Source of the DNA: Acidobacteriota bacterium
GTDB taxonomy: Bacteria > Zixibacteria > MSB-5A5 > GN15 > FEB-12
NCBI GenBank assembly: GCA_035529075.1
Contig: DATKXK010000010.1
Location: 229,401 to 293,400, forward strand
Reading direction: 5' to 3'
Length of the DNA stretch: 64,000 bases
How positions within the stretch are numbered: position 1 is the stretch's first letter; every line of letters begins with the position of its first letter. Position numbers and translations under genes: made by a program. The notes beneath the pieces were generated by a model. It worked only from the letters and a program-made list of their open reading frames with translations, was not told the origin of the DNA and did no database searches. Shown here in pieces: positions 1 through 64,000 of this stretch.

Positions 1-2
1 TG

Positions 3-923
3 CCTGAGGAGTACAACTATGCGGTCACCGGCCCGTTCGAGTTCTTCGGCAAACTGAACTTTCTCAAGGCCGGTATCGTGCTTGCGGATGCCGTCACCAC
101 GGTGTCACCGCGCTACGCGGCGGAGATCCGGTCCTCGGCGGAGTTCGGTCGGGGTCTCGAGGGTGTGCTGAAGGAGCGGAGTGAAGTCCTTCACGGCATA
201 CTCAACGGCGTCGACTTGACTATCTGGTCACCGTCACGCGACAAGAAGATCCCGCACCGGTACGGTATCAGCAACCTCTCCGGCAAGCGTATGACCAGGG
301 TGGAGTTGCTGGGCAGGGCGCAGCTTCCCGTGCGGGACAGGACGCCGTTGATCGGTATGATTTCCCGCCTGGCGGACCAGAAGGGATGGGACCTGATAGC
401 CGATACCGCCGAGCGGCTTTTTGCCATGGATTTACAGATGATCGTGCTCGGAACCGGGGATGAGAAATACCACCGGCTGCTCGCAAAGCTGGAGCAGAAG
501 TACCCGGACAAGCTGAAGGCGTATCTGAGGTTCGATGATACCCTGGCCCACTGGATAGAGGCCGGGGCTGATATGTTCCTGATGCCGTCACGCTACGAAC
601 CCTGCGGGCTTAACCAGATGTACTCCCTGCGCTACGGGACGGTGCCGGTGGTCCGCGCCGTCGGCGGTCTGGCCGATACGGTGGCGGACTATGACCCGAA
701 AACGGGCGAGGGAACCGGGTTCGTGTTCCGGGACTACAGTGCGGAGGCGTTTTTGGAGGCGGTCCGGCGTGCCCTTACGCTGTTCACCGGTCGCCGCGTC
801 TGGATGAAGCTCATGAAGGCCGGCATGCGCCAGGATTTCTCATGGCAGCGCTCGGCCGTAAAATACGCCGAGCTTTTTGAAGAGGTGATCAGTCGGGGAC
901 CGGCAAACAGGGCGGTGCCTTGA
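3..923 (+). CDS. glgA: glycogen synthase, C-terminal part (5' truncated by window)
   Basis: The open frame runs from the window edge (frame begins at base 3), so only about the last 306 residues are visible; the family is usually near 480 residues. The product is a GT5 ADP-glucose:alpha-glucan glucosyltransferase that elongates glycogen in the cytoplasm. The visible part is the second Rossmann domain of the GT-B fold. It contains the segment GMISRLADQKGWDLI and the highly conserved PSRYEPCGLNQMYSLRYG stretch with the nucleotide-sugar-binding glutamate, followed by VGGLADTV. The stop codon overlaps the TTG start of the next gene by four bases, suggesting co-transcription. The N-terminal KxGGL motif lies outside the window. 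Confidence 0.95.
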   Translation, partial: PEEYNYAVTGPFEFFGKLNFLKAGIVLADAVTTVSPRYAAEIRSSAEFGRGLEGVLKERSEVLHGILNGVDLTIWSPSRDKKIPHRYGISNLSGKRMTRVELLGRAQLPVRDRTPLIGMISRLADQKGWDLIADTAERLFAMDLQMIVLGTGDEKYHRLLAKLEQKYPDKLKAYLRFDDTLAHWIEAGADMFLMPSRYEPCGLNQMYSLRYGTVPVVRAVGGLADTVADYDPKTGEGTGFVFRDYSAEAFLEAVRRALTLFTGRRVWMKLMKAGMRQDFSWQRSAVKYAELFEEVISRGPANRAVP

Positions 924-2803
924 AAAAACACCTGATAGTACTGCTGTTGCTCGCGCCCGCGCTTGCGGTCTACGCCGGGTTTGCCTACCACTTCGATTTC
1001 TACCAGGACGACGCCTACATCTCCTACCGGTACGTAGCCAACTACGTGAACGGTGATGGTCTCGTCTACAATGTGGGCGAGCACGTTGAAGGCTACACGA
1101 ATTTCGGCTGGGTCGCCTACCTCCTTCTGTGGGGTGCGATGGGGGCGGATTACCTGCTCGTCTCGAAGATCACCGGGTTTCTGCTCGGCTGGGGGATCAT
1201 ACTCGTCGGCTACCTGACGGCGCGCCTGGTCTTCGGTGAGCGACAGCGATGGTTTGCCGTTGGCGCAGCATACCTGGTCGGGCTGAACCAGTCGCTGGCC
1301 TACTGGTCACCGGCGGGTCTGGAAACCGCGGCTTTCGCCTTCTGCGCCGTGTTGTCGCTGTACCTGTACCTGAAGCAGAGTTGGCTGCTGACAGCTTCCC
1401 TTGCGTACGCGGTGCTGCTGCGGCCCGAGGGCGCGATGCTGGCCGGGCTGCTCATCCTGATTGAGTTCGTACAGCTGAAGAAGCTGCCGTTGTACACGAT
1501 TGTCTCGTCGGGTATCGCGCTGCTGCTGCTGGTGCCGTACGTCGCTTTCAAACTGCTCTATTACGGTTCGATCTTGCCCAACCCGTTTTACGCCAAGACG
1601 AGCTTCGATTTCACGCAGCTCTCGAACGGACTGGAATATACCGGAAGATTTCTGTCCCACTACGGGTTTTACGGGGTCAGTCTGGCCGTGCCGCTGATCT
1701 TCTGGCGCCGGCTGCACGCCGAGGCGAAAGCGGTATGGTTGTACACCGTCATATACAGCGCGTACGTCGTGCTCATCGGCGGTGATGTGCTCAAAGTGCA
1801 CCGTTTCTTCCTGCCGGTGACAGGCACGGTGGCCGTACTGACCTTGCTCCCGGTGGCGTTGGTGACGCATCGCCTGCGCGGACGCAACCGCCGCGTCGTC
1901 CTGTGCCTCGTGATGGTCCCGCTGCTTGCCCTTACATACTGGCTGCCGCGAGGATTCGTCGAGTACTACAATTTTCAGGAGAAGGCGTTTACGGCCAAGA
2001 TGCAGTATAAGGCTCGTGAAATGAAAAAGGCCGATGCCACGAACTTCTCCGTGGCGCTCGGAACGATCGGGATATTCGGCTATGAATTGATCGGGCATCA
2101 GATCATCGACATGCTCGGATTGACCGATTCGACGATTGCCCGCTATTCCGAGAAGCCGATCGAGGGCATGCAGACTACGTGGAAAGAGCAAAAGCACAAC
2201 TCCCGCTATCTGCTCGAGCGAGCGCCGGACTATATCATATTCTCGACCGGGATCAAGCCGTCCGCGCCTGCTGAAAAAGCGCTCCTGCTGTACTCTCAGT
2301 TTCTTTCGTCGTATCGGACGGTTGCCTGGTACTACCAGAATCCGGAAGTCTCTTCCAGAGGCATCATGTCGAGCGCATTCAAACGGGTCCGGCCCGTTGA
2401 AGGCGAGATCGTACCGACCTATCCACTGGAGTACGTCGAGAACTTCAAGCTGGGGCTGGAGGCGCACGTACGCGGCGACCAGCGGGCAGCCCTCCGGTAT
2501 TACGACCGGGCGCTCCAGGTGTCGCCGGAGCCGTACAACACGAATCTGCTTTATCAGAAAGCGTTCAGCCTCCTGGTACTGCGCCAGGACAACCTGGTGG
2601 AGCCAATCCTGAACTCGATCCTGCAACAGGATTCTCTGGTCTACGAAGCGCACCGCGAGCTGTACCTCTTTTCGATCTCCAGAGGGGACACGCGCCGGGC
2701 CGTCATACACCGTCGCTGGCTGCAGAAGCTTGTCCCCTGGTACCTGCCGCGCCTGGATTCCATTGCGGCGCAGTCGCTTGGGCGTCCCGTCCGTCGCCCG
2801 TGA
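920..2803 (+). CDS. GT-C-like multi-membrane-span glycosyltransferase with C-terminal TPR region
   Basis: A 627-residue membrane protein starting at a TTG that overlaps the glgA stop (TTGA). The N-terminus is a membrane segment followed by an acidic pair (D30-D31) in the context FYQDDAYISYRYVANYVNG and then GLVYNVGEHVEGYTNFGW. This first-loop pattern is typical of GT-C polyprenyl-phosphate-sugar transferases such as the AftB-like family. About ten hydrophobic segments follow to residue 340. The C-terminal 120 residues are soluble and contain TPR-like helices (GDQRAALRYYDRALQVSPEP). I infer transfer of a lipid-linked sugar to a periplasmic acceptor; neither donor nor acceptor can be told from sequence. 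The TPR tail is unusual for the family. Confidence 0.75.
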   Translation: MKKHLIVLLLLAPALAVYAGFAYHFDFYQDDAYISYRYVANYVNGDGLVYNVGEHVEGYTNFGWVAYLLLWGAMGADYLLVSKITGFLLGWGIILVGYLTARLVFGERQRWFAVGAAYLVGLNQSLAYWSPAGLETAAFAFCAVLSLYLYLKQSWLLTASLAYAVLLRPEGAMLAGLLILIEFVQLKKLPLYTIVSSGIALLLLVPYVAFKLLYYGSILPNPFYAKTSFDFTQLSNGLEYTGRFLSHYGFYGVSLAVPLIFWRRLHAEAKAVWLYTVIYSAYVVLIGGDVLKVHRFFLPVTGTVAVLTLLPVALVTHRLRGRNRRVVLCLVMVPLLALTYWLPRGFVEYYNFQEKAFTAKMQYKAREMKKADATNFSVALGTIGIFGYELIGHQIIDMLGLTDSTIARYSEKPIEGMQTTWKEQKHNSRYLLERAPDYIIFSTGIKPSAPAEKALLLYSQFLSSYRTVAWYYQNPEVSSRGIMSSAFKRVRPVEGEIVPTYPLEYVENFKLGLEAHVRGDQRAALRYYDRALQVSPEPYNTNLLYQKAFSLLVLRQDNLVEPILNSILQQDSLVYEAHRELYLFSISRGDTRRAVIHRRWLQKLVPWYLPRLDSIAAQSLGRPVRRP

Positions 2804-2818
2804 AATGATACTATGGGG

Positions 2819-2846
2819 TTGACAAAGTCACCGGCCGATATATATT
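2819..2846 (+). promoter_or_regulatory. sigma70-type promoter for the tRNA pair
   Basis: A consensus TTGACA at 2819-2824 is followed after 16 bases by TATATT at 2841-2846, and the first tRNA begins about 33 bases downstream. It lies immediately after the stop of the GT-C gene. Confidence 0.7.
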
Positions 2847-2878
2847 TCAGACGTGTTGCCATGGCAGCATCTTTACAA

Positions 2879-2957
<79 letters not shown>

Positions 2958-2960
2958 TTA

Positions 2961-3032
<72 letters not shown>

Positions 3033-3177
3033 TTTCTTGATGCCCCCGGCGCCTGAGCGATCTTCCCTCCCGCCGTAACTTGTTGTGTCTTCCTGTATTC
3101 GGCTGTATCAGGGCTTGCTGACGAATGTCTGTGATCGTCAGTCTGACCGTGCTATATACTGGCACGGCCAAAACTAC

Positions 3178-3206
3178 TTGACAGAATATGGGCTAAGACG
3201 TATATT
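3178..3206 (+). promoter_or_regulatory. strong sigma70-type promoter upstream of the M6 protease gene
   Basis: TTGACA at 3178-3183, a 17-base spacer and TATATT at 3201-3206 give a near-consensus promoter. Transcription would begin near 3213, about 410 bases before the chosen start of the protease gene. Confidence 0.7.
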
Positions 3207-3625
3207 TTTATCAGACGATGAGTTCTCGCCAGCATGGTCGGTTGCTGCCCCCGTGAGCGGATCGGCGGCAGGTATTGCCAGCGTAAGAGGATGGTATTAG
3301 GTATAGGTCCGCGCGCAGACTCCGTATTCAGGAATCTCGCACCCTCTTACCTCATCATCGCTATGGGCGCAGTCACGCAGAGATCATTGTCATTTCGAAT
3401 TCTTGCGTTCGCCCGGGTCCGGGTGCCTCAAGTGAATTATTCCGGACCTGTCTGACCGGCCGCTGCGACCGGGCACCGAACAGAAACAACTTGGAGATAA
3501 CAGTCGGATTCCTCAGCCAGGCCATATCGGGCCGGCTCAACCATCGCCGGCCTCAAGATTGCCGGGGGTCGTTGTGGAGAAACCGGAAGACTTGCAGGCT
3601 CCGTGGCCTGCAGGAGGAGGAAGTC
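3207..3625 (+). other. long 5' leader of the M6 protease gene
   Basis: About 410 bases lie between the promoter and the ATG with no convincing coding sequence. Just before the start, GCAGGC (3594-3599) and GCCTGC (3606-3611) form a hairpin with a six-base loop that directly abuts the Shine-Dalgarno run AGGAGGAGG (3612-3620). I recognise no known riboswitch class. The leader could be regulatory or simply a long untranslated region. Confidence 0.5.
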
Positions 3626-6600
3626 ATGTTTCAAAAGGGCCTCGCGGTAGTAACCGCGACAGTGCTGTTCTGCTTGCTGACGTCGCCGACATCGGCCGTA
3701 ACACCGCCGGTCAAGGGAGTCCAATTCCCTCAGCACGTCATTGAAGCCCAGAAAGTGATTTCAGAGACGTATGGTGTGTCCAGCATCGCGACCCGCCTGC
3801 GCGAGATCAAACGGGAAAAGGAGCTGGCCGCAGAAACCGACGCCGTGTATCGCCCGGCGACGGTGACGTTTAACATTCCGGTCGTGATGGGGTCGTACTC
3901 CAACAACGCCCATATTTTCACGGCCGGACAGTTTTGGGAGCAACTGTTCGGCTTCAATCCGACCGGGAGTATGGCCGACTACTTCGATGAAGTTTCGTAC
4001 GGTGAGTTCAACGTGACGGGTACCGTCTACGGGCCATTCACGGCAGCCCAGACACAGGCGTATTACGTGCAGGACGATAACGGCTTCGGCGTCGATTTTC
4101 CCACCAATGCCTCCGGGTTCATTTACAGCATCCTGGGCGTCGGCGACCCTACCATTGATTTCTCCCAGTATGATAACGACGGTCCCGACGGCATACCCAA
4201 CTCCGGCGACGACGACGGCTTTGTGGACGCGCTGATTGTGATCTTCCCCGACGGCGACGCCGCGGCCGGTGACAACGACAACCTGTGGGCACACAAGTGG
4301 AATCTTCAATATGGAGCGGGGGCTCCCTATACGACCAACGACGCGCGCTACGGCGGCGGCAATATCGAAATCGATCTCTACACTATCCAGGGAGGGGAGA
4401 AGGGTGCCGGGACGCTCAACCAGATCCGGCCGATCGGCACTTTTTGCCACGAGTTCGGCCACGTGCTGGGATTGCCGGACCTGTACGACTCTGACAACAG
4501 TTCGTACGGCGTGGGCACGTACTGCCTGATGGGTTCCGGAAACTGGGGGGTAGACTGGAGTGTGGACACCGAGCACCACCCCACGCACCCGAGCGCCTGG
4601 TGCAAGGTCGACATGGGCTGGGTCATACCCAAGACCGTCATCCACACCTGGGTGCGGGATATTCCGCCCGTCGAGACCGACCCCATGGTCTACCGGCTTT
4701 GGGAGGACGCTTACCAGGGTACGCGGTACTTCCTGCTGGAAAACCGTACCCAAACCGGTTTTGACGTGGACTTTGCCGGCGAAGGTGTGCTGATCTGGCA
4801 CGTTAACGAGGACGTCTGCTACGACAACTCGGTAGACAACTTCCGGCTGGTCGACCTCGAGGAAGCCGACGGCCTTGACCAGATCGACCACAAGACCAGC
4901 TACATGGACGCGGGCGACTTCTACCCGGGCTCAACCAACAACACCGAGTTCTCCGACGTTACCTACCCCAGCGCCAAGGACGTCTTCGGCGAGTTTACCG
5001 CCGCCGTGGCGACGAACTTCGCCTACGGTGCCGGGTCCGACGTGTCGGTTACGCTGACCCAGCGCAGCCTGTACGGGTATACGCTGGCCTATCACCACCA
5101 CAGCAATATGCGAAGCTGGGGGTCCGCCAGCCCGCAGGTCATGTACGGCGCGGTGCGTTTTACGTCATTCACGGACGGTCTGGTGACGTCGGTGCAACTC
5201 GGGGCGCATGAAGGCACGCCGGTCGGATACAGCGTGCGGATTTTCGACGACATAGTGTCGGGTTCACCGAGCGGCCTGAACTCGACGACGACGGGCACGT
5301 TCCCCAACTATCCGAACGACCGGTATCATGAAATCACGCTGTCGTCACCGCTGACCGTTACGACGGGTCAGACCTTCCTGGTTGACGGCGCCTGGGGACC
5401 GGACGATTACGCCATACCGTATACTTACCGCGAGCCGGTGTCCGGTCAGTCGTTCTTCTCTGGCGACGGCTCGAGTTACTCCAACTGGACGGACAAGGAT
5501 GTGCTCGTTCGTGCCCGCGTTCAGTTTGCCAGCGGCATGGCGCCTGAGATCCTGACGGTTACCCCGGCGCAAAACGAACTGAACGTCGTACCTTACACCA
5601 ACATCTGGGTCAGGTTCAACGCCGACATGGACGAATCCACTTTCACCAACTCGACCTTCGTGGTGCACGGCGATCAGACCGGTCTGCATCCGGGCACGTT
5701 TGGCTATAACTCCCTGACCCATACGGTCACCTTCAATCCCTCGGTCGATTTTGCCGACGGCGAAGAGGTGTCGGTCGTGCTGACCACCGGTATCGAGTCG
5801 GCCGTGGGGATGCCGCTGGACAGCAGTTACGCCTGGTCATTCAGGGTTGCGGTGGTGGACGGCTTTGCCACTTTTGTCACGGATTCGGCGTACTCGCTCG
5901 GTCCGCACATGGCCGTCGTCCCGCAGCACGTCGCGGCGGCGGACCTCGACGGTGACGGCGACATGGACCTCGCGACGTGCAACGCAACGGACACGGTTTC
6001 GGTGCTGTTAAACGACGGGACGGGGACTTTCGGGCCGCACGCGAATTACTACGCCGGCCAGGACCCAACCGGGATCACGGTGGCTGACCTGGACGCCGAC
6101 GGGGACCTCGACATAGCCGTCCCCCGGCAAAGGGACAGCGTGTCGGTGCTGCTGAACAACAGTGACGGCACCTTTGCGCCGGTCGCTTCCTACCCGACGG
6201 CCGCATGGGGCGTCTGTATCGCCCATGGTGATATCGACGGGGACGGAGATATAGACCTCGTGACGGGAGACCACAGTACAGATGAGGTTCGAGTCTCGCT
6301 GAACAACGGTGACGGCACGTTCGCCTTCGGCTACCCGGTGCAGGTGGGTCTGCGTCCGGACGGCGTGACGGTGGCCGACCTGGACAACGACGGTAATCTG
6401 GATATCGCCACGGCCAATACTGATGACAACGACGTCACTGTCCAGTGGAACTGGGGCGGTGGGCTGTTCAGCTACCCCATGGACTACCCGGTCGATGACC
6501 GACCGGTGGCCGTCACGACCGGTGATTTCAACGCCGACGGTCTGGCTGACCTCGCCGTTGCCTGCCTGTGGTCCTGGACCGTCTCGGTGCTGATAAACCA

Positions 6601-8485
6601 GGGCGACAGCATGTTCGCGGTGCACGTGGATTACCCGGTCAGCGAAATGCCGTGGTCAGTGACCGCGGCCGACGTTGACGGTGACGGAGACCTCGACCTC
6701 ACCGCCTCCTGCCCGAATACGGAAGATATATCCGTACTTCTCAATAACGGAGACGGTACTTTTGCACCCTATGTGGCCTATCCGGTTCAGTCAGAGGGGC
6801 CGATGTGCGTAGATCCCGCCGATCTCGACGGCGACGGGGACATGGACCTGGCGGTGGCCTGCCAAATGTCGAGTGACATCGTAGTCATGTTCAACCAGTA
6901 CGCGGCGGTGCCGCACGTTGTGAGCGCTACGCCGGCGCAGAATGCGCTCAATATCGGTCTCGACTCGTCGATTACGATCCGCTTTGACATGGACATGGAC
7001 TGGTTGGACATGAGCGATGCCAACATCACGCTAAACGGCTCGTGCAGCGGCCCGCACGAGTGGAGCAGATCATTCTACCAGCCGGACCTCACCGTGACCC
7101 TGGACCCCGTGATCGACTTCGACCACGGCGAACAGGTGACGGTCGTCGTGACCCGCAAGGTTCATTCCTCCCTCGGGATTCCGCTGGCAGATGCCTATGC
7201 GTGGACGTTCACCGCGGTCGTCGACAGCAGTGACGGTATGTTTGACCTTGATTCGACGTATGCCATTACCGGGTACGAGATTGGTTGCGTATATGCAGCC
7301 GACTTCAACGGTGATACATATCCTGACCTGGCCGTTACCCATCGTTCCTACCGCTATGCCGTAGTGGCACTGAACAACGGTGACGGCACGTACGGGCCCC
7401 CGGTGGCCTACGATGTCGGCAAAAATCCGTATTCGGTGATCGCCGCAGACTTCGACGGCGACGGAGATATCGATGTGGCCACAGCCGAGGACGGTGGCAC
7501 CGGCGTCTCGGTTCTAAAAAACAACGGTGACGGCACCTTCGGCTCGCTGCAGATCTACCCCGTAGGGGCGTGGAAACTCTGTGCGGCTGACTTGGACGGC
7601 GACGGGGACCATGACATCGCAGCCGCGGGGCCGTGGGACAGCCTTTCAGTGCTGTTCAATGACGGCACCGGAGCTTTTGCATATACGCGTACGTTTCCCA
7701 TAAGTCCGGCCGGCACGTATCCCTGGGCCGTCTGTTCGGCGGACCTTGATAATGACGGAGACTTTGACCTGGCGGCGTCCACCACCAATGGCTGGTTCGT
7801 TGCGCTGCTTAACGCAGGGGACGGCACGTTTTCGCAGCACGATGCGAACTGGATGGGGGATGATCCCGATCACATTATAGCTGCGGACCTTGATGGTGAC
7901 GGCGATCAGGACCTGGCCACTGCCCACATGACTACAGACGGAGCGGTGGTGGTCCGTGCCAACAACGGTGACGGCACGTTCGGCGCCCTCTATACTTACC
8001 CGGTCGGTCCCAATGTGTTCTCACTTGTCGCTGGTGACTTGAACGGCGATGGTCACCTTGACCTGGCGGCCACGCCCTTTGGCGCCGCTGCCGCCTCGGT
8101 TCTTCTGAACAACGGTGACGGAACCTTTGCGGAACCATCAGCCTACACGTGCGGTGACGATGCCTGGTTTCTCTGCGCCGCGGACGTAGACAATGACGGC
8201 GCAGTGGATCTTGTCACTGTGAGCGACAGTAAATTCGCCGTCCTTATCAACCGTTGCTGCATGGGTCTGACGGGCAACGTTGACGGCAGCGAGGCCGAGG
8301 ACCCGGATATCGGCGACCTTACGGCCCTGATCGACTACCTGTTCATCTCCCAGCAGGAGCCGGACTGTCCGGAAGAAGGGAACATCGACGGCGATGCGAA
8401 CGGCACGGTCGACATCGGCGATCTGACGGCGCTGATCAGGTACCTGTTTATCGACGCGACTGCCATTCCGGCACCGTGTCAATAG
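3626..8485 (+). CDS. secreted M6-family metalloprotease with two Ig/FG-GAP propeller modules and a dockerin
   Basis: The ATG at 3626 is chosen because AGGAGGAGG lies just upstream and a signal peptide follows (MFQKGLAVVTATVLFCLLTS, cut near TSA). The 1619-residue product has a propeptide, then an M6 (immune inhibitor A-like) catalytic domain with zinc motif HEFGH at 275-279 followed by GLPD. Next come an Ig-like Big_5 domain (about 640-745), seven FG-GAP/VCBS repeats of the type ADLDGDGDMDLA..LNNGDGTFA (about 750-1090), a second Big_5 domain (about 1095-1197), seven more repeats (about 1200-1540), and paired dockerin-like calcium repeats to the C-terminus. It is expected to act outside the cell, with calcium-binding propellers and a dockerin for binding or anchoring. 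The substrate is unknown. Confidence 0.88.
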   Translation: MFQKGLAVVTATVLFCLLTSPTSAVTPPVKGVQFPQHVIEAQKVISETYGVSSIATRLREIKREKELAAETDAVYRPATVTFNIPVVMGSYSNNAHIFTAGQFWEQLFGFNPTGSMADYFDEVSYGEFNVTGTVYGPFTAAQTQAYYVQDDNGFGVDFPTNASGFIYSILGVGDPTIDFSQYDNDGPDGIPNSGDDDGFVDALIVIFPDGDAAAGDNDNLWAHKWNLQYGAGAPYTTNDARYGGGNIEIDLYTIQGGEKGAGTLNQIRPIGTFCHEFGHVLGLPDLYDSDNSSYGVGTYCLMGSGNWGVDWSVDTEHHPTHPSAWCKVDMGWVIPKTVIHTWVRDIPPVETDPMVYRLWEDAYQGTRYFLLENRTQTGFDVDFAGEGVLIWHVNEDVCYDNSVDNFRLVDLEEADGLDQIDHKTSYMDAGDFYPGSTNNTEFSDVTYPSAKDVFGEFTAAVATNFAYGAGSDVSVTLTQRSLYGYTLAYHHHSNMRSWGSASPQVMYGAVRFTSFTDGLVTSVQLGAHEGTPVGYSVRIFDDIVSGSPSGLNSTTTGTFPNYPNDRYHEITLSSPLTVTTGQTFLVDGAWGPDDYAIPYTYREPVSGQSFFSGDGSSYSNWTDKDVLVRARVQFASGMAPEILTVTPAQNELNVVPYTNIWVRFNADMDESTFTNSTFVVHGDQTGLHPGTFGYNSLTHTVTFNPSVDFADGEEVSVVLTTGIESAVGMPLDSSYAWSFRVAVVDGFATFVTDSAYSLGPHMAVVPQHVAAADLDGDGDMDLATCNATDTVSVLLNDGTGTFGPHANYYAGQDPTGITVADLDADGDLDIAVPRQRDSVSVLLNNSDGTFAPVASYPTAAWGVCIAHGDIDGDGDIDLVTGDHSTDEVRVSLNNGDGTFAFGYPVQVGLRPDGVTVADLDNDGNLDIATANTDDNDVTVQWNWGGGLFSYPMDYPVDDRPVAVTTGDFNADGLADLAVACLWSWTVSVLINQGDSMFAVHVDYPVSEMPWSVTAADVDGDGDLDLTASCPNTEDISVLLNNGDGTFAPYVAYPVQSEGPMCVDPADLDGDGDMDLAVACQMSSDIVVMFNQYAAVPHVVSATPAQNALNIGLDSSITIRFDMDMDWLDMSDANITLNGSCSGPHEWSRSFYQPDLTVTLDPVIDFDHGEQVTVVVTRKVHSSLGIPLADAYAWTFTAVVDSSDGMFDLDSTYAITGYEIGCVYAADFNGDTYPDLAVTHRSYRYAVVALNNGDGTYGPPVAYDVGKNPYSVIAADFDGDGDIDVATAEDGGTGVSVLKNNGDGTFGSLQIYPVGAWKLCAADLDGDGDHDIAAAGPWDSLSVLFNDGTGAFAYTRTFPISPAGTYPWAVCSADLDNDGDFDLAASTTNGWFVALLNAGDGTFSQHDANWMGDDPDHIIAADLDGDGDQDLATAHMTTDGAVVVRANNGDGTFGALYTYPVGPNVFSLVAGDLNGDGHLDLAATPFGAAAASVLLNNGDGTFAEPSAYTCGDDAWFLCAADVDNDGAVDLVTVSDSKFAVLINRCCMGLTGNVDGSEAEDPDIGDLTALIDYLFISQQEPDCPEEGNIDGDANGTVDIGDLTALIRYLFIDATAIPAPCQ

Positions 8486-8530
8486 GATAACCGCACCACC
8501 GTCATTGGTGGTACGGGTTAGTGAGTTGTA

Positions 8531-8560
8531 ACGCCACCCTCGAGGTTTCGGGGGTGGCGT
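8531..8560 (+). other. 3' hairpin after the M6 protease gene, no T tract
   Basis: ACGCCACCC (8531-8539) pairs with GGGTGGCGT (8552-8560), with an inner CGA/TCG extension and a four-base loop. No run of T follows, so intrinsic termination is doubtful; it may stabilise the mRNA 3' end. A near-identical hairpin follows the next gene. Confidence 0.6.
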
Positions 8561-8593
8561 ATTGTGTTCGGTGTCAGGGATTTGCGAATCTCC

Positions 8594-8621
8594 TTGACAC
8601 AATTGTGGGGGGGGGTATTTT
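8594..8621 (+). promoter_or_regulatory. promoter with G9 tract in a 16-base spacer
   Basis: TTGACA (8594-8599) and TATTTT (8616-8621) are separated by 16 bases, nine of which are an uninterrupted G run (8607-8615) directly abutting the -10 box. A homopolymer here can change spacer length by slipped-strand mispairing, a known cause of promoter phase variation in other bacteria. The transcript would begin near 8628, about 70 bases before the ATG. Confidence 0.72.
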
Positions 8622-8698
8622 GTGAGTGTTAGGGGAACTACCTGCACACCTTCGATTCTGCCCGTCTCACGCAGGCAACGAGTTGACGGGAGGCTGCG

Positions 8699-10336
8699 AT
8701 GAGAGCGCTCTGTTCACTTTTAACAATCTTTATAATCCCGCTGGTGGCACTGTCACTTCAGGCCCAGGAGCACCGCGTCTTTCTGGACGAAGTGTATGGC
8801 CTTAAAGATGATACCACCATCAGGTCCGACGCCCCGGTCGCATTCTGGATCGGCATGGCCAACAGTGAATGTACGTACAACTTTGTCAGCGGCTTTCGTA
8901 TCTGGTCGCCTGACGGTGCCGAGTGGGGCTATCCGTATGTTGATTCCATCTTCGACACCACGCTCAATTTGATTTCGTTGGACCCAGTGGTGTATGAAAC
9001 TATCATGGACACCTTCGTCACGCATGCTCTGGTCTATCCGCCGTTTCTGGACACGGGGGTCAGCTTCAGTAAGTTCTTCGTCAATGAGTACGGTCTGGAC
9101 GGAATCGGCGCCGACACTGTTTCTTTTGCCTGCGTTGGCCTGGTAATTGGGGACGGCATCCAGCCGGGTTATGACGGGCCGGCGTTTGAGATTCCGATTC
9201 AGCCCCGCTCTGTGGATGTGGGCAAGACGATCTGCCTGGACTCGAGTTGGACGCCTCCCGGGGGAGTATGGAAATGGGCTTCCACTGATCCCCATTGTAG
9301 CACTGGACACGATCTCATTCCGGATTGGGACGGGCCGCACTGTTTTGTGATCGGTGACTGCTCGGTGACGGCCGAGCAGCCGGACAGCGACGGTGACGGT
9401 GTCCCGGACGTCTGCGACTTCTGCGCCGGGTATGATGATTTCGAGGACTATGACGGAGACATGATACCGTACGGTTGCGACGATTGGGATGTCCCCGACT
9501 ACCCTGACGGCTGGAGCGCTGTCTGCCGGGTGACGCTGGATGCACCGGAGCTGGTGATGGACGAAGAAAGGGCTATCGTGGCGGAACGCCCCGTGTCCAT
9601 CAAGGTGCGCTTCACGAACGAGAGTGTCGCAGGATTCGATCGAATCGCCAACGGTTTTCGAATCTGGTCACCTATCGGCGCAGAGTGGACCTACCCTGAA
9701 GCGGATACAGTATTCGATACGATTATCAGTCTTATTGATCCCGGACCGCCGATCGTGCTTGATACGGCAGTCGACACTCTTCTGAACGCCCGGGTGGATC
9801 CGGCGTTCGCCGCGCTCTTTGGCGGTTTTCACTACGATGAGCGCAGTCTTGACGGGATTGGTGCCGACACGATCTGGATGGCGGGGAACTCGGTATCTGT
9901 CAATGACGGCATTTCGCCCGGATTCGACCGCCCTGTCTACGAATTCATCATCCAGGCACGGATGCAGGATACGGGACGGTACATCTGTATTGACTCGAGT
10001 TGGTGGCCGCTGGCCGGTACATGGAAGTGGTTCACCCAGTACGTGGGTGTGCCGGACGTGGCTCCGGGCTGGGGTGGTGCGCACTGTTTCCGGATCGTGC
10101 CGACGTGTTGCCTCGGGCAGATGCGCGGGAACGTCGATTACGACGCCGACGATGTGGTCGACATTGCTGACCTGACGGCGCTGATTGACTACCTGTTCAT
10201 TAGCTACACGGAGCCGGTTTGCTGGCAGGAGGCGGACGTGGACGGCGACCCGGACGGGTACATTGACATCGGTGACCTGACGCTCCTGGTGCGGTACCTG
10301 TTCCGGCACGAGGAGCCGCCCGTGCCGTGTGAGTAG
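8699..10336 (+). CDS. secreted two-module protein with C-terminal dockerin
   Basis: The 545-residue product begins with a signal peptide (MRALCSLLTIFIIPLVALSL, cut near QAQ) after GGGAGG. It has two copies of a roughly 200-residue module, about 24-220 and 275-475. Each copy contains NGFRIWSP.GAEW.YP, a run of aspartate-rich turns, GLDGIGADT and a C(L/I)DSSW...GTWKW-like segment. Between them lies a thrombospondin type 3-like calcium stretch (DSDGDGVPDVCDFC). The C-terminus carries two dockerin-like repeats (VVDIADLTALIDYLFI and IDIGDLTLLVRYLF). I do not recognise the repeated module; its function is unknown. Export and a calcium-dependent surface or matrix role are inferred. It is paralogous to the next gene. 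Confidence 0.82.
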   Translation: MRALCSLLTIFIIPLVALSLQAQEHRVFLDEVYGLKDDTTIRSDAPVAFWIGMANSECTYNFVSGFRIWSPDGAEWGYPYVDSIFDTTLNLISLDPVVYETIMDTFVTHALVYPPFLDTGVSFSKFFVNEYGLDGIGADTVSFACVGLVIGDGIQPGYDGPAFEIPIQPRSVDVGKTICLDSSWTPPGGVWKWASTDPHCSTGHDLIPDWDGPHCFVIGDCSVTAEQPDSDGDGVPDVCDFCAGYDDFEDYDGDMIPYGCDDWDVPDYPDGWSAVCRVTLDAPELVMDEERAIVAERPVSIKVRFTNESVAGFDRIANGFRIWSPIGAEWTYPEADTVFDTIISLIDPGPPIVLDTAVDTLLNARVDPAFAALFGGFHYDERSLDGIGADTIWMAGNSVSVNDGISPGFDRPVYEFIIQARMQDTGRYICIDSSWWPLAGTWKWFTQYVGVPDVAPGWGGAHCFRIVPTCCLGQMRGNVDYDADDVVDIADLTALIDYLFISYTEPVCWQEADVDGDPDGYIDIGDLTLLVRYLFRHEEPPVPCE

Positions 10337-10381
10337 GGCGGCAGTATGACTGCGCCCGGCGGTGCCGGTAAGTGAGTTGTG

Positions 10382-10411
10382 ACGCCACCCTCGAGATTTC
10401 GGGGGTGGCGT
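10382..10411 (+). other. 3' hairpin after the two-module dockerin gene
   Basis: ACGCCACCC (10382-10390) pairs with GGGTGGCGT (10403-10411). It is the counterpart of the hairpin at 8531-8560 and likewise lacks a following T tract. Confidence 0.6.
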
Positions 10412-10444
10412 ATTGTCTCGCGTGACAGGGACTTATGAAAGTCC

Positions 10445-10473
10445 TTGACACAATTGTAGGGGGGGGGTATTTT
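10445..10473 (+). promoter_or_regulatory. promoter with G9 tract in a 17-base spacer
   Basis: TTGACA (10445-10450) and TATTTT (10468-10473) are separated by 17 bases that end in nine G (10459-10467). It differs from the copy at 8594-8621 by one spacer base, so the two paralogs sit at different, and possibly switchable, promoter spacings. Confidence 0.72.
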
Positions 10474-10549
10474 GTGAGTGTAGGGGAACTACCTGCACAC
10501 CTTCGATTCTGCCCGTCTCACGCAGGCAACGAGTTGACGGGAGGCTGCG

Positions 10550-11437
10550 ATGAGAGCGCTCTGTTTACTTCTGATAATCCCGCTGGTGGCACTATCACTT
10601 CAGGCCCAAGAGCACATGGTTTATCTGGATAAGGTGTACGGCCTTTATATGGGCTTCGACAGCACCATCAGGTCCGATGCGCCGGTCACATTCTGGATCG
10701 GCATGGCCAACAGTGCATTTACGTACAACGTTGTCAACGGCTTTCGTATCTGGTCGCCGGACGGAGCGGAGTGGGGCTATCCGTATGTTGATTCTATTAT
10801 CGATACCACTGTAAGGCTGATCGATCTGGGGCCGCCGCTGATTCTTGATACGACTATCGATACAATCACCCAGCATGTTCTGGTCTACCCGCCGTTCCTG
10901 GACACCGCGGTTGAGTTCAATGCTTTCTACGTCAGAGAATACGGTCTGGACGGGATCGGCGCCGACACTGTTTCTTTTGCCTTTGTCGGTAATACACCTG
11001 GGGGCGGCATCCAGCCCGGCTATGATGGGCTGGCGTTCGAGATCCCCATTCGGCCCCGCTCGGTCGATGTGGGTAGGACGATCTGCCTGGACTCGAGTTG
11101 GTTTTCACCGGGCGGAACGTGGAAGTGGGCGTGCACTACGCCCAGCTTGCCGGATGTCATCCCGGATTGGGACGGGCCGCACTGTTTCACCATTGGGGAC
11201 GGCTGCTGTTTTGGGGTGAGTAGTGGGAATGTTGATGACGGTCCTGTGGATGTGGTCGACATTGGCGACCTCACGGCGCTTATCGACTACCTGTTCATCT
11301 CCCAGCAGGAGCCGGCCTGTCTCGAAGAAGCGAACGTCGACGGCGATGCGAACGGCACGGTGGACATCGGCGACCTGACGGCGCTGATCAGATACCTGTT
11401 CATCGACGCAACTGACCACCTGGCGCCGTGTCGGTAG
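10550..11437 (+). CDS. secreted single-module paralog with C-terminal dockerin
   Basis: The 295-residue product is paralogous to the preceding protein but has only one module. A signal peptide (MRALCLLLIIPLVALSLQAQ) is followed by the module with NGFRIWSPDGAEWGYPY, GLDGIGADTVSFAF and ICLDSSWFSPGGTWKWA, then a short linker and two dockerin-like repeats (VVDIGDLTALIDYLFI and TVDIGDLTALIRYLFI). The dockerin closely matches that of the M6 protease, suggesting one shared partner. The module's function is unknown. It differs from the 545-residue neighbour in lacking the calcium linker and second module, consistent with expansion or loss by recombination. Confidence 0.82.
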   Translation: MRALCLLLIIPLVALSLQAQEHMVYLDKVYGLYMGFDSTIRSDAPVTFWIGMANSAFTYNVVNGFRIWSPDGAEWGYPYVDSIIDTTVRLIDLGPPLILDTTIDTITQHVLVYPPFLDTAVEFNAFYVREYGLDGIGADTVSFAFVGNTPGGGIQPGYDGLAFEIPIRPRSVDVGRTICLDSSWFSPGGTWKWACTTPSLPDVIPDWDGPHCFTIGDGCCFGVSSGNVDDGPVDVVDIGDLTALIDYLFISQQEPACLEEANVDGDANGTVDIGDLTALIRYLFIDATDHLAPCR

Positions 11438-11623
11438 AGCATCGGCCGGAGATAACAAAGCCTACAATTTAGTACGTATTTGCCTGCCCGGCAGCAGGTT
11501 AGGGCAAACCTAAGCCGATATTTTCCTGAACAATTTGCTTGTCGCCCCGTAGAACTTGTGTATATTTGCCGGGAAATTTTGATAACTGAGCACAAGTGAC
11601 ATTTTGTCTGGAGGTTCTCTGCC

Positions 11624-11809
11624 ATGGCCATGAAAGTAACTGATGAGTGCACCGCTTGCGGACTATGCCTGCCGGAATGTCCGACCGAGTCAATCACCGA
11701 GGGCGACATCTACGAGATCAACCCTGAGACCTGCAACGAGTGCGAGGATCAGGACGACGGACCGCAGTGTGTGTCGGTATGCCCGGTGGATTGCATCGAA
11801 AAAGCGTAA
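11624..11809 (+). CDS. 2[4Fe-4S] ferredoxin
   Basis: A 61-residue low-potential electron carrier of the bacterial (clostridial-type) ferredoxin family. The first cluster motif is CTACGLCLPECP (residues 9-20) and the second is CNEC followed after eight residues by CVSVCP and a further cysteine. The ATG follows GGAGG with good spacing. The gene stands alone between the dockerin island and an intrinsic terminator, so its redox partner is not evident. The length is typical. Confidence 0.93.
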   Translation: MAMKVTDECTACGLCLPECPTESITEGDIYEINPETCNECEDQDDGPQCVSVCPVDCIEKA

Positions 11810-11829
11810 GCTCTGCTGTTGATTATTCC

Positions 11830-11861
11830 GCCGCCCGCTCAAAGCCGGGCGGCTTTTTTTT
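11830..11861 (+). terminator. intrinsic terminator of the ferredoxin gene
   Basis: GCCGCCCG (11830-11837) pairs with CGGGCGGC (11846-11853), followed by eight T residues. Confidence 0.9.
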
Positions 11862-12077
11862 GCACGTTTTGACCGGGATGTCAGTCGAGAATAAGACAGA
11901 AAAAATAAGAGGGCGCTACTCTGGTCGGGTAGAGGGGGCTAGGAAACTACCCAGGGACAGCAGAGAGTCACCCTCGTCACTTATAAAATTACCTACAGCT
12001 TCAGTCTTGTCAAGCCCTTTTTGCCAAAACTTTTCCCGCTTTCTGCCGGCCCGGCGGGCCCCCTGGGTCTGCCGCCG

Positions 12078-12779
12078 TCAGTACCGGACAATCTTCACGG
12101 GAAGAGTCATCCGGACCGGCTCGTAATCGCCTCCCAGCTCGACCGTCACGCGGAAATTCGACTCGTAAGTGCCCTTTTGCAGTCCGTCCCTGGGGGTCAC
12201 CTCCAGTTCCAGGCTCTTCCCCTTGCCCGCTTCTGCCTGCACGACGCGGATTTGCACGAGATCGTCATGCTGCTCCATTTCCGATAGTTTGATCCGCTCC
12301 AGGACCGGATTGGAGATGGTCAGCGTTCTCGAGGCGTGGCTGGGCAGAAAAAACACGCTTATCGGGTCAGGCTTGATTCCCATAAGCCACTGGCCGACCA
12401 TGGACAGGTAAAAATACTCCAGTTTCGGCGAGACCGGGTTATCGGTATACACCTGCATGGCCTTGCTTGTCTTGCCATAGTAGTTCTTGGAGTGAAAGCG
12501 CAGGGTGATCCGGCCGGTATCGCCCGGCATTATGGTTGAATCCGGCACCCAGACACGTGAGCACTCACAGTCGGCTATGACTGAATCGAGCTTTACCGGT
12601 GCGTCGCTGAGGTTGACCAGCATAAAGTCGTGGTAGACGTAGAAGTCAATCCCGATTTCACCGAAATCGTATATCCGATCCACCTGCTGCACGCCGCCTC
12701 CGCCGGAAGGCGGCGGGGGAGAGGCGGTGGCGAGGGTAACGGTCAGGGCAAAGGTGACCAGTGTTGTCATTTTCTTCAT
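12078..12779 (-). CDS. exported DUF1573 (HYDIN/ASH-like) protein
   Basis: The ATG at 12779 overlaps the cysteine synthase stop as ATGA, so the start is set by translational coupling. The 233-residue product has a signal peptide (MKKMTTLVTFALTVTLATAS), a proline- and glycine-rich spacer, then a DUF1573 domain. This has the usual signature VYHDFMLVNLSDAPVKLDSV, ADCECSRVW and PGDTGRITLRFHSKNYYGKT. Such domains are Ig-like beta sandwiches of unknown function, common in FCB-group bacteria. A second beta-rich half (about 130-233) may be another Ig-like fold. The pairing with cysteine synthase is unexplained. Confidence 0.8.
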   Translation of the reverse strand: MKKMTTLVTFALTVTLATASPPPPSGGGGVQQVDRIYDFGEIGIDFYVYHDFMLVNLSDAPVKLDSVIADCECSRVWVPDSTIMPGDTGRITLRFHSKNYYGKTSKAMQVYTDNPVSPKLEYFYLSMVGQWLMGIKPDPISVFFLPSHASRTLTISNPVLERIKLSEMEQHDDLVQIRVVQAEAGKGKSLELEVTPRDGLQKGTYESNFRVTVELGGDYEPVRMTLPVKIVRY

Positions 12780-13771
12780 AGTTTGGCAGCATCCTCCGGC
12801 GCGGGCAGGTAGCCGTGTTCCCGCATCCAACTGTCATTGTAGCACTTACTCAAATACCGTATGCCGGCATCACCGAAGATGCCGACGATGAATGCATTCG
12901 GTCCCGGATCGGCCGCCACCCTCTCCATGGCCACCGCCACGGCTCCCGAGGAGCCGCCGCCGGAGATCCCCTCCGTCCGGGCAATCAGGCGCGCCCGGTT
13001 GAAGGAATCCTTGTCCGATACGGTAATTACCTGGTCGACCAGTTCGGGGTGCAGCGCCTCCGTGATGACGTCCGTGCCGATCCCTTCGACCATGTAGTTG
13101 TACCCGGCCGTCAGCTTCTTTTCTCGAATATAATCCGCAAAAATCGAGCCCTCGGGATCGACCGCAATCGCCCTGATCTCCGGATTGCGCTCCTTGAGAT
13201 ACCGGACCGTCCCGGAAAAGGTTCCGCCGGTGCCGATTCCTGTGACGAAGTGCGTAATCTTGCCGTCGGTGTCTTCCCATATCTCCGGGCCGGTGGTAAG
13301 GTAGTGGGATTCAACGTTGTCCTGGCTGTTGTACTGGTCGATATCGAAGTAGCCGTGCTTGCGGGCCAGCTCCCGGGCCATCAGGTAACAGCCCTCGGGA
13401 TCATCGTGCGCCGCCTCGGTGGGGGTGATGATTACCTCGGCGCCGAAAGACCTGATAAGGTCAACCTTCTCCTGGCTGGTCTTCTCCGGCGTCACGAGCA
13501 CCGACTTTAGACCGAGCACCGAGGCCACCATGGCGACCGCGGAGCCGGTGTTGCCCGAGGTGTTGTCAATGACCGTGTCTCCGGGTCTGATCTCGCCGCT
13601 GTCCATGGCCTTGCGAAGGATGTGAAAGGCCATCCGGTCTTTGAGCGACCCCGTCGGACTGAGGAACTCCAGCTTGACACAGGCCGTAACTCCGGTTTTC
13701 GGAATGCCGGTGCGAAGCCGCACCAGCGGCGTTCGGCCGATGAGATCAAGGACGTTGTCTGCAACCCGCAT
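12776..13771 (-). CDS. cysK: cysteine synthase (O-acetylserine sulfhydrylase family)
   Basis: A 331-residue fold-type II PLP enzyme converting O-acetylserine (or O-phosphoserine) and sulfide to cysteine in the cytoplasm. The PLP lysine is K44 in SPTGSLKDR, and the substrate loop is NTSGNTGSAVAMVA. The phosphate-binding loop is GIGTGGTFSGTVRYLKE and the C-terminal serine region is SGGGSSGAVAVA. The first codon follows GAGGAG at good spacing. The absence of a CBS pair or haem domain argues against cystathionine beta-synthase, but CysK, CysM and O-phosphoserine-dependent enzymes cannot be separated here. Confidence 0.9.
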   Translation of the reverse strand: MRVADNVLDLIGRTPLVRLRTGIPKTGVTACVKLEFLSPTGSLKDRMAFHILRKAMDSGEIRPGDTVIDNTSGNTGSAVAMVASVLGLKSVLVTPEKTSQEKVDLIRSFGAEVIITPTEAAHDDPEGCYLMARELARKHGYFDIDQYNSQDNVESHYLTTGPEIWEDTDGKITHFVTGIGTGGTFSGTVRYLKERNPEIRAIAVDPEGSIFADYIREKKLTAGYNYMVEGIGTDVITEALHPELVDQVITVSDKDSFNRARLIARTEGISGGGSSGAVAVAMERVAADPGPNAFIVGIFGDAGIRYLSKCYNDSWMREHGYLPAPEDAAKL

Positions 13772-13857
13772 GGTAACTCCTCAGGATTGTCATAGGTTAT
13801 ACAAGCGGCTCGATACTTTCAAGTCTTTAATTTGAATCGTTAACGGGTCTTTTTAGG

Positions 13858-13886
13858 TTGACAAGGTTTTCACGGGGGCTTATTTG
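13858..13886 (+). promoter_or_regulatory. promoter of the SPOR lipoprotein gene
   Basis: TTGACA at 13858-13863 is followed after 17 bases by TATTTG (13881-13886; TTATTT one base earlier is an alternative). The spacer contains a short G5 run. The coding start is about 65 bases downstream. Confidence 0.55.
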
Positions 13887-13952
13887 ACTAACGAGTGATC
13901 CATGTAGAGTCTCTGAAACTGACAGTTGAATGATGGCTCGCTGGGAGGAAAT

Positions 13953-14429
13953 ATGAGCTACACGAAAATACCGGTGCTGATGGTGCTGATGGTGCTGCTG
14001 GGCCTGCTGATAGTCGGCTGTTCCGACAAGAAGGAGGAGGCTGAGCGGCTTGAACAGGAGATGCGTGAGGTGGAGGCGGGCGCCGATACGGCCGCCCTGC
14101 CGGCAGTTGACACCTCGGCCGAGACGGCGCCGGCCGATGCCTATGCCGTGCCCAAAGAGCAAGCGCCGGAGCCGATGATGCCCCAACGCCCGCTCGGAAG
14201 CGGCTTCACCGTTCAGGTGGCCAGTTGCGAGGATGAGGACTACGCTCGATACCTGGTCGGCGTGTACGGCCAGCGGGGGTACGAGCCTTACGTCGTCGAG
14301 CAGACGATAGAGGGTCAGGTCTACTACCGGGTGAGAATCGGCCTGTTCGCTACCTCGGCGGAAGCGCGGGCTTTGAAGGAAGAGTTGAAGGACAGATTCT
14401 CGGTCGAGGCGTGGGTGGACCAGGACTGA
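13953..14429 (+). CDS. SPOR-domain lipoprotein
   Basis: The ATG at 13953 follows GGGAGGAA; an earlier in-frame start lacks a good ribosome site. The 158-residue product has a lipoprotein signal ending LLIVGC (lipidated Cys), a short charged helix, a low-complexity Ala/Pro linker, and a C-terminal SPOR domain of about 75 residues (GFTVQVASCEDEDYARYLV to the end). SPOR domains bind septal peptidoglycan lacking stem peptides, so localisation at the division site from the outer membrane is inferred. It is monocistronic and ends at a strong palindromic terminator. Confidence 0.85.
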   Translation: MSYTKIPVLMVLMVLLGLLIVGCSDKKEEAERLEQEMREVEAGADTAALPAVDTSAETAPADAYAVPKEQAPEPMMPQRPLGSGFTVQVASCEDEDYARYLVGVYGQRGYEPYVVEQTIEGQVYYRVRIGLFATSAEARALKEELKDRFSVEAWVDQD

Positions 14430-14456
14430 CCAGCCGGGGGCGCGGGTAAGACAATA

Positions 14457-14488
14457 AACGGCGGCCGGTACGCGTACCGGCCGCCGTT
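14457..14488. terminator. 32-base perfect palindrome, bidirectional terminator
   Basis: AACGGCGGCCGGTAC (14457-14471) is mirrored exactly through 14488 with no unpaired loop base in the DNA. It lies between convergent genes (stops at 14429 and 14515). T-rich sequence follows on the plus strand (TTCTCTT). Confidence 0.8.
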
Positions 14489-14514
14489 CTCTTATGCGCG
14501 TTTGTGCCGCGTGC

Positions 14515-16464
14515 TCATTCTTTCGTCATCTGCGGCTTTATACCTTTGAGGTGCTCGTCAAAGAAGGCTACCTGCTTGCGGTACTCCTCGATGATATTGA
14601 CACGCTTGCCGCTGCCGTGGCCCTCGTCACGGAAAATCAGCGAGTCCACCACGCCGCCGTTATCCGTAATCGCCTGGATGATCTGGCGAGCCTCGCCGAT
14701 CGGTACGCGGGGGTCGTTCTCACCATGCACGACGAGAAGCGGTGTTTTGATCAGGTCGGCCTTGTGTATGGGGGATATCTCCGCCAGGAACTCGGGATCG
14801 CTCAGGGGACCGTACTCGGCCTCGCGCAGGGCACGCCGGTACTCACGGGTATTCTCCAGGAAGGTCTTGAAGTTGGCAATGCCAACGGCGTCCACTCCCG
14901 CGGAGAACATGTCGGGGTACTCGGTGATCATACCGAGGACGACGTAGCCGCCGTAAGATCCGCCGCGAATACCGATCATTCCCTGCTTGGTGTACCCGTT
15001 TTCGATAAGCCACTCTACGCCGGCTTTGTAGTCCTTAAGAGAGTTCTTCCGGTTCTTGTAGTTGTCCAGATTCATGTATTCCAGGCCGTAGCCGCTTGAG
15101 CCGCGCGGATTAGGGGCCAGGATGCCGTACCCGTTGAGGATCAGGTACTGGACGTTTCTGGCAAAAGTCGGCCTGAACTGACCCTCCGGACCGCCGTGGG
15201 CGTCAACGATGAACGGAATAGGCTCGCCGGGAGTGTACCCGGGCGGAAGGTACAGGAAGGCCGGTATTTCCAGGCCGTCAAAACTCTTGTAGTGGACAAG
15301 CTGCGGGTCCGTGAACAGCCCTCGGTCGATCCCCGCATAGCTGGAAAAGGTCAACTGGGTAAGATCCCCGGTTGCGGGGCTCCACCGCCAGACGTCGGAC
15401 GTGCGCGCAGGACCGTTGAACGAAATAAGGCAGTTGCCGCGCTTATCGAACTGCCCGCCTCCCAGCTGGCCCTCAAGGGGCGGCGAGGGCAGTTCCCGGC
15501 CGGACTCCACCTCACGAATCTTCATTCGCGCGTAGCCTTCCTCGTTGACACGTGCCACCATGTATTTGTAGTCACGCGACACGAGAAGGCCGTCCACCTC
15601 CCACCTGGGATCGATCCAGCCGTCATCGATAAACTGCACCTTGGGGGAGCCTACCTTCATCTTTGCCAGGCGAAGGATACCGTCCTCGTTGTCGTTGCAC
15701 AGCAGCCAGATTGTCCTGTTGTCCGGCATCAGGGTTGGACTGTCGTACATCACGTCCTTGTCGTCCTGGTTCAGCTTCTGATATTCCCCGGTCGGCACGT
15801 CGACGAGGTACAGGTCGTCGTCTATATTCGAGGAGAAGTGATAGACAATCAGCTTGTTGCCGTCCTGGGAAATGTCGCCCAGGCCGTTCCAGCCGCGAAC
15901 GGTGGTTGTGTCCCCGAATACCTTGACTGCATCTCCGCTCCCGATATCCATGCGGTAAATGAAGAAGTCCGTGCCGTTTTCCTGGTTGGACCGGTAGAAG
16001 ATGGACTGATCGTCCTTGGCCCAGATTATCGATCCGAACCTCACGCGAGAGAGATCGGTCAACTGGTGAATCCGGCCCGTTTCGGTGTCCATCAGGTACA
16101 GTTGCGCGTCCTCCGAGCCGCCCACGGAGGCACCAACGATAGCTAGGTCGCCGCCCCATGACAGGCTGAAAAAGTCTATCCCATCTTCGAAGGTGGTCAG
16201 TTGGTACGGCCAGCCTTCTTTCGTGAGACGATACACTTGTGTCGCTCCGGACAGGGACGAGGTGAAGAAAACGGTCTCGCCATCCCACGTGTATCCGGTC
16301 GGGCTGGCATAGCCGATCTGCATGAAGGTGCTGATATCGGGGACATACTTCATTTTGCTGAGAAGCGATTTCGCTTCCTCCTGGCCCCGAGCCCACTGCG
16401 GGGCTGCCAGCACTATGCAGAGCACGAGCACTGCAGCAAAACCCCCGGTCAAACGTCTCATCAT
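14515..16464 (-). CDS. secreted prolyl oligopeptidase-family serine peptidase (S9)
   Basis: A 649-residue exported peptidase with a signal peptide (GGFAAVLVLCIVLAAPQWARG). Residues 50-370 form a TolB/DPP-like beta-propeller, and the C-terminal 260 residues are an alpha/beta hydrolase. The catalytic triad reads as S503 (GGSYGG), D584 (HGENDPRVP) and H616 (DEGHG). The family cleaves small peptides, often after proline or as an acylaminoacyl peptidase; specificity cannot be read from sequence. The ATG follows GAGGAG. The gene has its own promoter with a palindrome over the -35 box and ends at the bidirectional palindrome. Confidence 0.93.
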   Translation of the reverse strand: MMRRLTGGFAAVLVLCIVLAAPQWARGQEEAKSLLSKMKYVPDISTFMQIGYASPTGYTWDGETVFFTSSLSGATQVYRLTKEGWPYQLTTFEDGIDFFSLSWGGDLAIVGASVGGSEDAQLYLMDTETGRIHQLTDLSRVRFGSIIWAKDDQSIFYRSNQENGTDFFIYRMDIGSGDAVKVFGDTTTVRGWNGLGDISQDGNKLIVYHFSSNIDDDLYLVDVPTGEYQKLNQDDKDVMYDSPTLMPDNRTIWLLCNDNEDGILRLAKMKVGSPKVQFIDDGWIDPRWEVDGLLVSRDYKYMVARVNEEGYARMKIREVESGRELPSPPLEGQLGGGQFDKRGNCLISFNGPARTSDVWRWSPATGDLTQLTFSSYAGIDRGLFTDPQLVHYKSFDGLEIPAFLYLPPGYTPGEPIPFIVDAHGGPEGQFRPTFARNVQYLILNGYGILAPNPRGSSGYGLEYMNLDNYKNRKNSLKDYKAGVEWLIENGYTKQGMIGIRGGSYGGYVVLGMITEYPDMFSAGVDAVGIANFKTFLENTREYRRALREAEYGPLSDPEFLAEISPIHKADLIKTPLLVVHGENDPRVPIGEARQIIQAITDNGGVVDSLIFRDEGHGSGKRVNIIEEYRKQVAFFDEHLKGIKPQMTKE

Positions 16465-16508
16465 AACTGTGGTCTCCTCTTCACGGTCGTTACGTTACTA
16501 TGTAGACG

Positions 16509-16539
16509 ATGATAGGCAGAAAATAGTTGCCAGGCAACT
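16509..16539 (-). promoter_or_regulatory. promoter of the S9 peptidase with overlapping palindromic operator candidate
   Basis: On the minus strand TTGCCT (16537-16532), 17 bases and TATCAT (16514-16509) form a promoter about 45 bases before the ATG. A 15-base palindrome, AGTTGCCAGGCAACT (16525-16539), covers the -35 box, as a repressor operator would. Confidence 0.6.
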
Positions 16540-16624
16540 GTAATTCTGAGAGGCTGTGCGAAGGGAAGAGACGGAGCGCCGCGCGCCGGCGCGAGGAATG
16601 TGCGGTGGCCTCGGCCGAGGCAGG

Positions 16625-16915
16625 CTACACGGCTGCCGAGGCGAAACGACAGGTTATGTTATCGGCTTCCTCGTAGAGAACCCGCCGATAAAAGGCGCAC
16701 GCGTGACAATTCGGACAGGACAGGTCAGTGGATTGGGCTCTGTTGCCGGAAGAGTTTCGCACTACCCAGCATATTCGGCCGGCGGCTTTGCCGTCGTGGA
16801 TTCCATCGTATTTCATGGCCGTTGCCACCGGGCATTCACCCAGCATCTCCACCAGTAGGCCGCCTTTCTCCCGCCCGCAGTTCAGGTATTCCCAGCAGTT
16901 GAGTTTTGCAGACAC
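16625..16915 (-). CDS. two-CW domain small cysteine-rich protein
   Basis: A 96-residue protein starting at GTG, eight bases after the stop of the upstream TPR gene. It shows the two-CW pattern: LNCWEYLNCGREKGG near the start, GECP, then GRICWVVRNSSG, and a terminal CPNCHACAFYRRV cluster. The cysteines are spaced like a metal or Fe-S site. The domain is of unknown function and often accompanies sensory proteins. Here it is translationally close to a zinc-ribbon/TPR membrane protein, suggesting a shared complex. Confidence 0.75.
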   Translation of the reverse strand: MSAKLNCWEYLNCGREKGGLLVEMLGECPVATAMKYDGIHDGKAAGRICWVVRNSSGNRAQSTDLSCPNCHACAFYRRVLYEEADNITCRFASAAV

Positions 16916-16923
16916 GTTGTCGG

Positions 16924-19107
16924 TTACTCCTGTGTTTCGACGACTCGCATGACGGCGGAGAACTTCTTGTCCGAGCGCAGTTTGGAGAGTTCCTCCTGCG
17001 ACGCGAGCTCCTTGTACTTGTCGTAGGTCTTCCTGACGTTGTTGGTATCGTCGTCAGCCAGGTAACTCAGCATGAGAAACTGGTACACCAGGGGGTTCTC
17101 GGGATCCAATGACCTCGCGTCCTTGAAGTGCTTGACCGCCTTTTCATAATACCCCTGGTTGAAACGTGCTTCACCGAGGCCGTAGTACGCCTGGGCGTTT
17201 CGCTTATCGAACCTGATCGCCGTTTCGTAATCCGCAATGGCTGCGATCTCCTCGCCCTTGGCCAGGTAAAGGGAAGCGCGGCCGAGAAGGGCGGGGACCG
17301 CCTCTCGATCCATTTCGAGACAGTGGTTGTATGCGGTGATCGCTCTGTTGTATTCGCCCTTAAACCGGTACTGCTCCGCCGCTCGGATGTAATCGTCTAA
17401 GGCGGACGGATTCTGTCCCGTTCGCTCGTATGCCTGGGCGCGGGCGAAGTACGCCTCGGCATAACTGGGCTTGATCCGTACCGCCTCCGTGAGGTCGGTA
17501 ATCGCGGTTTCGTATTCGTTAGCTTTCAGGGCGCGCTCGCCCGAATGAAAGTAGTCCGTCTCGGCGTACGTCTTTTCCTTTTGTGCCGGGCTCATCGGTT
17601 CAAGAGTGACGTCGAGTTTGGTCGTCTTTCCGGCCACCAGTTCCAGGGTGCCCGTGGCCGTCCGGTGTCCGTCCGCCGCTATCGAGTAGGAGTGTTTCCC
17701 CGGTTTCAGCCGTGAGTACGTGAGGTTGCCGGCGCCCACGACGGATCCGTCGATAGACAGGCGCGGGACTTCGACATTGGTATTCACGGCAATCTTCGCC
17801 GTTTGCGGCGCTGTGCTGGCCGCTCGCGGCCGGTCGGCCGCCGGTTTTGAGGATTTCGTCGGGCTGGAGCCGGTTTGCGGGGCCGCCTGCGGCTGGGCCC
17901 GCTCACGAGATTCGGCCGCCGCTTCGGCGGGTACCGGGCGAACGGTCGCGACGGTAGGCTTGGTGCGGGATTCAGACGAAGGCTGGAGAGTCAGCATTGA
18001 AATTTCGCCGTCGACCACTGTGGCGTAATCGGTCGCGGCCACCTCGCCGTCAACGATGCACTCGATCTTGTAACTGCCGGCCTCTATCAGATCGGTCTTG
18101 AAAAAACCCTGGGCGTTCGTTCGGCAGGACTTGCCCAGGGCCGGCAGGCGGATCGTAACAGCCTGCAGCAAGGGGCGTTCGTGACTGTCTAATACCACTC
18201 CGACAATTCTTCCGTCTCCGGTCGTGATGTCCGATGTGAACTGGGTGCCGATCGCGAAAATGGCGACGGCCGCAACGGGGGCTATAATCGCGGCCAGCAG
18301 CTTGGAATTGAGTTTCTTCTTGCGCAGCACGTATTGGCGCTGGTTAATGATCAGTTCATCGTGCTCGTGCAGTTCCTGCTCACCGGTAATCTGGACGATG
18401 TTTTTGGCATAGTATGCGACCCCTCTGGTCCGCTGGGCCATTTGCGGCCTGGGCTTGACCTCCGGCGCTGCCGTGTCCGGTTTGCTCGGACCTGCTTTTT
18501 TGGGTGGTACGATGGGGGCGGTGTCGAAGCCCTTCGGTTTTTCCGGCTTGTCCGCGGCCTGTCCGTCGGTCGGTCGCCGATCGATATGTTTCAGAAGATC
18601 GAGCTTCTCCTCATCGCTGAGGTACTCGGTCGAACCGCCGTACAGGTTTTGCTTGATGGATTTGATCTGATCATCGGAGAGCTTCCGCACCTGGCTGGTG
18701 CTGTCGCTGGAGGGTGCGGATCCGGCTGGCGGTTCGTCGGAGACTGTGCCTCCCCCGGTATCCGTCTCCTGCGGGGCAGGCATCGTTGGGTTGCTGTCTC
18801 CGATCGGTGAGCAGTTGCCTGTATCCGATCCGACCGCGCCCCCGCCGATGCCGGCGCCGGATATCGCCTCCCGCTGGACCAGGTCGGCGGTCGTCTCCAG
18901 CCCGAGGTCTCCGTCGGTCTTTTTCGGCACTACGCCGCCGACTAGGTCATGGGACGCGTCGTGCGTTTCGGTGATGACAAAGTCGAGATTGTCGGGGGCT
19001 CCGTCAGGTGACTCAGGCGCAGGGCCCGACGTCAGGCGCTGACCGCAACACGCGCAGAATTCGGTGTCAGCCGCCTGTTCGGTATGGCACTGTGGACATA
19101 TTTTCAA
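16924..19107 (-). CDS. zinc ribbon - TM - carboxypeptidase-regulatory-like - PEGA - TPR protein
   Basis: I place the start at the TTG at 19107, preceded by AAGGA; a GTG 30 bases upstream has no ribosome site. The 727-residue product begins with a zinc ribbon (CPQCHTEQAADTEFCACCG). A long Pro/Ser/Thr linker follows, then a basic stretch and one membrane span (LLAAIIAPVAAVAIFAIGTQ). Beyond it are a carboxypeptidase-regulatory-like beta domain (GRIVGVVLDSHERPLLQAVT), an Ala/Pro linker, a PEGA domain (VPRLSIDGSVVGAGNLTYSRL..GKHSY) and at least five TPR repeats. The ribbon would be cytoplasmic and PEGA/TPR periplasmic. A scaffold role in envelope assembly is inferred only. Confidence 0.8.
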   Translation of the reverse strand: MKICPQCHTEQAADTEFCACCGQRLTSGPAPESPDGAPDNLDFVITETHDASHDLVGGVVPKKTDGDLGLETTADLVQREAISGAGIGGGAVGSDTGNCSPIGDSNPTMPAPQETDTGGGTVSDEPPAGSAPSSDSTSQVRKLSDDQIKSIKQNLYGGSTEYLSDEEKLDLLKHIDRRPTDGQAADKPEKPKGFDTAPIVPPKKAGPSKPDTAAPEVKPRPQMAQRTRGVAYYAKNIVQITGEQELHEHDELIINQRQYVLRKKKLNSKLLAAIIAPVAAVAIFAIGTQFTSDITTGDGRIVGVVLDSHERPLLQAVTIRLPALGKSCRTNAQGFFKTDLIEAGSYKIECIVDGEVAATDYATVVDGEISMLTLQPSSESRTKPTVATVRPVPAEAAAESRERAQPQAAPQTGSSPTKSSKPAADRPRAASTAPQTAKIAVNTNVEVPRLSIDGSVVGAGNLTYSRLKPGKHSYSIAADGHRTATGTLELVAGKTTKLDVTLEPMSPAQKEKTYAETDYFHSGERALKANEYETAITDLTEAVRIKPSYAEAYFARAQAYERTGQNPSALDDYIRAAEQYRFKGEYNRAITAYNHCLEMDREAVPALLGRASLYLAKGEEIAAIADYETAIRFDKRNAQAYYGLGEARFNQGYYEKAVKHFKDARSLDPENPLVYQFLMLSYLADDDTNNVRKTYDKYKELASQEELSKLRSDKKFSAVMRVVETQE

Positions 19108-19234
19108 AGTGAAATCATCCTTTTTTGGGTTCCCCACTACATGTGCGTAATATCGACGGTTCGTGATTTTTCTTTAAATCCGGGCAGTAGACGGGACGTC
19201 TATGGAGGGAAGCGGCTGATTTCCAAATAACCGC

Positions 19235-19264
19235 TTGACAGCCGATTGGCTTTAAGGTTATAAT
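19235..19264 (+). promoter_or_regulatory. consensus sigma70 promoter
   Basis: Perfect TTGACA (19235-19240) and TATAAT (19259-19264) hexamers are separated by 18 bases. The lipoprotein coding start is about 58 bases downstream of the predicted start site. Confidence 0.85.
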
Positions 19265-19328
19265 TTTGGTTCTGAGAACGGGAAGGATTAATAGAGATTC
19301 GGGAATGTTCCTGAGGAGGAAGAGATAA

Positions 19329-20882
19329 ATGTCGAAGCCCTACAACCGGCTGTGGTTCCCCGCCTTAGCCCTCTCGGTGCTGGCTGTGATTTTCAGTTGC
19401 AGTCAGCCGGACGATGTTCTGACGCCGGTATCACGGACAGTTCTCAACTTGGCGGTCGAGCGGCTTCCCACACCACCCGTTGGCATGGTCTATGAACTCT
19501 GGGTTTCCGAGGAGGTCGTCCAGGGCTATGATCTTGATCCCGAGACCATCCTGTCGCTGGGCAAGTTCTCCTTTATGACTTCTGACACCCTGATAGCGTT
19601 TTTGGAACCGGTAGATACTATGGAGATCGTAAGGGCCGATTCAAATCAGTTTGTTATCGAAGGCGATCTCTTTGCGTATCGGTCGGTCTTTGTATCGGTG
19701 GAGCACGTGGATGACCTGGATCCCGACGTGCCGGGGCCGATTATGCTTGTCGGCAACGTAATTCCTCTGGGAGATTTCACCCCGACCCTCAATTTCCCGA
19801 TTTCGGATGAGCTGTGGGAGAGCACGGTGCAGTACAATCTCGAGGCTGTCTCCGACAACCGCAGCAACGTCAACGACAGCCGCGGCATATGGTTCTGCAG
19901 CTACCGCACGACCCTGGATACCATTCCCGATACGCTGAATCTTGACACGATTACTTACCCCTGGATAGTCACGGTAATCCAGCCCGTGATTGAGGACGGC
20001 GAGACGCTTAACAAAGACTCGCTCTATGCCGTGCGCCCGTTTACGGTACGGGATATCCAGGTCGTCACGGAAAAAGTGCTCTACGGGCCCGACACCCTTA
20101 TCCTTAACGTCGACTCCTTCATGCATACCCACGTCACGTTTGTCTTGGAAAGCCTCGCCGACAGTACACCCCCGTTCACCAAACGCGACCTGGATGCCGG
20201 GGCGTTTCAGGTGACGGCACCCGGTGATGCATCCCGGGTGGTTCGGTACGACATCTTCACCCAGGGCGAGGAGGGCTACGGCCTGCCGGGCTTCGCCCAG
20301 TGGGGCTGGAAATACAAAGGCTGGGCTGTCTCGCCGTACATCCCGACGGCCGGCACCGGTGAGTTCACACCTCCGGCGTGGCCGTACAATACGCCCGAGA
20401 GGACCTGGATTCCGGGAGCCGAGGGCGGCCTTGTCACCACCGGGACGTTTACGAGAATCGATACTATCGATGACAACGACCCCTTCACGCTTGACTCGCT
20501 CGCCGGTGACCTGCGTGTCGTGGACACGCTCGGCGAAACCACTCTCGTGACTATTTACAAGCGGCCGTACTATCCCGGGGAGGACTTCCTGAACAGCGCT
20601 TCACTGCTGGCCCGCTACGGTTTGACCGAAGTCGAGCTCATGCCCGAGGCGGCAAACGGGAGTATCGAGGGGACTGTATTTATCAGCCTGGAGCCGGACA
20701 ACGGCCTGACGGACTCTACGAATTTCCCGCTGATAGCCTTTATTGGCGAGGTTCCCCCCTTCTACACAGTCTCGGGATTGGCTCGCGACCCCGTGGTTGT
20801 CACCATGGTCGGCAAGTATGGCACCGTACCGGGCACGAATCAGGGATTCCCTGAGATAAAGGTCAGGTTCAAGAGGCAGTAG
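19329..20882 (+). CDS. hypothetical lipoprotein
   Basis: A 517-residue protein with a lipoprotein signal (LALSVLAVIFSC, lipidated Cys near 25). The ATG follows GAGGAGGAAGAG. The mature part is acidic and beta-rich, with repeated aspartate/threonine-rich turns. It contains EVFQ-less, low-similarity Ig-like stretches and a central passage rich in Pro/Gly (GYGLPGFAQWGWKYKGW) that resembles lipoproteins described only as hypothetical in FCB-group genomes. I recognise no catalytic motif. Consensus promoter boxes and its own terminator mark it as monocistronic and probably well expressed. Confidence 0.75.
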   Translation: MSKPYNRLWFPALALSVLAVIFSCSQPDDVLTPVSRTVLNLAVERLPTPPVGMVYELWVSEEVVQGYDLDPETILSLGKFSFMTSDTLIAFLEPVDTMEIVRADSNQFVIEGDLFAYRSVFVSVEHVDDLDPDVPGPIMLVGNVIPLGDFTPTLNFPISDELWESTVQYNLEAVSDNRSNVNDSRGIWFCSYRTTLDTIPDTLNLDTITYPWIVTVIQPVIEDGETLNKDSLYAVRPFTVRDIQVVTEKVLYGPDTLILNVDSFMHTHVTFVLESLADSTPPFTKRDLDAGAFQVTAPGDASRVVRYDIFTQGEEGYGLPGFAQWGWKYKGWAVSPYIPTAGTGEFTPPAWPYNTPERTWIPGAEGGLVTTGTFTRIDTIDDNDPFTLDSLAGDLRVVDTLGETTLVTIYKRPYYPGEDFLNSASLLARYGLTEVELMPEAANGSIEGTVFISLEPDNGLTDSTNFPLIAFIGEVPPFYTVSGLARDPVVVTMVGKYGTVPGTNQGFPEIKVRFKRQ

Positions 20883-20912
20883 ACCGGACGCGGCTGTCAT
20901 AAGAAAGTATGT

Positions 20913-20945
20913 AAAGGCCGGCACCTGCGGGGTGCCGGCCTTTTT
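20913..20945 (+). terminator. intrinsic terminator of the lipoprotein gene
   Basis: AAAGGCCGGCACC (20913-20925) pairs with GGTGCCGGCCTTT (20931-20943) around a five-base loop, followed by T residues to 20945. Confidence 0.92.
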
Positions 20946-21082
20946 CGGTGCCTGTTCGGGTGCCGGGCATTGCCGGGAGTTGTAGTGAAACTCGCTGCTG
21001 CTTGCACAGTTGTCTGCACCGGGCATCAGAGAGCGAGGCGACGCGCTCTCTGGCCGCCGCCTGACGGACCGCACATTTTCTG

Positions 21083-21111
21083 TTGCTTGCAAAGGCGTTA
21101 TGCTGTATACT
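21083..21111 (+). promoter_or_regulatory. candidate promoter upstream of the structured RNA
   Basis: TTGCTT (21083-21088), 17 bases and TATACT (21106-21111) would start transcription near 21118, about 95 bases before the three-way-junction element. A small hairpin, CGGGCA with TGCCCG (about 21149-21178), lies in the intervening transcript. Confidence 0.5.
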
Positions 21112-21212
21112 TAAAGCGAGAAATCAAATCCTCTCGAATTTACATCCACGGGCACGGTTGTTGCGTTTAGCCTGCCCGGAAATGGCTTTTGCCTCTGTAA
21201 GCGTCGAATAAC

Positions 21213-21292
21213 TAGGGAGTGGTGTGCGCTGGATCTCCAGCCACCTGACGTTAGAGTCGGGCATCCCCCCTCCACCACTCCCTACTTTTTTT
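21213..21292 (+). ncRNA. three-way-junction structured RNA ending in a T7 tract
   Basis: TAGGGAGTGGTG (21213-21224) pairs perfectly over 12 bases with CACCACTCCCTA (21273-21284). The stem encloses two further hairpins: GCTGG/CCAGC (21228-21241) and CCTGAC/GTCGGG (21244-21261, one G-U pair). Seven T residues (21286-21292) follow the closing stem. It could be a small RNA with a built-in terminator or a riboswitch-like attenuator for the downstream kinases, whose coding begins at 21364. I do not recognise a known class. Confidence 0.55.
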
Positions 21293-21363
21293 GTCCGTTA
21301 CCCCGTCAATTCAGATTTCACCGGAATCTGTCGATAGAGACCCTAATCGATGGAGGGTGAACG

Positions 21364-23325
21364 GTGAACAGGCAGAAATCCGGGGGCCCGGGGATACTCA
21401 TACGGCTCAGCAACCTGATTGTACTTCAGGTCCTATTCATCTTTGCAGCTCTGGGCCTGATCCTGTTTTATCCGGATCAAGAGCCTGAGGTACGCTACAA
21501 TTCGGCGCTCATACGAGAACAAATAGAACAGGTCTGCGGCCAGGTGGCCGAGCGGCTGGCCGGTACCGAGGCGCCTGCGGCTGAGGGTCCGGAGATCGTT
21601 CCCCTGGCCGAGGTAACGCAGGGTCCGTCACCCATCTCGGCGGCGGCGCTCTATGAGTTGCGCCCGGACGACCCTGGTCAGCCCCGGCCGCTGTTTCACT
21701 GGGAGTCAGGATCAGGCTCGTCAGCGGACGGATCTGAGGCCACGCGGGCGCTCGGGACAGTGGATTTTCGGGTCCTCCGGTACGTCGCCGCCCAAGAGGA
21801 CTGCTACATTCTCACCACCACCGTGACCCCTATGGTCTCGATTCACTACTGTCATATTCCCGGGGACGCTCAATCGCCGCGCGTACTGGCGGCAGCGGTG
21901 GATTATGGCGTGTACTATGCGTCTCCGGCCAACGAACGGTATGCGTTCTTCCTGCTGTTCTTGTGCTCCACGCTCATCTCGCTGCTGACCATATACCTGA
22001 TAGTCAGGAGACTGAAGCGTCCGATGGACAGGCTGATTCACGGCATGGAGAAGACGGCGCAGGGCGAACTGTACTGCCTGGTGGAGAGCGACGGTGACCG
22101 TGAACTGAAGCGCCTGACGGACGCCTTCAACCGCATGGCCCAGACGCTGTGGAGCAATCACAAAGCGCTCAAGGATTCCGCCGATCGGCTGAAGAAGTCC
22201 AACCTGTCGCTGATCGATTCCCAGATTTTCCTGGCGACCCTTATCAACAGCTCGCCCCTGAGCATCATTGTCTCCGCTCCCAACGGCAGGGTGGTGCTGT
22301 GCAACGACCGGGCGACCGGCGATTTCGGTTTCGAGGGCGAGCAGTTGGTGGGGCGCGACATAACGGACCTGCTGCATATCTCCTCAGCGGAATTCACCGA
22401 GAACCTGACAACGCTCAACGACAGGTTCGGCTGCGAGGCCCTGTGCCGGCGGTCCGACGGTACGTACTTCCCCGCCTACGTGATCGTCAACCCGATACAG
22501 GTCAGTGGAAATACCCCCCAGGGGTATCTATACATTACCAAGGACATCACGGCGAGCAAGGATTTCCAGGAGATGATAATCAGGCTTGACCGGTACTGCA
22601 CGCGCGGCGAGATGGCCGGTGACATTGCCCACGAAATCAACAACTACCTTGCGATTCTCTCCGGGAACCTTGAATTGCTCCCGCTGCTTCTTCGGAAAGG
22701 CGACGCGGAAAAGATCGACAAGAAACTTGACCTGATGAAAGGGACGGTAGACAAAATCGTTCGCTTTGCCAACGGACTCATGGATATCCCTCAGGACGAG
22801 GCCCGTCTCGAAGCCTGCAGCCTGAACCAGATCGTCGAGAATGTGGTGGCCTTCCTCAAGCCGCAAAACCGATTCGATGGCATTCATCTGGTCACGAGCC
22901 TGGCGCCGGATCTGCCGCTGGCGCACCTTGACCCGGCACAGGTGCAGCAACTGCTCGTGAACCTCCTGTTCAACGCCGCCGATGCCGTCGCCGACGGGGA
23001 GGGCGACAGGGAAATCCGCGTCACGACCTCGCTTCAGGCGGGAGAAAAAGGAAATTACGGCCGGGTCGAGGTCCGCGACAACGGGACGGGCGTACCGCCG
23101 GAAAAGGTTGACAGCCTGTTCCGGGATCGGTTTACGACCAAGCGAAAGGGTCATGGCATCGGACTGATAACCTGCCGCAAGATTGTTGAGGTCCACGGCG
23201 GCCACATCGGTTACAGGTTCGACAACGGCGCCGTGTTCTGCTTTGACACCCCTCTCGAAGCACGTCGGGGTGAAAGGCTGCCTGAGCCGTCGCGCAAGGT
23301 ACCGGCTGCAACCCCCGGTAACTGA
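21364..23325 (+). CDS. membrane sensor histidine kinase (periplasmic sensor, HAMP, PAS)
   Basis: A 653-residue kinase starting at GTG after GGAGG. A first membrane span (residues 10-38) and a second (about 195-215) enclose a periplasmic domain of about 155 residues. A HAMP-like linker (RRLKRPMDRLIHGMEKTAQGE), a PAS domain (about 290-400), a DHp helix with phospho-acceptor H423 (GDIAHEINNYLAILSG) and an ATPase domain follow. The ATPase motifs are NLLFNAADAV, DNGTGVPPE and KGHGIGLITC. No receiver or response regulator is adjacent. A second kinase follows 42 bases later, so the two are probably co-transcribed and may act as a pair. The signal sensed is unknown. Confidence 0.9.
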   Translation: MNRQKSGGPGILIRLSNLIVLQVLFIFAALGLILFYPDQEPEVRYNSALIREQIEQVCGQVAERLAGTEAPAAEGPEIVPLAEVTQGPSPISAAALYELRPDDPGQPRPLFHWESGSGSSADGSEATRALGTVDFRVLRYVAAQEDCYILTTTVTPMVSIHYCHIPGDAQSPRVLAAAVDYGVYYASPANERYAFFLLFLCSTLISLLTIYLIVRRLKRPMDRLIHGMEKTAQGELYCLVESDGDRELKRLTDAFNRMAQTLWSNHKALKDSADRLKKSNLSLIDSQIFLATLINSSPLSIIVSAPNGRVVLCNDRATGDFGFEGEQLVGRDITDLLHISSAEFTENLTTLNDRFGCEALCRRSDGTYFPAYVIVNPIQVSGNTPQGYLYITKDITASKDFQEMIIRLDRYCTRGEMAGDIAHEINNYLAILSGNLELLPLLLRKGDAEKIDKKLDLMKGTVDKIVRFANGLMDIPQDEARLEACSLNQIVENVVAFLKPQNRFDGIHLVTSLAPDLPLAHLDPAQVQQLLVNLLFNAADAVADGEGDREIRVTTSLQAGEKGNYGRVEVRDNGTGVPPEKVDSLFRDRFTTKRKGHGIGLITCRKIVEVHGGHIGYRFDNGAVFCFDTPLEARRGERLPEPSRKVPAATPGN

Positions 23326-23367
23326 TTTTCCTTGCCCTGAATCAGAGGCTCCAATAGCTTAGACGGT

Positions 23368-25404
23368 ATGACTGAACCCTCTGCGCGACTGCAGGTGGCG
23401 TTCGATCGCCACGTGGCCTTGATCCTTACGGTGGCCGTGGCGGTGGCGGTGCTGGCGTTAACGGCGATGGCGATCCGCAAGAGCCGCACCGACAGCTTCG
23501 AACTGCTCGTGGAACAGGGGCGGGCGTTTACGGAGGCTCTGGCTGAGGCCTCCAGCAACGCCATTGCCGCCGAGACGTTCTATGACCAGCTGCTGCAGAA
23601 GCGGTACGCCGATCTGGTTACCTCTCTGACGGAAGAGAATCTCAATCTTATCACGGGGCAGGACCTGTTGCGTTTTGCCGACGCCCATGATCTGTACAGC
23701 GTTTACATATACGACAGCAGCGGCCAGATGATCCTCGGGACGACGGCGCGCGGACTTCGCCCGGCCCTGCCCGAGTTCGTGGACAGGGAGGTCAGCCAGT
23801 TTTTCTCCGGTCCGCAGATCAGTTTTATCCTGCTCACCGACGAGGAGGACAGCCGGACGCCGATGATGCACTACTACCTCCAGGTGAACAGCCAGCTCGA
23901 CCGGGTGGTGGTGCTGGCCTGCGACGCTTTGTACTACGGGGAGGCCGTGCGGCAGACGGGCATAGGGTACCTGGCCCAGAACATGGCGCGGGAGAAGGGC
24001 GTAGAGTACATCATCTACCAGTCGACCGAGGGAATCATTTTCGCTTCGCGCAAACCCGGGGATCTGCTGGCTATCGAGTCCGACCCCTTCCTGTTACGGG
24101 CGCTCGAGAGCGATTCCATACTCAGCCGCCGGTTTGACTTTCAGGGGGAAACGCTGCTGGAGCTCGTCCGGCCCTTTTCGACAGATCGGTTTCCGTTCGG
24201 GCTGTTTCGGGTGGGACTTTCTCTGGACCGGTATTATGCCGTGTCGCGCGGGCTGACAATTCAGTTGGCCGTTCTGGCGGCCGCCCTCTTCTGCCTGCTG
24301 CTGGTGGTTATCCTGTATCTGAACAGCCGGCACAAGCGCCGGGAACTGGCCCGGGAGTATACGCGCATCAAGTCGGTGACCGACAAGATCTTTGAACAGA
24401 TGCGCACGGGCGTGGCCGCCGTTGACGGTCACGGCGTGCTGCGTCTGGCCAACGACGCATTTGAACAGATACTTGGATTGACCAACGTCACGGGCAAAGC
24501 CTGGTCGAAAGTGGCGCCGGACGAACGCCTGTACCTGGACCCCTTCTTAGCCGGACCGGACCAGGCTGATGAGACCGAGATTACGGTGCAACTGGGCGGC
24601 GAGGAGAAAACGCTCCTCGTGGCGCGATCGAAGATCGCCGCAACGGATGCCGACAGTGCTTCGGCCGTGATGGTCGTTTATGACATAACGCGCCTGAAAG
24701 AGTTCGAACAGGTTTCGGCGCGGCGGGAACGGCTCTCCGAGATGGGGGATCTCGCGGCGGGGGTCGCCCATGAAATACGAAACCCGCTTAACGCCATCTC
24801 GATTGCCGCGCAGCGCCTGGCTGCCGAGTTTACGCCCCGGGAGAACCACGATGAATACCGCACCTTTACCCAGACGATCCGTGGCGAAACCAAGCGGCTC
24901 AACGAGATCATTTCCCGTTTCCTGGCCCTCTCCCGTGAGGAGAAGAAAAAGACCGCCCAGGTGCGGCTCGATAAATTCTTTGCCGAGTTGGGAGATCTGC
25001 TGCGGGTCGAGGCCGCAAGGCTGAAGATTGAATTGACGTTTGATGTTCCCCCGGGACTGACTCTCACGGCCGATCCTGATCTTCTGAAACAGGTCTTTCA
25101 GAACCTGTTCAGCAACGCCAAGGAAGCGATAAACGGACAGCCCGGACGGGTCGCGGTGGAGGCGTCACGCCTTGACGACCAGGTTCGCATTGTCTTCTCC
25201 GACAGCGGTCCCGGTATCCCGGAACAAATGCGTGAGAAAGTCTTTGCCCCGTACTTTACGACGAGGGAAACCGGCACGGGCCTCGGGTTGGCCACCGTGG
25301 ATCGGATAGTGAGTGAATTCGGCGGCACCATGAAGATCGCCGAAAGTCGGTGGGGGGGCGCCGGCGTGATCATTACGTTTCCTGCGGCCGGGTCTGGAGC
25401 ATAA
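23368..25404 (+). CDS. membrane sensor histidine kinase (NtrB/ZraS-like)
   Basis: A 678-residue kinase. Membrane spans at about 15-37 and 290-312 flank a large periplasmic sensor of about 250 residues. A PAS-like domain follows (about 335-440, VAAVDGHGVLRLANDAFEQILGL), then DHp with H468 (GVAHEIRNPLNAISIAAQRL). The ATPase domain has NLFSNAKEAI, DSGPGIPEQ and TGTGLGLATV. The DHp type is that of kinases that feed NtrC-family regulators, but none is encoded nearby. The ribosome site is weak, so expression may depend on the upstream kinase. A hairpin follows the stop at once. Confidence 0.9.
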   Translation: MTEPSARLQVAFDRHVALILTVAVAVAVLALTAMAIRKSRTDSFELLVEQGRAFTEALAEASSNAIAAETFYDQLLQKRYADLVTSLTEENLNLITGQDLLRFADAHDLYSVYIYDSSGQMILGTTARGLRPALPEFVDREVSQFFSGPQISFILLTDEEDSRTPMMHYYLQVNSQLDRVVVLACDALYYGEAVRQTGIGYLAQNMAREKGVEYIIYQSTEGIIFASRKPGDLLAIESDPFLLRALESDSILSRRFDFQGETLLELVRPFSTDRFPFGLFRVGLSLDRYYAVSRGLTIQLAVLAAALFCLLLVVILYLNSRHKRRELAREYTRIKSVTDKIFEQMRTGVAAVDGHGVLRLANDAFEQILGLTNVTGKAWSKVAPDERLYLDPFLAGPDQADETEITVQLGGEEKTLLVARSKIAATDADSASAVMVVYDITRLKEFEQVSARRERLSEMGDLAAGVAHEIRNPLNAISIAAQRLAAEFTPRENHDEYRTFTQTIRGETKRLNEIISRFLALSREEKKKTAQVRLDKFFAELGDLLRVEAARLKIELTFDVPPGLTLTADPDLLKQVFQNLFSNAKEAINGQPGRVAVEASRLDDQVRIVFSDSGPGIPEQMREKVFAPYFTTRETGTGLGLATVDRIVSEFGGTMKIAESRWGGAGVIITFPAAGSGA

Positions 25405-25406
25405 AA

Positions 25407-25432
25407 GAAGCGGCCCGTCTTCGGGCCGCTTC
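25407..25432. terminator. hairpin between convergent kinase and citrate synthase genes
   Basis: GAAGCGGCCCG (25407-25417) pairs with CGGGCCGCTTC (25422-25432) around a TCTT loop. Only short T runs flank it, but its position between convergent stops supports a bidirectional terminator. Confidence 0.7.
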
Positions 25433-25456
25433 TCATTCCATCCTGGCAGACTGGGG

Positions 25457-26737
25457 CTATTGCCCCACCTGGCTCTTGATCCAGACGGTACTTACGGATT
25501 TCGGACGCGTTATGGCAGTGCCGAGCGCGCGGTTGAGCACCAACTGCGAGAGCATCCCAAGCGACCGTGAAACCGAGAACAGCACCGTGTAGTATTCGAA
25601 TTCCTTGATGCCGTAATGGTACAGAAGCGCACCGGAACCGGCATCGACATTCGGCCACGGGTTGGCCGCCTTGCCGTGCTCTTTGAGCACTTCCGGTACC
25701 ACCTTGAACACGCGATCAACGGCCTGGAACACGGGATCGGCCTTGAGGTATTTCTTCCCGAATTCATTGAAGGCGGCAAACCGGGGATCGGTCACGCGCA
25801 GCACGGCGTGGCCGTAGCCGGGGATTACTTTGCCTGATTTCAGCGTTTCCCAGGCGTAGTCGCGAATCTGCTTCTCCGACGGAACGCCGTTGAACTTGTC
25901 AATCGTCTCCAGGATCCACTTGAGGCACTCCTGATTTGCCAGACCGTGCAAAGGACCGGCCAGGCCGTTCAGACCGGCGGACACCGCGTAGAACGGGTCG
26001 GACAGCGCTGAACCGACCGTGTGGCACGTGTTGGCTGATACGTTTCCGCCTTCATGGTCGGAGTGCAGCGTCAGGTACAGCCGCATCATCTCGTAGGTCT
26101 CGCCCTTCTTGGTCGGCAGCCCGAGCATCTTGGCGTAGTCGGCTCCCCAGTCGAGCTTCTTGGACGGCTCGATAAGGTCGCCCTTCTTGTACCGAATGCG
26201 GTAGACACCGGCCGCAATCGTGTGGATGGTGCCGATGATCGTCATGGCATCATCCAGCGTCGGCTCCCAGTATTCCGTCCTGGTCATCCCCTCGGTATAG
26301 CGTTTGCGGAAGGCCGACTCGTGTTCCATGGTCAGAATGGCCGTATCGAGCATGGCCATCGGGTGCGAGGTCTTCGGCATTGATTTGAGGACCTTCCACA
26401 CGTAATTGGGAACTTCTCCGTGCGTCTTCAGTTCCTCCTGGAACTGCTTCAGCTCATCCGCCGACGGTAGCTCACCTGTAAGCAGCAGCCAGAAAACCTC
26501 CTCGGGCAGCCGTTCCTTGATTTTCATGATCGGATGGCCGCGGATTATCAGGCCGAGGTCCGGTTCAACAACGGAAGTATCGCACACCATGCCCTTGACG
26601 CCGCGCATGCCGCCGATCGCCTGAGCAACCGTGACCTGCGAAATCACCTTATCACGGTGTTCCGAGAGCACTGACTTTCGCTCGTCGCGGATTTTCGGGA
26701 TAATGATGGCCAGCTTTTCTTTCAACGTCTGGGCCAT
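25457..26737 (-). CDS. citrate synthase, mitochondrial-like type
   Basis: The ATG at 26737 is chosen because AGAGGAG precedes it and MAQTLKEKL begins the conserved part. The 426-residue enzyme condenses oxaloacetate and acetyl-CoA to citrate. Residues align with the pig enzyme at a constant offset of ten: H228 (SDHEGGN), catalytic H264 (GPLHGLANQE), H310 (PGYGHAVLR) and D365 (NVDAGSGAL). This closeness to the eukaryotic type rather than the hexameric GltA type is notable but seen in several bacterial phyla. The gene has its own promoter on the minus strand and ends at the convergent hairpin. Confidence 0.95.
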   Translation of the reverse strand: MAQTLKEKLAIIIPKIRDERKSVLSEHRDKVISQVTVAQAIGGMRGVKGMVCDTSVVEPDLGLIIRGHPIMKIKERLPEEVFWLLLTGELPSADELKQFQEELKTHGEVPNYVWKVLKSMPKTSHPMAMLDTAILTMEHESAFRKRYTEGMTRTEYWEPTLDDAMTIIGTIHTIAAGVYRIRYKKGDLIEPSKKLDWGADYAKMLGLPTKKGETYEMMRLYLTLHSDHEGGNVSANTCHTVGSALSDPFYAVSAGLNGLAGPLHGLANQECLKWILETIDKFNGVPSEKQIRDYAWETLKSGKVIPGYGHAVLRVTDPRFAAFNEFGKKYLKADPVFQAVDRVFKVVPEVLKEHGKAANPWPNVDAGSGALLYHYGIKEFEYYTVLFSVSRSLGMLSQLVLNRALGTAITRPKSVSTVWIKSQVGQ

Positions 26738-26817
26738 TGTAGACTCCTCTTGGTTAACGGGTAGATTGGTTGTTGTTTGACCGAATTCCAGTATCAACCG
26801 CTGTGCATACGCCGCCA

Positions 26818-26846
26818 AGTTTAACTAACCTTGTCCTGAAAGTCAA
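26818..26846 (-). promoter_or_regulatory. promoter of citrate synthase
   Basis: On the minus strand TTGACT (26846-26841), 17 bases and TAAACT (26823-26818) lie about 80 bases before the ATG. Confidence 0.6.
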
Positions 26847-27150
26847 GGGGCCAGCAGGCAAGGAATCCACCCAAAACGCACCTTTCTGCCTCCCGTTTGG
26901 AATCAAGTAAGATATCCGCCGAAAGATCTTCTGACGATCCCGGCGACCCCGTCCCGCCGGGCAGCGAGACTGACGCCGACGGCCGGTTCAGCGCGGCCTG
27001 ACAGGACCCCGCCGTCGCTCCGCCGCCCGGGCCTCGGCCCGCTGCTAAGCTTTTGACCTGTTTGAAGTTGGGCGGAAGCATTGGCGGCACGCCAACCCGC
27101 TGAGCTCTCGCCGTTGGGGTGACCCGGACAGGCCGCGTCACCCCGGTGCT
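26847..27150. other. non-coding gap between fmdB-like gene and citrate synthase promoter
   Basis: No gene is supported here. A 106-codon minus-strand frame exists but its translation is low-complexity and Pro/Gly-rich, with no ribosome site. I see no repeat or RNA element. Confidence 0.5.
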
Positions 27151-27447
27151 TCAGGAGTCGCGCGCCGAGGGTTTGTCCGACGGTTTCTTCTCTGAGGAAC
27201 CGGTCGATGCGCTCTCGGAAGCGGCTGAAGACGGTTTGTCCTTGGCGGCCTCCGCTCGGTACTGCTTGCTGCGGTAATCGGTGGCGTAGAATCCCGAACC
27301 CTTCAAAAGGAAACCGCTTCCCCCGGAGATTACCCGGTGTGTCTTGCCCTGGCAGTTCGGGCAGACCTCTATCGGATCGTCCGTAATGGACTGAAATTCC
27401 TCAAATGAGTGGCTGCACGCAGGGCAGTGGTATTGGTATGTCGGCAT
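27151..27447 (-). CDS. FmdB-family zinc-ribbon protein
   Basis: A 98-residue protein with the N-terminal FmdB/Zn-ribbon domain: MPTYQYHCPACSHSFEEFQS, then CPNCQGKTHRVISGGSGF. The two CxxC pairs form a zinc ribbon. The C-terminal 30 residues are a charged Ser/Lys/Asp tail. The family is linked to regulatory or translation-related roles but is poorly defined. It lies 90 bases after phosphate acetyltransferase and is probably in the prfB-pta transcript. Confidence 0.88.
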   Translation of the reverse strand: MPTYQYHCPACSHSFEEFQSITDDPIEVCPNCQGKTHRVISGGSGFLLKGSGFYATDYRSKQYRAEAAKDKPSSAASESASTGSSEKKPSDKPSARDS

Positions 27448-27537
27448 CTACTATGTTCGCTCGGTACGCCGCGTTCGCTCGTTCAGCCGGTCAGGTAACC
27501 GGCAGTGCGTCTCGTGGTCCTGCTTTCTTCCCTGAGA

Positions 27538-28530
27538 TCAACCTTTCATGAGCAAGGCGATAGCACATACGTCGACGATGTCATCGACCGTGCAGCCGCG
27601 CGAGAGATCGCTGGCGGGCTTGGCCAGTCCCTGGATGATCGGTCCGGCGGCCGTGGCGTTGGCCAGTCGCTGCGTCAGCTTGTAGGCGATGTTTCCGGCG
27701 TCGAGGTCCGGGAATATCAAAACATTGGCATCGCCGGCGATAATGGAGCCGGGAGCCTTCTTGCGCCCGACCTCGGGGACAATGGCGGCGTCGGCCTGCA
27801 ACTCACCGTCAACCTTGAGTTCCGGGTGGTCCCGCCTGAGGTTTTCCAGCGCCGCCAGGACTTTGTCGACGTCTTCATGTTTGGCCGAGCCCTTGGTTGA
27901 AAACGACAACATGGCCACCCGTGGTTCCTCGCCGATGATGTTGCTCATTGTTTCGGCCGTCGACACGGCGATCGACGCCAGTTGCTCGGCGGTCGGGTTG
28001 GGAACAACCCCGCAGTCGCCGTAAACGAACACCTTGTCCTTTACGCCTCGGTACTCGGGGAGAGTCATGATGAAAGAACTGGAAACCGTGCTGATACCTT
28101 TCTTGAGTCCGATCACCTGGATGGCCGCCCGGAGAACGTCGCCCGTCGTATTGACCGAGCCTGCCACGGAGGCATCGGCTCTGTCGTTGCGCACGAGCAT
28201 GGCTCCGAAGAAGAGCGGCTGCAACATGGTGCTTTGGGCCTGTTCCTTGGTGATTCCCTTTTCCCGGCGGATTTCCATGAACTGGGCGACGTAATCGGCG
28301 TAGTCGGGAGACTTGGCCGGATCGATCACCCGGACTTTGCCCAGGTCAAGGCCGTACTGGCCGGCCAAATCCGCAATCTCTTTCTCGTTGCCCAGCAGAA
28401 TAACGGAGGCCATCTGCTCGGCCACCATCTTCTTTGCGGCCTGGATCATGCGCGGTTCGGTTCCTTCCGGAAGAACCACACACCGCCCCTTTGCTTTTGC
28501 TTTTTCCTTTATTGTCGATATGGCACTCAT
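27538..28530 (-). CDS. pta: phosphate acetyltransferase
   Basis: A 330-residue short-form Pta interconverting acetyl-CoA and acetyl phosphate in the cytoplasm. Family signatures visible are CVVLPEGTEPRMIQAAKKM, the GAMLVRNDRADASVAGSVNTT stretch, FVYGDCGVVPNPTAEQLA and the C-terminal GPIIQGLAKPASDLSRGCT, all in family order. The ATG at 28530 is favoured over the GTG one codon earlier because AGGAG lies six bases before it. No acetate kinase is adjacent in the window. It sits 48 bases downstream of prfB. Confidence 0.95.
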   Translation of the reverse strand: MSAISTIKEKAKAKGRCVVLPEGTEPRMIQAAKKMVAEQMASVILLGNEKEIADLAGQYGLDLGKVRVIDPAKSPDYADYVAQFMEIRREKGITKEQAQSTMLQPLFFGAMLVRNDRADASVAGSVNTTGDVLRAAIQVIGLKKGISTVSSSFIMTLPEYRGVKDKVFVYGDCGVVPNPTAEQLASIAVSTAETMSNIIGEEPRVAMLSFSTKGSAKHEDVDKVLAALENLRRDHPELKVDGELQADAAIVPEVGRKKAPGSIIAGDANVLIFPDLDAGNIAYKLTQRLANATAAGPIIQGLAKPASDLSRGCTVDDIVDVCAIALLMKG

Positions 28531-28578
28531 CACAAGCTCCTACCGCCGTTGATCGGCATTCCTCCTGTTGTTGCGTTC

Positions 28579-29686
28579 CTACACGAACTGATCTCTCAGT
28601 TCCGGGTCCGATAGGTATGCTTCTATGAAGGGATCGATGTCTCCATCCATCACGGCCTGTACGTTGGACGTCTCCCATGACGTACGGTGGTCTTTGACCA
28701 TGTTGTATGGATGAAAGACGTACGAACGAATCTGCGATCCCCATTCGATTTTCTTTTTGGCCTTTTCGAATTTTTCCCGCTTTTTGGCTTCCTCTTCACG
28801 GCGCAACAGATACAGGCGCGCTTTGAGGACGGTCATGGCGGAGTCCTTGTTCTTGTGCTGGCTGCGCTCCGACTGGCAGGTGACCACGGTGCCCGTGGGA
28901 ACGTGCGTCAGGCGCACGGCCGACGAGGTCTTGTTCACGTGCTGACCGCCGGCACCCGAGGCCCGAAACGTGTCCACCCTGATGTCCTCATCCTTCAGGT
29001 CGATTTCGATGTTGTCCTCAACGACCGGGTAGACGTGTACGGATACAAACGAGGTGTGCCGCCTGGCGTTGGCGTCAAAGGGGGATATGCGCACCAGGCG
29101 GTGCACGCCCGATTCCGCCCTGAGGAATCCGAACGCATACTCGCCCTTGATCTCCAGGGTGGCGGATTTGAGCCCCGCTTCGTCACCGGGCTGGTAGTCC
29201 ATCAACTCGATTGCAAAATCCTTCCGCTCCGCCCAGCGGTTGTACATGCGAAACAGCATTTCCGCCCAGTCCTGTGATTCCGTCCCCCCGGCCCCCGGGT
29301 GAATAGTGACAATCGCGTCCCGGTGATCGTCCTGTCCCGACAGGAGAGCCGCAAATTCCAGTCTGGTGACCTCAGCGGCAACGGATTTCATAGAGGCCGC
29401 CAGTTCCCGGGTTTCTTCGGAATCCTCCTCGACGATCCCCAGCAACTCTTCGACGTCCGACAGTTCTCCCAGTGCACGGTCCACGTGTTCGACCCATTTC
29501 TTGTGCTGCGAGATTTCCTTGAGGACCGCCTGGGCCTTCTGGTTGTCGTCCCAGAACCCCGGTTGCGTTGTGTTTTCCTCGAGTTTGGCTATCTTCTTGC
29601 GGCGACCGTCGAGGTCAAAGATACCTCGCTAACTTCTGGAGTTTCTCCGTGAGTTCGGGTAGTTGGCTTCTCAAATCCGCTATCAC
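28579..29686 (-). CDS. prfB: peptide chain release factor 2, programmed +1 frameshift
   Basis: RF2 terminates translation at UGA and UAA. Reading starts at a GTG (29686) after AAAGG and runs 23 codons to a CTT TGA C slip site (29620-29614). Skipping the T at 29617 continues the frame (DLDGRRKKIAKLEE) to the stop at 28579, giving 368 residues, matching the usual length. AGG precedes the slip site by three bases, a short version of the stimulatory Shine-Dalgarno. The stop-codon tripeptide SPF (RISPFDANARRHTSF) and the catalytic GGQ loop (SGAGGQHVNKTSSAV) are both present. The in-frame TGA is therefore autoregulatory, not a mutation. Confidence 0.95.
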
Positions 29687-29725
29687 GATTACCTTTCGCT
29701 CCTCTCTGTTCGCACACAGGTGCCG

Positions 29726-29754
29726 AATATATGCTAAATACTCCACGACGTCAA
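29726..29754 (-). promoter_or_regulatory. promoter of prfB
   Basis: On the minus strand TTGACG (29754-29749), 17 bases and TATATT (29731-29726) would start transcription about 30 bases before the prfB GTG. It is divergent from the promoter at 29822. Confidence 0.65.
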
Positions 29755-29821
29755 TCCCAAAGGCTCCGACCGGTGCGCCCGCAGGCCTGAAGACCGCACT
29801 GCCCGAACCGACAGAATAGAG

Positions 29822-29849
29822 TTGACAGGGATAGTCTATGTTGTATTTT
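29822..29849 (+). promoter_or_regulatory. promoter placing the start site at the MBL gene's GTG
   Basis: TTGACA (29822-29827), 16 bases and TATTTT (29844-29849). The predicted start site near 29856-29857 coincides with the GTG of the next gene, so the mRNA may be leaderless. Confidence 0.6.
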
Positions 29850-29856
29850 CAACGCC

Positions 29857-30504
29857 GTGGCAAGAAGGCTTGAGACACTTGTGGTGGGGCCGTTCGAGGT
29901 GAACTGCCACCTGTACTGGGACCCGGACAGCCGCCAGGGAATCATCATCGACCCGGGCGCCGAGGGAGACCGGATTCTGGACGCAGTCCGGGCCGGTGAA
30001 TTTGAACCGCGCGCGATACTCCTCACCCACGGTCACGCCGATCACATTGCCGCCATTCGCGCGGTCAAAGAACGCTTCGACATCCCCTTGTATATCGGAG
30101 ACGGCGAGCAGGGGCTGCTGGCTGATCCCAACGCCAATCTCTCGGCTCTCATTGCCGACCCGGTCATGGCGCCCGAACCGAACCATCTCGTCACCGATGA
30201 CCAGGTGCTGTCGCTGGGAGCGATGGCGCTGAGAGTCCTGGCTACGCCCGGTCATTCGCCCGCCGGTGTCTGCTACCTGGATGAAACGGAAGGCGTGCTG
30301 TTCTGCGGTGACACCCTCTTTGCAGGCTCCATCGGCCGCACGGACCTGCCCGGAGGGTCGCTCAAGCTCCTGCTGGAATCCATCGGCAGCAAGATCCTGT
30401 CACTTCCCGACGGCGTTATCTGTTGCCCCGGTCACGGGCCGCAGACCACGGTCGGCGCCGAACGGGTCGGAAATCCGTTTCTCGTGGGGGGATCATTTGC
30501 CTGA
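29857..30504 (+). CDS. MBL-fold metal-dependent hydrolase (glyoxalase II-like)
   Basis: A 215-residue metallo-beta-lactamase-fold hydrolase. The metal motif is LLTHGHADHIAAI, followed by TPGHSPAGVCYL, FCGDTLFAGSIGRTDL and a final CPGHGPQTTV, the typical HxHxDH...H...D...H ligand set. The family includes thiolester hydrolases such as hydroxyacylglutathione hydrolase, but this short form is of unknown substrate. It starts with GTG without a Shine-Dalgarno, consistent with a leaderless transcript, and overlaps the next gene by eight bases. Confidence 0.9.
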   Translation: MARRLETLVVGPFEVNCHLYWDPDSRQGIIIDPGAEGDRILDAVRAGEFEPRAILLTHGHADHIAAIRAVKERFDIPLYIGDGEQGLLADPNANLSALIADPVMAPEPNHLVTDDQVLSLGAMALRVLATPGHSPAGVCYLDETEGVLFCGDTLFAGSIGRTDLPGGSLKLLLESIGSKILSLPDGVICCPGHGPQTTVGAERVGNPFLVGGSFA

Positions 30505-31351
30505 CACGCCCAAAATCGAGCCGCTGCACCTGCAGGGCCTGTCGGACTACCATTGTCACTGCGATTACTCCGTCGATGCCGTGGGGACGGTGGACGAATA
30601 CTGCGACGCGGCGATCCGGCGCGGTCTGGCCGAAATCTGCTTTACCACCCATTACGACTTCAATCCTCGATCGGACCGCCAGGCCAACTTCATCGTGGTC
30701 AGGGGAGACAAGCGGCCGACCGGTCCCGAAAGCCTGGCGCCTTACGTAAAGGACGTCCGTCGCGCGGCTGACCGGTTCCTGCCCGAAGGACTGTCGGTGA
30801 AACTCGGCGTGGAGTTCGGCTGGTTCCCGGGGTGCCAGGAAGACGTCCGTGCGGTCATAGATCGATTCTCTATCGAGTATGCCCTGTGCGGCATCCACGA
30901 GCTTGACAACATCTGTCTCTGTTGCCGCGCCCACGTTGAACGGTGTTTCAGCCGGTTCTCGGTGGAGGAGGCGGTTGAGGCGTACACCGCTCACGTAATT
31001 CAGGCCGCGAAAAGCGGGTTGTTTGACACCATTGCGCACCTGGATTATGTCAGACGATACGGGCTTGACTATTACGGGCCCTCACTGGACAGTGTTTTCG
31101 AGAGCCGCCTGCCCGACATTTTTGGCGCCCTGAGATCGAGCGGCACGGCGCTGGAGATCAACACGGCGGGCCTTCGTCATGGGGTTAAAAGTTACTACCC
31201 GAAGATGAACGTTGTCAACGCCGCCACGCGGTCCGGGGTCGCCGTGCAATATATTGGCTCCGATGCGCACCGCCCGGACCAGGTAGGTTTCGACTTTGAC
31301 GGAGCCGGGGCGCTGGTGGCCGGTTCGATCGGCTGGTGCGACGATCTTTAA
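30497..31351 (+). CDS. PHP-domain phosphoesterase (histidinol-phosphatase HisJ-like)
   Basis: The start is a TTG at 30497, preceded by GGGGGGA and overlapping the MBL stop. The 284-residue product has the PHP motifs DYHCHCDYSVDA, FTTHYDF, a conserved GVEFGW, the IAHLDYVRRYG segment and the terminal SDAHRPDQVG. These supply the metal ligands of a trinuclear site. HisJ-type proteins dephosphorylate histidinol phosphate, but no other histidine genes are near, so a different phosphoester substrate is possible. Confidence 0.85.
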   Translation: MPDTPKIEPLHLQGLSDYHCHCDYSVDAVGTVDEYCDAAIRRGLAEICFTTHYDFNPRSDRQANFIVVRGDKRPTGPESLAPYVKDVRRAADRFLPEGLSVKLGVEFGWFPGCQEDVRAVIDRFSIEYALCGIHELDNICLCCRAHVERCFSRFSVEEAVEAYTAHVIQAAKSGLFDTIAHLDYVRRYGLDYYGPSLDSVFESRLPDIFGALRSSGTALEINTAGLRHGVKSYYPKMNVVNAATRSGVAVQYIGSDAHRPDQVGFDFDGAGALVAGSIGWCDDL

Positions 31352-31368
31352 CGTGCCCTGTGTCCCGA

Positions 31369-31959
31369 ATGCCAGCCAAGCGCAACAAGAAACTCCGGAG
31401 GTCGTTTTACGATCGGCCAACCCTCGAGGTGGCGCCTGATCTATTGGGTATGTACATCGTGTACCGTTCACCGGGCGGCATCATGTCGGCGCGGATAGTC
31501 GAGGTGGAGGCGTACATTGGCCGGGACGATCCGGCCTGCCACGCAGCGGCGGGACCGACCCGGCGCAACCGGGTCATGTTCGGCCCACCGGGTTTCAGCT
31601 ACATTTACTTCATTTACGGGATGTACCACTGCCTCAATTTCGTGACCGAGGCCGAAGGCTTTCCGGCGGCGGTGCTGCTTCGAGCCGCCGAACCCTGCGA
31701 CGGGCTGGAGACAATGCTGAGCAACTCCGGCAAGCGGCAGGTGGAAGGGCTTCTGGGTGGTCCCGGTAAATTTTGCCGCGCCTTCGGCCTGACGCGGGCG
31801 CAAAATGGTCTGGACCTGACGGGGGATCAACTGTTTCTTGAAGATCGAGGCGAGGCCAGGCCGACTGTCGCCCGCTCACCCCGGGTGGGAGTAACCAGAG
31901 CTGCCAGGAGGCAGTGGCGCTTTCAAGTCGCAGGCCCACCGAAAGCATCCGGTGGCTGA
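31369..31959 (+). CDS. 3-methyladenine DNA glycosylase (AAG/MPG family)
   Basis: A 196-residue DNA repair enzyme excising alkylated purines. It has the family hallmarks FYDRPTLEVAPDLLG at the start, VEVEAYIGRDDPACHAAAGPTRRNRVMFG with the catalytic glutamate, YIYFIYGMYHCLNFV and the GPGKFCRAFGLTR segment. The ATG at 31369 is adopted; a GTG three codons earlier is an alternative, and neither has a clear ribosome site. It lies 17 bases after the PHP gene. Confidence 0.93.
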   Translation: MPAKRNKKLRRSFYDRPTLEVAPDLLGMYIVYRSPGGIMSARIVEVEAYIGRDDPACHAAAGPTRRNRVMFGPPGFSYIYFIYGMYHCLNFVTEAEGFPAAVLLRAAEPCDGLETMLSNSGKRQVEGLLGGPGKFCRAFGLTRAQNGLDLTGDQLFLEDRGEARPTVARSPRVGVTRAARRQWRFQVAGPPKASGG

Positions 31960-32001
31960 CGCCTTGCCACAAGGGTGCGCACAGGAGAACAGGACGTACG
32001 C

Positions 32002-32622
32002 ATGTTTGGACAGGATTTTCTTCACAAGGCCCTGATCGGCGCCCCGATAATTCTGTTTTCGCTGACCGTACACGAGTTCTTTCACGCCTGGTCAGCGTTC
32101 AGGTTCGGGGACACCACCGCTCGCGACCAGGGTCGGCTGACACTCAACCCGCTGGCCCATCTCGATCTGACCGGCGTGCTGGTCATGGTCGTGTCGCAAT
32201 TCCGGTTCGGCTGGGCCCGGCCGGTGCCGGTTAACCCATTGAATTTGCGCAACCCGCGCGTGGCCAATCTCTGGATCTCGGCGGCGGGGCCGTTGTCCAA
32301 CGTTGGGCTGGCCGTGATCGCGGGGTTGGTCTATCGCTCCGTCCTTGTGCTCGATCTGGCTCTGCCGCCCATGTTTATCGAGTTTCTTACTACGGCGGTG
32401 GCGATTAACATCATTCTGGCGTTTTTTAACCTGGTCCCGCTGTTTCCTCTGGACGGGTCTCACATTCTGAAGTCCCTGGTGGGGTACGATGTGGCCGCGA
32501 GGATAGAGCGATTCGACCGTTTCGCCCCCTTTGTGCTCATCCTGCTGGTCATCACGGGGGTGCTGTGGATATTTCTCTGGCCCCCGGTGGCTGTGATTAT
32601 CAGTCTTATCCTGGGGCAGTGA
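32002..32622 (+). CDS. site-2-protease-like membrane metalloprotease (M50)
   Basis: A 206-residue membrane peptidase, with ATG at 32002 after AGGA. The zinc motif HEFFH (H24, E25, H28) sits in the first membrane span, and the third ligand is D151 in NLVPLFPLDGSHIL. About five or six membrane spans are visible and no PDZ domain, so it is a minimal M50B form like the YwhC/rhomboid-sized family. Substrates are unknown; a role in regulated intramembrane proteolysis is possible. Confidence 0.9.
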   Translation: MFGQDFLHKALIGAPIILFSLTVHEFFHAWSAFRFGDTTARDQGRLTLNPLAHLDLTGVLVMVVSQFRFGWARPVPVNPLNLRNPRVANLWISAAGPLSNVGLAVIAGLVYRSVLVLDLALPPMFIEFLTTAVAINIILAFFNLVPLFPLDGSHILKSLVGYDVAARIERFDRFAPFVLILLVITGVLWIFLWPPVAVIISLILGQ

Positions 32623-32669
32623 GCTTGCGCCGGCGGGGTAAGAGCAGGCGAAAAACAGCAGAGAGGATC

Positions 32670-33359
32670 GTGACAAAGACTGTGTTCAACAGAACAACGA
32701 TACCGGCGGCAGTCCTGCTTGCTCTCTGCATCGGTTGCGGCGGTTCCTGGCAGTCGATACCGCCGGGACAGGACGGGCCGGCAGGCCGGGAATCTGTTCT
32801 TGCCGACGCCTACCTGTTTGACTGCAAGGTATATCGGCGTGGTAAGCCGACCACCGTGAGGCTGGAGGTTTTCTCCACCGATTCGATCACGGCCCTCGGG
32901 GGCAGGGCGTATCTGGGCAAGGGCGCCCTGAAAGGAATACTGACGCCGAACAGACTTACACTTTATTTTCCGACGCGTAACGAGTACGTAGACCAGCCCG
33001 TTGAAGAGGCCGTCACGTCGTCAGATTGCCCTATCCGGCCCGGCGACTTCGGCTTATCTGACCTTTTGAGCCGTCGGCCGGACTCGCTGGGCTTTGGCGC
33101 GGGCATTCAGGTTGTCCGCAGGAATCCGACTGAAACCTCACGCCCGGAGTTCGCCGTCTTTGACGAGGCCTGTAGCTGGCGGTTGGAACTGACGTACGAC
33201 CGGCAGGGGGCGGGCTGGCGGCTGGCCAGGCTGGAGTTCAGTGACGGTGCGGACCTGCGGGTGCTCGCCAAGCGTCGCCGCTTCAAAGCACGGGCAAACG
33301 TACAAGCGGGCAAGTTCCAGGTCGAAATCCCCGCCGGCGCCGTGCGTGTGTCACCGTGA
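32670..33359 (+). CDS. hypothetical lipoprotein
   Basis: The GTG at 32670 follows GAGAGGATC. The 229-residue product has a signal peptide ending ALCIGC (lipidated Cys). The rest is an unrecognised beta-rich domain with DAYLFDCKVYRRGKPTTVRLEVFS and a basic C-terminus. Its shape resembles outer-membrane-attached LolA/LolB-like or DUF4292-like lipoproteins, but I cannot confirm that. It lies just before the oligosaccharide operon and may belong to envelope biogenesis. Confidence 0.7.
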   Translation: MTKTVFNRTTIPAAVLLALCIGCGGSWQSIPPGQDGPAGRESVLADAYLFDCKVYRRGKPTTVRLEVFSTDSITALGGRAYLGKGALKGILTPNRLTLYFPTRNEYVDQPVEEAVTSSDCPIRPGDFGLSDLLSRRPDSLGFGAGIQVVRRNPTETSRPEFAVFDEACSWRLELTYDRQGAGWRLARLEFSDGADLRVLAKRRRFKARANVQAGKFQVEIPAGAVRVSP

Positions 33360-33379
33360 CGGCACATTCTTGTGCGGTG

Positions 33380-33408
33380 TTGACAACCCTCGACAGATTA
33401 GTGATGTT
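33380..33408 (+). promoter_or_regulatory. candidate promoter of the oligosaccharide/rel operon
   Basis: TTGACA (33380-33385), 17 bases and a weak GATGTT (33403-33408). It lies about 30 bases before the ABC transporter start. The -10 match is poor. Confidence 0.35.
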
Positions 33409-33438
33409 AATAGCTTGCGTGGGAATTGGAGCCCGTAA

Positions 33439-35340
33439 GTGAACCTTTATCGACGAACATTCTCGATCATCAAGCCGTATTGGAAGCACCTGGTCACGGC
33501 CTCGCTGTCGGCGGCCCTGCACGCCTTGTTTGCGGCTCTCATGATCTGGATGGTCGGTCCGTTGCTCATGACCCTCTTCCAGGTGGAGTCTATTCCGGGT
33601 GTGACCGAAGAGCGCACGGAAATCCGTGAGCCGGCCTCGTCGCAGCCGGGGATGCCGCTTTCTGGCGGCGGCACGGTTTCCCAAGTTTCCGGTTCAATCC
33701 ACGCGGTCAAAGAATGGATGAAGGAGCGGGTCGCCACCGTCGTCGAGACCGAAACGCGCCGGGACACGCTGGTCAGGTTTTGCTGGCTGATCCTGGCGAT
33801 TGTGCTGGCCAAGAACCTGTTTCTGTACCTTCAGGGGTTCTTCATGGCCTACGTGCAGCAGTCGGTGATGCGCCGCTTCAGGGATGAGCTGTTCACCAAG
33901 TACCAGCGTTTGTCGCTGGACTATTTCCACAGCCGCCGCACGGGACAGATCATCTCGCGGGTCACCAACGACGTGGAGGTGTTGAACAACTCAATCGATA
34001 TCGGTTTCAATCGCCTTGTGACCGACGGACTCCAGGTGGTCCTGTTTTCCGCGTTCCTCGTGGTGCTGAGCTGGAAGCTGACACTGCTGGCGACGGTCAT
34101 ACTGCCGGCCGTGTTCGTGTTCATCTGGTTTGTGGGCAAGAAACTGCGCAAGTACTCGGAGCGCTCGCAGGAGCGGATGGCGGACGTCAACTCGGTGCTG
34201 GAGGAGACGGTCAGCAACATACGAATCGTCAAGGCGTTTTCCATGGAGAAGTTCGAGACGAGGAAGTTCCTGAGGTCGACGTACAACTACTTCCGGGCCC
34301 TGGTGCGCATGACGCGTATTCGCCACCTCGCCTCGCCTATCAACGACACGCTGGCCACGATTGCCGGCGTTATCATTCTCCTGTTCGCCGGGGCGCGCAT
34401 TATCGCCGGCACCGGGGAGCTTGACGCCGGTGATTTCATGACCTTCATCCTGGCCATGTTCTCCATGATCAAGCCGGTCAAGTCGCTCAGCCAGATCCAC
34501 ATGAAGCTGCAGGAAGGAATGGCCGCCAGCGAGCGCGTTTTTGACGTCCTGGACGCCGAGGAGAAAATCAAGGACACCCCCGGTGCCACGACCATCGGAC
34601 GGTTCGAGAATTCCGTAGTCTACGATGACGTGTCGTTCAGCTACAATCCCCACGAGCCGGTGCTGAGGGACATCTCGTTTGAGGTGAAAAGCGGTGAGGT
34701 CGTGGCCCTGGTCGGGCCCTCGGGAGCAGGGAAGTCAACGCTCTTTGACCTCCTGCCCCGCTTTTACGATCCGCAGGCGGGAAGGATTCTGATCGACGGG
34801 CACGACATACGCGACGCCACGATCGCGTCGTTGCGCGGGTTGATGGGGATCGTAACGCAGGAGACGTACCTGTTTAACGACACCATCAGGAACAACATCG
34901 CATACGGCCTGAACGGGGTCGTGGACGAGCGGGTCGAGGAAGCGGCGCGGATGGCCAATGCCGACGAGTTTATCACTCAGTTCGAGGATACCTATGATAC
35001 CGTTGTGGGCAATCGCGGCGTGATGCTTTCGGGCGGACAGCGGCAGCGCATCGCCATCGCCAGGGCGTTGCTGAAGAATCCGCAGATACTCATATTCGAC
35101 GAGGCGACCTCGGCGCTGGATACGGAGTCCGAGATCCTGGTTCAGGAGGCTATAGATCGCCTCATGCGAAACCGAACCACTCTCGTCATCGCGCACCGGC
35201 TGTCGACAATCAAGAACGCCGACCGAATCATGGTCATTGACCACGGCAGGATCGTGGAAAGCGGCCCTCACGACAGCCTGATGCAGCGCGACGGCCTGTA
35301 CCGGCGGCTTTACCTGATGCAGTTTCGGGACGTATCATGA
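33439..35340 (+). CDS. MsbA-like lipid/oligosaccharide ABC exporter (fused permease-ATPase)
   Basis: A 633-residue half-transporter with six membrane spans (about 1-340) and one ATPase. An extracytoplasmic loop of about 75 residues between spans one and two is longer than in E. coli MsbA. ATPase motifs are GPSGAGKST (Walker A, lysine near 432), the signature LSGGQRQRIAIARA, Walker B ILIFDEATSALD and the H-loop VIAHRLSTI. In the context of four downstream glycosyltransferases it probably flips lipid A-core or another glycolipid. It starts at GTG and shares ATGA with the next gene. Confidence 0.9.
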   Translation: MNLYRRTFSIIKPYWKHLVTASLSAALHALFAALMIWMVGPLLMTLFQVESIPGVTEERTEIREPASSQPGMPLSGGGTVSQVSGSIHAVKEWMKERVATVVETETRRDTLVRFCWLILAIVLAKNLFLYLQGFFMAYVQQSVMRRFRDELFTKYQRLSLDYFHSRRTGQIISRVTNDVEVLNNSIDIGFNRLVTDGLQVVLFSAFLVVLSWKLTLLATVILPAVFVFIWFVGKKLRKYSERSQERMADVNSVLEETVSNIRIVKAFSMEKFETRKFLRSTYNYFRALVRMTRIRHLASPINDTLATIAGVIILLFAGARIIAGTGELDAGDFMTFILAMFSMIKPVKSLSQIHMKLQEGMAASERVFDVLDAEEKIKDTPGATTIGRFENSVVYDDVSFSYNPHEPVLRDISFEVKSGEVVALVGPSGAGKSTLFDLLPRFYDPQAGRILIDGHDIRDATIASLRGLMGIVTQETYLFNDTIRNNIAYGLNGVVDERVEEAARMANADEFITQFEDTYDTVVGNRGVMLSGGQRQRIAIARALLKNPQILIFDEATSALDTESEILVQEAIDRLMRNRTTLVIAHRLSTIKNADRIMVIDHGRIVESGPHDSLMQRDGLYRRLYLMQFRDVS

Positions 35341-36467
35341 ACATTCTCTTCCTTGACGCCATCGACAGGGATACGTTCGGGGGCTATGAGAACTGGATTC
35401 TTCTCACTGCCCGGCACATGCAAATGCGGGGGCACCGGGTGACCGTGGCGGGGCGGGCGGGATCGGAATACCTGCGCCGTGCCGGCCTGCTCTCGAACGG
35501 TATCGATATTCTGGAGGTGGCTATCGGCGGCGATTTCAATCCCGCCACGATATATCGGCTCAAGTCGTTCCTTGACCGCAGAGACGTCGACGTGATGACG
35601 GTAAACTTCAACAAGGACGTCCGGCTCGGCGGCCTGGCCGCCAGATGGCACGGCGGCACCTCGGTGATCTGGCGGCTCGGCCTGGATATTACGAAAAACG
35701 GCCTGGTTCACCGTCTCCTGACTCCGCACCTGGTCGACGGGGTCATCGTTCCGTCACAGGCGCTGAAGCGTCAGGTGATAAGGCACGGGTACCTGACCGA
35801 TTCCCTGGTGCGGGTCATCCACAACGGCACCGAGATCAAGGACTTTGCCCGGCCCGATCCGGCGGCGGCGCGCCGTCTGAGAGAGGCATACGGCCTGCCG
35901 GAGCAAAGCGTGGTGGCGGTCACGGCAGGCAGGTTCGTCGACCAGAAAGGGCACGTGTACCTGGTCGAAGCCGCGCCCGAACTGATCAGGCGGCACCCCG
36001 ACCTGCGCTTCCTGTGGCTCGGGAACGGCCCGCTGGAGGGCATGTTGCGGGCAAGGCTGGATGAACTTAAGCTCAGCGATTACTTCGTGTTTGCGGGCAT
36101 GCTTGATAACATCGACACTCCGCTGGCCGGAGCGGATTTCATGATCCACCCGGCCGTCGAAGAGCCCTTCTCGCATGCCATCCTGGAAGCTATGCGGGCC
36201 GGCCTGCCGATCGTGGCTTCCCGCGTCGGCGGCACTCCCGAGGCGATAATCGATGGCGAGACCGGTTTCCTGATCTCACCGGGGCAACCACTTGCCCTTG
36301 TGAACGGCGTTGACAGGTTACTGGCGGACAGAGACAACCTTCACCGGCTGGGCCTTGCGGGACAGAAGCGGTGGCGGCAGAACTTCACGATCGAGCGAAT
36401 GGTGGACAAGGTCGAAGAGTACTTCTCGTTCGTAGCTCGAAAGGGGGAGGTTCGTGAACCGGCTTAA
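35337..36467 (+). CDS. GT4-family glycosyltransferase
   Basis: A 376-residue GT-B enzyme, ATG overlapping the ABC stop (ATGA). The C-terminal donor domain shows TAGRFVDQKGHVYLVEA and the E-x7-E motif in EEPFSHAILEAMRAGLP, followed by VGGTPEAI. The N-terminus has the glycine-rich FGGYENWILLTARHMQMRG acceptor-side loop. It adds a sugar to the outer-membrane or capsular oligosaccharide built by this operon; the sugar is unknown. The next gene begins 14 bases inside its end. Confidence 0.9.
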   Translation: MNILFLDAIDRDTFGGYENWILLTARHMQMRGHRVTVAGRAGSEYLRRAGLLSNGIDILEVAIGGDFNPATIYRLKSFLDRRDVDVMTVNFNKDVRLGGLAARWHGGTSVIWRLGLDITKNGLVHRLLTPHLVDGVIVPSQALKRQVIRHGYLTDSLVRVIHNGTEIKDFARPDPAAARRLREAYGLPEQSVVAVTAGRFVDQKGHVYLVEAAPELIRRHPDLRFLWLGNGPLEGMLRARLDELKLSDYFVFAGMLDNIDTPLAGADFMIHPAVEEPFSHAILEAMRAGLPIVASRVGGTPEAIIDGETGFLISPGQPLALVNGVDRLLADRDNLHRLGLAGQKRWRQNFTIERMVDKVEEYFSFVARKGEVREPA

Positions 36468-37569
36468 ACCGCTCGAGAAGTGGTTCAAAGCGGCCTTCTT
36501 CGGCGTCTTCCGCCGCTGGCTGCGCAAGGGGCAGAAGGACTTCCGCCCGCTCGACGGCCGGCGGATCCGGTCGGTGCTCTTTCTGAGGCCGGAGAAGATC
36601 GGCGACATGGTTATTTCATTCCCGGTCTTTGACGGTCTGAGGAAGCACTTCCCGCACATTCGCATCGCCATTCTCGGTTCGCCCCGCAACTACGAGATCA
36701 TTCGTGACGACCCCCGGTTCGATACGGTCTACCTTTACCGTAAGAACGTCATCGGCGACCTGTTCACCCTGCTGGCCATGCGGCGCGGCGGGTACGACTG
36801 CGTCGTGGACATGATCGGGAACGACTCGGTGACGGCGCTGTTTCTGTCTCAGCTCTGTGCCGACGGCAAGCCGAGAATCGGCGTGGGCAAGAAGGCGTAC
36901 CGCGAGTACTATGATTTCAATTACGATCACCGCATGGGTAATACCGGGCACATCATTGAAAACACGCTCAAGCTGCTGACCGCCCTCGGCATCGACACCG
37001 ACACCGTCGACCCTTACGCGATTCCGCATATCCGCCAGGAGGCGTGGAAGAAAATCGATGCCTTCCTGGCAGATGTTTCCGGGAGTCCCCGGCGGCCCGT
37101 CGTAGGCTACAACCTGTCGGCCGGATCGCGAACACGACTGTGGGCGAAGGAGAAATCGCTTGAGCTTATTCAGCGCATATGCGACCACGTTGAGGATTGC
37201 AGGGTCATTCTCATAACGTCTCCGGCCGATCGGCGGCGCGGCGATGAACTGCAGCGGCTCCTGGACCGGGACGGCATCCTCCAGTCGCCGCCGAATCTGA
37301 GTTTGACGGAGGTTTCGGCCCTGGTGGCCCGGCTTGATCTCCTGATTTCGCCTGACACGTCGCTGGTGCACATCGCCCGGGCGTTCAAGGTCCCGGTGGT
37401 CGGCCTGTACAGCCGCTACATGAAAAATTTCCTGCTCTGGCGGCCGTACGGCCAGGAGGTAGGGGCGGTCGTGTCCGGCAACGATGACAACATTTTCGAC
37501 ATCACCGTCGACCAGGTGTTCGGCGTGTTCACCCAGGTGCTTGAGCGATTCGAGGTGGTGAGGTCATGA
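36454..37569 (+). CDS. GT9-family (heptosyltransferase-like) glycosyltransferase
   Basis: A 371-residue GT-B enzyme of the ADP-heptose:LPS transferase family. Seen are LRPEKIGDMVISFPVFDGLR near the start, NLSAGSRTRLWAKEKSLELI mid-protein, and LISPDTSLVHIARAFKVPVV near the end. The GTG overlaps the previous gene by 14 bases and its stop shares ATGA with the next. It likely adds an inner-core sugar to lipid A or its equivalent on the cytoplasmic membrane face. Confidence 0.88.
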   Translation: MNRLKPLEKWFKAAFFGVFRRWLRKGQKDFRPLDGRRIRSVLFLRPEKIGDMVISFPVFDGLRKHFPHIRIAILGSPRNYEIIRDDPRFDTVYLYRKNVIGDLFTLLAMRRGGYDCVVDMIGNDSVTALFLSQLCADGKPRIGVGKKAYREYYDFNYDHRMGNTGHIIENTLKLLTALGIDTDTVDPYAIPHIRQEAWKKIDAFLADVSGSPRRPVVGYNLSAGSRTRLWAKEKSLELIQRICDHVEDCRVILITSPADRRRGDELQRLLDRDGILQSPPNLSLTEVSALVARLDLLISPDTSLVHIARAFKVPVVGLYSRYMKNFLLWRPYGQEVGAVVSGNDDNIFDITVDQVFGVFTQVLERFEVVRS

Positions 37570-38330
37570 GCAGGCTGTCGGTGGTGGTGATAACGAAGGA
37601 CGAGGAGAGCAACCTTGGCCGCTGCCTGGCCTCGGTGGCATGGGCTGACGAGATTGTCGTCGTTGACAACCAGTCGACCGACGATACCCGGGAGATTGCC
37701 GCCGATTTCGGCGCCAGGGTGTTCTGCCGGGAGTGGCGCGGTTTTGGTCCAGCCAAGCAGGAGGGTGCCGGCCACGCCACCGGCGACTGGATCCTCTCGC
37801 TGGACGCCGACGAGGAAGTGACGGTGCCGCTCGCTGACGAGATTCGGCGTGCCATTGGCGACCACGGCGGGACGGTCGGCTACCTGATCCCGCGGCGAAC
37901 CGAGTTTCTCGGCCGCTGGATTTACCACTGCGGCTGGTATCCGGATCCCGTCCTGCGTTTATTTCGCAAGGACAGCGGTTCGTTCAACGATGCGGTCGTT
38001 CATGAACGGGTTGAGTTGGAAGGTCCGGTCGGCCGTTTGAAATGCGAGCTTCTTCATTACAGCTACCCGTCGCTGGAGAAGTATTTCGACAAGTTCAATA
38101 GCTACACGAGCCTGGCAGCCGAGGAAGCTTACAAAAACGGCCGGAAGGCTCTGCTTCTCGATCTTGCGGTCAGGCCGATCAGCGCTTTTGTAAAGCACTA
38201 TTTCATCAAACTCGGGTTTCTCGACGGAGTAGAAGGGTTTCTTGTTTCGCTGCTGTCGTCAGGATACGTGCTGGTGAAGTATGCGAAACTGCGGGACCTT
38301 ACTCGCAAGAGAAGGACCGCTCAAAGGTAA
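37566..38330 (+). CDS. GT2-family glycosyltransferase (WaaE/KdtX-like)
   Basis: A 254-residue GT-A enzyme. The N-terminus is LSVVVITKDEESNLGRCLAS, the nucleotide-binding segment is VVDNQSTDDTREIA and the metal-binding DxD is in LSLDADEEV. The FLGRWIYHCGWYPD.VLRLF stretch is typical of the WaaE/KdtX beta-1,4-glucosyltransferase group that modifies the lipopolysaccharide core. A C-terminal amphipathic region could contact the membrane. It overlaps its upstream neighbour as ATGA. Confidence 0.9.
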   Translation: MSRLSVVVITKDEESNLGRCLASVAWADEIVVVDNQSTDDTREIAADFGARVFCREWRGFGPAKQEGAGHATGDWILSLDADEEVTVPLADEIRRAIGDHGGTVGYLIPRRTEFLGRWIYHCGWYPDPVLRLFRKDSGSFNDAVVHERVELEGPVGRLKCELLHYSYPSLEKYFDKFNSYTSLAAEEAYKNGRKALLLDLAVRPISAFVKHYFIKLGFLDGVEGFLVSLLSSGYVLVKYAKLRDLTRKRRTAQR

Positions 38331-38333
38331 GAC

Positions 38334-39368
38334 ATGGCCAGGGAGCTCGACATACAGCCCGGCGACCGCATTCTGGTCAGCCGCACGGACAGGCTCGGTG
38401 ATCTGATCCTGGCGCTGCCGTTCGTGGAAACGCTCAAGCTGCGGTACCCGGAATGCCGGATCGACGTACTGGCGTCGCTTTACGCGTCGCCCATTCTCGA
38501 GAACAACCCGCGCATTGACGGTATAGCGCGCGTCCAAAACGATCAGCTCATCATAAGCCGCAACTACAAGAAGGAGCTGCTGAGGAAAATCCGGCGGGCC
38601 GGTTACAAGGCCGTGGTGGTCCTGTACCCGGAGCGCCGCGTTTCGCACCTGCTGTATAAGGCCGAGGTGCCGAACAGGATCGGTACGGCGGGGCGGCTGC
38701 ACTCGTTTCTCTTTAACCACCATCTGTACCACTCCCGCAAAGCGAACCGGAAACACGAGTTGGAGTACAACCTGGACTTTCTCAAGTTCTTTCGCGACGG
38801 TTCCACGGTCATTACGCCGGTGGTTCACCCCAAGGATAAAGAGATTCACAACGCCCGGCGTATACTTCGCGAGCACGGTGTCTCGGGTGATTTTGCCGTT
38901 ATTCATCCGGGTTCCGGGGGATCGGCTCACGCCTGGTCGGCCGAGAACTTCCTGCGCGTCTGTCCGCTTCTGGAGAAGGCGGGTCTGCAGGTCATAGTCT
39001 CCGGTACGGAAGAAGAGGGCCGCCGGTATGAAGAACTGGCCGGCGAGCTTGATATACGGTTACGGATGATCACGGGCCGCACCGAGTTAAGGACGCTGGC
39101 CGCCGTTCTGGCGCAGGCCAGGGTTGTGATCGCGAACTCGACGGGTCCGCTGCATCTTGCTGCCGCCGTAGGAACGCGGGTGGTGGGCCTGTACCCGCTC
39201 CAGAAAGTCATGTCACCGCGCCGGTGGGGGCCGCGCGGAGCCGGACATCGAGTCATTCAGCCGGCCAGCCCGGACTGCCAGTGCCCGCCGGGAAACTGCA
39301 CGTGCATGACCACGATTTCCATCGAGCGCGTCGCTGCAGAAGCGCTCGCTGCGATAGGGGAGATGTAG
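38334..39368 (+). CDS. GT9-family (heptosyltransferase-like) glycosyltransferase
   Basis: A 344-residue second GT9 enzyme starting three bases after the GT2 stop. It shows VSRTDRLGDLILALPFVETL, the donor-binding HPGSGGSAHAWSAENF and NSTGPLHLAAAVGTRVVGLY. Four cysteines cluster near the end (PDCQCPPGNCTC), an unusual tail that could bind a metal. With the other glycosyltransferases it builds a core-like oligosaccharide. The alarmone gene starts two bases after its stop. Confidence 0.88.
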   Translation: MARELDIQPGDRILVSRTDRLGDLILALPFVETLKLRYPECRIDVLASLYASPILENNPRIDGIARVQNDQLIISRNYKKELLRKIRRAGYKAVVVLYPERRVSHLLYKAEVPNRIGTAGRLHSFLFNHHLYHSRKANRKHELEYNLDFLKFFRDGSTVITPVVHPKDKEIHNARRILREHGVSGDFAVIHPGSGGSAHAWSAENFLRVCPLLEKAGLQVIVSGTEEEGRRYEELAGELDIRLRMITGRTELRTLAAVLAQARVVIANSTGPLHLAAAVGTRVVGLYPLQKVMSPRRWGPRGAGHRVIQPASPDCQCPPGNCTCMTTISIERVAAEALAAIGEM

Positions 39369-39370
39369 CC

Positions 39371-41533
39371 GTGGCGCAGACGTGGGAGCCGATGAACCTC
39401 GCCCAGTTCATAATTCACATCGAGTCGTACAACTCGAACGTCGACATTCCGCTGATAAAGAAGGCCTACGAGTTCTCCGACGCGGCACACGCCGGCCAGA
39501 AACGGTCGTCGGGCGAGCCGTTCATCGAGCATTGTCTCGAGGTTGCCTTTATCCTGGCCGAACTGCACATGGACTCGGCCACCATCACCGCCGGTCTGCT
39601 GCACGACGTGGTCGAGGACACCGAGTACACGATTGAGAATATACGCCGGGAATTCGGAGACGAGATCGCCGAGCTCGTGGACGGCGTTACGAAGATCGGA
39701 GCCGTGCAGTTCACGTCGGTCGAGGAACAGCAGGTCGAGTACTTCCGCAAGATGCTTCTGAGCATGGCCAAGGACATCCGGGTCATCATTATCAAGCTGG
39801 CCGACCGTATGCACAACATGCGTACGTTGAGCCACCTGCCACAGGAGAAACAGCGGCGTATCGCCCAGGAGACGACCGACGTCTATGCGCCGCTGGCCCA
39901 CCGTCTGGGAATCAACCGGGCCAAGGTGGAGCTTGAAGACCTCTCGCTCAAGCACCTGAACCCCAGGGTATATCAGCAACTGGTCACACTGGTCAAGGAA
40001 CGCAAGGAGGAGCGCGAGGACTACCTGGCCGAGGTCGTCGGCCCGCTCAAGGAAGCCCTGGCCAAGGACGGCATAATCGCCTCCGTTCACGGGCGCGCCA
40101 AACACCTGGATTCCATCTACCGCAAGATTCGCCTGCGCAACGTACCCTTTGAAGAGATCTACGATCTGCTGGCCATCCGCGTGATCGTCAACTCCGAGCG
40201 CGAGTGCTACCACGCCATGGGGATAATTCACTCCATGTGGAAACCGGCGCCGGATCGCTTTCACGATTACATCGCCAATCCGAGGCCGAACGGCTACCGG
40301 TCGCTGCACACCACCGTCTACGGTCCGCGCAAGAAGACCGTGGAGGTCCAGATTCGCACCCATCAGATGCACCACGTTGCCGAGAACGGCATTGCCGCGC
40401 ACTGGCTGTACAAGGAAGGTCGCCGCGGGATGAGCAAGGATGACCAGCAGGTGGCGTGGCTGCGCAACGTCCTCGAGTGGCAGAAGGACATGACCAACCC
40501 GGCCGAGTTTATCGAGTACCTCAGGATGGACCTGTACTCGGAGGACATCTTCGTATATACGCCCAACGGTCGGCTGATCAACCTTCCCCGGGGCGCGACG
40601 CCGCTCGATTTCGCCTTTCAGGTGCATACGGAGATCGGCCTGCACTGCGCCGGCGCGAAGATCAACGGCCGGCTGCAGCCCCTCTCGACACGGCTCAGGT
40701 CGGGTGATCAGGTGGAGATAATCACCAACCCCAACCGGACGCCCTCCCACGACTGGTTGAAGCTCGTCAGGACGTCGGCCGCGCGCACGAAGATCCGACG
40801 CTGGCTGAAGCAGGCCGGGTTTGAGCAGTCACTGAACCTGGGCCGGGAAATCATCGGACGCAAGCTCAAGGAACATCGCGTACCGATGCCCGACGACGCG
40901 TTACTCCAGGAATACGCGGAGCAGCTCAACCGCAAGTCCGTACCCGATCTCTTTGCGGCCATCGGTAACGGCTCCATGGGGGCGAACAGGCTCATGCGGC
41001 TTATCATTCCGGAGGAAGAGAAGGACACCGCCGGATTCGTCGGCCGGGTGATAGAACGCCTTCGCCGGTCCAAGGGCGTCAGGGTCCAGGGACTGGAAAA
41101 CATGATGTTCCGCTTTGCCGGTTGCTGTCAGCCCGTCCCCGGGGAGGATATAGTCGGTTTTATCACGAGGGGCCGCGGCGTCACTATCCACCACGCCGAG
41201 TGCCAGGTGGCTATCGACCTCGGCAACAGCAACCCCGAACGCAAGATTGCGGTAAGCTGGGACGCCGGCAAGGATCAGTGGTTTATCGTGCAGCTCGACC
41301 TGGTGACGGAAGATCGCAAGGCCATGCTCCGGGATGTCACGCAGGCGATCGCGGATTCAAACACCAACGTCAGGGGCGCGGAGATGAAAACCACCGACGA
41401 CGGGACGGCGGTCGGACGTTTCGTGCTGGAGGTCTCCAACCTGTCACACCTGAACCGCATCATCGACAAGGTGAAGAAGGTAAAGGGGGTCGTCTCCGTC
41501 AAGCGGGCGCGCAAACGCGAGTTCTCGACGTAG
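39371..41533 (+). CDS. bifunctional (p)ppGpp synthetase/hydrolase (Rel/SpoT)
   Basis: The GTG at 39371 follows GGGGAG with eight-base spacing. The 720-residue enzyme has an N-terminal HD hydrolase domain with intact H78-D79...E82-D83 (LLHDVVEDTE). Next is a synthetase domain with PRPNGYRSLHTTVYGP and VQIRTHQMHHVAENGIAAH, then TGS (FVYTPNGRLINLPRGATPLDFAF). The helical and zinc-finger-like region contains RFAGCCQPVPGE and the C-terminus is an ACT domain. Both activities appear intact. Its place at the end of a glycolipid operon, two bases after a glycosyltransferase, is unusual and implies co-regulation of the stringent response with envelope synthesis. Confidence 0.95.
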   Translation: MAQTWEPMNLAQFIIHIESYNSNVDIPLIKKAYEFSDAAHAGQKRSSGEPFIEHCLEVAFILAELHMDSATITAGLLHDVVEDTEYTIENIRREFGDEIAELVDGVTKIGAVQFTSVEEQQVEYFRKMLLSMAKDIRVIIIKLADRMHNMRTLSHLPQEKQRRIAQETTDVYAPLAHRLGINRAKVELEDLSLKHLNPRVYQQLVTLVKERKEEREDYLAEVVGPLKEALAKDGIIASVHGRAKHLDSIYRKIRLRNVPFEEIYDLLAIRVIVNSERECYHAMGIIHSMWKPAPDRFHDYIANPRPNGYRSLHTTVYGPRKKTVEVQIRTHQMHHVAENGIAAHWLYKEGRRGMSKDDQQVAWLRNVLEWQKDMTNPAEFIEYLRMDLYSEDIFVYTPNGRLINLPRGATPLDFAFQVHTEIGLHCAGAKINGRLQPLSTRLRSGDQVEIITNPNRTPSHDWLKLVRTSAARTKIRRWLKQAGFEQSLNLGREIIGRKLKEHRVPMPDDALLQEYAEQLNRKSVPDLFAAIGNGSMGANRLMRLIIPEEEKDTAGFVGRVIERLRRSKGVRVQGLENMMFRFAGCCQPVPGEDIVGFITRGRGVTIHHAECQVAIDLGNSNPERKIAVSWDAGKDQWFIVQLDLVTEDRKAMLRDVTQAIADSNTNVRGAEMKTTDDGTAVGRFVLEVSNLSHLNRIIDKVKKVKGVVSVKRARKREFST

Positions 41534-41580
41534 GCTGCGGAACCTTTCCTGTCCCGGTGTGGCCGTCCGGCGCCCGGGCG

Positions 41581-43293
41581 CTACTTGAACTCAACCGGCA
41601 GAGCCAGCGTATCGTTGTCGCGCTCGACCAGCAAAGTGGTCGTGTCTCCCTTTCGGAACTTGCCCAGTGCGTTCATGTACGTGTAGATGTCGTCGATCAC
41701 GAGAGCGCCCATTTTGATGATGACGTCGCCTTTTATCAGACCGGCTCTCTCGCCGGGGCCGTCGGCCGACACACCGTCCACACCCAGGCCGCGAAGTTCG
41801 GAGATGAAGTCCGGCATGATGCCGAGGGTGACTGAGTAGGCGCCGCGCCTTCTGCCCGTGTCCTCGTGCTTGGTCCGTTGAAACGCCAGAAGACCGTCGT
41901 ACCCGTCGAAATGGGTGACGATGCGGTCCACCAGTCCCGCTACCCGGACTATGCCCTCCAGGTCGATCTTGTCCACCACGTCGTCCGGCGTATGGTAATC
42001 CTCGTGAGCCCCCGTAAAGAAATACAGAACCGGGATGCCCATGTTGTAGAAGGCGGTGTGATCGGAAGGGCCGGTGCCGGATTCTTTAAGGGCGAGCTTG
42101 ATATCATCCACCTGCAGACTATCGAAGAACGTCTTGAACTCGGTGCAGGTCCCGGTGCCGAAGATGGCCAGTCCTTTCTCCTGGTCCTTGAGCCGACCAA
42201 TCATATCCATGTTTATGGTCATCCGGACCGTGGAGGAATCGACCGGCATGTTTCTCACGAAGTGACCTGATCCCAGCAGGCCCTTTTCTTCGCCCGTGAG
42301 GGCGACAAAGAGATACGTGTATTTAAGCCGGCTCCGCTCGGCGCTGTACCGGCGGGCCAGTTCGAGCAGGGCGGCCACTCCGGAGCCGTTGTCATCGGCC
42401 CCGTAATGGATCTTCCTGGGCTCCTCGAGGTAGCGTGACGTCGGCCCGCCCCAGCCGAGATGATCGTAGTGAGCGGTGATAACCACAGCCGTGTCGTTGT
42501 CCGAAGGCAGGCAGGCCACGACGTTGTATCCGGTATCGCGCACGGCAATCAGCTCCGTTTGACCGGACGCGTTCACCAATCCGGGGTGGGCCAGGTCGAG
42601 GCCCAGTTTCTCCAGCCCTTTCCGACGAAGCCAGATCACGGGAATATCCTTGGGCGTAACGTGACCGCCCGCGATTGCGATCATGGTGTCGTCGTGATCC
42701 TCCGGCGTGTAGAAAAACACTCCTGTCGCCTTGTGATCCAGGGCCCGGGCAATCTTGTCGGTCAGCGAACTACAGGCGCTGAAGTCGACCGCGGAACTAT
42801 CCTCTGATTCGGGTGCGTGCCGCTTTACAATGACAGCTTTGCCTTCGACGTCTCTCCCCGCATAGTCGTCGTAACTGGAATCCTCCAGAGTGATGCCGTA
42901 ATCGACAAAGATGAAGTCGTCGAACTGAAAAGTCGTGCTTGCCGACTGCAACAGGGGTTCAAACTCTTCGTGAAGTATTAGCTCGACTTCGTTGATTGCC
43001 AAGCGGTTACGCTCGCCGACCTCGATCTTGTCGGTGAACTCGAACTCCTGAAGCCAGGACCCGGTATCTCCCTTCGGCTGCAGGTCCGCAGACTCGAAGA
43101 CTGAGACGATGTAGGCGGCCGCCTTGAATTCCCCCGGCTCGCCGGTCTCTCGGCCTTCCAGCGAGTCGGAGGCCAGAACGGAGATATGCTTGTAAATCGA
43201 ATCGGCGCTGATGGTGTAACCAAATGCCGCTGCCGGGTACAGAACCAGGGCGAGCAGAGGAACAATTGTCAGGACGAGGGTGTTTCTTTTCAT
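41581..43293 (-). CDS. secreted M28-family aminopeptidase with PA and PDZ domains
   Basis: A 570-residue exported peptidase with a signal peptide (LTIVPLLALVLYPAAAFG). A protease-associated insert lies at about 130-245. The M28 metal site is visible as TAHYDHLGWG, GADDNGSGVAALLELARR, LTGEEKGLLGSGHF, NMDMIGRL and HEDYHTPDDVVDKID, with both bridging Asp and catalytic Glu present. A PDZ domain forms the last 90 residues (DGVSADGPGERAGLIKGDVI). It probably releases N-terminal residues from peptides outside the cytoplasm. It is convergent with rel. Confidence 0.93.
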   Translation of the reverse strand: MKRNTLVLTIVPLLALVLYPAAAFGYTISADSIYKHISVLASDSLEGRETGEPGEFKAAAYIVSVFESADLQPKGDTGSWLQEFEFTDKIEVGERNRLAINEVELILHEEFEPLLQSASTTFQFDDFIFVDYGITLEDSSYDDYAGRDVEGKAVIVKRHAPESEDSSAVDFSACSSLTDKIARALDHKATGVFFYTPEDHDDTMIAIAGGHVTPKDIPVIWLRRKGLEKLGLDLAHPGLVNASGQTELIAVRDTGYNVVACLPSDNDTAVVITAHYDHLGWGGPTSRYLEEPRKIHYGADDNGSGVAALLELARRYSAERSRLKYTYLFVALTGEEKGLLGSGHFVRNMPVDSSTVRMTINMDMIGRLKDQEKGLAIFGTGTCTEFKTFFDSLQVDDIKLALKESGTGPSDHTAFYNMGIPVLYFFTGAHEDYHTPDDVVDKIDLEGIVRVAGLVDRIVTHFDGYDGLLAFQRTKHEDTGRRRGAYSVTLGIMPDFISELRGLGVDGVSADGPGERAGLIKGDVIIKMGALVIDDIYTYMNALGKFRKGDTTTLLVERDNDTLALPVEFK

Positions 43294-43450
43294 ATGCTTC
43301 TCTTATGAATGGTCCAAAATCAGAGCCGGAAGGTAGGAGATTGTCACGGCAGTGTCACGTCTTAATTGACCTGTATAGTCTTCAAAACAATTGCCGGCTT
43401 TGACTGGTAACGTATATTATGCCGAAAATGCTCCGAGAGGTGACGGTTCA

Positions 43451-44110
43451 GTGAATCTTAGCAAATGTCCCAACTGTGGTGCGGCTCCCGGGGGCCGGCC
43501 GAAGTTCTGTCCCGAATGCGGAACGCCGCTGTCGGATCGGAAGAGACCGACCCGGAACGCCAGGCATGGCAGAAGATCAGCCACCGTCGACCGGTGGGGC
43601 TGGGTGATGATACTCGGTGCTCTTGTGATCGTGACCGCAGGGTATTTCGTTTTCAAAGGCGCCGGGCGGGCTTCGACGTCCTCGGAACGTCCGGAAACGT
43701 CGCAAGAAGGAACCGCAGCGGCTATGACGAGCATGCTCGATCAGCTTCCCAACGATTACGCCACCCTTGTGAGCATGGGTAACCAATTCATGGACGAGAG
43801 GAACTTCACGGTCGCCGCCGAGATCTACCGGAGGGCGCTGTCAATCGATGGAACGTCCCCGGACGTGCGCACCGATTACGGTGCCTGCCTGCACGGGATG
43901 GGTCTTGCCGAGCAGGCACTCCAGGAGTTCTCTCAGGTTGTGCGCAACCATCCCGAGCACAGCGTCGCGCATTACAACCTCGCGATTGTATACAATGAAC
44001 TCGGCCAGATCGACTCGGCCCGCTACTACTGGCAAACGTTTCTTGACCTTGAACCGGATGGCCGTGGGTCAGACGCAGCGCGGCAGTACCTTAAGGGCCT
44101 CGAGGGGTAG
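43451..44110 (+). CDS. zinc ribbon - membrane span - TPR protein
   Basis: The GTG at 43451 follows AGAGGTG and starts right at the zinc ribbon (VNLSKCPNCGAAPGGRPKFC, then PECG). The 219-residue product has a basic stretch, one membrane span (WVMILGALVIVTAGYFVF), and about three TPR repeats (LVSMGNQFMDERNFTVAAEI.., VRTDYGACLHGMGLAEQALQ). The architecture is a short form of the 16924-19107 protein and suggests a family with cytoplasmic zinc ribbon and periplasmic TPRs. A candidate promoter (TTGCCG, 16 bases, TATATT at 43413) lies upstream. Confidence 0.8.
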   Translation: MNLSKCPNCGAAPGGRPKFCPECGTPLSDRKRPTRNARHGRRSATVDRWGWVMILGALVIVTAGYFVFKGAGRASTSSERPETSQEGTAAAMTSMLDQLPNDYATLVSMGNQFMDERNFTVAAEIYRRALSIDGTSPDVRTDYGACLHGMGLAEQALQEFSQVVRNHPEHSVAHYNLAIVYNELGQIDSARYYWQTFLDLEPDGRGSDAARQYLKGLEG

Positions 44111-44285
44111 AAGCGTCGCCGGCCTCCGGGCCGGACTGAAGGCGACTGGGCCTCGACTCGGGTCGCGATCCCCGGTGCGAACATGTTTGGGTTCCTGATC
44201 TTCTGTCCTGACGGCGGCGGATGCCTGCTGCCGCTCGCGTGTTTTTTCCCTTGAACGACCGGTGGGGCTGCGTTTTCTTAAAGGT

Positions 44286-44999
44286 ATGAGGGCTTCCGTT
44301 GTCAAGGCGCGGGCATGGCTGGACGCAGCCATCGACTTTGCTTTTCCTCCGCTCTGTCTCGGATGCGGGGAATTCGTTCCAGAGGGTGTGTCCGTCTGCC
44401 GGCGTTGCCTGCAGAGAATAGACCGCTTCGAATATCCCATCTGCCTGACCTGCTCGAATGCCGTGGAGCGGGGGAGTCGTTGTACGCTGTGCGGTGCCGA
44501 CTCACTTTTGCTCTTCGCATATGGCAACTATGTCGATCCGCTGAAGCAAATCGTCGTCCAGTTCAAGTTTCGCGGCATCAGGACGCCTGCCCGACTGTTT
44601 GCCTCCCTGCTCGCCGAGAAGTACTCTGAGCGCATTCAGTCCCTGGGGGCTGATCTGCTGGTGCCGATTCCGCTGCACATGTCCAGAGAATACCATCGCG
44701 GATACAATCAGGCCCTGCTGCTGGCTAAAGAGCTGGAATGCCGGTTGCACGTTACATGCGACGATGGTCGCATATTCCGGGTCAGGAAGCGCCGGCCTCA
44801 GACGCGATTACGGAAAACGGATCGGGCCAGTAACATCAGGGGAGTGTTCAGGGCGGTGCCGTCCGGCGGCCAGGGCCGTCGAGTCATCCTTGTCGATGAC
44901 GTGGTCACGAGCGGCGCCACCGTAAGGGAGGCCCGCAATGAGCTCAGCCAGGCCGGCTGTACGGTCGTGGCCGTGATAGCCATCGGGCACGGGTTGTGA
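44286..44999 (+). CDS. comF: ComF-family phosphoribosyltransferase-like protein
   Basis: A 237-residue protein, ATG at 44286 after AAAGG. The N-terminus carries a zinc-finger-like cysteine set (PPLCLGCGEFVPEGVSVCRRC, ICLTC, CTLCG). A type I PRTase domain follows, with the PRPP loop VILVDDVVTSGATVREA. In competent bacteria ComF/GntX helps process incoming DNA strands; the enzymatic reaction is not established. It directly precedes the xer gene by one base, suggesting a DNA-handling pair. Confidence 0.9.
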   Translation: MRASVVKARAWLDAAIDFAFPPLCLGCGEFVPEGVSVCRRCLQRIDRFEYPICLTCSNAVERGSRCTLCGADSLLLFAYGNYVDPLKQIVVQFKFRGIRTPARLFASLLAEKYSERIQSLGADLLVPIPLHMSREYHRGYNQALLLAKELECRLHVTCDDGRIFRVRKRRPQTRLRKTDRASNIRGVFRAVPSGGQGRRVILVDDVVTSGATVREARNELSQAGCTVVAVIAIGHGL

Positions 45000-45000
45000 C

Positions 45001-45909
45001 ATGGCCGACACGTTTGAATTTCTTATCGATGATTTCCTGCAGCATCTCAAGCTGGAGCGGGGGCTGGCCCCGAACAGCCTTGCGGCCTATCGGGCTGACC
45101 TTAAGGAAGCCAGGCAGGGACTGCGCGTTGACGACCCCCGCCTGGTATCCCCGACGGCTGTGTGCGGGCATTTCGGTAATCTGGCCCGTCTGGGTCGCAA
45201 ACCCGCGACGCTCGCGCGCAAGATTTCCAGTATCAAACACTTCTTCGAGTATCTGAAAGATATCGCTCTGGTGGCGGAAAACCCGGCACTGGCGTACGCC
45301 GCTCCCAAAATCTCACGCTATCATCCCGACTACATTTCGCCGGGGGAAATCGACGGCCTTATCAACGCCGTGAGCCCGGGTTCGAGAACTGCCGCCCGCG
45401 ACCGGGCGATTATCGAGGTGCTGTACGGCTGTGGGTTGCGCCTTTCTGAGCTGATCAACCTCAAGCTCTCCTACATCGAGTTTGAAGCCGGTTTCGTCAG
45501 GGTTACCGGCAAGGGAAACAAGCAGAGGCTGGTGCCGCTGGGGGACCCGGCCCGGCAGGCGCTGGAGGCGTTTATGGACTCGGACCAGACCGCGCGGGCC
45601 GCGCCGTTTCGCGACCTGGTGTTTGTCAACCGGACCGGCAAACCGTACTCGCGGGTGGGTATCTGGAAGGTAGTGAAAAGGCTGGTCAGGGCCGCCGGGA
45701 TAGCCAAGCGCGTCACTCCTCACACGTTTCGCCATTCCTTTGCCACGCATCTTCTTGAAGGCGGCGCCGACCTGCGGGTGGTACAAGAAATGCTCGGTCA
45801 TGCCGATATATCTACGACGGAGATCTACACCCGAATCGACCGGGATTATATCGTTGCAGAACATCGAAAATATCACCCTCGAGAACTGGCCGGATTCAAA
45901 AGGGACTAA
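45001..45909 (+). CDS. tyrosine recombinase XerC/XerD
   Basis: A 302-residue recombinase with the N-terminal SAM-like core-binding domain (1-90) and the catalytic domain. Catalytic residues can be assigned: R147 (YGCGLRLSE), K171, H241-xx-R244 (HTFRHSFATH), H267 (LGHADI) and nucleophile Y276 (TEIYTRID). Length and motifs fit the chromosome-dimer-resolution enzymes rather than a phage integrase. XerC and XerD cannot be distinguished without comparison. It follows comF by one base and overlaps the GGDEF-variant gene. Confidence 0.93.
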   Translation: MADTFEFLIDDFLQHLKLERGLAPNSLAAYRADLKEARQGLRVDDPRLVSPTAVCGHFGNLARLGRKPATLARKISSIKHFFEYLKDIALVAENPALAYAAPKISRYHPDYISPGEIDGLINAVSPGSRTAARDRAIIEVLYGCGLRLSELINLKLSYIEFEAGFVRVTGKGNKQRLVPLGDPARQALEAFMDSDQTARAAPFRDLVFVNRTGKPYSRVGIWKVVKRLVRAAGIAKRVTPHTFRHSFATHLLEGGADLRVVQEMLGHADISTTEIYTRIDRDYIVAEHRKYHPRELAGFKRD

Positions 45910-46852
45910 TGCGGTCTCGAAGCCCACTTTCCATTTTGCGATCAAGCAGTCTGAAATCAGTCTGGATTTCCACCTCAGGCAGTTCTTTCGCGAGGAGGAA
46001 GTCTCGTTTCACTACTTCCGGGATTTCATTGACCTGAATACGATCTGTCTGCGGTATGCCGTCGATGCGATTCTCATCGGCGGCAAGTCACTGTTTCTAA
46101 GAGAGTTAGAGCTAACCCGGGCCATCAAGAACAACATCCAACTATCCATCGTTCCGGTTATCCTCTATCATCCGTCTCCGGCCAAGGACATCATCATCGC
46201 TGCCTATGAAAACGGTGCCGAGGAGTTCATCTACGGTGAGTGGATTGACAGGTTCGTGGAGGTTCGGATTCGCCGCGTCGTTGAACGCAGCCGCAGGGAC
46301 CTCTCGGTCAACCCGACCACCCGGCTCCCCGGACCGGCCATGATCGAGCGGGAGATCGAGCGCCAGATGAGTCTTGGCGAAGAGTTCGCCGTATGCTACG
46401 CCGACCTCGATAACTTCAAGGCCTACAACGACTACTACGGATACGCCTACGGCGACCGCATCATCCGCATGACCGGCCGGGTCCTGAAGGACATCGTATA
46501 CGATCTGTGCCAGGAGGGGTTTGTCGGTCACATCGCCGGTGATGATTTCATCTGCGTCATTCCGCGAGATCTCGTCGATGAAACCTGCTACTGGGTGATC
46601 AAGTGCTTTGACGCTTTTGTCCAGTTCAGGTACAGCGAAGAAGACAGGGACCGCGGATTCATCGTGACGACCAACCGTCGGGGGATCGTCGAGCGGTTTC
46701 CCATTCTCAGTATCTCGATTGCAGTTATCATCAACGAAGAGGGCAAGTTCCGGCATATTGGCGAGCTGTCCAAGATGCTGGCAGACCTCAAGAAAGCCAC
46801 CAAGGCCATGCCCGGCTCCAATTACATGATTGAGCGGCGGAAGAAGTACTGA
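45854..46852 (+). CDS. receiver-like - variant GGDEF (AGDDF) protein
   Basis: The frame begins inside xer; I choose the TTG at 45854 (56-base overlap), giving 332 residues, though an in-frame ATG at 45800 cannot be excluded. Residues about 20-140 resemble a degenerate receiver-type fold (YAVDAILIGG, VPVILYH, NGAEEFIYGEW). A GGDEF-like domain follows: YADLDNFKAYNDYYGYAYGD is the typical metal-binding region, and the signature is AGDDF in place of GGDEF, with the essential aspartate retained. A 60-residue lineage-specific stretch separates the later part. Diguanylate cyclase activity is plausible but unproven. Confidence 0.7.
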   Translation: MQNIENITLENWPDSKGTNAVSKPTFHFAIKQSEISLDFHLRQFFREEEVSFHYFRDFIDLNTICLRYAVDAILIGGKSLFLRELELTRAIKNNIQLSIVPVILYHPSPAKDIIIAAYENGAEEFIYGEWIDRFVEVRIRRVVERSRRDLSVNPTTRLPGPAMIEREIERQMSLGEEFAVCYADLDNFKAYNDYYGYAYGDRIIRMTGRVLKDIVYDLCQEGFVGHIAGDDFICVIPRDLVDETCYWVIKCFDAFVQFRYSEEDRDRGFIVTTNRRGIVERFPILSISIAVIINEEGKFRHIGELSKMLADLKKATKAMPGSNYMIERRKKY

Positions 46853-47320
46853 CCAGAGTCCTCCGGCGCAGCCGAGCATCGGCTCGAGGCTGTTTCGCCG
46901 GACCGTCATCCAAAAACAAAACCTCTTTCTCAAAATTCGCGTGCGAAATGGCACCAGTCCCATTATATTACTTATAATTACTCCGGGCTGAGCATCGCAG
47001 ATTCAAAGAGTTACTCAAGGGGTCGATCAGATCGCGCTGAGCGCTTAAAGACTCGGCGCAAGGAGTACGGCAATTTCACAGGATAGTCGGATCCTGTTTG
47101 CACCGGCTGGCAATTCCCCCCTAAATTACTCCGATTTTCGGGATCCGGCTTTTGTATACAGCACCAAATTTGCTCAGACTTAGTGTAATCACCTAAGGCT
47201 CTAACCATCTACTCTTTGCAGAAAGGAGCTAGCCTACTGCAAGAAAGCGAGATGAGACAAGACGGTTCTTGAAATCAGGAAGTAACTAATCACAATTGAA
47301 GAGGATTGAAGGGGAATGAT
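46853..47320 (+). other. 470-base gap before the SdrD-like lipoprotein
   Basis: No gene is supported. The stretch is AT-richer than its surroundings around 46960-46985 and contains AATTACTCCG twice (near 46976 and 47125). I see no clear promoter hexamers or terminator. The last bases (GAAGGGG) form the ribosome site of the next gene. Confidence 0.5.
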
Positions 47321-48781
47321 ATGATTCGGATTACAAACTATGTGCTTTTGTTTGCACTGTTGATGCTTGTGGTGGGTGGGTGCTCTAGGGACTACAGCCC
47401 GGTGGACTCGCAGGCACCGGCTGACGTTGGTCGTGCTGCGGCGCCGGGGCTGAGTCTGGCGGCTGAAGATACCTTCAAGTCGGCTACCCTGTACGTTAAC
47501 GTGATCGAGCCCAGTGGCCAGCCGGTTAACGTGCACCGGATAACGAACTCCTGGGAAGAGATGACGGTCACGTGGAACAATTTCGCTGCTGCCTTTGCAC
47601 CGGAAACTTGGGGCTCCTTCACGGCCGACGGCGCCGACTGGCGCTCGACGGACGTTACGGCGCTGGTACAGGCCTGGATGAACGGCACGTATGATAACTA
47701 CGGTTTCCTGCTGGATCAGTTCGACCCCGACTATCCCCGGACCAAGTACTTCAGCCGGGAAGCGAGCGCCAACCAGCCGTACCTCGAAGTCTGCTACGAG
47801 ACGGACGGCGGCGAGGAGTGCACAAACATCTTCCCGGTCGCCGACGCGTACATTTTCGAGTATACGCCGGATGAGAACCGGGGTGATTCTCCGTTCCTGT
47901 ATACCGGCCGTTACGAGGAAGGCGGGCCTGAGAAGCAAACGTTGATCAGGTTTGAACTGCCCGTGATGCCTGAACTCGCCGCTATCGGTGACTTCGTCTG
48001 GCACGACGAGAACATGGACGGCATCCAGGACGGTGGTGAAGCCGGTGTTGCCGGTGTGACCGTCAATCTTTACGACTGCGAAGATGTTCTGCTTGCCACG
48101 ACGGTTACGGACGGCAGCGGGTACTACCTCTTTTCGGACCTGACCCCGGGCGGCTACTATGTCGAGTTCGTTTTGCCGATGGGGTACGTGTTCAGTCCGA
48201 AGGACCAGGGCATGGATGACGCCATGGACAGCGACGCCGATCTCATGACGGGCAAAACGGAGTGCACGACGCTGGATGCCGGGGAGACGGATCTTACCTG
48301 GGACGCCGGCATATACATGCCCGTTCAGGAGGGTTGCACGCACACTATCGGCTACTGGAAGACCCACGCCGGGTTCGGTCCGCAGGACGACGTCGTGACG
48401 CCGCTGCTGCCGATCTGGCTCGGTACGGCGGGTGGCAGCAAGAGCCTTGCCGTGACCACCGCAGCTATCGCCGTGGACGTCCTGGAGATGAAGACGTACG
48501 GCAAGAACTCAAACGGCATCACCAAGCTGTACGCTCAGTTGCTCGGCGCCAAGCTTAGTATCGCGAGCGGAGCGAGCGGCTCGGATGTTGACGATATAAT
48601 TGCCGACGCCGATGCCTTCCTTGCCGACCACGACTGGATGGACTGGGATGGCCTGAGCGATGAGGATCGGCAGATGGTCCTTGATTGGCAGGGCACCCTT
48701 GATGATTACAACAATGGCGATATCGGCCCGGGTCATTGTGACGAGATCGACGGGCATTCGCAGGAGTTTGACAACAGATAA
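47321..48781 (+). CDS. surface lipoprotein with DNRLRE-like and SdrD_B-like domains
   Basis: The ATG at 47321 follows GAAGGGG. The 486-residue product has a lipoprotein signal (LLMLVVGGC). An N-terminal beta domain shows the DNRLRE/CBM96 pattern (DTFKSATLYVNV, SWEEMTVTWNN, DVTALVQAWMNGTYDNYGFLL). An SdrD_B-like Ig domain follows (IGDFVWHDENMDGIQDGGEA, GVTVNLYDCED, GYYLFSDLTPGGYYVEF). The last 145 residues start CTHTIGYWKTHAGFG, a motif seen in many secreted proteins of unknown function. An adhesive or structural surface role is likely. It ends at an intrinsic terminator. Confidence 0.8.
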   Translation: MIRITNYVLLFALLMLVVGGCSRDYSPVDSQAPADVGRAAAPGLSLAAEDTFKSATLYVNVIEPSGQPVNVHRITNSWEEMTVTWNNFAAAFAPETWGSFTADGADWRSTDVTALVQAWMNGTYDNYGFLLDQFDPDYPRTKYFSREASANQPYLEVCYETDGGEECTNIFPVADAYIFEYTPDENRGDSPFLYTGRYEEGGPEKQTLIRFELPVMPELAAIGDFVWHDENMDGIQDGGEAGVAGVTVNLYDCEDVLLATTVTDGSGYYLFSDLTPGGYYVEFVLPMGYVFSPKDQGMDDAMDSDADLMTGKTECTTLDAGETDLTWDAGIYMPVQEGCTHTIGYWKTHAGFGPQDDVVTPLLPIWLGTAGGSKSLAVTTAAIAVDVLEMKTYGKNSNGITKLYAQLLGAKLSIASGASGSDVDDIIADADAFLADHDWMDWDGLSDEDRQMVLDWQGTLDDYNNGDIGPGHCDEIDGHSQEFDNR

Positions 48782-48804
48782 GAGGGGGGAGACGTAGATC
48801 GAGC

Positions 48805-48841
48805 AGCCCACGGGTATGTCTCTTGCCCGTGGGCTTTTTTT
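48805..48841 (+). terminator. intrinsic terminator of the SdrD-like lipoprotein gene
   Basis: AGCCCACGGG (48805-48814) pairs with CCCGTGGGCT (48826-48835), followed by T residues to 48841. Confidence 0.9.
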
Positions 48842-48884
48842 GTGCCGGTGACCGTATCAGTCAGTGTGGACGGCTGCCTCGCCG

Positions 48885-50234
48885 CTACTGGATCGTCAGG
48901 GGCCCAGAGGCGACTTCCTTTCGAATCCCTGCCCCGATCACGACGATATGAATCTCATAGCTGCCTGCCGGTGCGTCGGTCCGCCTGATTGTAAAGGAGA
49001 CCGGGATGGTGCTGGACCCCTGCGGGGCAGTCGTAGCCATCGGATTTCCACCCGGATCGAAGCCGGAGACATAGGCCTGCCCGCCGGCCTGGGTGACGAG
49101 GTAGGAAATCGTAACCGGCACCGGGGCGTCGGCAACCGTGGTGATCGTCACCCTGCCGGTGACAGTCCCGCCGGCCTGGTCCCAGGCAGGCTGTGTTTCA
49201 TAGGCCACGTCGAGACTGAATGCGCCCACGTATACGGTCGCTATCAATGCGGCCAGGACGGGCCCGCCACCGTCCGGGACTGCTTTGAGAATCAGGGCAT
49301 AGCTGCCTGACATGGCCTGGCCTGCGGTCAGTTCAAACTTGCCTCCAAAAGATGGAGATCCGGGACCAAGCGTACCGGTCGCCTGCTCAAAGCGCACGGT
49401 GCCGCCGTCGTCCACGAACGGGCCGACGGCCTGCAGCATGACATCGACTGCTTCCCCCTGAACGTAGTTCGCGCTGTACATGCCGGTGCCGGTGCCGCCG
49501 GGGCCGAAACCGGTGGGGACGTCCGCTGCAAGCTCCACTTTCAGAAAACCGCAGAGAGTACCGACGGTCTCGACAAGCATAGAGTATGCCTCGTTTGCCG
49601 AGGTGCTGTTAGTGCAGGGGTCGGGGGCGGTTATACTCGTGAGAGTTCCCTGTTCCTCGGCCGTGAGGTTGTAACCCGCGGCCATGATCCTGACCCCGTC
49701 GGCTTTCAGCCCGGCGGCGATGTTGAGCAGCTGGTTGCAGGTACCATCGGCTTGTGAACAGAAACCGCCGTCGGTCACGATCACGAGGAACTTGGGCCGG
49801 TGGGTGTCCTCGGTCAGCAGGTTACCGGCCATATCGAAGGCAGTGACCATGTCTGACGAACCGGCGGCGGTGAGGGCTTCGAGGGCGTCGACAAATGATT
49901 GCCTGTTCTCATCTGTGACTACTTCCATGCCCCAGGCCGCCGTCCCGGCGTTTTGCTCGAACGTATGCAGGCCCATGTTCCAGCGCCCGGAAGGCACGGT
50001 CTGTACGACGTCGCCTGCCGCGCCGGCCATCCATTGAAGAAGGCTGAGGCCGCCGCCGATGTCCTGGCCCATAGTCTCACCGACGTCAAAAAGGAACATG
50101 GCCGCCAGGTCGCACTCCATGTTGGCCTCGGCTGTCAGCCCCGGTTTTTCAGGGGCCTTCGTACCGCACGAAAGCGCCAGGCTGAGTGCAAGAGCAGCGA
50201 CCAACCAGCCTGCAAACCGACATTTTCTGGCCAT
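48885..50234 (-). CDS. lipoprotein with VWA-like domain lacking a canonical MIDAS
   Basis: The ATG at 50234 follows GGAGGTATACC. The 449-residue product has a lipoprotein signal (ALALSLALSC). Residues about 40-240 have a von Willebrand A fold, with the first strand and loop AAMFLFDVGETMGQDIGGGL and a conserved FLVIVTDGGFC. The usual DxSxS metal site reads DVGET, so metal binding may be lost or altered. The C-terminal half contains two or three Ig-like beta domains (QAVGPFVDDGGTVRFEQATG; PVTISYLVTQAGGQAYVSGF). It probably binds partners at the cell surface. It is convergent with the previous lipoprotein. Confidence 0.78.
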   Translation of the reverse strand: MARKCRFAGWLVAALALSLALSCGTKAPEKPGLTAEANMECDLAAMFLFDVGETMGQDIGGGLSLLQWMAGAAGDVVQTVPSGRWNMGLHTFEQNAGTAAWGMEVVTDENRQSFVDALEALTAAGSSDMVTAFDMAGNLLTEDTHRPKFLVIVTDGGFCSQADGTCNQLLNIAAGLKADGVRIMAAGYNLTAEEQGTLTSITAPDPCTNSTSANEAYSMLVETVGTLCGFLKVELAADVPTGFGPGGTGTGMYSANYVQGEAVDVMLQAVGPFVDDGGTVRFEQATGTLGPGSPSFGGKFELTAGQAMSGSYALILKAVPDGGGPVLAALIATVYVGAFSLDVAYETQPAWDQAGGTVTGRVTITTVADAPVPVTISYLVTQAGGQAYVSGFDPGGNPMATTAPQGSSTIPVSFTIRRTDAPAGSYEIHIVVIGAGIRKEVASGPLTIQ

Positions 50235-50462
50235 GGTATACCTCCAGTGTGTTAGGTGTTGTCCGAAGGGCGAGCCCGATGAACCGTCGAGTTGATATGG
50301 AATCTGAGTTTCCAACCTACCCGAAGTGGCACGGGCAGGCAAGGCTTTTTGTGCCGGCGCAAGTCGTTCGGTAAGGAGGCTCACCGGCCACTACGCTGAA
50401 GCGGCCTGCCACCGACGGGCATGCCGAGGCGGTCGGAGTAACACGTTGGGGCAGAAATAATT

Positions 50463-50489
50463 AACGGCCCCGGTGGGAACGGGGCCGTT
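50463..50489 (-). terminator. terminator of the OPT transporter gene
   Basis: AACGGCCCCG (50463-50472) pairs with CGGGGCCGTT (50480-50489). On the minus strand it lies about 30 bases past the transporter stop and is followed by an AT-rich tract. Confidence 0.7.
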
Positions 50490-50520
50490 TGTTCGCTCTA
50501 ATGGCGGAGCCGGACAATCG

Positions 50521-52506
50521 CTATTTCCTGAAACCCCTGAAGGCCATGTGGGCCAGGACAGCGGTAAGACACCCGAAGAGGATCAGGGCTAACCACGGGC
50601 CGAAACTGCCCGTGAGGGTGTTGAGCATGCCCAGATGACTGTCGTAAAAGGCGGCGTAGCCTCCCCACGAGCCGATGAGGAAGGCGGTCACTACGCCCAC
50701 CAGCGCATCCCCGGCCACGAGGCCGGATGAGAAAAGGATACCTCGGAGATTTCTCTCGCTGTAGTCGGCCGATCGGGTATATCTTTTGACCAGGAGCGCA
50801 ATGAGCCCGCCGGTCATGATCGGCGTGGAAAGGGAAAGGGGCAGGTACAGCCCGATTGCGAACGGCAGTGACCCGATCCCCAGTAACTCAACCGCGAGGG
50901 CGATCATGCCACCCACAAGTATCGGCGCCCAGGGCAGGTTGGCGTTCATAACTCCCTTAACGACGGTTGCCATCACATTGGCCTGCGGGGCCAGCAAGGG
51001 CGTGCGCTCGGTGGCGCCCTCGACAAAGCCGAACGCCTCATTGAGGTAGTACACGGTGAACCCCATGGCCAGGGCGGGAAAGATCAGTCCTATGAACTCG
51101 GTCAACTGCTGTTTGCGAGGTGTGGCTCCGAGCAGATAGCCGGTCTTGAGGTCCTGGGCTATATCACCGGACATGCAGACGGCGATGCAGACGATGGTGC
51201 CGACCGACATGGTGGTGATCATCCCGCTTACCCCTGAAACGCCGAAGTAGATCAGAATCAGCGAGGTTACCAGCAGGGTCGCGATGGTCATGCCGGAGAC
51301 CGGCGAGGAAGACGACCCCACCAGTCCGACAATGCGGGCGGCCACGACGACAAAGAAGAAGCCGAACAGCACGGCCAGCGCCGCGCCGAGAAGGTGCAGT
51401 TGGGTCCCCGGCAGCAGCCAGATGGCGACGACCACTACGGCCACTCCGAGAAGAACCCACTTCATCGGCAGATCCTGCGAGGTGCGGGGAGTTTCGGTTT
51501 CGATTCCTTTCCTCCCGATCAACTGACCGAACCCCTGGCTGAACGAGGAGATGATCACCGGGAACGACTTGATAAGGGAGACGAATCCTCCGACCGCGAC
51601 CGCCCCGACGCCCAGGTACTTGATATAATTGTTGCGCAGTTGTGCGCTGTCCATCTCAGGGATGGGGATATTCCCGGGTGTAATAATGACGTCTGGAATC
51701 TGGGCGCCGATGAACGCCAGCAGCGGACCGATTCCCAGGTAACCGAGAACAGCCCCGCTGAGCATAAGGGCGGCGATTCTCGGACCGATGATGTACCCAA
51801 CGCCGAGCAGCGCCGGGGTGGCGTCGATGCCGACCGTCCCGCCCTTCAGGAACCTCTGGAAATCATAGTTGACCGATTCAGACCACGTTCTCAGCAGGTC
51901 GTAACCGATTTTATACAGAGCCCCGAGACCGATGCCCATAAAGACCATGCGCGCCTTGCCGCCGCCCTCGTCGCCGGCCACGATTATCTCGGCGCACGCC
52001 GTCCCCTCGGGAAAGCGCAAAGTTCCGTGCTCCCGCTCCACAAGGTAACGACGAAGCGGAATCATAAGCAGAATGCCCAGCGTTCCGCCGAGGATCGACA
52101 GCCAGAAGATCTGGGCTTTGGAAATGTTGTGCAAGTAGCCCTGGGCCACCAATTGCTGGTCGGTTGCCCAGATGAAAAAGGCCGGAACGGTGAAGATGAT
52201 TCCGGCGGCCAGTGATTCCCCCGCCGAGCCTACGGTCTGTACGATGTTGTTTTCCAGAACCGTCACATTCTTGCCGAACATCAGCCGAAGGACGGCCATG
52301 GATATTACGGCCGCCGGGATGGAGGCCGATACGGTCATGCCGAATTTCAGCCCCAAATAGGCGTTAGCCACGCCGAATACGACTGAGATAATGATGCCCA
52401 GAATGATGGCTTTCCAGGTAACTTCGGCGATGTTCTCGCTGGCCGGAACAAAGGGGGTGAAGGACGCAGCGTTATTGGCTTTGCTGCCGGTCGTAGAGTT
52501 GTCCAC
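50521..52506 (-). CDS. OPT-family oligopeptide/metal-chelate transporter
   Basis: A 661-residue membrane protein with about 14-16 hydrophobic spans, starting at GTG after GGAGG. Family signatures are the early VFGVANAYLGLKFGMTVSAS and AAVISMAVLR, the LENNIVQTVGSAGESLAAGI stretch, RRYLVEREHGTLRFPEGTAC and the later DIAQDLKTGYLLGATPRKQQ. OPT proteins import oligopeptides or metal-siderophore complexes by proton symport; the substrate is unknown. It is monocistronic with its own promoter and terminator. Confidence 0.93.
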   Translation of the reverse strand: MDNSTTGSKANNAASFTPFVPASENIAEVTWKAIILGIIISVVFGVANAYLGLKFGMTVSASIPAAVISMAVLRLMFGKNVTVLENNIVQTVGSAGESLAAGIIFTVPAFFIWATDQQLVAQGYLHNISKAQIFWLSILGGTLGILLMIPLRRYLVEREHGTLRFPEGTACAEIIVAGDEGGGKARMVFMGIGLGALYKIGYDLLRTWSESVNYDFQRFLKGGTVGIDATPALLGVGYIIGPRIAALMLSGAVLGYLGIGPLLAFIGAQIPDVIITPGNIPIPEMDSAQLRNNYIKYLGVGAVAVGGFVSLIKSFPVIISSFSQGFGQLIGRKGIETETPRTSQDLPMKWVLLGVAVVVVAIWLLPGTQLHLLGAALAVLFGFFFVVVAARIVGLVGSSSSPVSGMTIATLLVTSLILIYFGVSGVSGMITTMSVGTIVCIAVCMSGDIAQDLKTGYLLGATPRKQQLTEFIGLIFPALAMGFTVYYLNEAFGFVEGATERTPLLAPQANVMATVVKGVMNANLPWAPILVGGMIALAVELLGIGSLPFAIGLYLPLSLSTPIMTGGLIALLVKRYTRSADYSERNLRGILFSSGLVAGDALVGVVTAFLIGSWGGYAAFYDSHLGMLNTLTGSFGPWLALILFGCLTAVLAHMAFRGFRK

Positions 52507-52548
52507 GTGACCTCCGTGCGATGGGTGTGGCGCCGCTGAATTGCCCCT

Positions 52549-52576
52549 AAGTTAGCTCGCAGCATGAGAGTGTCAA
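52549..52576 (-). promoter_or_regulatory. promoter of the OPT transporter
   Basis: On the minus strand TTGACA (52576-52571), 16 bases and TAACTT (52554-52549), about 43 bases before the GTG. Confidence 0.5.
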
Positions 52577-52908
52577 GTGATTAGTCGAATCCTGGTGCCC
52601 GGGACACCCTACCCTTGCGCCGGTACTGCCGCCGCACGGTGCACCCGGTACTACGCGCAGAAACTGCGACGGGCACGAACCTTCCAATCGCCGGGCGGAC
52701 CCGTGCGAAGGGCCTCTCTTTTCGGGAACAATCGCACGCTGGCGGGTGTATTAAAAGGCAGAGGCGCCGGTGTCACCAGTATGCGGGTCAGCGAGCTGTC
52801 AGGGCCGGGCTCATGGACTTTTCGGAAGGTCCCTGAATACAGGATTGAAAGTTTTAGGGGCCGGCACCGTCTATATATGTAGAGTGTAAAGAGAACAAAG
52901 AAAAGGCC
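52577..52908. other. 330-base gap without a supported gene
   Basis: The short frames here have no ribosome sites or recognisable products. GC-rich direct and inverted fragments are present but no clear terminator or RNA fold. Confidence 0.45.
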
Positions 52909-52937
52909 TTGACATCGGGAGGAAAAGATTGTACCAT
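52909..52937 (+). promoter_or_regulatory. promoter of the cohesin-like secreted protein
   Basis: TTGACA (52909-52914), 17 bases and TACCAT (52932-52937). The same -10 hexamer and spacing are found before mlaE (55501-55529). The leader would be about 160 bases. Confidence 0.6.
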
Positions 52938-53104
52938 AATTACGGACAGATATCGACCCCACATCTCATCTCCGGTTGCAGATATAAGAGTAGCGGACTA
53001 ACTCGCGGTCGTATTGCGGTTAGGAGCGGCTGCATGGGCCCAAGGATTCCGGTGTCCTGTGTCAGTCATAACAGTAACCAGATTCAGCCCTGAGGGGGTG
53101 AGTA

Positions 53105-53920
53105 TTGTTGAAACATTTTAGCATCTTCACAGTGGTCATTGCCATCATGCTCGTGTCTGCTTCGTTATTCGCGGCTGACAAGATCGCACCGGTTGCGGCG
53201 AAAGTCAGCGCCGATAATACGGTCACTGTTCCGCTGGAGATCACCAACCAGGACGGTTTAATGGCGATCGACATTCCAATTCGGTTTTCCGATGGTGTGA
53301 CGCTCAAGGAGGTCAACTTTGAGAACACCCGCGTCTCATACTTTGACCTGAAGATCGCCAACATCGACAACGATGATAATACCGTTGTTGTCGGTCTGGT
53401 GACGCAGACGACGCCGGAGCCGAAACCGATGTTAGCAGCCGGGACCGGGTCGGTGGCTAACCTGGTGTTCCAGGTCGACGATCCATCAGTCAGTGAGATC
53501 ACCCTGGAGGCCTTGGAGACGCAACGGCCACATCACTCGATGACTTTCATCTACCTGCCTCCCGATCGCGGGGAAGGCGTTGGGCAGACGAGATCGACGC
53601 CGGAATTCGGAACGGTCTCTGTTTCCCTGTCGGGTAAGCTCGGCGAGGATAATCTTCCGACCAGCTACAGTCTGGCGCAGAATTATCCCAACCCGTTCAA
53701 CCCGACTGCCACGATTCCTTTTTCTCTGAAGGAAGGCGGTGAGTGGAAGGTGACCATCTACAATGTAACCGGACAGGTCGTCGAGGAGATCAGGGGCTAC
53801 GCCGAGGCCGGTCACGTTGACGTTGAGTGGGACGCTTCGGAACTCGCCTCTGGTATCTACTTCTACAAGCTGGAGGCCGGCAGTTTCAAGGCCACCAAGA
53901 AGGCGGTTCTGCTGAAGTAA
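53105..53920 (+). CDS. secreted cohesin-like protein with FlgD/T9SS-type C-terminal tail
   Basis: A 271-residue exported protein starting at TTG after GAGGGGG; a second TTG follows directly. A signal peptide (FTVVIAIMLVSASLFA) precedes a cohesin-like beta domain of about 130 residues (NTVTVPLEITNQDGLMAIDI, FDLKIANIDNDDNTVVVGLV, GTGSVANLVFQV). The last 85 residues start SYSLAQNYPNPFNPTATIPF and end GIYFYKLEAGSFKATKKAVL, a tail typical of FlgD-Ig or type IX secretion sorting domains. It is a possible surface receptor for the dockerin proteins earlier in the window; this pairing is inference. Confidence 0.8.
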   Translation: MLKHFSIFTVVIAIMLVSASLFAADKIAPVAAKVSADNTVTVPLEITNQDGLMAIDIPIRFSDGVTLKEVNFENTRVSYFDLKIANIDNDDNTVVVGLVTQTTPEPKPMLAAGTGSVANLVFQVDDPSVSEITLEALETQRPHHSMTFIYLPPDRGEGVGQTRSTPEFGTVSVSLSGKLGEDNLPTSYSLAQNYPNPFNPTATIPFSLKEGGEWKVTIYNVTGQVVEEIRGYAEAGHVDVEWDASELASGIYFYKLEAGSFKATKKAVLLK

Positions 53921-53961
53921 TCGGAGTACGTTAATAGTAAATCGCGCGTTCAATAAGGCTT

Positions 53962-54002
53962 GAGGATCCTTTCCGCGGTCAGGGCAGGGGTCCTCTTTTT
54001 TT
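53962..54002 (+). terminator. intrinsic terminator of the cohesin-like gene
   Basis: GAGGATCCT (53962-53970) pairs with GGGGTCCTC (53987-53995, including G-U pairs), followed by seven T residues. Confidence 0.8.
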
Positions 54003-54298
54003 CCTCGTCGCACGGTTTGCTGACGCTGCCTCCGTGCGCACGCAGAATCTGCGTGTGACCCGTACCGGTAAGGCCCCAGAGCCTCTGTAATTCCCTCGTT
54101 CTGCGTTGCGTGACAACGTGTTCGCTAAATGGCACTGTGTCGGGCACAATAGTTGTATGTCTTCTGCTATGATTGGGGACAGACGGCAAGCAATACCACC
54201 TGCTCAATATGTCTGTCTTTGACTTGTAGTCACCGGTGCTGAGCGGTCTTGTATGGCGGTTATTCCGCTTCGTTCCGGGTCCCCGGTTTGTGAGGAGT
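54003..54298 (+). other. 300-base gap with possible structured RNA
   Basis: No gene is supported. GACAGAC (54178-54184) pairs with GTCTGTC (54211-54217) and encloses AGCA/TGCT, and further short hairpins follow up to the terminator at 54299. A -10-like TATGAT (54168-54173) lacks a partner -35. It may be a small RNA, but the evidence is limited. Confidence 0.35.
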
Positions 54299-54332
54299 AA
54301 AAGGTCTCGCGAGTACGCGAGGCCTTTTGTTT
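54299..54332. terminator. terminator between structured gap and PP-loop gene
   Basis: AAAAGGTCTCGCG (54299-54311) pairs with CGCGAGGCCTTTT (54316-54328; one G-U pair) around AGTA. T residues flank it on both strands, so it can end the minus-strand PP-loop gene and any plus-strand transcript. Confidence 0.8.
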
Positions 54333-54353
54333 TCTCCGGCAGACCCCCGGGAG

Positions 54354-55379
54354 TCAGCGAATGATGATATTCTTCAGGTCCTCGTCTCCGGCGGGGGGCA
54401 CCATGACCTCGACCGGCTCACCTCCTGCCTCCGCGACCACCCGCACCTGGGGCTGATGGCGCGCCGAGCAGTAGCGGGCGGTTATCATGGCCGCCTGCCG
54501 GATGTTTTCATCGGTGGCCGGTCCTGCCAGCAGGGTCAGTGGCGATCCTGTATCGGGTGCCTGTAGCAGCACGTGGTGTTCCTTTCGGCAGGACAGAACC
54601 CGCTTGTTCTCCTCTTCATTCCTTCCCACGATGACTTTGGTCTGCGGGTTAATGCGGAAGTGCCGCCCGACCCGAAGCAGGTTGAGGTCATCGAACGTCA
54701 GGTGGTCGTTGTGTGCCAGCAGGTCCTGCAACCGGTGGGAGTACCCGGCGTCGGTCAGCAGGCAGCCGGCGGCCGGGGAAGGATAGTCCTCCAGGCCGAA
54801 CTCCTCGGCGAGCTCAAGCTGTCTTTTGCGGCTGCGGCCCGAGATACCCTCCAGCCGGTCACGGTCGACCAGGCCGGCCAGTTCCGGCTCGGTCGGCGGC
54901 AGCAGCAGGGCAGAAAGCGGGCGAAGCAGGCGGCCCTGAAGAGACGACTCCTTCTCCACGAGCCTCAGCCGGTGGCTCAGTTGCGAAAACGGTCGCTGGC
55001 CGAGGACCTCGCCCGTGACGACGAAATCCGCGTTGACCATCTCCATGAAGGTTTTGGCCTCCCGGAGCATGAGGATCCGGCAGTCCACGCAGACGTTCAT
55101 GTGCGCGCCGCGCCCGAAACGCGGATTCTCGACGATATCGACGAACTTCTGGCCCAGGTGCATCAGCTTGACGTTGAAGCCGAATTTCTCGGCTGCCGGG
55201 TACGGATCGGACCCGCAGGAAGACCGGTCACCAAGATCGCATCCAAAGTGGGTAAGAAAGGTCAGGGCCGTGACCTCGATGTTCTGCCGGAGCATGAGGA
55301 GTATGGCCAGCGCAGAGTCAAGACCACCGGAAAACAGCGCTATGGCATGGCCGTGTTTGTCATTACTCGTATGTGTCAT
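54354..55379 (-). CDS. PP-loop tRNA thiolation-like enzyme (ThiI/MnmA superfamily)
   Basis: A 341-residue enzyme with the PP-loop ATP-pyrophosphatase motif ALFSGGLDSALAI (residues 13-25). A CVDC pair lies in AHMNVCVDCRILMLREAK, then GEVLGQRPFSQ and an AAGCLLTD segment with a further cysteine. The last 80 residues form a separate small domain. It resembles archaeal-type ThiI-like and MnmA-like proteins that activate tRNA uridine by adenylation before sulfur transfer. The N-terminal THUMP domain of classical ThiI is absent. Exact tRNA position and sulfur donor are unknown. Confidence 0.8.
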   Translation of the reverse strand: MTHTSNDKHGHAIALFSGGLDSALAILLMLRQNIEVTALTFLTHFGCDLGDRSSCGSDPYPAAEKFGFNVKLMHLGQKFVDIVENPRFGRGAHMNVCVDCRILMLREAKTFMEMVNADFVVTGEVLGQRPFSQLSHRLRLVEKESSLQGRLLRPLSALLLPPTEPELAGLVDRDRLEGISGRSRKRQLELAEEFGLEDYPSPAAGCLLTDAGYSHRLQDLLAHNDHLTFDDLNLLRVGRHFRINPQTKVIVGRNEEENKRVLSCRKEHHVLLQAPDTGSPLTLLAGPATDENIRQAAMITARYCSARHQPQVRVVAEAGGEPVEVMVPPAGDEDLKNIIIR

Positions 55380-55500
55380 TCTCAGCGTGCCGCCGCTTTG
55401 GCATGATTCCCGTTCGCGACTATAGTCAAACGTTCGCGACGCGAGTGCCGTTTGCGTGATAATAGCACAATCCGCGACTTTTTCAAGGTGCTAAATTGCC

Positions 55501-55529
55501 TTGACTTAAAGGACCGGGGCGTCTACCAT
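55501..55529 (+). promoter_or_regulatory. promoter of the mlaEFD operon
   Basis: TTGACT (55501-55506), 17 bases and TACCAT (55524-55529). The start site near 55536 leaves only about nine leader bases before the chosen ATG. Confidence 0.55.
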
Positions 55530-55544
55530 TTCTCCGGGCAGGAT

Positions 55545-56333
55545 ATGATTGTCGTTGATACCATTAACGGTTGGCTCAAGCGTTTCGCTTCTGAGTGCCA
55601 GAACATCTTCTTCTTTGCGCTGCGGATGGTAGCCGCCCTGTTCTCACGGCCGATCTACCTGCGCGAGACCATGGAGCAAATGTACCTGATCGGCGTGGGC
55701 TCGCTGTTTCTTATTGTCCTTACCGGTCTCGTCTCGGGACAGGGGTTTGCCCTGGCCTTCTCCCAGGAGCTGGCGCTGTTCGGCGCCAAGGATTACCTGG
55801 GCCGGATCATGTCGCTGGCGATCGTCCGGGAGCTGGGGCCGAGCCTGGCCGGCCTGATGATAGCCGCGCGCGTCGCCTCGGGGATTACCGCCGAAATCGG
55901 CGCCATGAAGTCTTCCAACCAGCTTGACGCGCTGGTGGCATTCGGTATCGATCCGTTCAAGAAGATCGCGGCGCCGCGGCTCATTTCGCTCATGGTCATG
56001 GTGCCGGCTCTCACCATCATCTGCGACACCGTGGCAATCCTCGGCGGGTGGATGGTGGCGACGCTTATTGCCAATGTTACTTCCACCACATACTGGGCAA
56101 ACGTGAGGTATAAACTGACCTTCGGGAACATGCTCATGGGCTTCCTGAAACCGGTTGTCTTCTCGCTGATAATTGCGTTCATATCATGCTATAAGGGATT
56201 TACGTCCGAGGGCGGCACCAAGGGCGTGGGGCGCGCCACGACGAATTCAGTGGTTCTGTCCTCCATACTCATACTGGTGTTCAGTTTTCTGATTACGAAG
56301 ATTCTCGGCCCGGTGGTCAGGGGATACATGTGA
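55545..56333 (+). CDS. mlaE: MlaE-family lipid transport permease
   Basis: The ATG at 55545 is chosen because a promoter lies directly upstream and the resulting 262 residues match the family length; an in-frame TTG 93 bases earlier would add a poorly conserved segment. Five or so membrane spans are visible, with the family signature IVRELGPSLAGLMIAARVAS and IGAMKSSNQLDALVAFGIDP. With MlaF and MlaD it forms the inner-membrane complex that moves phospholipids between the two membranes. Its stop shares GTGA with mlaF. Confidence 0.92.
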   Translation: MIVVDTINGWLKRFASECQNIFFFALRMVAALFSRPIYLRETMEQMYLIGVGSLFLIVLTGLVSGQGFALAFSQELALFGAKDYLGRIMSLAIVRELGPSLAGLMIAARVASGITAEIGAMKSSNQLDALVAFGIDPFKKIAAPRLISLMVMVPALTIICDTVAILGGWMVATLIANVTSTTYWANVRYKLTFGNMLMGFLKPVVFSLIIAFISCYKGFTSEGGTKGVGRATTNSVVLSSILILVFSFLITKILGPVVRGYM

Positions 56334-57124
56334 TCGAGTTTAGGAACATAGACTTTTCCTATGGCGACCAGGTCGTGCTCACGGACGTCTCGTTCAGGGT
56401 CGGCCGGGGAGAATCCGTGGTCGTTATGGGCCCGTCCGGTTCCGGGAAATCGACCATCCTCCGGCTGATCCTCGGCCTTGAGTGTCCGCAGTCGGGCGAA
56501 ATCCTGATCAACGGCCGGAACGTGTGCGTCATGAAGGAGGCCGAGAAGCGGGAAATCCGTAAGCAGATCGGCATGGTGTTTCAGGACGGTGCCCTGTTCG
56601 ACTCCATGACGGTGGGGGAAAACGTCGGCTACTACCTGCTCGAGTACACGAACATGACTTGGCCCGAGATCAGTCAGAAAGCGTCACGGATGCTCGGCTT
56701 TGTCGGTCTGGATCCGGACGAGGTGGGCGACAAGCTCCCGGAGCACCTCTCGGGTGGCCAGCGGCGGCGGGTGGCTATCGGCCGGGCACTCTTGTCCACG
56801 GATCCCAAGATCATGCTGTATGACGAGCCCACCACGGGGCTGGACCCGGCCATGACGGACGCCGTGCTGTCGCTCATCATGAAGCTGCAGGAGACCAGAG
56901 GAATCTCGTCGGTGGTGGTCACGCACCAGATCGCCGACGTCCTCGGGATACCCGGCCGGTTCGTGGTGCTTACCGACGGGCGGGTGGTGTTTGACGGTAC
57001 GCTCGAGGAGTTGCGCGAAAGTCGCGAACTCGATGTGCTTAGTTTTCTGGCGCCGTTCCGGCTGTCCATGGCCGACGTGGCGCGGCGGAAATTCATAACT
57101 ACTCAACGCGCGGGCGGAGAATGA
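56330..57124 (+). CDS. mlaF: MlaF-family ABC ATPase
   Basis: A 264-residue ATPase starting at GTG overlapping the mlaE stop. Motifs are GPSGSGKST (Walker A), LSGGQRRRVAIGRALL (signature), MLYDEPTTGLDP (Walker B) and VVTHQIADVLGI (H-loop). The order mlaE-mlaF-mlaD fixes the assignment. It energises lipid transport through the MlaE permease. Confidence 0.93.
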   Translation: MIEFRNIDFSYGDQVVLTDVSFRVGRGESVVVMGPSGSGKSTILRLILGLECPQSGEILINGRNVCVMKEAEKREIRKQIGMVFQDGALFDSMTVGENVGYYLLEYTNMTWPEISQKASRMLGFVGLDPDEVGDKLPEHLSGGQRRRVAIGRALLSTDPKIMLYDEPTTGLDPAMTDAVLSLIMKLQETRGISSVVVTHQIADVLGIPGRFVVLTDGRVVFDGTLEELRESRELDVLSFLAPFRLSMADVARRKFITTQRAGGE

Positions 57125-57175
57125 GCAGCCGGTTGGCGCACGCAGCGCAGGTTTGAGAGAAGCGGGGTCGAAGAT

Positions 57176-58111
57176 ATGAAGCGTTCGGTCAGGCTGAAGT
57201 GGAGTAACCTGCAGGTAGGGGCCCTGATCACGGTCGTCATTGCCGTCGCGCTCTGGGCTTCATTCAGCGGCGGTGGAACATCGATATTCGAGCGCAAGCA
57301 GAAGTTCGTCTGTTATTTCAGGAACGTCGACGGCCTGGTGCGCGGCTCTCCGGTGTGGATGGCCGGCATGGAGGTCGGTAACGTCCGTTCCCTGGAGTTC
57401 GCCAACCTCGATTCCCTGCGCCGGGTGCGCGTCGTCTGCGCCGTCAAGACATCCATCTGGCCACAGCTGACCTCCAAGTCCGAGGTGCTCCTCGGCAGCA
57501 TCGGATTCCTGGGTGACAAGTACATCGAGATCATCCCGGGCGACGTCGGCGGCGTGCCGATAGCGCCGATGACTATTATCCGTACCCGTGACGCGGGTGA
57601 CGTCAAGGCAGTGTTCAAAGAAGCGGAGCAGGCCGCCGCCACCGCCGGATCGGTCCTCGCGAACATCGACACGCTGCTCGACCGGATGAACCGGGGGGAA
57701 GGCACGCTGGGCAAGATTGCCACCCGGGACGATTTGTACATCCAGATGACGAAGCTGGCGGCCAACCTGACGAAGCTGACGGCGGACCTTCAGCGTAACC
57801 AGGAGCGCGTGGTCTCGTCGATGGAGCGACTGTCGCTTTCCGTTGAGAACGTCAGCGATCGGGTCAACGAGAATACCGGGACGCTCGGCAGGATCATGAA
57901 CGATCCCGCTCTTTACGACAACCTGAGCGCCACCTCGGCGCGGCTGGACACCATCATGATGCGGATAAACTCGGCCGACGGCAGCCTCGGGCTGCTGGTT
58001 CAGGACACGGCCTTATACACGGAAATCGTGGAACTGCTCGACCGGGTGAGCAATCTCGTTTCGGATATCGAGAAAAACCCGCGCAAGTACTTCAAGTTCT
58101 CGGTGTTTTAG
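57176..58111 (+). CDS. mlaD: MlaD-family MCE-domain protein
   Basis: A 311-residue membrane-anchored protein with one N-terminal span (LQVGALITVVIAVALWASF) and an MCE domain (about 40-125). This contains YFRNVDGLVRGSPVWMAGME, VLLGSIGFLGDKYIEIIPG. MCE rings form the periplasmic lipid channel on MlaFE. Residues 150-310 are a long helical, heptad-rich tail with GTLGKI/GTLGRI repeats, longer than in E. coli MlaD. It may form a tube toward the outer membrane as in PqiB- or LetB-like proteins; that is inference. MlaC and MlaB are not next to it. Confidence 0.9.
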   Translation: MKRSVRLKWSNLQVGALITVVIAVALWASFSGGGTSIFERKQKFVCYFRNVDGLVRGSPVWMAGMEVGNVRSLEFANLDSLRRVRVVCAVKTSIWPQLTSKSEVLLGSIGFLGDKYIEIIPGDVGGVPIAPMTIIRTRDAGDVKAVFKEAEQAAATAGSVLANIDTLLDRMNRGEGTLGKIATRDDLYIQMTKLAANLTKLTADLQRNQERVVSSMERLSLSVENVSDRVNENTGTLGRIMNDPALYDNLSATSARLDTIMMRINSADGSLGLLVQDTALYTEIVELLDRVSNLVSDIEKNPRKYFKFSVF

Positions 58112-58189
58112 ACTTCCGAGCCGCCGGCTCGGTCAGAATGTGGGCAACCGGATCGCAACGGTACGCGGGGCGGCCTTGCAGACAGCTCC

Positions 58190-60469
58190 TTACACCGTCT
58201 GGACCGCCAGCATATACTCCAGCAGACTCAGCACCCCCTGCTTGCCGGCGTCGCCGACTTCCAGCGGCGGGCCGACACAGCTCGGGCACCCTGACGCACA
58301 CGGGCAATGCCGCACGTGTTCGCGGCAGGCCTCGATCAGGTGATCCGATTCCGCGAAGATCTTTTCGGACAGCCCCACCCCGCCGGGGATATTTTCGTAG
58401 ATGTACACGGTCGGCCGTTCCGTAAACGGCGCCCGGACTTGGGAGACCGAGCGCAAGTCGCGGTGATCGCACATTACCCACAGGGGGGCTATCTTGCCGA
58501 GAACGTTGGCCAGGCCTCGCAGCGCGCCGCCGAAGTTCTGGCGCTCGACATTGACCTTGAGTGGGACGTCGCCGGGGAAGGAGTACCAGAAAGCATGGGT
58601 GTGCATTTCCAGTTCCGGCATTTTCAGTTCACCGGAGCCGACGTTTTCGTGGGTCTGGAACTTGACCTTCTTGAACAGCACGGTGGTGGAGGAAATCGAC
58701 ACTTCGCCGTGGCAGCTGCGGGCGTCGTCGAGTGTTTTCTTCTCGTCGTCGGTCGACAGGACTTTCAGGTCGGTCTTGGTCTCGGCGTCGGTGAAGTAGT
58801 CAACCTCGACCTCCTTGACGTACGCCTTCTTTCCCTCCCAGTCGAGCCTGGTCACCTGGTACTGTTCCGCGCCGTGAAGGTAGATGGCCTCCGGGTGCAG
58901 GAAGATGGGGGCGGAGTAGTAGTCCACCTCGCCGATCACCTCGGCGTTGCGTGATTCGTTGAGGATGACGAAGTTGTCCGGCGAGGCCGACCGCAACGAT
59001 ACCTGCTGGGCAGGGTAAATCTCCGACGACCAGTGGTAGCGGTCCGCCGTTCGCCGCACGACGTTTTCGGAGGCCAGGTAGTCAAGGATCTTGCCGCTGC
59101 CGATGTCCCGGGCGTACTCGTCCTCGTCAAACGGCAATTCAAAGACCGCACACTTGAGGTGGTTGGTCTTGATTATCAGGTTCTCGGGATCGATGATACC
59201 GGACTCCGGCGTACGCTCGAACACGTACTTGGGCTCGACGCACAGGAACTGATTTATGGGCGAGGAATTGGCCACCATTACGGTCAGGGAGTTACCGGAG
59301 CGCCGTCCGGCTCGTCCCGCCTGCTGCCAGAGCGAAGCGATTGAGCCGGGATAGCCGACGATTATGGAGACGTCGAGCGCCCCGATATCGATACCGAGCT
59401 CGAGCGCGTTGGTCGATACCACCCCCGTGACGGTGCCGTTGCGCAGCCCCTGTTCGATGCGGCGCCGCTCGTTCGGAAGGTAACCGCCCCGGTAACCCGC
59501 TATAGTGATACCGTGCCCGAAATCCCCCTTCAGTTCGCGTTGCAGGTACGTCAGCAGGACTTCGACATACAGCCGGTAGTGCGCGAACACGATGGTCTGA
59601 ATCTTCTCTCTGAGGAAAAGCGCGGCCAGCCTGGCCGCTTCGTTGACGGCCGACTTGCGGATACCCAGTTGCGGATTGATGACCGGCGGGTTGTACAGGA
59701 TGAAGTGCTTTTCGCCGGCCGGCGCGCCGTTGTTGTCCACCAGCGTGACGGGGCGGCCGATAATGCGCTCAGCCAGCTCATCCGGATTGGCTATGGTAGC
59801 CGAACAGCAGATAAACACCGGATCGGACCCGTAGAACCGGCAGATGCGGCTCAGCCGTTTGATGACGTTGGCAAGGTGGGAGCCAAATATCCCCCGGTAG
59901 TGGTGGACCTCGTCGATCACCACGTACTTGAGGTTCTCAAAGAGCTTGATCCACTTGGTGTGGTGCGGCAGGATGCCGGTGTGAAGCATGTCGGGGTTGG
60001 TGATGACGATGTGCCCCGCACTGCGGACAGCCCGCCGGGCATTGACCGGCGTGTCCCCGTCGAAGGTGTACGTCTTGATGTCGACCTCGAGCCTCTGCAC
60101 CATGTCGTGCAGTTCCGACAGTTGATCCCGCGAGAGCGCCTTGGTGGGGAAGAGGTACAGGGCGCGGGTCCCCGGCGACTGGAGAATCCGGTTGAGTACG
60201 GGGATATTGTAGCAGAGCGTCTTGCCCGAAGCCGTCGGCGTGACCACGACCACGTCCTTGTCATCCATGATCGCTCGTATAGCTTCACCCTGGTGGGTGT
60301 ACAGGCGCGAGATACGCTTTTCGGCCAGAGCGGAGATCAGCCGGCGGTCGAGGCCGTCGGGAAAATCAACGTACCGCGCCTCCCGAGCGGGAAAGGTCTG
60401 CCAGTGGCTGATACACCGGCTGACGGCACGGTCACTTCTGAGAAAGTCAATGATCTGTTCGAGGTTCAT
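58190..60469 (-). CDS. DEAD/DEAH-box helicase with DUF1998 (MrfA/YprA-like)
   Basis: A 759-residue superfamily 2 helicase. Motif I is TPTASGKT (K83), motif II is DEVH in VVIDEVHHYRG, motif III SAT in ICCSATIANPDEL and motif VI QAGRAGRR. The C-terminal DUF1998 region has the zinc cysteines C-P-C-x3-C-x2-C (HCPCASGCPSC) near the end. In Bacillus, MrfA is a mitomycin-repair helicase of this type. It is 21 bases downstream of the archaemetzincin-like gene and likely shares its transcript. Confidence 0.92.
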   Translation of the reverse strand: MNLEQIIDFLRSDRAVSRCISHWQTFPAREARYVDFPDGLDRRLISALAEKRISRLYTHQGEAIRAIMDDKDVVVVTPTASGKTLCYNIPVLNRILQSPGTRALYLFPTKALSRDQLSELHDMVQRLEVDIKTYTFDGDTPVNARRAVRSAGHIVITNPDMLHTGILPHHTKWIKLFENLKYVVIDEVHHYRGIFGSHLANVIKRLSRICRFYGSDPVFICCSATIANPDELAERIIGRPVTLVDNNGAPAGEKHFILYNPPVINPQLGIRKSAVNEAARLAALFLREKIQTIVFAHYRLYVEVLLTYLQRELKGDFGHGITIAGYRGGYLPNERRRIEQGLRNGTVTGVVSTNALELGIDIGALDVSIIVGYPGSIASLWQQAGRAGRRSGNSLTVMVANSSPINQFLCVEPKYVFERTPESGIIDPENLIIKTNHLKCAVFELPFDEDEYARDIGSGKILDYLASENVVRRTADRYHWSSEIYPAQQVSLRSASPDNFVILNESRNAEVIGEVDYYSAPIFLHPEAIYLHGAEQYQVTRLDWEGKKAYVKEVEVDYFTDAETKTDLKVLSTDDEKKTLDDARSCHGEVSISSTTVLFKKVKFQTHENVGSGELKMPELEMHTHAFWYSFPGDVPLKVNVERQNFGGALRGLANVLGKIAPLWVMCDHRDLRSVSQVRAPFTERPTVYIYENIPGGVGLSEKIFAESDHLIEACREHVRHCPCASGCPSCVGPPLEVGDAGKQGVLSLLEYMLAVQTV

Positions 60470-60490
60470 CGGCGTCAGCAGGGAGTCGGC

Positions 60491-61051
60491 CTATATTACC
60501 CGAATCAATTCGCGGCGGCATATGTCGCAGAACTTCTCCGACTTGTTGTCAATGTCGAGCATAATCTGGCTGAAGTAGTTCACGCACTTGGGGTTTCGGC
60601 ATTCCGTCAGGTCGAACAAGTGGCCCAGTTGGTGCACCACCTCTTTAAAAAGCCGCGGGTAAATTTTGCTTTCGTCCTCCGGCAGCCCGTAGAACTCCTG
60701 CCGCATCCGGTAAAGTGCCACCACGGCGGTCCCCGAGAGCGTATCACCCCAACTCATCACGTAACTCTCATCGGGTAAATAGAGGTCCTCTTCGCAGATG
60801 GCAATCACTTTTTCCCGGTTGTTCGCCTTGGTGCGCTCTATCTTGGAGAGTACGACCTGGGCGTAGTACTGGTTGCGGACAACGTTGTGTCCCTCCTGGG
60901 GCATTTTCATGCCCTTGAGGATATCCACCGAGCGATTGAATATGGGCCCGAGGTGAGTGGCCAGCTTGTTGACCATCATGAAGTCAACATCACCCAGCGG
61001 GACTACGACAATTTTCGGCTTCAGAATGGCCATGGGACGCGCTGTTTTCAC
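60491..61051 (-). CDS. archaemetzincin-like protein with degenerate active site
   Basis: The GTG at 61051 overlaps the stop of the upstream 64-residue gene (GTGA), giving 186 residues; an ATG six codons later (61033) is an alternative. The N-terminal KIVVVPLGDVD and the C-terminal cysteine set (C151, C156, C175, C178) match archaemetzincins. The protease motif HExxHxxGxxHC instead reads HQLGHLFDLTEC: catalytic Glu141 is Gln, Gly147 is Asp, the third histidine ligand is Glu150, and the Met-turn Met is absent. The structural cysteine zinc site is kept but peptidase activity is probably lost or altered. It is coupled to a tiny zinc-ribbon gene and a helicase gene. Confidence 0.8.
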   Translation of the reverse strand: MKTARPMAILKPKIVVVPLGDVDFMMVNKLATHLGPIFNRSVDILKGMKMPQEGHNVVRNQYYAQVVLSKIERTKANNREKVIAICEEDLYLPDESYVMSWGDTLSGTAVVALYRMRQEFYGLPEDESKIYPRLFKEVVHQLGHLFDLTECRNPKCVNYFSQIMLDIDNKSEKFCDICRRELIRVI

Positions 61052-61242
61052 TTCTTTGCCACGAAGAAGCGACTCTTTGAACCTGTTGGCGAGACCTTTA
61101 CCACCGCCCTGGCCGCACATCGGGGGCACCACCCCACGAAGGCGCTCCCGTCACGGTTGAGGTAAATGCGAGAGTATATGTTGCAACACCTGAAGTGCAT
61201 GCCTATGAAAGGCCGCTTTCGCCTGCCGCGTTCTTCGGTCAT
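61048..61242 (-). CDS. small zinc-ribbon-like protein
   Basis: A 64-residue protein, ATG at 61242 after GGGG. It has the pattern RPFIGMHFRCCNIYSRIY...GWCPRCAARAVVKVSP, with a CC pair and a CxxC pair that could bind one metal. Its stop overlaps the GTG of the archaemetzincin-like gene. The family is small and uncharacterised but conserved in sequence, to my knowledge; function unknown. Confidence 0.75.
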   Translation of the reverse strand: MTEERGRRKRPFIGMHFRCCNIYSRIYLNRDGSAFVGWCPRCAARAVVKVSPTGSKSRFFVAKK

Positions 61243-61361
61243 CACAACCCCATAATACAACAAATTGTCTCACGATGAAAAGACTAAGTGGCAGCCGGGC
61301 GATGCCCACGGCGCCGGATGCCGGTCGCGGCGAGAACCGACCCGTCCGTCCGGCCCGGGGC

Positions 61362-62036
61362 TTACAATTGGGATTTCCACTCCTCGACAATGCGTACGGA
61401 TGAAGAGGAGCCGAGTCGGTCCGCTCCGGCCTGCAGAAGCTCCCGGCACTGTGAAAGTGTTTTGATCCCGCCTGCGGCCTTGACTTGAATCCGGCCGTCA
61501 GCGGTCTGGTGCAAAGTCCTTACCTGATCCACGGTCGCCGGGCCGTAAAAGCCCGTGCCCGTTTTGACAAACTGTGCGCCGCTGTTAATGACGGCCCGGG
61601 TGGCGTCCTGTTGCTGCTTCTCGGTCAGTTCCGGGGCCTCAATAATGACCTTCAGCAGGACATTGTAGGGGAGACCGTCGCGGATTTTCCTGATTTCGGC
61701 CTCGGCCCTGCTGAATTCGCCGGAGGCCAGCCAGCCGATATTGGCGACCATATCGATCTCGACCGCGCCGTCACCGGCCGCCTTTGCAGCCTCCATGAGC
61801 TTGACGTCAGTTCGAGAAGCGCCGAGCGGGAATCCGACCACAGAGCACACCTTTACCTGTGATTTCTGGAGAAACCGTGTGGCGAAGGCTACCCATGTCG
61901 GATTGACGGCAACGGCATATAAATTGCATTCGCCGGCTTCCCAGCATGCCGTGACGATATCGCTTTGATCGAGACTCGATTTGAGCGCGGCGTGGTCGAA
62001 CCGGCAGTTGAAATCCCGGGGCAACAAATCCTTCAA
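61362..62036 (-). CDS. deoC: deoxyribose-phosphate aldolase
   Basis: A 224-residue TIM-barrel aldolase cleaving 2-deoxyribose 5-phosphate to acetaldehyde and glyceraldehyde 3-phosphate. Schiff-base K158 lies in QFVKTGTGFYGPAT, with D95 (EIDMVANIGWLASGE) and K186 (QVKAAGGIKT). The start is a TTG (62036) preceded by a GAGG-like site. It lies 13 bases downstream of deoB, forming a nucleoside salvage pair. Confidence 0.95.
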   Translation of the reverse strand: MKDLLPRDFNCRFDHAALKSSLDQSDIVTACWEAGECNLYAVAVNPTWVAFATRFLQKSQVKVCSVVGFPLGASRTDVKLMEAAKAAGDGAVEIDMVANIGWLASGEFSRAEAEIRKIRDGLPYNVLLKVIIEAPELTEKQQQDATRAVINSGAQFVKTGTGFYGPATVDQVRTLHQTADGRIQVKAAGGIKTLSQCRELLQAGADRLGSSSSVRIVEEWKSQL

Positions 62037-62049
62037 GCGAGGTCCTCCC

Positions 62050-63231
62050 TCACTGCCTGACGTCTTTCAGGAACGAACGTCCCGTCACGGGCACATCGAA
62101 GCCGAATAAACCGGCCAGCGTCGCAGCCACGTCGGCAAACGTCTCGCGCGTGCCCAGATCAACGCCGGATTTCGCGTACCTGCCGTAGACCAACAGGGGC
62201 ACGTACTCGCGCGTGTGATCCGTGGACGTCTCCATAGTCGGATCACAGCCGTGGTCGGCTGTGATGATCAGCAGGTCGTCGCCGCGCAGCAGCGGCAGCA
62301 ACTCGCCCATTCGCCCGTCGAATTGTTCGAGACCCCGGGCGAAGCCGCGCGCGTCGTTTCGATGTCCCCAGAGTTGGTCAAAATCAACGCAGTTGGCAAA
62401 GATAAGCTCGTGCTGGTGATCGTACCGAACCATCTGCCGAACGGCGTCCATCACCTCGGTGTTGTTCTCGGTCTTGACCCGTTCGTGGATGCCGTGGCCG
62501 GCGAAAAGGTCCCATATCTTTCCCACGGCGAAGACATGACGGCCGTTGGCGGCAAGATGATCCAGGATCGTCCGGCCGGTAGGTGGCAGCGAGAAGTCCC
62601 TGCGGCGCGAAGTGCGGACGAAGAAACCGGGTTCGCCGGTAAACGGTCTGGCGATAACGCGCCCGACGCCGTAATCGCCCTGGCATACGTCGCGCGCGAT
62701 CAGGCAGATTTCGTAGAGGCGTTCAACGGGGCAGACTTTTTCGTGAGCGGCCAACTGGAATACCGAATCTGCCGATGTATACAGGATCAGCGCCCCGGTG
62801 CTCAAATGTTCATGCCCCAGCCGCTCAATGATCTCAGTGCCGCTGGCCGCGACGTTGCCAATGGTCTTGACGCCGGCTTTCTCCTCGAACCGCCCGACCA
62901 GATCGTCGGGAAAGCCGTCATGAAAGAGCGGAAGCGGTTCGTCCAGGGTCAGGCCCGCGATTTCCCAGTGGCCCGAGGTAGAATCCTTGCCGGCCGACCT
63001 CTCCGCCATGCGCCCGAAACAGGCAATCGGCGCCGGTGCCGGCGGGATTCCTTTTATGGCCGCGATGTTGCCGAGTCCGAGCTTCTGGCAGTTCGGCATG
63101 TTCAGCCCGCCGACCGCTCCGGCCAGATTCGGAAGAGTTGCGGCGTGATCATCGCCGTAATCGGCGGCATCGGGAAGAGCCCCCACGCCGCAGGCATCAA
63201 TGATGATAAGGATTACTCGATTGAACGGCAT
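62050..63231 (-). CDS. deoB: phosphopentomutase
   Basis: A 393-residue alkaline-phosphatase-superfamily enzyme interconverting deoxyribose 1- and 5-phosphate (and ribose forms). Signatures are ILIIIDACGVGALPDAADYG at the N-terminus with metal ligand Asp, RMAERSAGKDSTSGHWEIAG, YTSADSVFQLAAHE and the C-terminal ITADHGCDPTMETSTDHTRE. It supplies deoC downstream with deoxyribose 5-phosphate. Confidence 0.96.
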   Translation of the reverse strand: MPFNRVILIIIDACGVGALPDAADYGDDHAATLPNLAGAVGGLNMPNCQKLGLGNIAAIKGIPPAPAPIACFGRMAERSAGKDSTSGHWEIAGLTLDEPLPLFHDGFPDDLVGRFEEKAGVKTIGNVAASGTEIIERLGHEHLSTGALILYTSADSVFQLAAHEKVCPVERLYEICLIARDVCQGDYGVGRVIARPFTGEPGFFVRTSRRRDFSLPPTGRTILDHLAANGRHVFAVGKIWDLFAGHGIHERVKTENNTEVMDAVRQMVRYDHQHELIFANCVDFDQLWGHRNDARGFARGLEQFDGRMGELLPLLRGDDLLIITADHGCDPTMETSTDHTREYVPLLVYGRYAKSGVDLGTRETFADVAATLAGLFGFDVPVTGRSFLKDVRQ

Positions 63232-63258
63232 GGTTGCCGAACCGCCCCGCCGCCGGGA

Positions 63259-64000
63259 TCACATTTGCTTGAAACGTTTAAGGACGTACTCAATATCATA
63301 TTCAATGGCTACCTTGAGAGCCCTTTCCTCGCCCTTCTCCAATGTGTAGCGGTCTCCGTCGAGTATCCAGCGTTCTCTCTCCAGTACCACAAACCCTTCC
63401 TTGTACGCGAAATAGATCACGCCCCTGGCAGTTACACGGTCGACGCCGTGCCTCTGAGTCGTATCCTGGGGCTTCGCTTCAATGGGCAGAATCAAATTCC
63501 CGTCATAGCCGATAACTACGCAGTCGTAGCCGCGTTCGCGCGCGAAGGACTTGATCTCGTATGTCATCGAGGCCGTCATCTCCTCGCCCTCGGAGATCAC
63601 CTTGTAGGACTGTGTCCACGTGTAACCCTGGGAGATCTCGCCCTCCGGGAAGACCGGCATCCCCTGTTCATAGAAGTTTTTCAGGTACGTCCCGGAACCT
63701 TGGTGTTCCTCTGAAGTGAACTCGAAATCCACCACCCGGCCGCTGGGCGTAATGTACAGGGCCAACTCCGGTCCGGCCTCGATTGTGTCGGCGGCCGACG
63801 AGTCGACCTTGTCAAAGTGCTTATAGTGATAGATCCTGTTGTCCACCACCTCGGCAACGGTGTCATCGACCATCCGCCGGACGTACAACTCCTGTTCGGT
63901 CGTGATCTCGCTGGTCCGGTCGTGAATGGTGGAATCCCCTGAGCGGACCAGGACGCTTCCCCTTGTCACCTGCTCGAAGGCCAGCTTCATGCCCGGTTTG
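63259..64000 (-). CDS. hypothetical protein, 5' end beyond window
   Basis: The frame is open through base 64000 (reading back, PGMKLAFEQVTRGS), so the internal ATG at 63990 is probably not the start. The visible 247 residues are a mixed beta-rich soluble domain with alternating Glu/Tyr/Val strands (GVIYFAYKEGFVVLERERWI) and no recognised motif. It looks like an exported beta-barrel-like or lipocalin-like domain seen in hypothetical FCB proteins, which is only an impression. It precedes deoB by 27 bases. Confidence 0.6.
   Translation of the reverse strand, partial: KPGMKLAFEQVTRGSVLVRSGDSTIHDRTSEITTEQELYVRRMVDDTVAEVVDNRIYHYKHFDKVDSSAADTIEAGPELALYITPSGRVVDFEFTSEEHQGSGTYLKNFYEQGMPVFPEGEISQGYTWTQSYKVISEGEEMTASMTYEIKSFARERGYDCVVIGYDGNLILPIEAKPQDTTQRHGVDRVTARGVIYFAYKEGFVVLERERWILDGDRYTLEKGEERALKVAIEYDIEYVLKRFKQM

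Follow-up and report, generated by a model that had tools for sequence, protein, structure and literature searches.

The question raised by this locus is whether two tandem paralogous genes for predicted exported proteins, each preceded by a promoter with nine consecutive G residues between its -35 and -10 boxes, are phase-variable. The unstable homopolymers of porA, fetA and opc lie between -10 and -35, where they are proposed to alter how the sigma factor binds (PMC2791445), and in the meningococcus homopolymers of at least 8 nt are mostly variable in reads (PMC5084427). Both promoters carry a homopolymer of this size (at least about 8 nt, after PMC5084427), so that G9 lies within the meningococcal range by analogy. 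The tracts are located in a window of 64,000 nt, the whole stretch of DNA analysed, which belongs to a 3.04-Mb genome. On the basis of sequence and analogy we consider it somewhat probable (roughly 0.55) that both are promoter-spacer phase-variable loci of the Neisseria porA/fetA/opc type.

Anatomy of the two promoters and their products

The region comprises the following features, with the basis of each assignment in brackets.

8531-8560, + strand: strong hairpin of 13 pairs, 3' of the M6-peptidase/dockerin gene (fold z = -4.8; terminator-like scan)
8594-8599, + strand: -35 box TTGACA, copy 1 (sequence; promoter scan 10/12)
8600-8615, + strand: spacer of copy 1, 16 nt, CAATTGT plus G9 (sequence; modal spacer length in the genome)
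8607-8615, + strand: G9 tract of copy 1, abutting the -10 box (sequence, G-run counts)
8616-8621, + strand: -10 box TATTTT, copy 1 (sequence; promoter scan)
8622-8698, + strand: 5' leader of copy 1, substitution-free relative to copy 2 (alignment)
8699-10336, + strand: copy 1 protein, 545 aa (sequence, profile and structure-database matches)
10382-10411, + strand: the same hairpin after the copy 1 gene (fold z = -4.9)
10445-10450, + strand: -35 box TTGACA, copy 2 (sequence; promoter scan)
10451-10467, + strand: spacer of copy 2, 17 nt, CAATTGTA plus G9, with an extra A before the tract (sequence, alignment; modal length)
10459-10467, + strand: G9 tract of copy 2, adjoining the -10 box (sequence, G-run counts)
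10468-10473, + strand: -10 box TATTTT, copy 2 (sequence; promoter scan)
10474-10549, + strand: 5' leader of copy 2 (alignment)
10550-11437, + strand: copy 2 protein, 295 aa (sequence, profile match, alignment)

The initial annotation had described two paralog promoters with TTGACA and TATTTT boxes, exactly nine G adjoining the -10 box and spacers of 16 and 17 bases, and we find precisely this at 8594-8621 and 10445-10473. It had also stated that the copies differ by one spacer base, which is true of the spacers and not of the G number, the difference being an A located 5' of the tract.

Both TTGACA/TATTTT pairs score 10/12 and are the top promoter-like sites of the region in the promoter scan, and from their sequence they are very probably the sigma-70-type promoters of both exported-protein paralogs. 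The hairpin at 8531-8560 is a probable terminator separating the upstream M6-peptidase/dockerin gene from copy 1, and that at 10382-10411 probably terminates the copy 1 gene. The leaders extend over 76-77 nt from promoter to ATG, and both contain a GGGAGG ribosome site, in copy 1 a Shine-Dalgarno sequence about 5 nt before the ATG at 8699. That transcription instead starts elsewhere, by upstream read-through or from another site, is very unlikely: TATTTT is not a perfect -10 box and the promoters are called from sequence, which leaves this alternative some room, whereas the score, the optimal spacing, the strong hairpin upstream of each promoter and the conservation of leader and ribosome site between the copies all argue against it. 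The leaders fold in an ordinary way (z = -0.25 and -1.5 in the two copies), and Rfam detected no riboswitch in the window, its matches being two tRNAs only. In copy 1 a 10-nt palindrome, CACAATTGTG (8598-8607), overlaps the end of the -35 box and the spacer; in copy 2 it is shortened to ACAATTGT (10449-10458). The palindrome could be an operator or be due to chance.

The 545-aa protein of copy 1 consists of a signal peptide, two copies of an unnamed domain of about 190 aa and a C-terminal dockerin-like repeat; the 295-aa protein of copy 2 has a signal peptide, one copy of the domain and the repeat, and is 72% identical to the N-terminal half of the copy 1 protein. With signal-peptide-like N-termini read by eye, both paralogs are predicted to be exported and may be surface-exposed. 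Their earlier designation as dockerin paralogs holds in part. The C-terminus contains a duplicated DxDxDGxxDIxDLxxLxxYLF repeat resembling a calcium loop, as in dockerin type I (PF00404), but the profile scores of 20.6 and 21.6 bits fall below the Pfam cut-off of 22.9, and we therefore call the proteins dockerin-like. The best solved-structure match was a dockerin-bearing GH9 chain (E = 3e-4), and the AlphaFold model of the 295-aa paralog had a mean pLDDT of 28, too low for a fold search. The product of the gene upstream (3491-8485), 1664 aa long and exported, combines peptidase M6, FG-GAP repeats and Ig-like domains and ends in the same dockerin-like repeat as both paralogs. The joint of the tandem duplication may lie inside this repeat plus the hairpin.

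Rarity of the tracts and constraint between the copies

The window has three long G runs, two of nine (both promoters) and one of seven. Genome-wide statistics all derive from pattern searches. In the whole genome four G/C runs of at least 9 were seen, the two promoter tracts, a G15 and another G9, where base composition alone predicts about 75, indicating that long G runs are avoided genome-wide; half of the survivors are thus these two promoter spacers. The two tracts have one origin, by tandem duplication of the promoter block, and are not independent occurrences. Reading through the first 100 TTGACA-N12..22-TATNNT matches of the listing, we found no other spacer whose G run exceeds 5.

Both remaining runs lie outside the window. 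The G15 (G000:C15:2890-2904, L243), the longest G run of the genome, separates an ankyrin-repeat gene from a response-regulator gene whose ATG follows after 66 nt. It is another candidate contingency locus, though one with no clear -35/-10 boxes around it. The other G9 (G000:C17:8370-8378, L244:2371-2379) is near the 5' end of a minus-strand HflX-like GTPase gene, with an open frame on the plus strand starting about 22 nt further on.

Alignment of 8591-8714 with copy 2 gave about 123 columns comprising promoter and leader, in which two indels of 1 nt are the only differences and substitutions are absent. Four-fold sites of the two genes differ by 31%, and by 11% within the first 40 codons; even using the lower rate, the neutral probability of such a substitution-free block is below 3e-6. 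This pattern suggests that promoter and leader are held alike, by either selection or local gene conversion, as the proteins diverge. Despite the long separation of the genes both copies have exactly G9, and since the G number is equal, the copies do not themselves document slippage. They appear to record at most one event, beside the tract.

An improbable alternative is that a chance G9 arose in the ancestral promoter, was duplicated in tandem and has been kept identical by gene conversion without any function. It would account for the dependence of the two copies, for the optimal length of both spacers and for an identity that peaks around promoter and signal peptide and declines along the gene, as a conversion tract would give. 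It fits poorly with the strong genome-wide avoidance of G9 runs, and with similar promoters recurring far above chance in unrelated gene families of the lineage.

G-tract promoters in related genomes

Searching the promoter DNA in 40 relatives yielded matches to the own two copies only. Eight regions with protein homologs, from the own genome and relatives, contained a C7 inside a gene as the sole G/C run of at least 7, the gene starts being settled for some of these regions. Pattern searches gave a different picture of the lineage. TTGACA-N5..10-G6-N0..4-TATNNT matched 14 times in 54 family genomes (reversed pattern, 0), and TTGACA/TATNNT promoters in 132 phylum genomes had a G9+ spacer in nine cases and a C9+ spacer in four (reversed, 0). 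Seven of the approximately 239 G9+ tracts of the 54 family genomes, which mostly lie in long open frames rather than promoters, sit in such a promoter, where uniform bases would give about 0.007. Of 109 tracts sampled, nine had an exact TTGACA at promoter distance on the G strand and one on the C strand; with swapped flanks as a control, a weak one as it keeps the -35 box, 5 versus 1.8 of the 109 tracts reached a promoter score of at least 10. Further G9+ spacer promoters lie in front of genes for thioredoxin-like or exported proteins, named by eye from translations.

The clearest case is a set of four lipoprotein-like exported-protein genes in one relative (G020), whose proteins are 31-47% identical and which have a common promoter and leader, TTGACAACTCNTTGA being followed by G9, G9, G10 or G11 (L367:1528 and 2851, L368 on the minus strand at 7748 and L369:3326, with G10, G9, G11 and G9). 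Two of the four are tandem neighbours, and this set is a better test case than the pair in the window. Its length differences are those between paralogs in another genus. Another genome (G012) has two genes, homologous-looking by eye, with TTGACACGC-G10. By their sequences both sets repeat the pattern of the window, a kept G-tract promoter and leader in front of diverging exported proteins. The sequence comparison supports G tracts in promoter spacers as a recurrent, length-varying feature of the lineage.

A different promoter, with homologs in five genomes (G008, G063, G041, G062, G059), has retained a spacer rich in G or GC (G12, G9AG3, GGAG6, GCGCGCGTGGGC, G6AG5), and in four of these genomes the run is broken by an A or is GC-mixed. 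Such interruptions would stabilise the tract. Composition would explain this promoter as well as slippage does, and some promoters may use a G-rich spacer in a fixed role. Some instances (L246-L250, L254) precede genes beginning MARFPRSEAE.

These spacers bear on the main alternative to phase variation, which we regard as unlikely, namely that the G-rich spacer of the window promoters is a fixed functional feature that sets promoter strength, either through DNA geometry or as a regulator site by the palindrome ACAATTGT, and is no switch. The similar length of the G- or GC-rich spacers kept in the five genomes, whether pure or interrupted, speaks for it, as do the G9 of both copies inside a substitution-free block and the palindromic nature of CACAATTGT(G) next to the -35 box. 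A fixed feature is harder to reconcile with the different numbers of pure G in the four paralogous promoters of G020 (9, 9, 10 and 11) and with the finding that promoters of the own genome are not generally rich in G runs.

In a scan of all bacteria (L079-L198), made without a reversed control so that no rate is claimed, the matches listed for TTGACA-G9+-TATNNT included Saccharibacteria, Clostridia, Bacilli, Treponema, Rickettsiales, Streptobacillus and others. Among these listed matches the spacers were mostly 14-20 nt long with a peak at 18-19, longer than usual.

Spacer length and a candidate switch

The pattern TTGACA-N12..22-TATNNT matched 148 times in the own genome versus 26 times for the reversed control pattern, and among 100 listed matches the spacer was 16 nt long in 34 and 17 nt in 35, compared with 2, 11 and 5 for 15, 18 and 19 nt. 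As spacers of 16 and 17 nt are equally common, both copies look ON, and both promoters are probably ON at present. The proposal of the initial annotation that one copy is near the optimum and the other off it is not supported, since the two have the commonest spacers of the genome.

In the phase-variation reading each paralog would have its own sigma-70-type promoter with G9 in the spacer, and slipped-strand mispairing at replication would occasionally add or remove one G, shift the distance between -35 and -10 and thereby change transcription of the exported dockerin-like protein. The present state would be favourable for both copies. Judged by the genome's own spacer distribution, loss of one G (G8) is predicted to give copy 1 a poor spacer of 15 nt, crippling it, and copy 2 a good one of 16 nt, and gain of one G (G10) to leave copy 1 optimal with 17 nt and to weaken copy 2 with 18 nt. 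Slippage in living cells, its effect on expression and its adaptive role are what we infer here. A slip of one G can move no more than one of the copies away from the optimum, which counts against a switch, as does the MutS encoded by the genome. The G9 lengths are those of one assembly, in which G runs may be misread if it was built from long reads.

With Neisseria porA, fetA and opc the window promoters have in common a G/C homopolymer between -35 and -10 of a gene for a protein that is, here, predicted to be exported and a length in single-base units, the related promoters of the lineage (G020) differing in G number. Unlike them, they belong to another phylum-level lineage, probably not a pathogen, and form two tandem paralogs of one design, with 16- and 17-nt spacers containing G9. 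The vlhA genes of Mycoplasma gallisepticum, a variable surface lipoprotein family whose promoters are controlled by repeats (PMC6258824), resemble the window pair and the four G020 genes in that paralogs diverge behind a conserved promoter and leader. In vlhA, however, the repeat is the trinucleotide GAA upstream of the promoter, whereas the window tract is mononucleotide and inside the spacer, and the window and G020 families are smaller. A literature search with a lineage name presumed from dockerin and FG-GAP content (Zixibacteria-like) found no relevant paper; as far as this search shows, the mechanism is known, and the lineage and the setting of paired paralogs are new.

We tentatively suggest, at lower confidence than for phase variation itself, that this uncultured lineage, one without known pathogens, systematically equips small families of exported proteins with hypermutable G tracts in their promoter spacers. 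The proteins would diverge behind a conserved promoter and leader and form a combinatorial ON/OFF surface repertoire, in which the one-base offset would let the window paralogs switch at different tract lengths. A 2025 review raises the possibility that many-locus phase variation seems confined to pathogens because of database bias (PMC11868660). Across 132 genomes of this uncultured phylum, promoter-spacer G tracts recur in 13 strict G/C9+ cases (reversed patterns, 0), several of them before exported-protein genes, and if tract length varies in reads, they would represent clean slippage-based expression switching outside host-associated pathogens.

Follow-up and report, generated by a model that had tools for sequence, protein, structure and literature searches.

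The genome of a member of Candidatus Zixiibacteriota encodes an archaemetzincin with a degenerate protease motif, and its relatives reveal that a metzincin active site can vanish phylum-wide while strong purifying selection preserves the fold and the structural zinc site. This protein, named AmzP here, is encoded in the window, the 64,000-nt stretch of DNA that was analyzed, behind a small basic protein for which the name ZR was also coined in this work and ahead of a helicase of the MrfA/YprA type (Table 1). The archaemetzincins, whose biological role is largely unknown, gain with it a genetic partner, ZR, and a frequent neighbor, MrfA. AmzP probably serves as a non-catalytic scaffold that works with the basic ZR, and MrfA would be a frequent but dispensable companion of the pair.

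Table 1 Features of the ZR-AmzP-MrfA locus and of its conserved upstream neighbors in the window
Feature	Position	Strand	Basis or remark
MrfA/YprA helicase (DEAD, Helicase_C, WHD_HRQ1 winged helix, MZB/DUF1998)	58190..60469	-	domain scan and homology
AmzP, degenerate archaemetzincin (M54 fold)	60491..61033	-	180 aa when read from the conserved ATG; GTG at 61051 is another possible start
AmzP structural Cys4 site, C145-X4-C150 ... C169-X2-C172	60518..60601	-	four Cys kept in 79/79 clade members
AmzP degenerate active-site helix HQLGHLFDLTEC (family: HExxHxxGxxHC)	60599..60634	-	sequence and alignment
ZR, 64-aa basic zinc-ribbon-like protein	61048..61242	-	invariant CC...CPxC
deoC, deoxyribose-phosphate aldolase, conserved upstream neighbor	61362..62036	-	TIGR00126, 206.8 bits
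deoB, phosphopentomutase, conserved upstream neighbor	62050..63231	-	TIGR01696, 460 bits
DUF6263 protein, conserved upstream neighbor	63259..64000, runs past window end	-	PF19777

AmzP keeps the archaemetzincin fold without the protease motif

The open reading frame of AmzP is present on the minus strand and carries HQLGHLFDLTEC in place of HExxHxxGxxHC, as the first-pass annotation had read it, together with all four structural cysteines named there. The Met-turn Met is also replaced, by Asn at residue 152 (CVN for CxM), so that both sequence marks of an active protease have been exchanged in the window protein. Its place among the archaemetzincins (M54) follows from sequence and fold homology and from the four Cys (CX4C...CX2C). 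The Pfam model Peptidase_M54 was matched with 67.2 bits against a cut-off of 24.4, and the structure model of AmzP (mean pLDDT 91.3) had its best PDB match in AfAmzA (4axq; Z 25.2, rmsd 1.7, 163 aligned residues, 28% identity), with M. kandleri AmzA also among the best solved relatives (Z 24.0). AfAmzA and the other archaeal archaemetzincins have the fold and the Cys4 zinc-finger element in common with AmzP, whereas the catalytic triad, Glu, Gly, and Met are replaced in AmzP. AmzP has lost the general-base Glu and the third zinc ligand, and usually the helix Gly and the Met-turn Met as well; it is therefore predicted to cut no peptides and to be a pseudoenzyme with a retained fold and structural Cys4 zinc site.

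The general annotation model NF033823 of NCBIfam (Zn-dependent archaemetzincin) nevertheless names the degenerate protein, which passes it by a margin of 0.5 bits (145.5 versus a cut-off of 145). Automatic annotation would probably call AmzP of the window a protease on this score, and the label of a Zn-dependent metalloprotease is very probably wrong.

Translational coupling of ZR and AmzP through a shared GTGA had been proposed for this locus. The overlap of a GTG at 61051 with the ZR stop codon exists in the window and the genes are tightly packed, but this GTG is probably not the start in use, and coupling through GTGA is doubtful: of the 67 orthologs with an adjoining ZR gene, 57 have as their likely start an ATG shortly 3' of the ZR stop, and just two could have a 4-nt overlap at all. 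In the window, amzP likely starts from the ATG at 61033, 14 nt past the ZR stop.

The helicase starts 21 bases past the amzP stop codon, which agrees with the first reading of the locus. Along its length it aligns with B. subtilis YprA/MrfA (6znp, E 4e-270), and this homology together with the helicase core, winged helix, and MZB marks the third gene as a full-length ortholog of MrfA/YprA. The parts available of two papers describe MrfA as paired with MrfB in B. subtilis (PMC11194089, PMC12458937), whereas here the neighbors are ZR and AmzP. RNase_H_2, the MrfB family, was named in none of the six window proteins scanned, and the MrfAB pairing is absent at the locus; an MrfB-like RNase_H_2 protein is encoded elsewhere above the cut-off in 20 of 21 genomes. 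With regard to the YprA-type defense systems DISARM, Dpd, Druantia, and ARMADA, PADLOC gave no more than general helicase matches for the helicase and none for ZR and AmzP, the neighbors having been scanned for some of the partners, and a reading as a defense system was tentatively set aside on these matches.

The active site decayed repeatedly in one Zixibacterial clade

Related loci were searched with the peptides FYGLPED[ED] and DILKGM[KR]xP, by which the non-Zixibacterial members are biased to those letters, and almost all of the named relatives found in this peptide-based search belong to Candidatus Zixiibacteriota. The thinned tree set, from which proteins shorter than 150 aa and those more than 88% identical to a kept row were left out, held 119 rows, 79 from the clade described below and 40 from outside it. 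A careful tree was built from 86 of these rows with the motif columns removed. The Zixibacterial proteins of the ZR/helicase type and a few relatives with neither gene form one clade in it (support 100/99), which was also recovered in a larger quick tree (SH-aLRT 97). Rows with Asn or His at residue 152 are referred to as the Met-lost group, a definition by residue and not by taxonomy.

While the four Cys never vary in the clade, the full catalytic motif is found in 1, the third His in 4, the catalytic Glu in 9, and the Met-turn Met in 28 of the 79 rows, and the last, by definition, in 0 of the 50 Met-lost rows. Outside the clade, all ten positions are kept in 40/40 rows. Among these rows are additional archaemetzincins, the second and third copies, from the same genomes of Zixibacteria, and one lineage can therefore carry an intact and a degenerate copy. 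Two intact archaemetzincins about 9 to 11 kb apart were observed at each of three loci (L058, L059, and L223). In the Met-lost rows, the base Glu is absent throughout (50/50), H134 is kept in 42 and H138 in 38, and Glu or Asp stands at the place of the third ligand in 25. A metal at the old site is possible, since two His remain in most members with the gene order of the window and an acidic residue is often found at the third place. H1 and H2 were also lost in several lineages (e.g., R..Q, D..F, and K..R), and the basal ZR-linked group has HExxHxxGxxN or its Gln form. The decay of the active site was repeated, since the trees require at least 6 changes for the loss of Glu and 3 to 4 for that of the third His. 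With the outside rows and one clade member intact, the ancestor seems to have had the full motif.

In variability, the columns of Gly and of the third His rank near the top (15 and 9 of 180), the Cys are invariant, and dN/dS ranged from 0.019 to 0.065 in the unsaturated pairs among the 25 closest Met-lost pairs listed, from which it follows that the protein is kept and its active site is not. Seven residues conserved in the clade and not outside, K7, E47, K64, E66, E74, D97, and N147, point to a new surface. A match was present in 56 of 61 genomes comprising the own genome and its near relatives, including 38/38 good assemblies, and some kind of archaemetzincin occurs in 121 of 132 genomes of the phylum. 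The conserved pseudoprotease suspected by the first-pass annotation is borne out by the motif loss, the invariant Cys, the low dN/dS, and the clade tree. Close homologs lack HExxHxxGxxH too, so local decay is not seen, and local decay or sequencing error as the source of the losses was rejected because relatives share them.

ZR is tied to AmzP rather than to the helicase

The positions G, CC, Y, CPxC, and G are invariant in ZR alignments of 47 and 35 rows, and the structure model has five strands (pLDDT 88.5, pTM 0.68). The protein is strongly basic, with a pI of 10.9 for the window copy and a median net charge of +8 in 35 rows. Pfam had no match for ZR of the window and scattered weak zinc-ribbon hits for other members, a profile search of the PDB gave nothing below E 0.17, and the structure matches were weak (Z ≤ 2.8) and comprised several zinc ribbons plus unrelated proteins.

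The order ZR-AmzP-MrfA is conserved among the relatives. At the testable Met-lost loci, ZR lies directly 5' of AmzP in 66 of 68 and the helicase directly downstream in 58 of 69; at the other clade loci, the figures are 25 of 39 and 19 of 39. Beside the archaemetzincin copies outside the clade, neither ZR (0/44) nor the helicase (0/44) was found. Family f2 has a 4-nt overlap of amzP with the helicase gene (gap -4, L048 to L052), and in family f3 the helicase is encoded elsewhere in the genome.

Among the 132 genomes, several of which are incomplete and related, ZR was counted in 93, and AmzP was present in every one of them (ZR without AmzP, 0/93). No close helicase was found in 18 of these 93; the dependence of ZR is thus on AmzP, the helicase being optional. 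The single-contig genome G074 keeps ZR and AmzP and has elsewhere a helicase match of just 42 residues; the pair without a close helicase is also found in G096 (100% complete) and in G003, G016, G031, and G085 (95 to 96%). In these counts, G032, G051, G098, G104, G105, and G113 were treated as having the other archaemetzincin type only, by score and, where fetched, by tree place, and weak ZR hits with stops (G093 and G117) as well as helicase hits at 35 to 36% identity (G099 to G102) were not counted. Since incomplete and related genomes are among the 132, Fisher values from these counts were given no weight. Outside the phylum, ZR was found in none of 16 genomes with intact archaemetzincins, while the same query matched 95 of the 132 Zixibacterial genomes.

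In 22 of 115 genomes, some of them complete, AmzP is present and ZR is not. All three His are kept in 0/66 ZR-linked rows and in 3 of the 13 clade rows without an adjoining ZR, at least one of them being lost in the other 10. As AmzP without ZR is found and has lost His as well, ZR is not the sole cause of the decay. ZR-less relatives of AmzP in families f12 to f14 (L182, L187, and L193) adjoin combinations of genes for DUF488, a radical SAM protein, and endonuclease V.

Gene surroundings and LexA boxes

Past the window end, an ECF sigma factor gene and a zf-HC2 anti-sigma gene lie on the same strand, 5' of DUF6263-deoB-deoC-ZR-AmzP-MrfA (L249:2037-3181, about 64136 to 65280 in window numbering). 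Each of the two was found at 23 neighborhood loci, and the pair is of interest because CarG, described below, acts on ECF sigma promoters. Other classes have upstream genes for an aminotransferase, a ROK protein, a glycosyltransferase, and a radical SAM protein. What stays constant is the ZR-AmzP core, with MrfA.

The dyad ACTGC-N8-GCAGT was found 5' of lexA at 3 of 5 identified lexA loci (12 loci fetched). At L234, L241, and L242 it overlaps a promoter-like TTGAC stretch and is a candidate Zixibacterial LexA box. The LexA-like dyad and the half-site TGGGCAGTA were absent from all of the 90 ZR upstream stretches (260 nt each). This negative result is weak: at the lexA of the own genome no more than a half-site is seen, the search covered just 260 nt, and the start of the operon may lie further 5'. 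An SOS operon was rejected on it, weakly. From the earlier description of a DNA-repair-type operon, the linkage with MrfA stands for most Met-lost loci, and the repair function is not supported: 18 genomes keep ZR-AmzP with no close helicase found, the 90 ZR upstream stretches hold no LexA-like box, and the genes further 5' are deoB/deoC, DUF6263, and those for the anti-sigma and ECF sigma factors.

At positions 55452 to 58111 on the plus strand, convergent with the helicase, lies what we take to be a gene set for a permease, an ATPase, and an MlaD/MCE-like protein. This set is also present 3' of the helicase, on the opposite strand, in relatives.

Relation to CarG

As described in the parts available of the cited papers, in CarG of Myxococcus xanthus Gln replaces the catalytic Glu; the protein lacks protease activity and exerts its effect on transcription together with CarD (PMC3427221, PMC8156234). 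Its motif is HQx2Hx2Ex2HC, CarD requires it to act at promoters of the ECF sigma type (PMC8156234, PMC4374960), and its binding was mapped to CarD residues 61 to 179 (PMC4374960). For archaeal archaemetzincins with the full motif, many assays are reported to have shown no activity, and the motif by itself is therefore no proof of it (PMC3427221). CarG and AmzP are alike in the archaemetzincin fold, the exchange of Glu for Gln, the helix Gly often turned acidic, the kept Cys4, the gene position directly behind that of the partner, and the lack of proteolysis, which for AmzP is predicted from the motif. Three His and the Met are retained in CarG, which partners with CarD (PMC3427221, PMC8156234), whereas AmzP of the window is without the third His and the Met and has ZR.

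The model NF033824 (Myxo_non_zincin), whose name indicates the CarG type, gave 89.2 bits for AmzP against a cut-off of 250 and was over the cut-off in none of 61 genomes. Intact archaemetzincins from other phyla scored 89 to 121 bits, a range spanning the score of AmzP; as AmzP scores like intact proteins, its loss was probably independent of CarG. The AmzP clade appears separate from CarG, as read from model scores and not from a joint tree. No stand-alone CarD was found in 21 genomes: PF02559 matched only frames of 931 to 1,192 aa, the size of TRCF/Mfd, in 19 of them and nothing in the other two, and CarD as the partner of AmzP was rejected.

The new role for the family that the first-pass annotation had foreseen is reduced in scope, since CarG is already a pseudo-archaemetzincin with a non-proteolytic role (PMC3427221, PMC8156234, as far as available), and NCBIfam already holds a model named "non-proteolytic archaemetzincin-like protein". 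What differs is the clade, which has lost more than CarG, and its partners. A published description of the AmzP/ZR family was not found in the literature on archaemetzincins, M54, Zixibacteria, pseudoproteases, and YprA, searched with subscription papers mostly outside its reach. In the portions available, a YprA preprint (PMC12458937) does not mention metzincin, zincin, protease, or zinc ribbon, and a review of pseudopeptidases (PMC11266112) does not mention archaemetzincin, M54, or CarG.

Proposed function of the AmzP-ZR pair

The retained fold of AmzP would act as a protein-binding scaffold. AmzP may bind ZR, perhaps via the seven clade-specific residues, and ZR, strongly basic, probably touches nucleic acid, so that the two could form a non-catalytic complex on DNA or RNA. 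ZR would bring the pair to the nucleic acid, and MrfA, where present, would profit from it as a co-expressed, frequent client or user and not as the reason for its existence. Against this reading stand the genomes with AmzP and no ZR, the His losses in clade rows with no adjoining ZR, the possible metal at the old site, and the inactivity in assays reported for archaemetzincins with an intact motif (PMC3427221).

It is possible but unlikely that the main task of ZR-AmzP is to assist MrfA in the repair of DNA adducts, by loading the helicase at lesions, by targeting it to them, or by restraining it there; the ancestor may then have been an active protease that freed DNA of proteins. The helicase directly 3' of amzP at so many clade loci, the gene overlap in family f2, the true orthology to MrfA, and the MrfB-like protein encoded elsewhere speak for such a role; the pair nonetheless occurs without a close helicase in 18/93 ZR genomes, including the six named above, family f3 encodes the helicase elsewhere, and the 260-nt stretches upstream of ZR hold no LexA-like box. 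A transcription cofactor like CarG, by which AmzP-ZR would modulate RNA polymerase or the upstream ECF sigma/anti-sigma pair, is unlikely. It would fit the role of the inactive CarG at ECF sigma promoters reported in the text available (PMC8156234, PMC4374960), the shared exchanges of Glu and often Gly, and the sigma pair upstream in the own genome and at other neighborhood loci, but stand-alone CarD is lacking in the 21 genomes, the sigma pair is absent beside ZR-AmzP in other classes, and CarG keeps the three His and the Met that AmzP does not.

That AmzP, ZR, and MrfA merely share a promoter is improbable: upstream genes that differ by class (deoBC versus aminotransferase-ROK) are as in loosely assembled operons, yet the ZR-AmzP order outlasts changed surroundings, the two genes are often less than 20 nt apart, and ZR is always accompanied by AmzP. 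AmzP is very unlikely to keep a changed catalytic or metal-sensing activity that rests on two His and an acidic third ligand. The frequent retention of H134 and H138, the acidic residue at the third place in half of the Met-lost rows, and HExxHxxGxxN in the basal group are in its favor, and set against them are the absence of the base Glu from every Met-lost row and the loss of H1 and H2 in several lineages, while the Cys4 site never varies.

The scaffold reading can be carried further, as a tentative though serious possibility, to an archaemetzincin that turned stepwise and phylum-wide into the non-enzymatic half of a ZR complex acting on nucleic acid and handing substrates to MrfA where present; pseudo-archaemetzincins would then have arisen a second time, independently of CarG. 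The steps in living lineages would be HExxHxxGxxH, HExxHxxGxxN, HQxxHxxGxxN, and then no ligands, and the order of loss is testable because intermediates still exist. According to the available text of PMC3427221, the eukaryotic human AMZ1 keeps HExxH and has Asn, Ser, or Thr for the third His, which is also replaced in the basal Zixibacterial group with HExxHxxGxxN.
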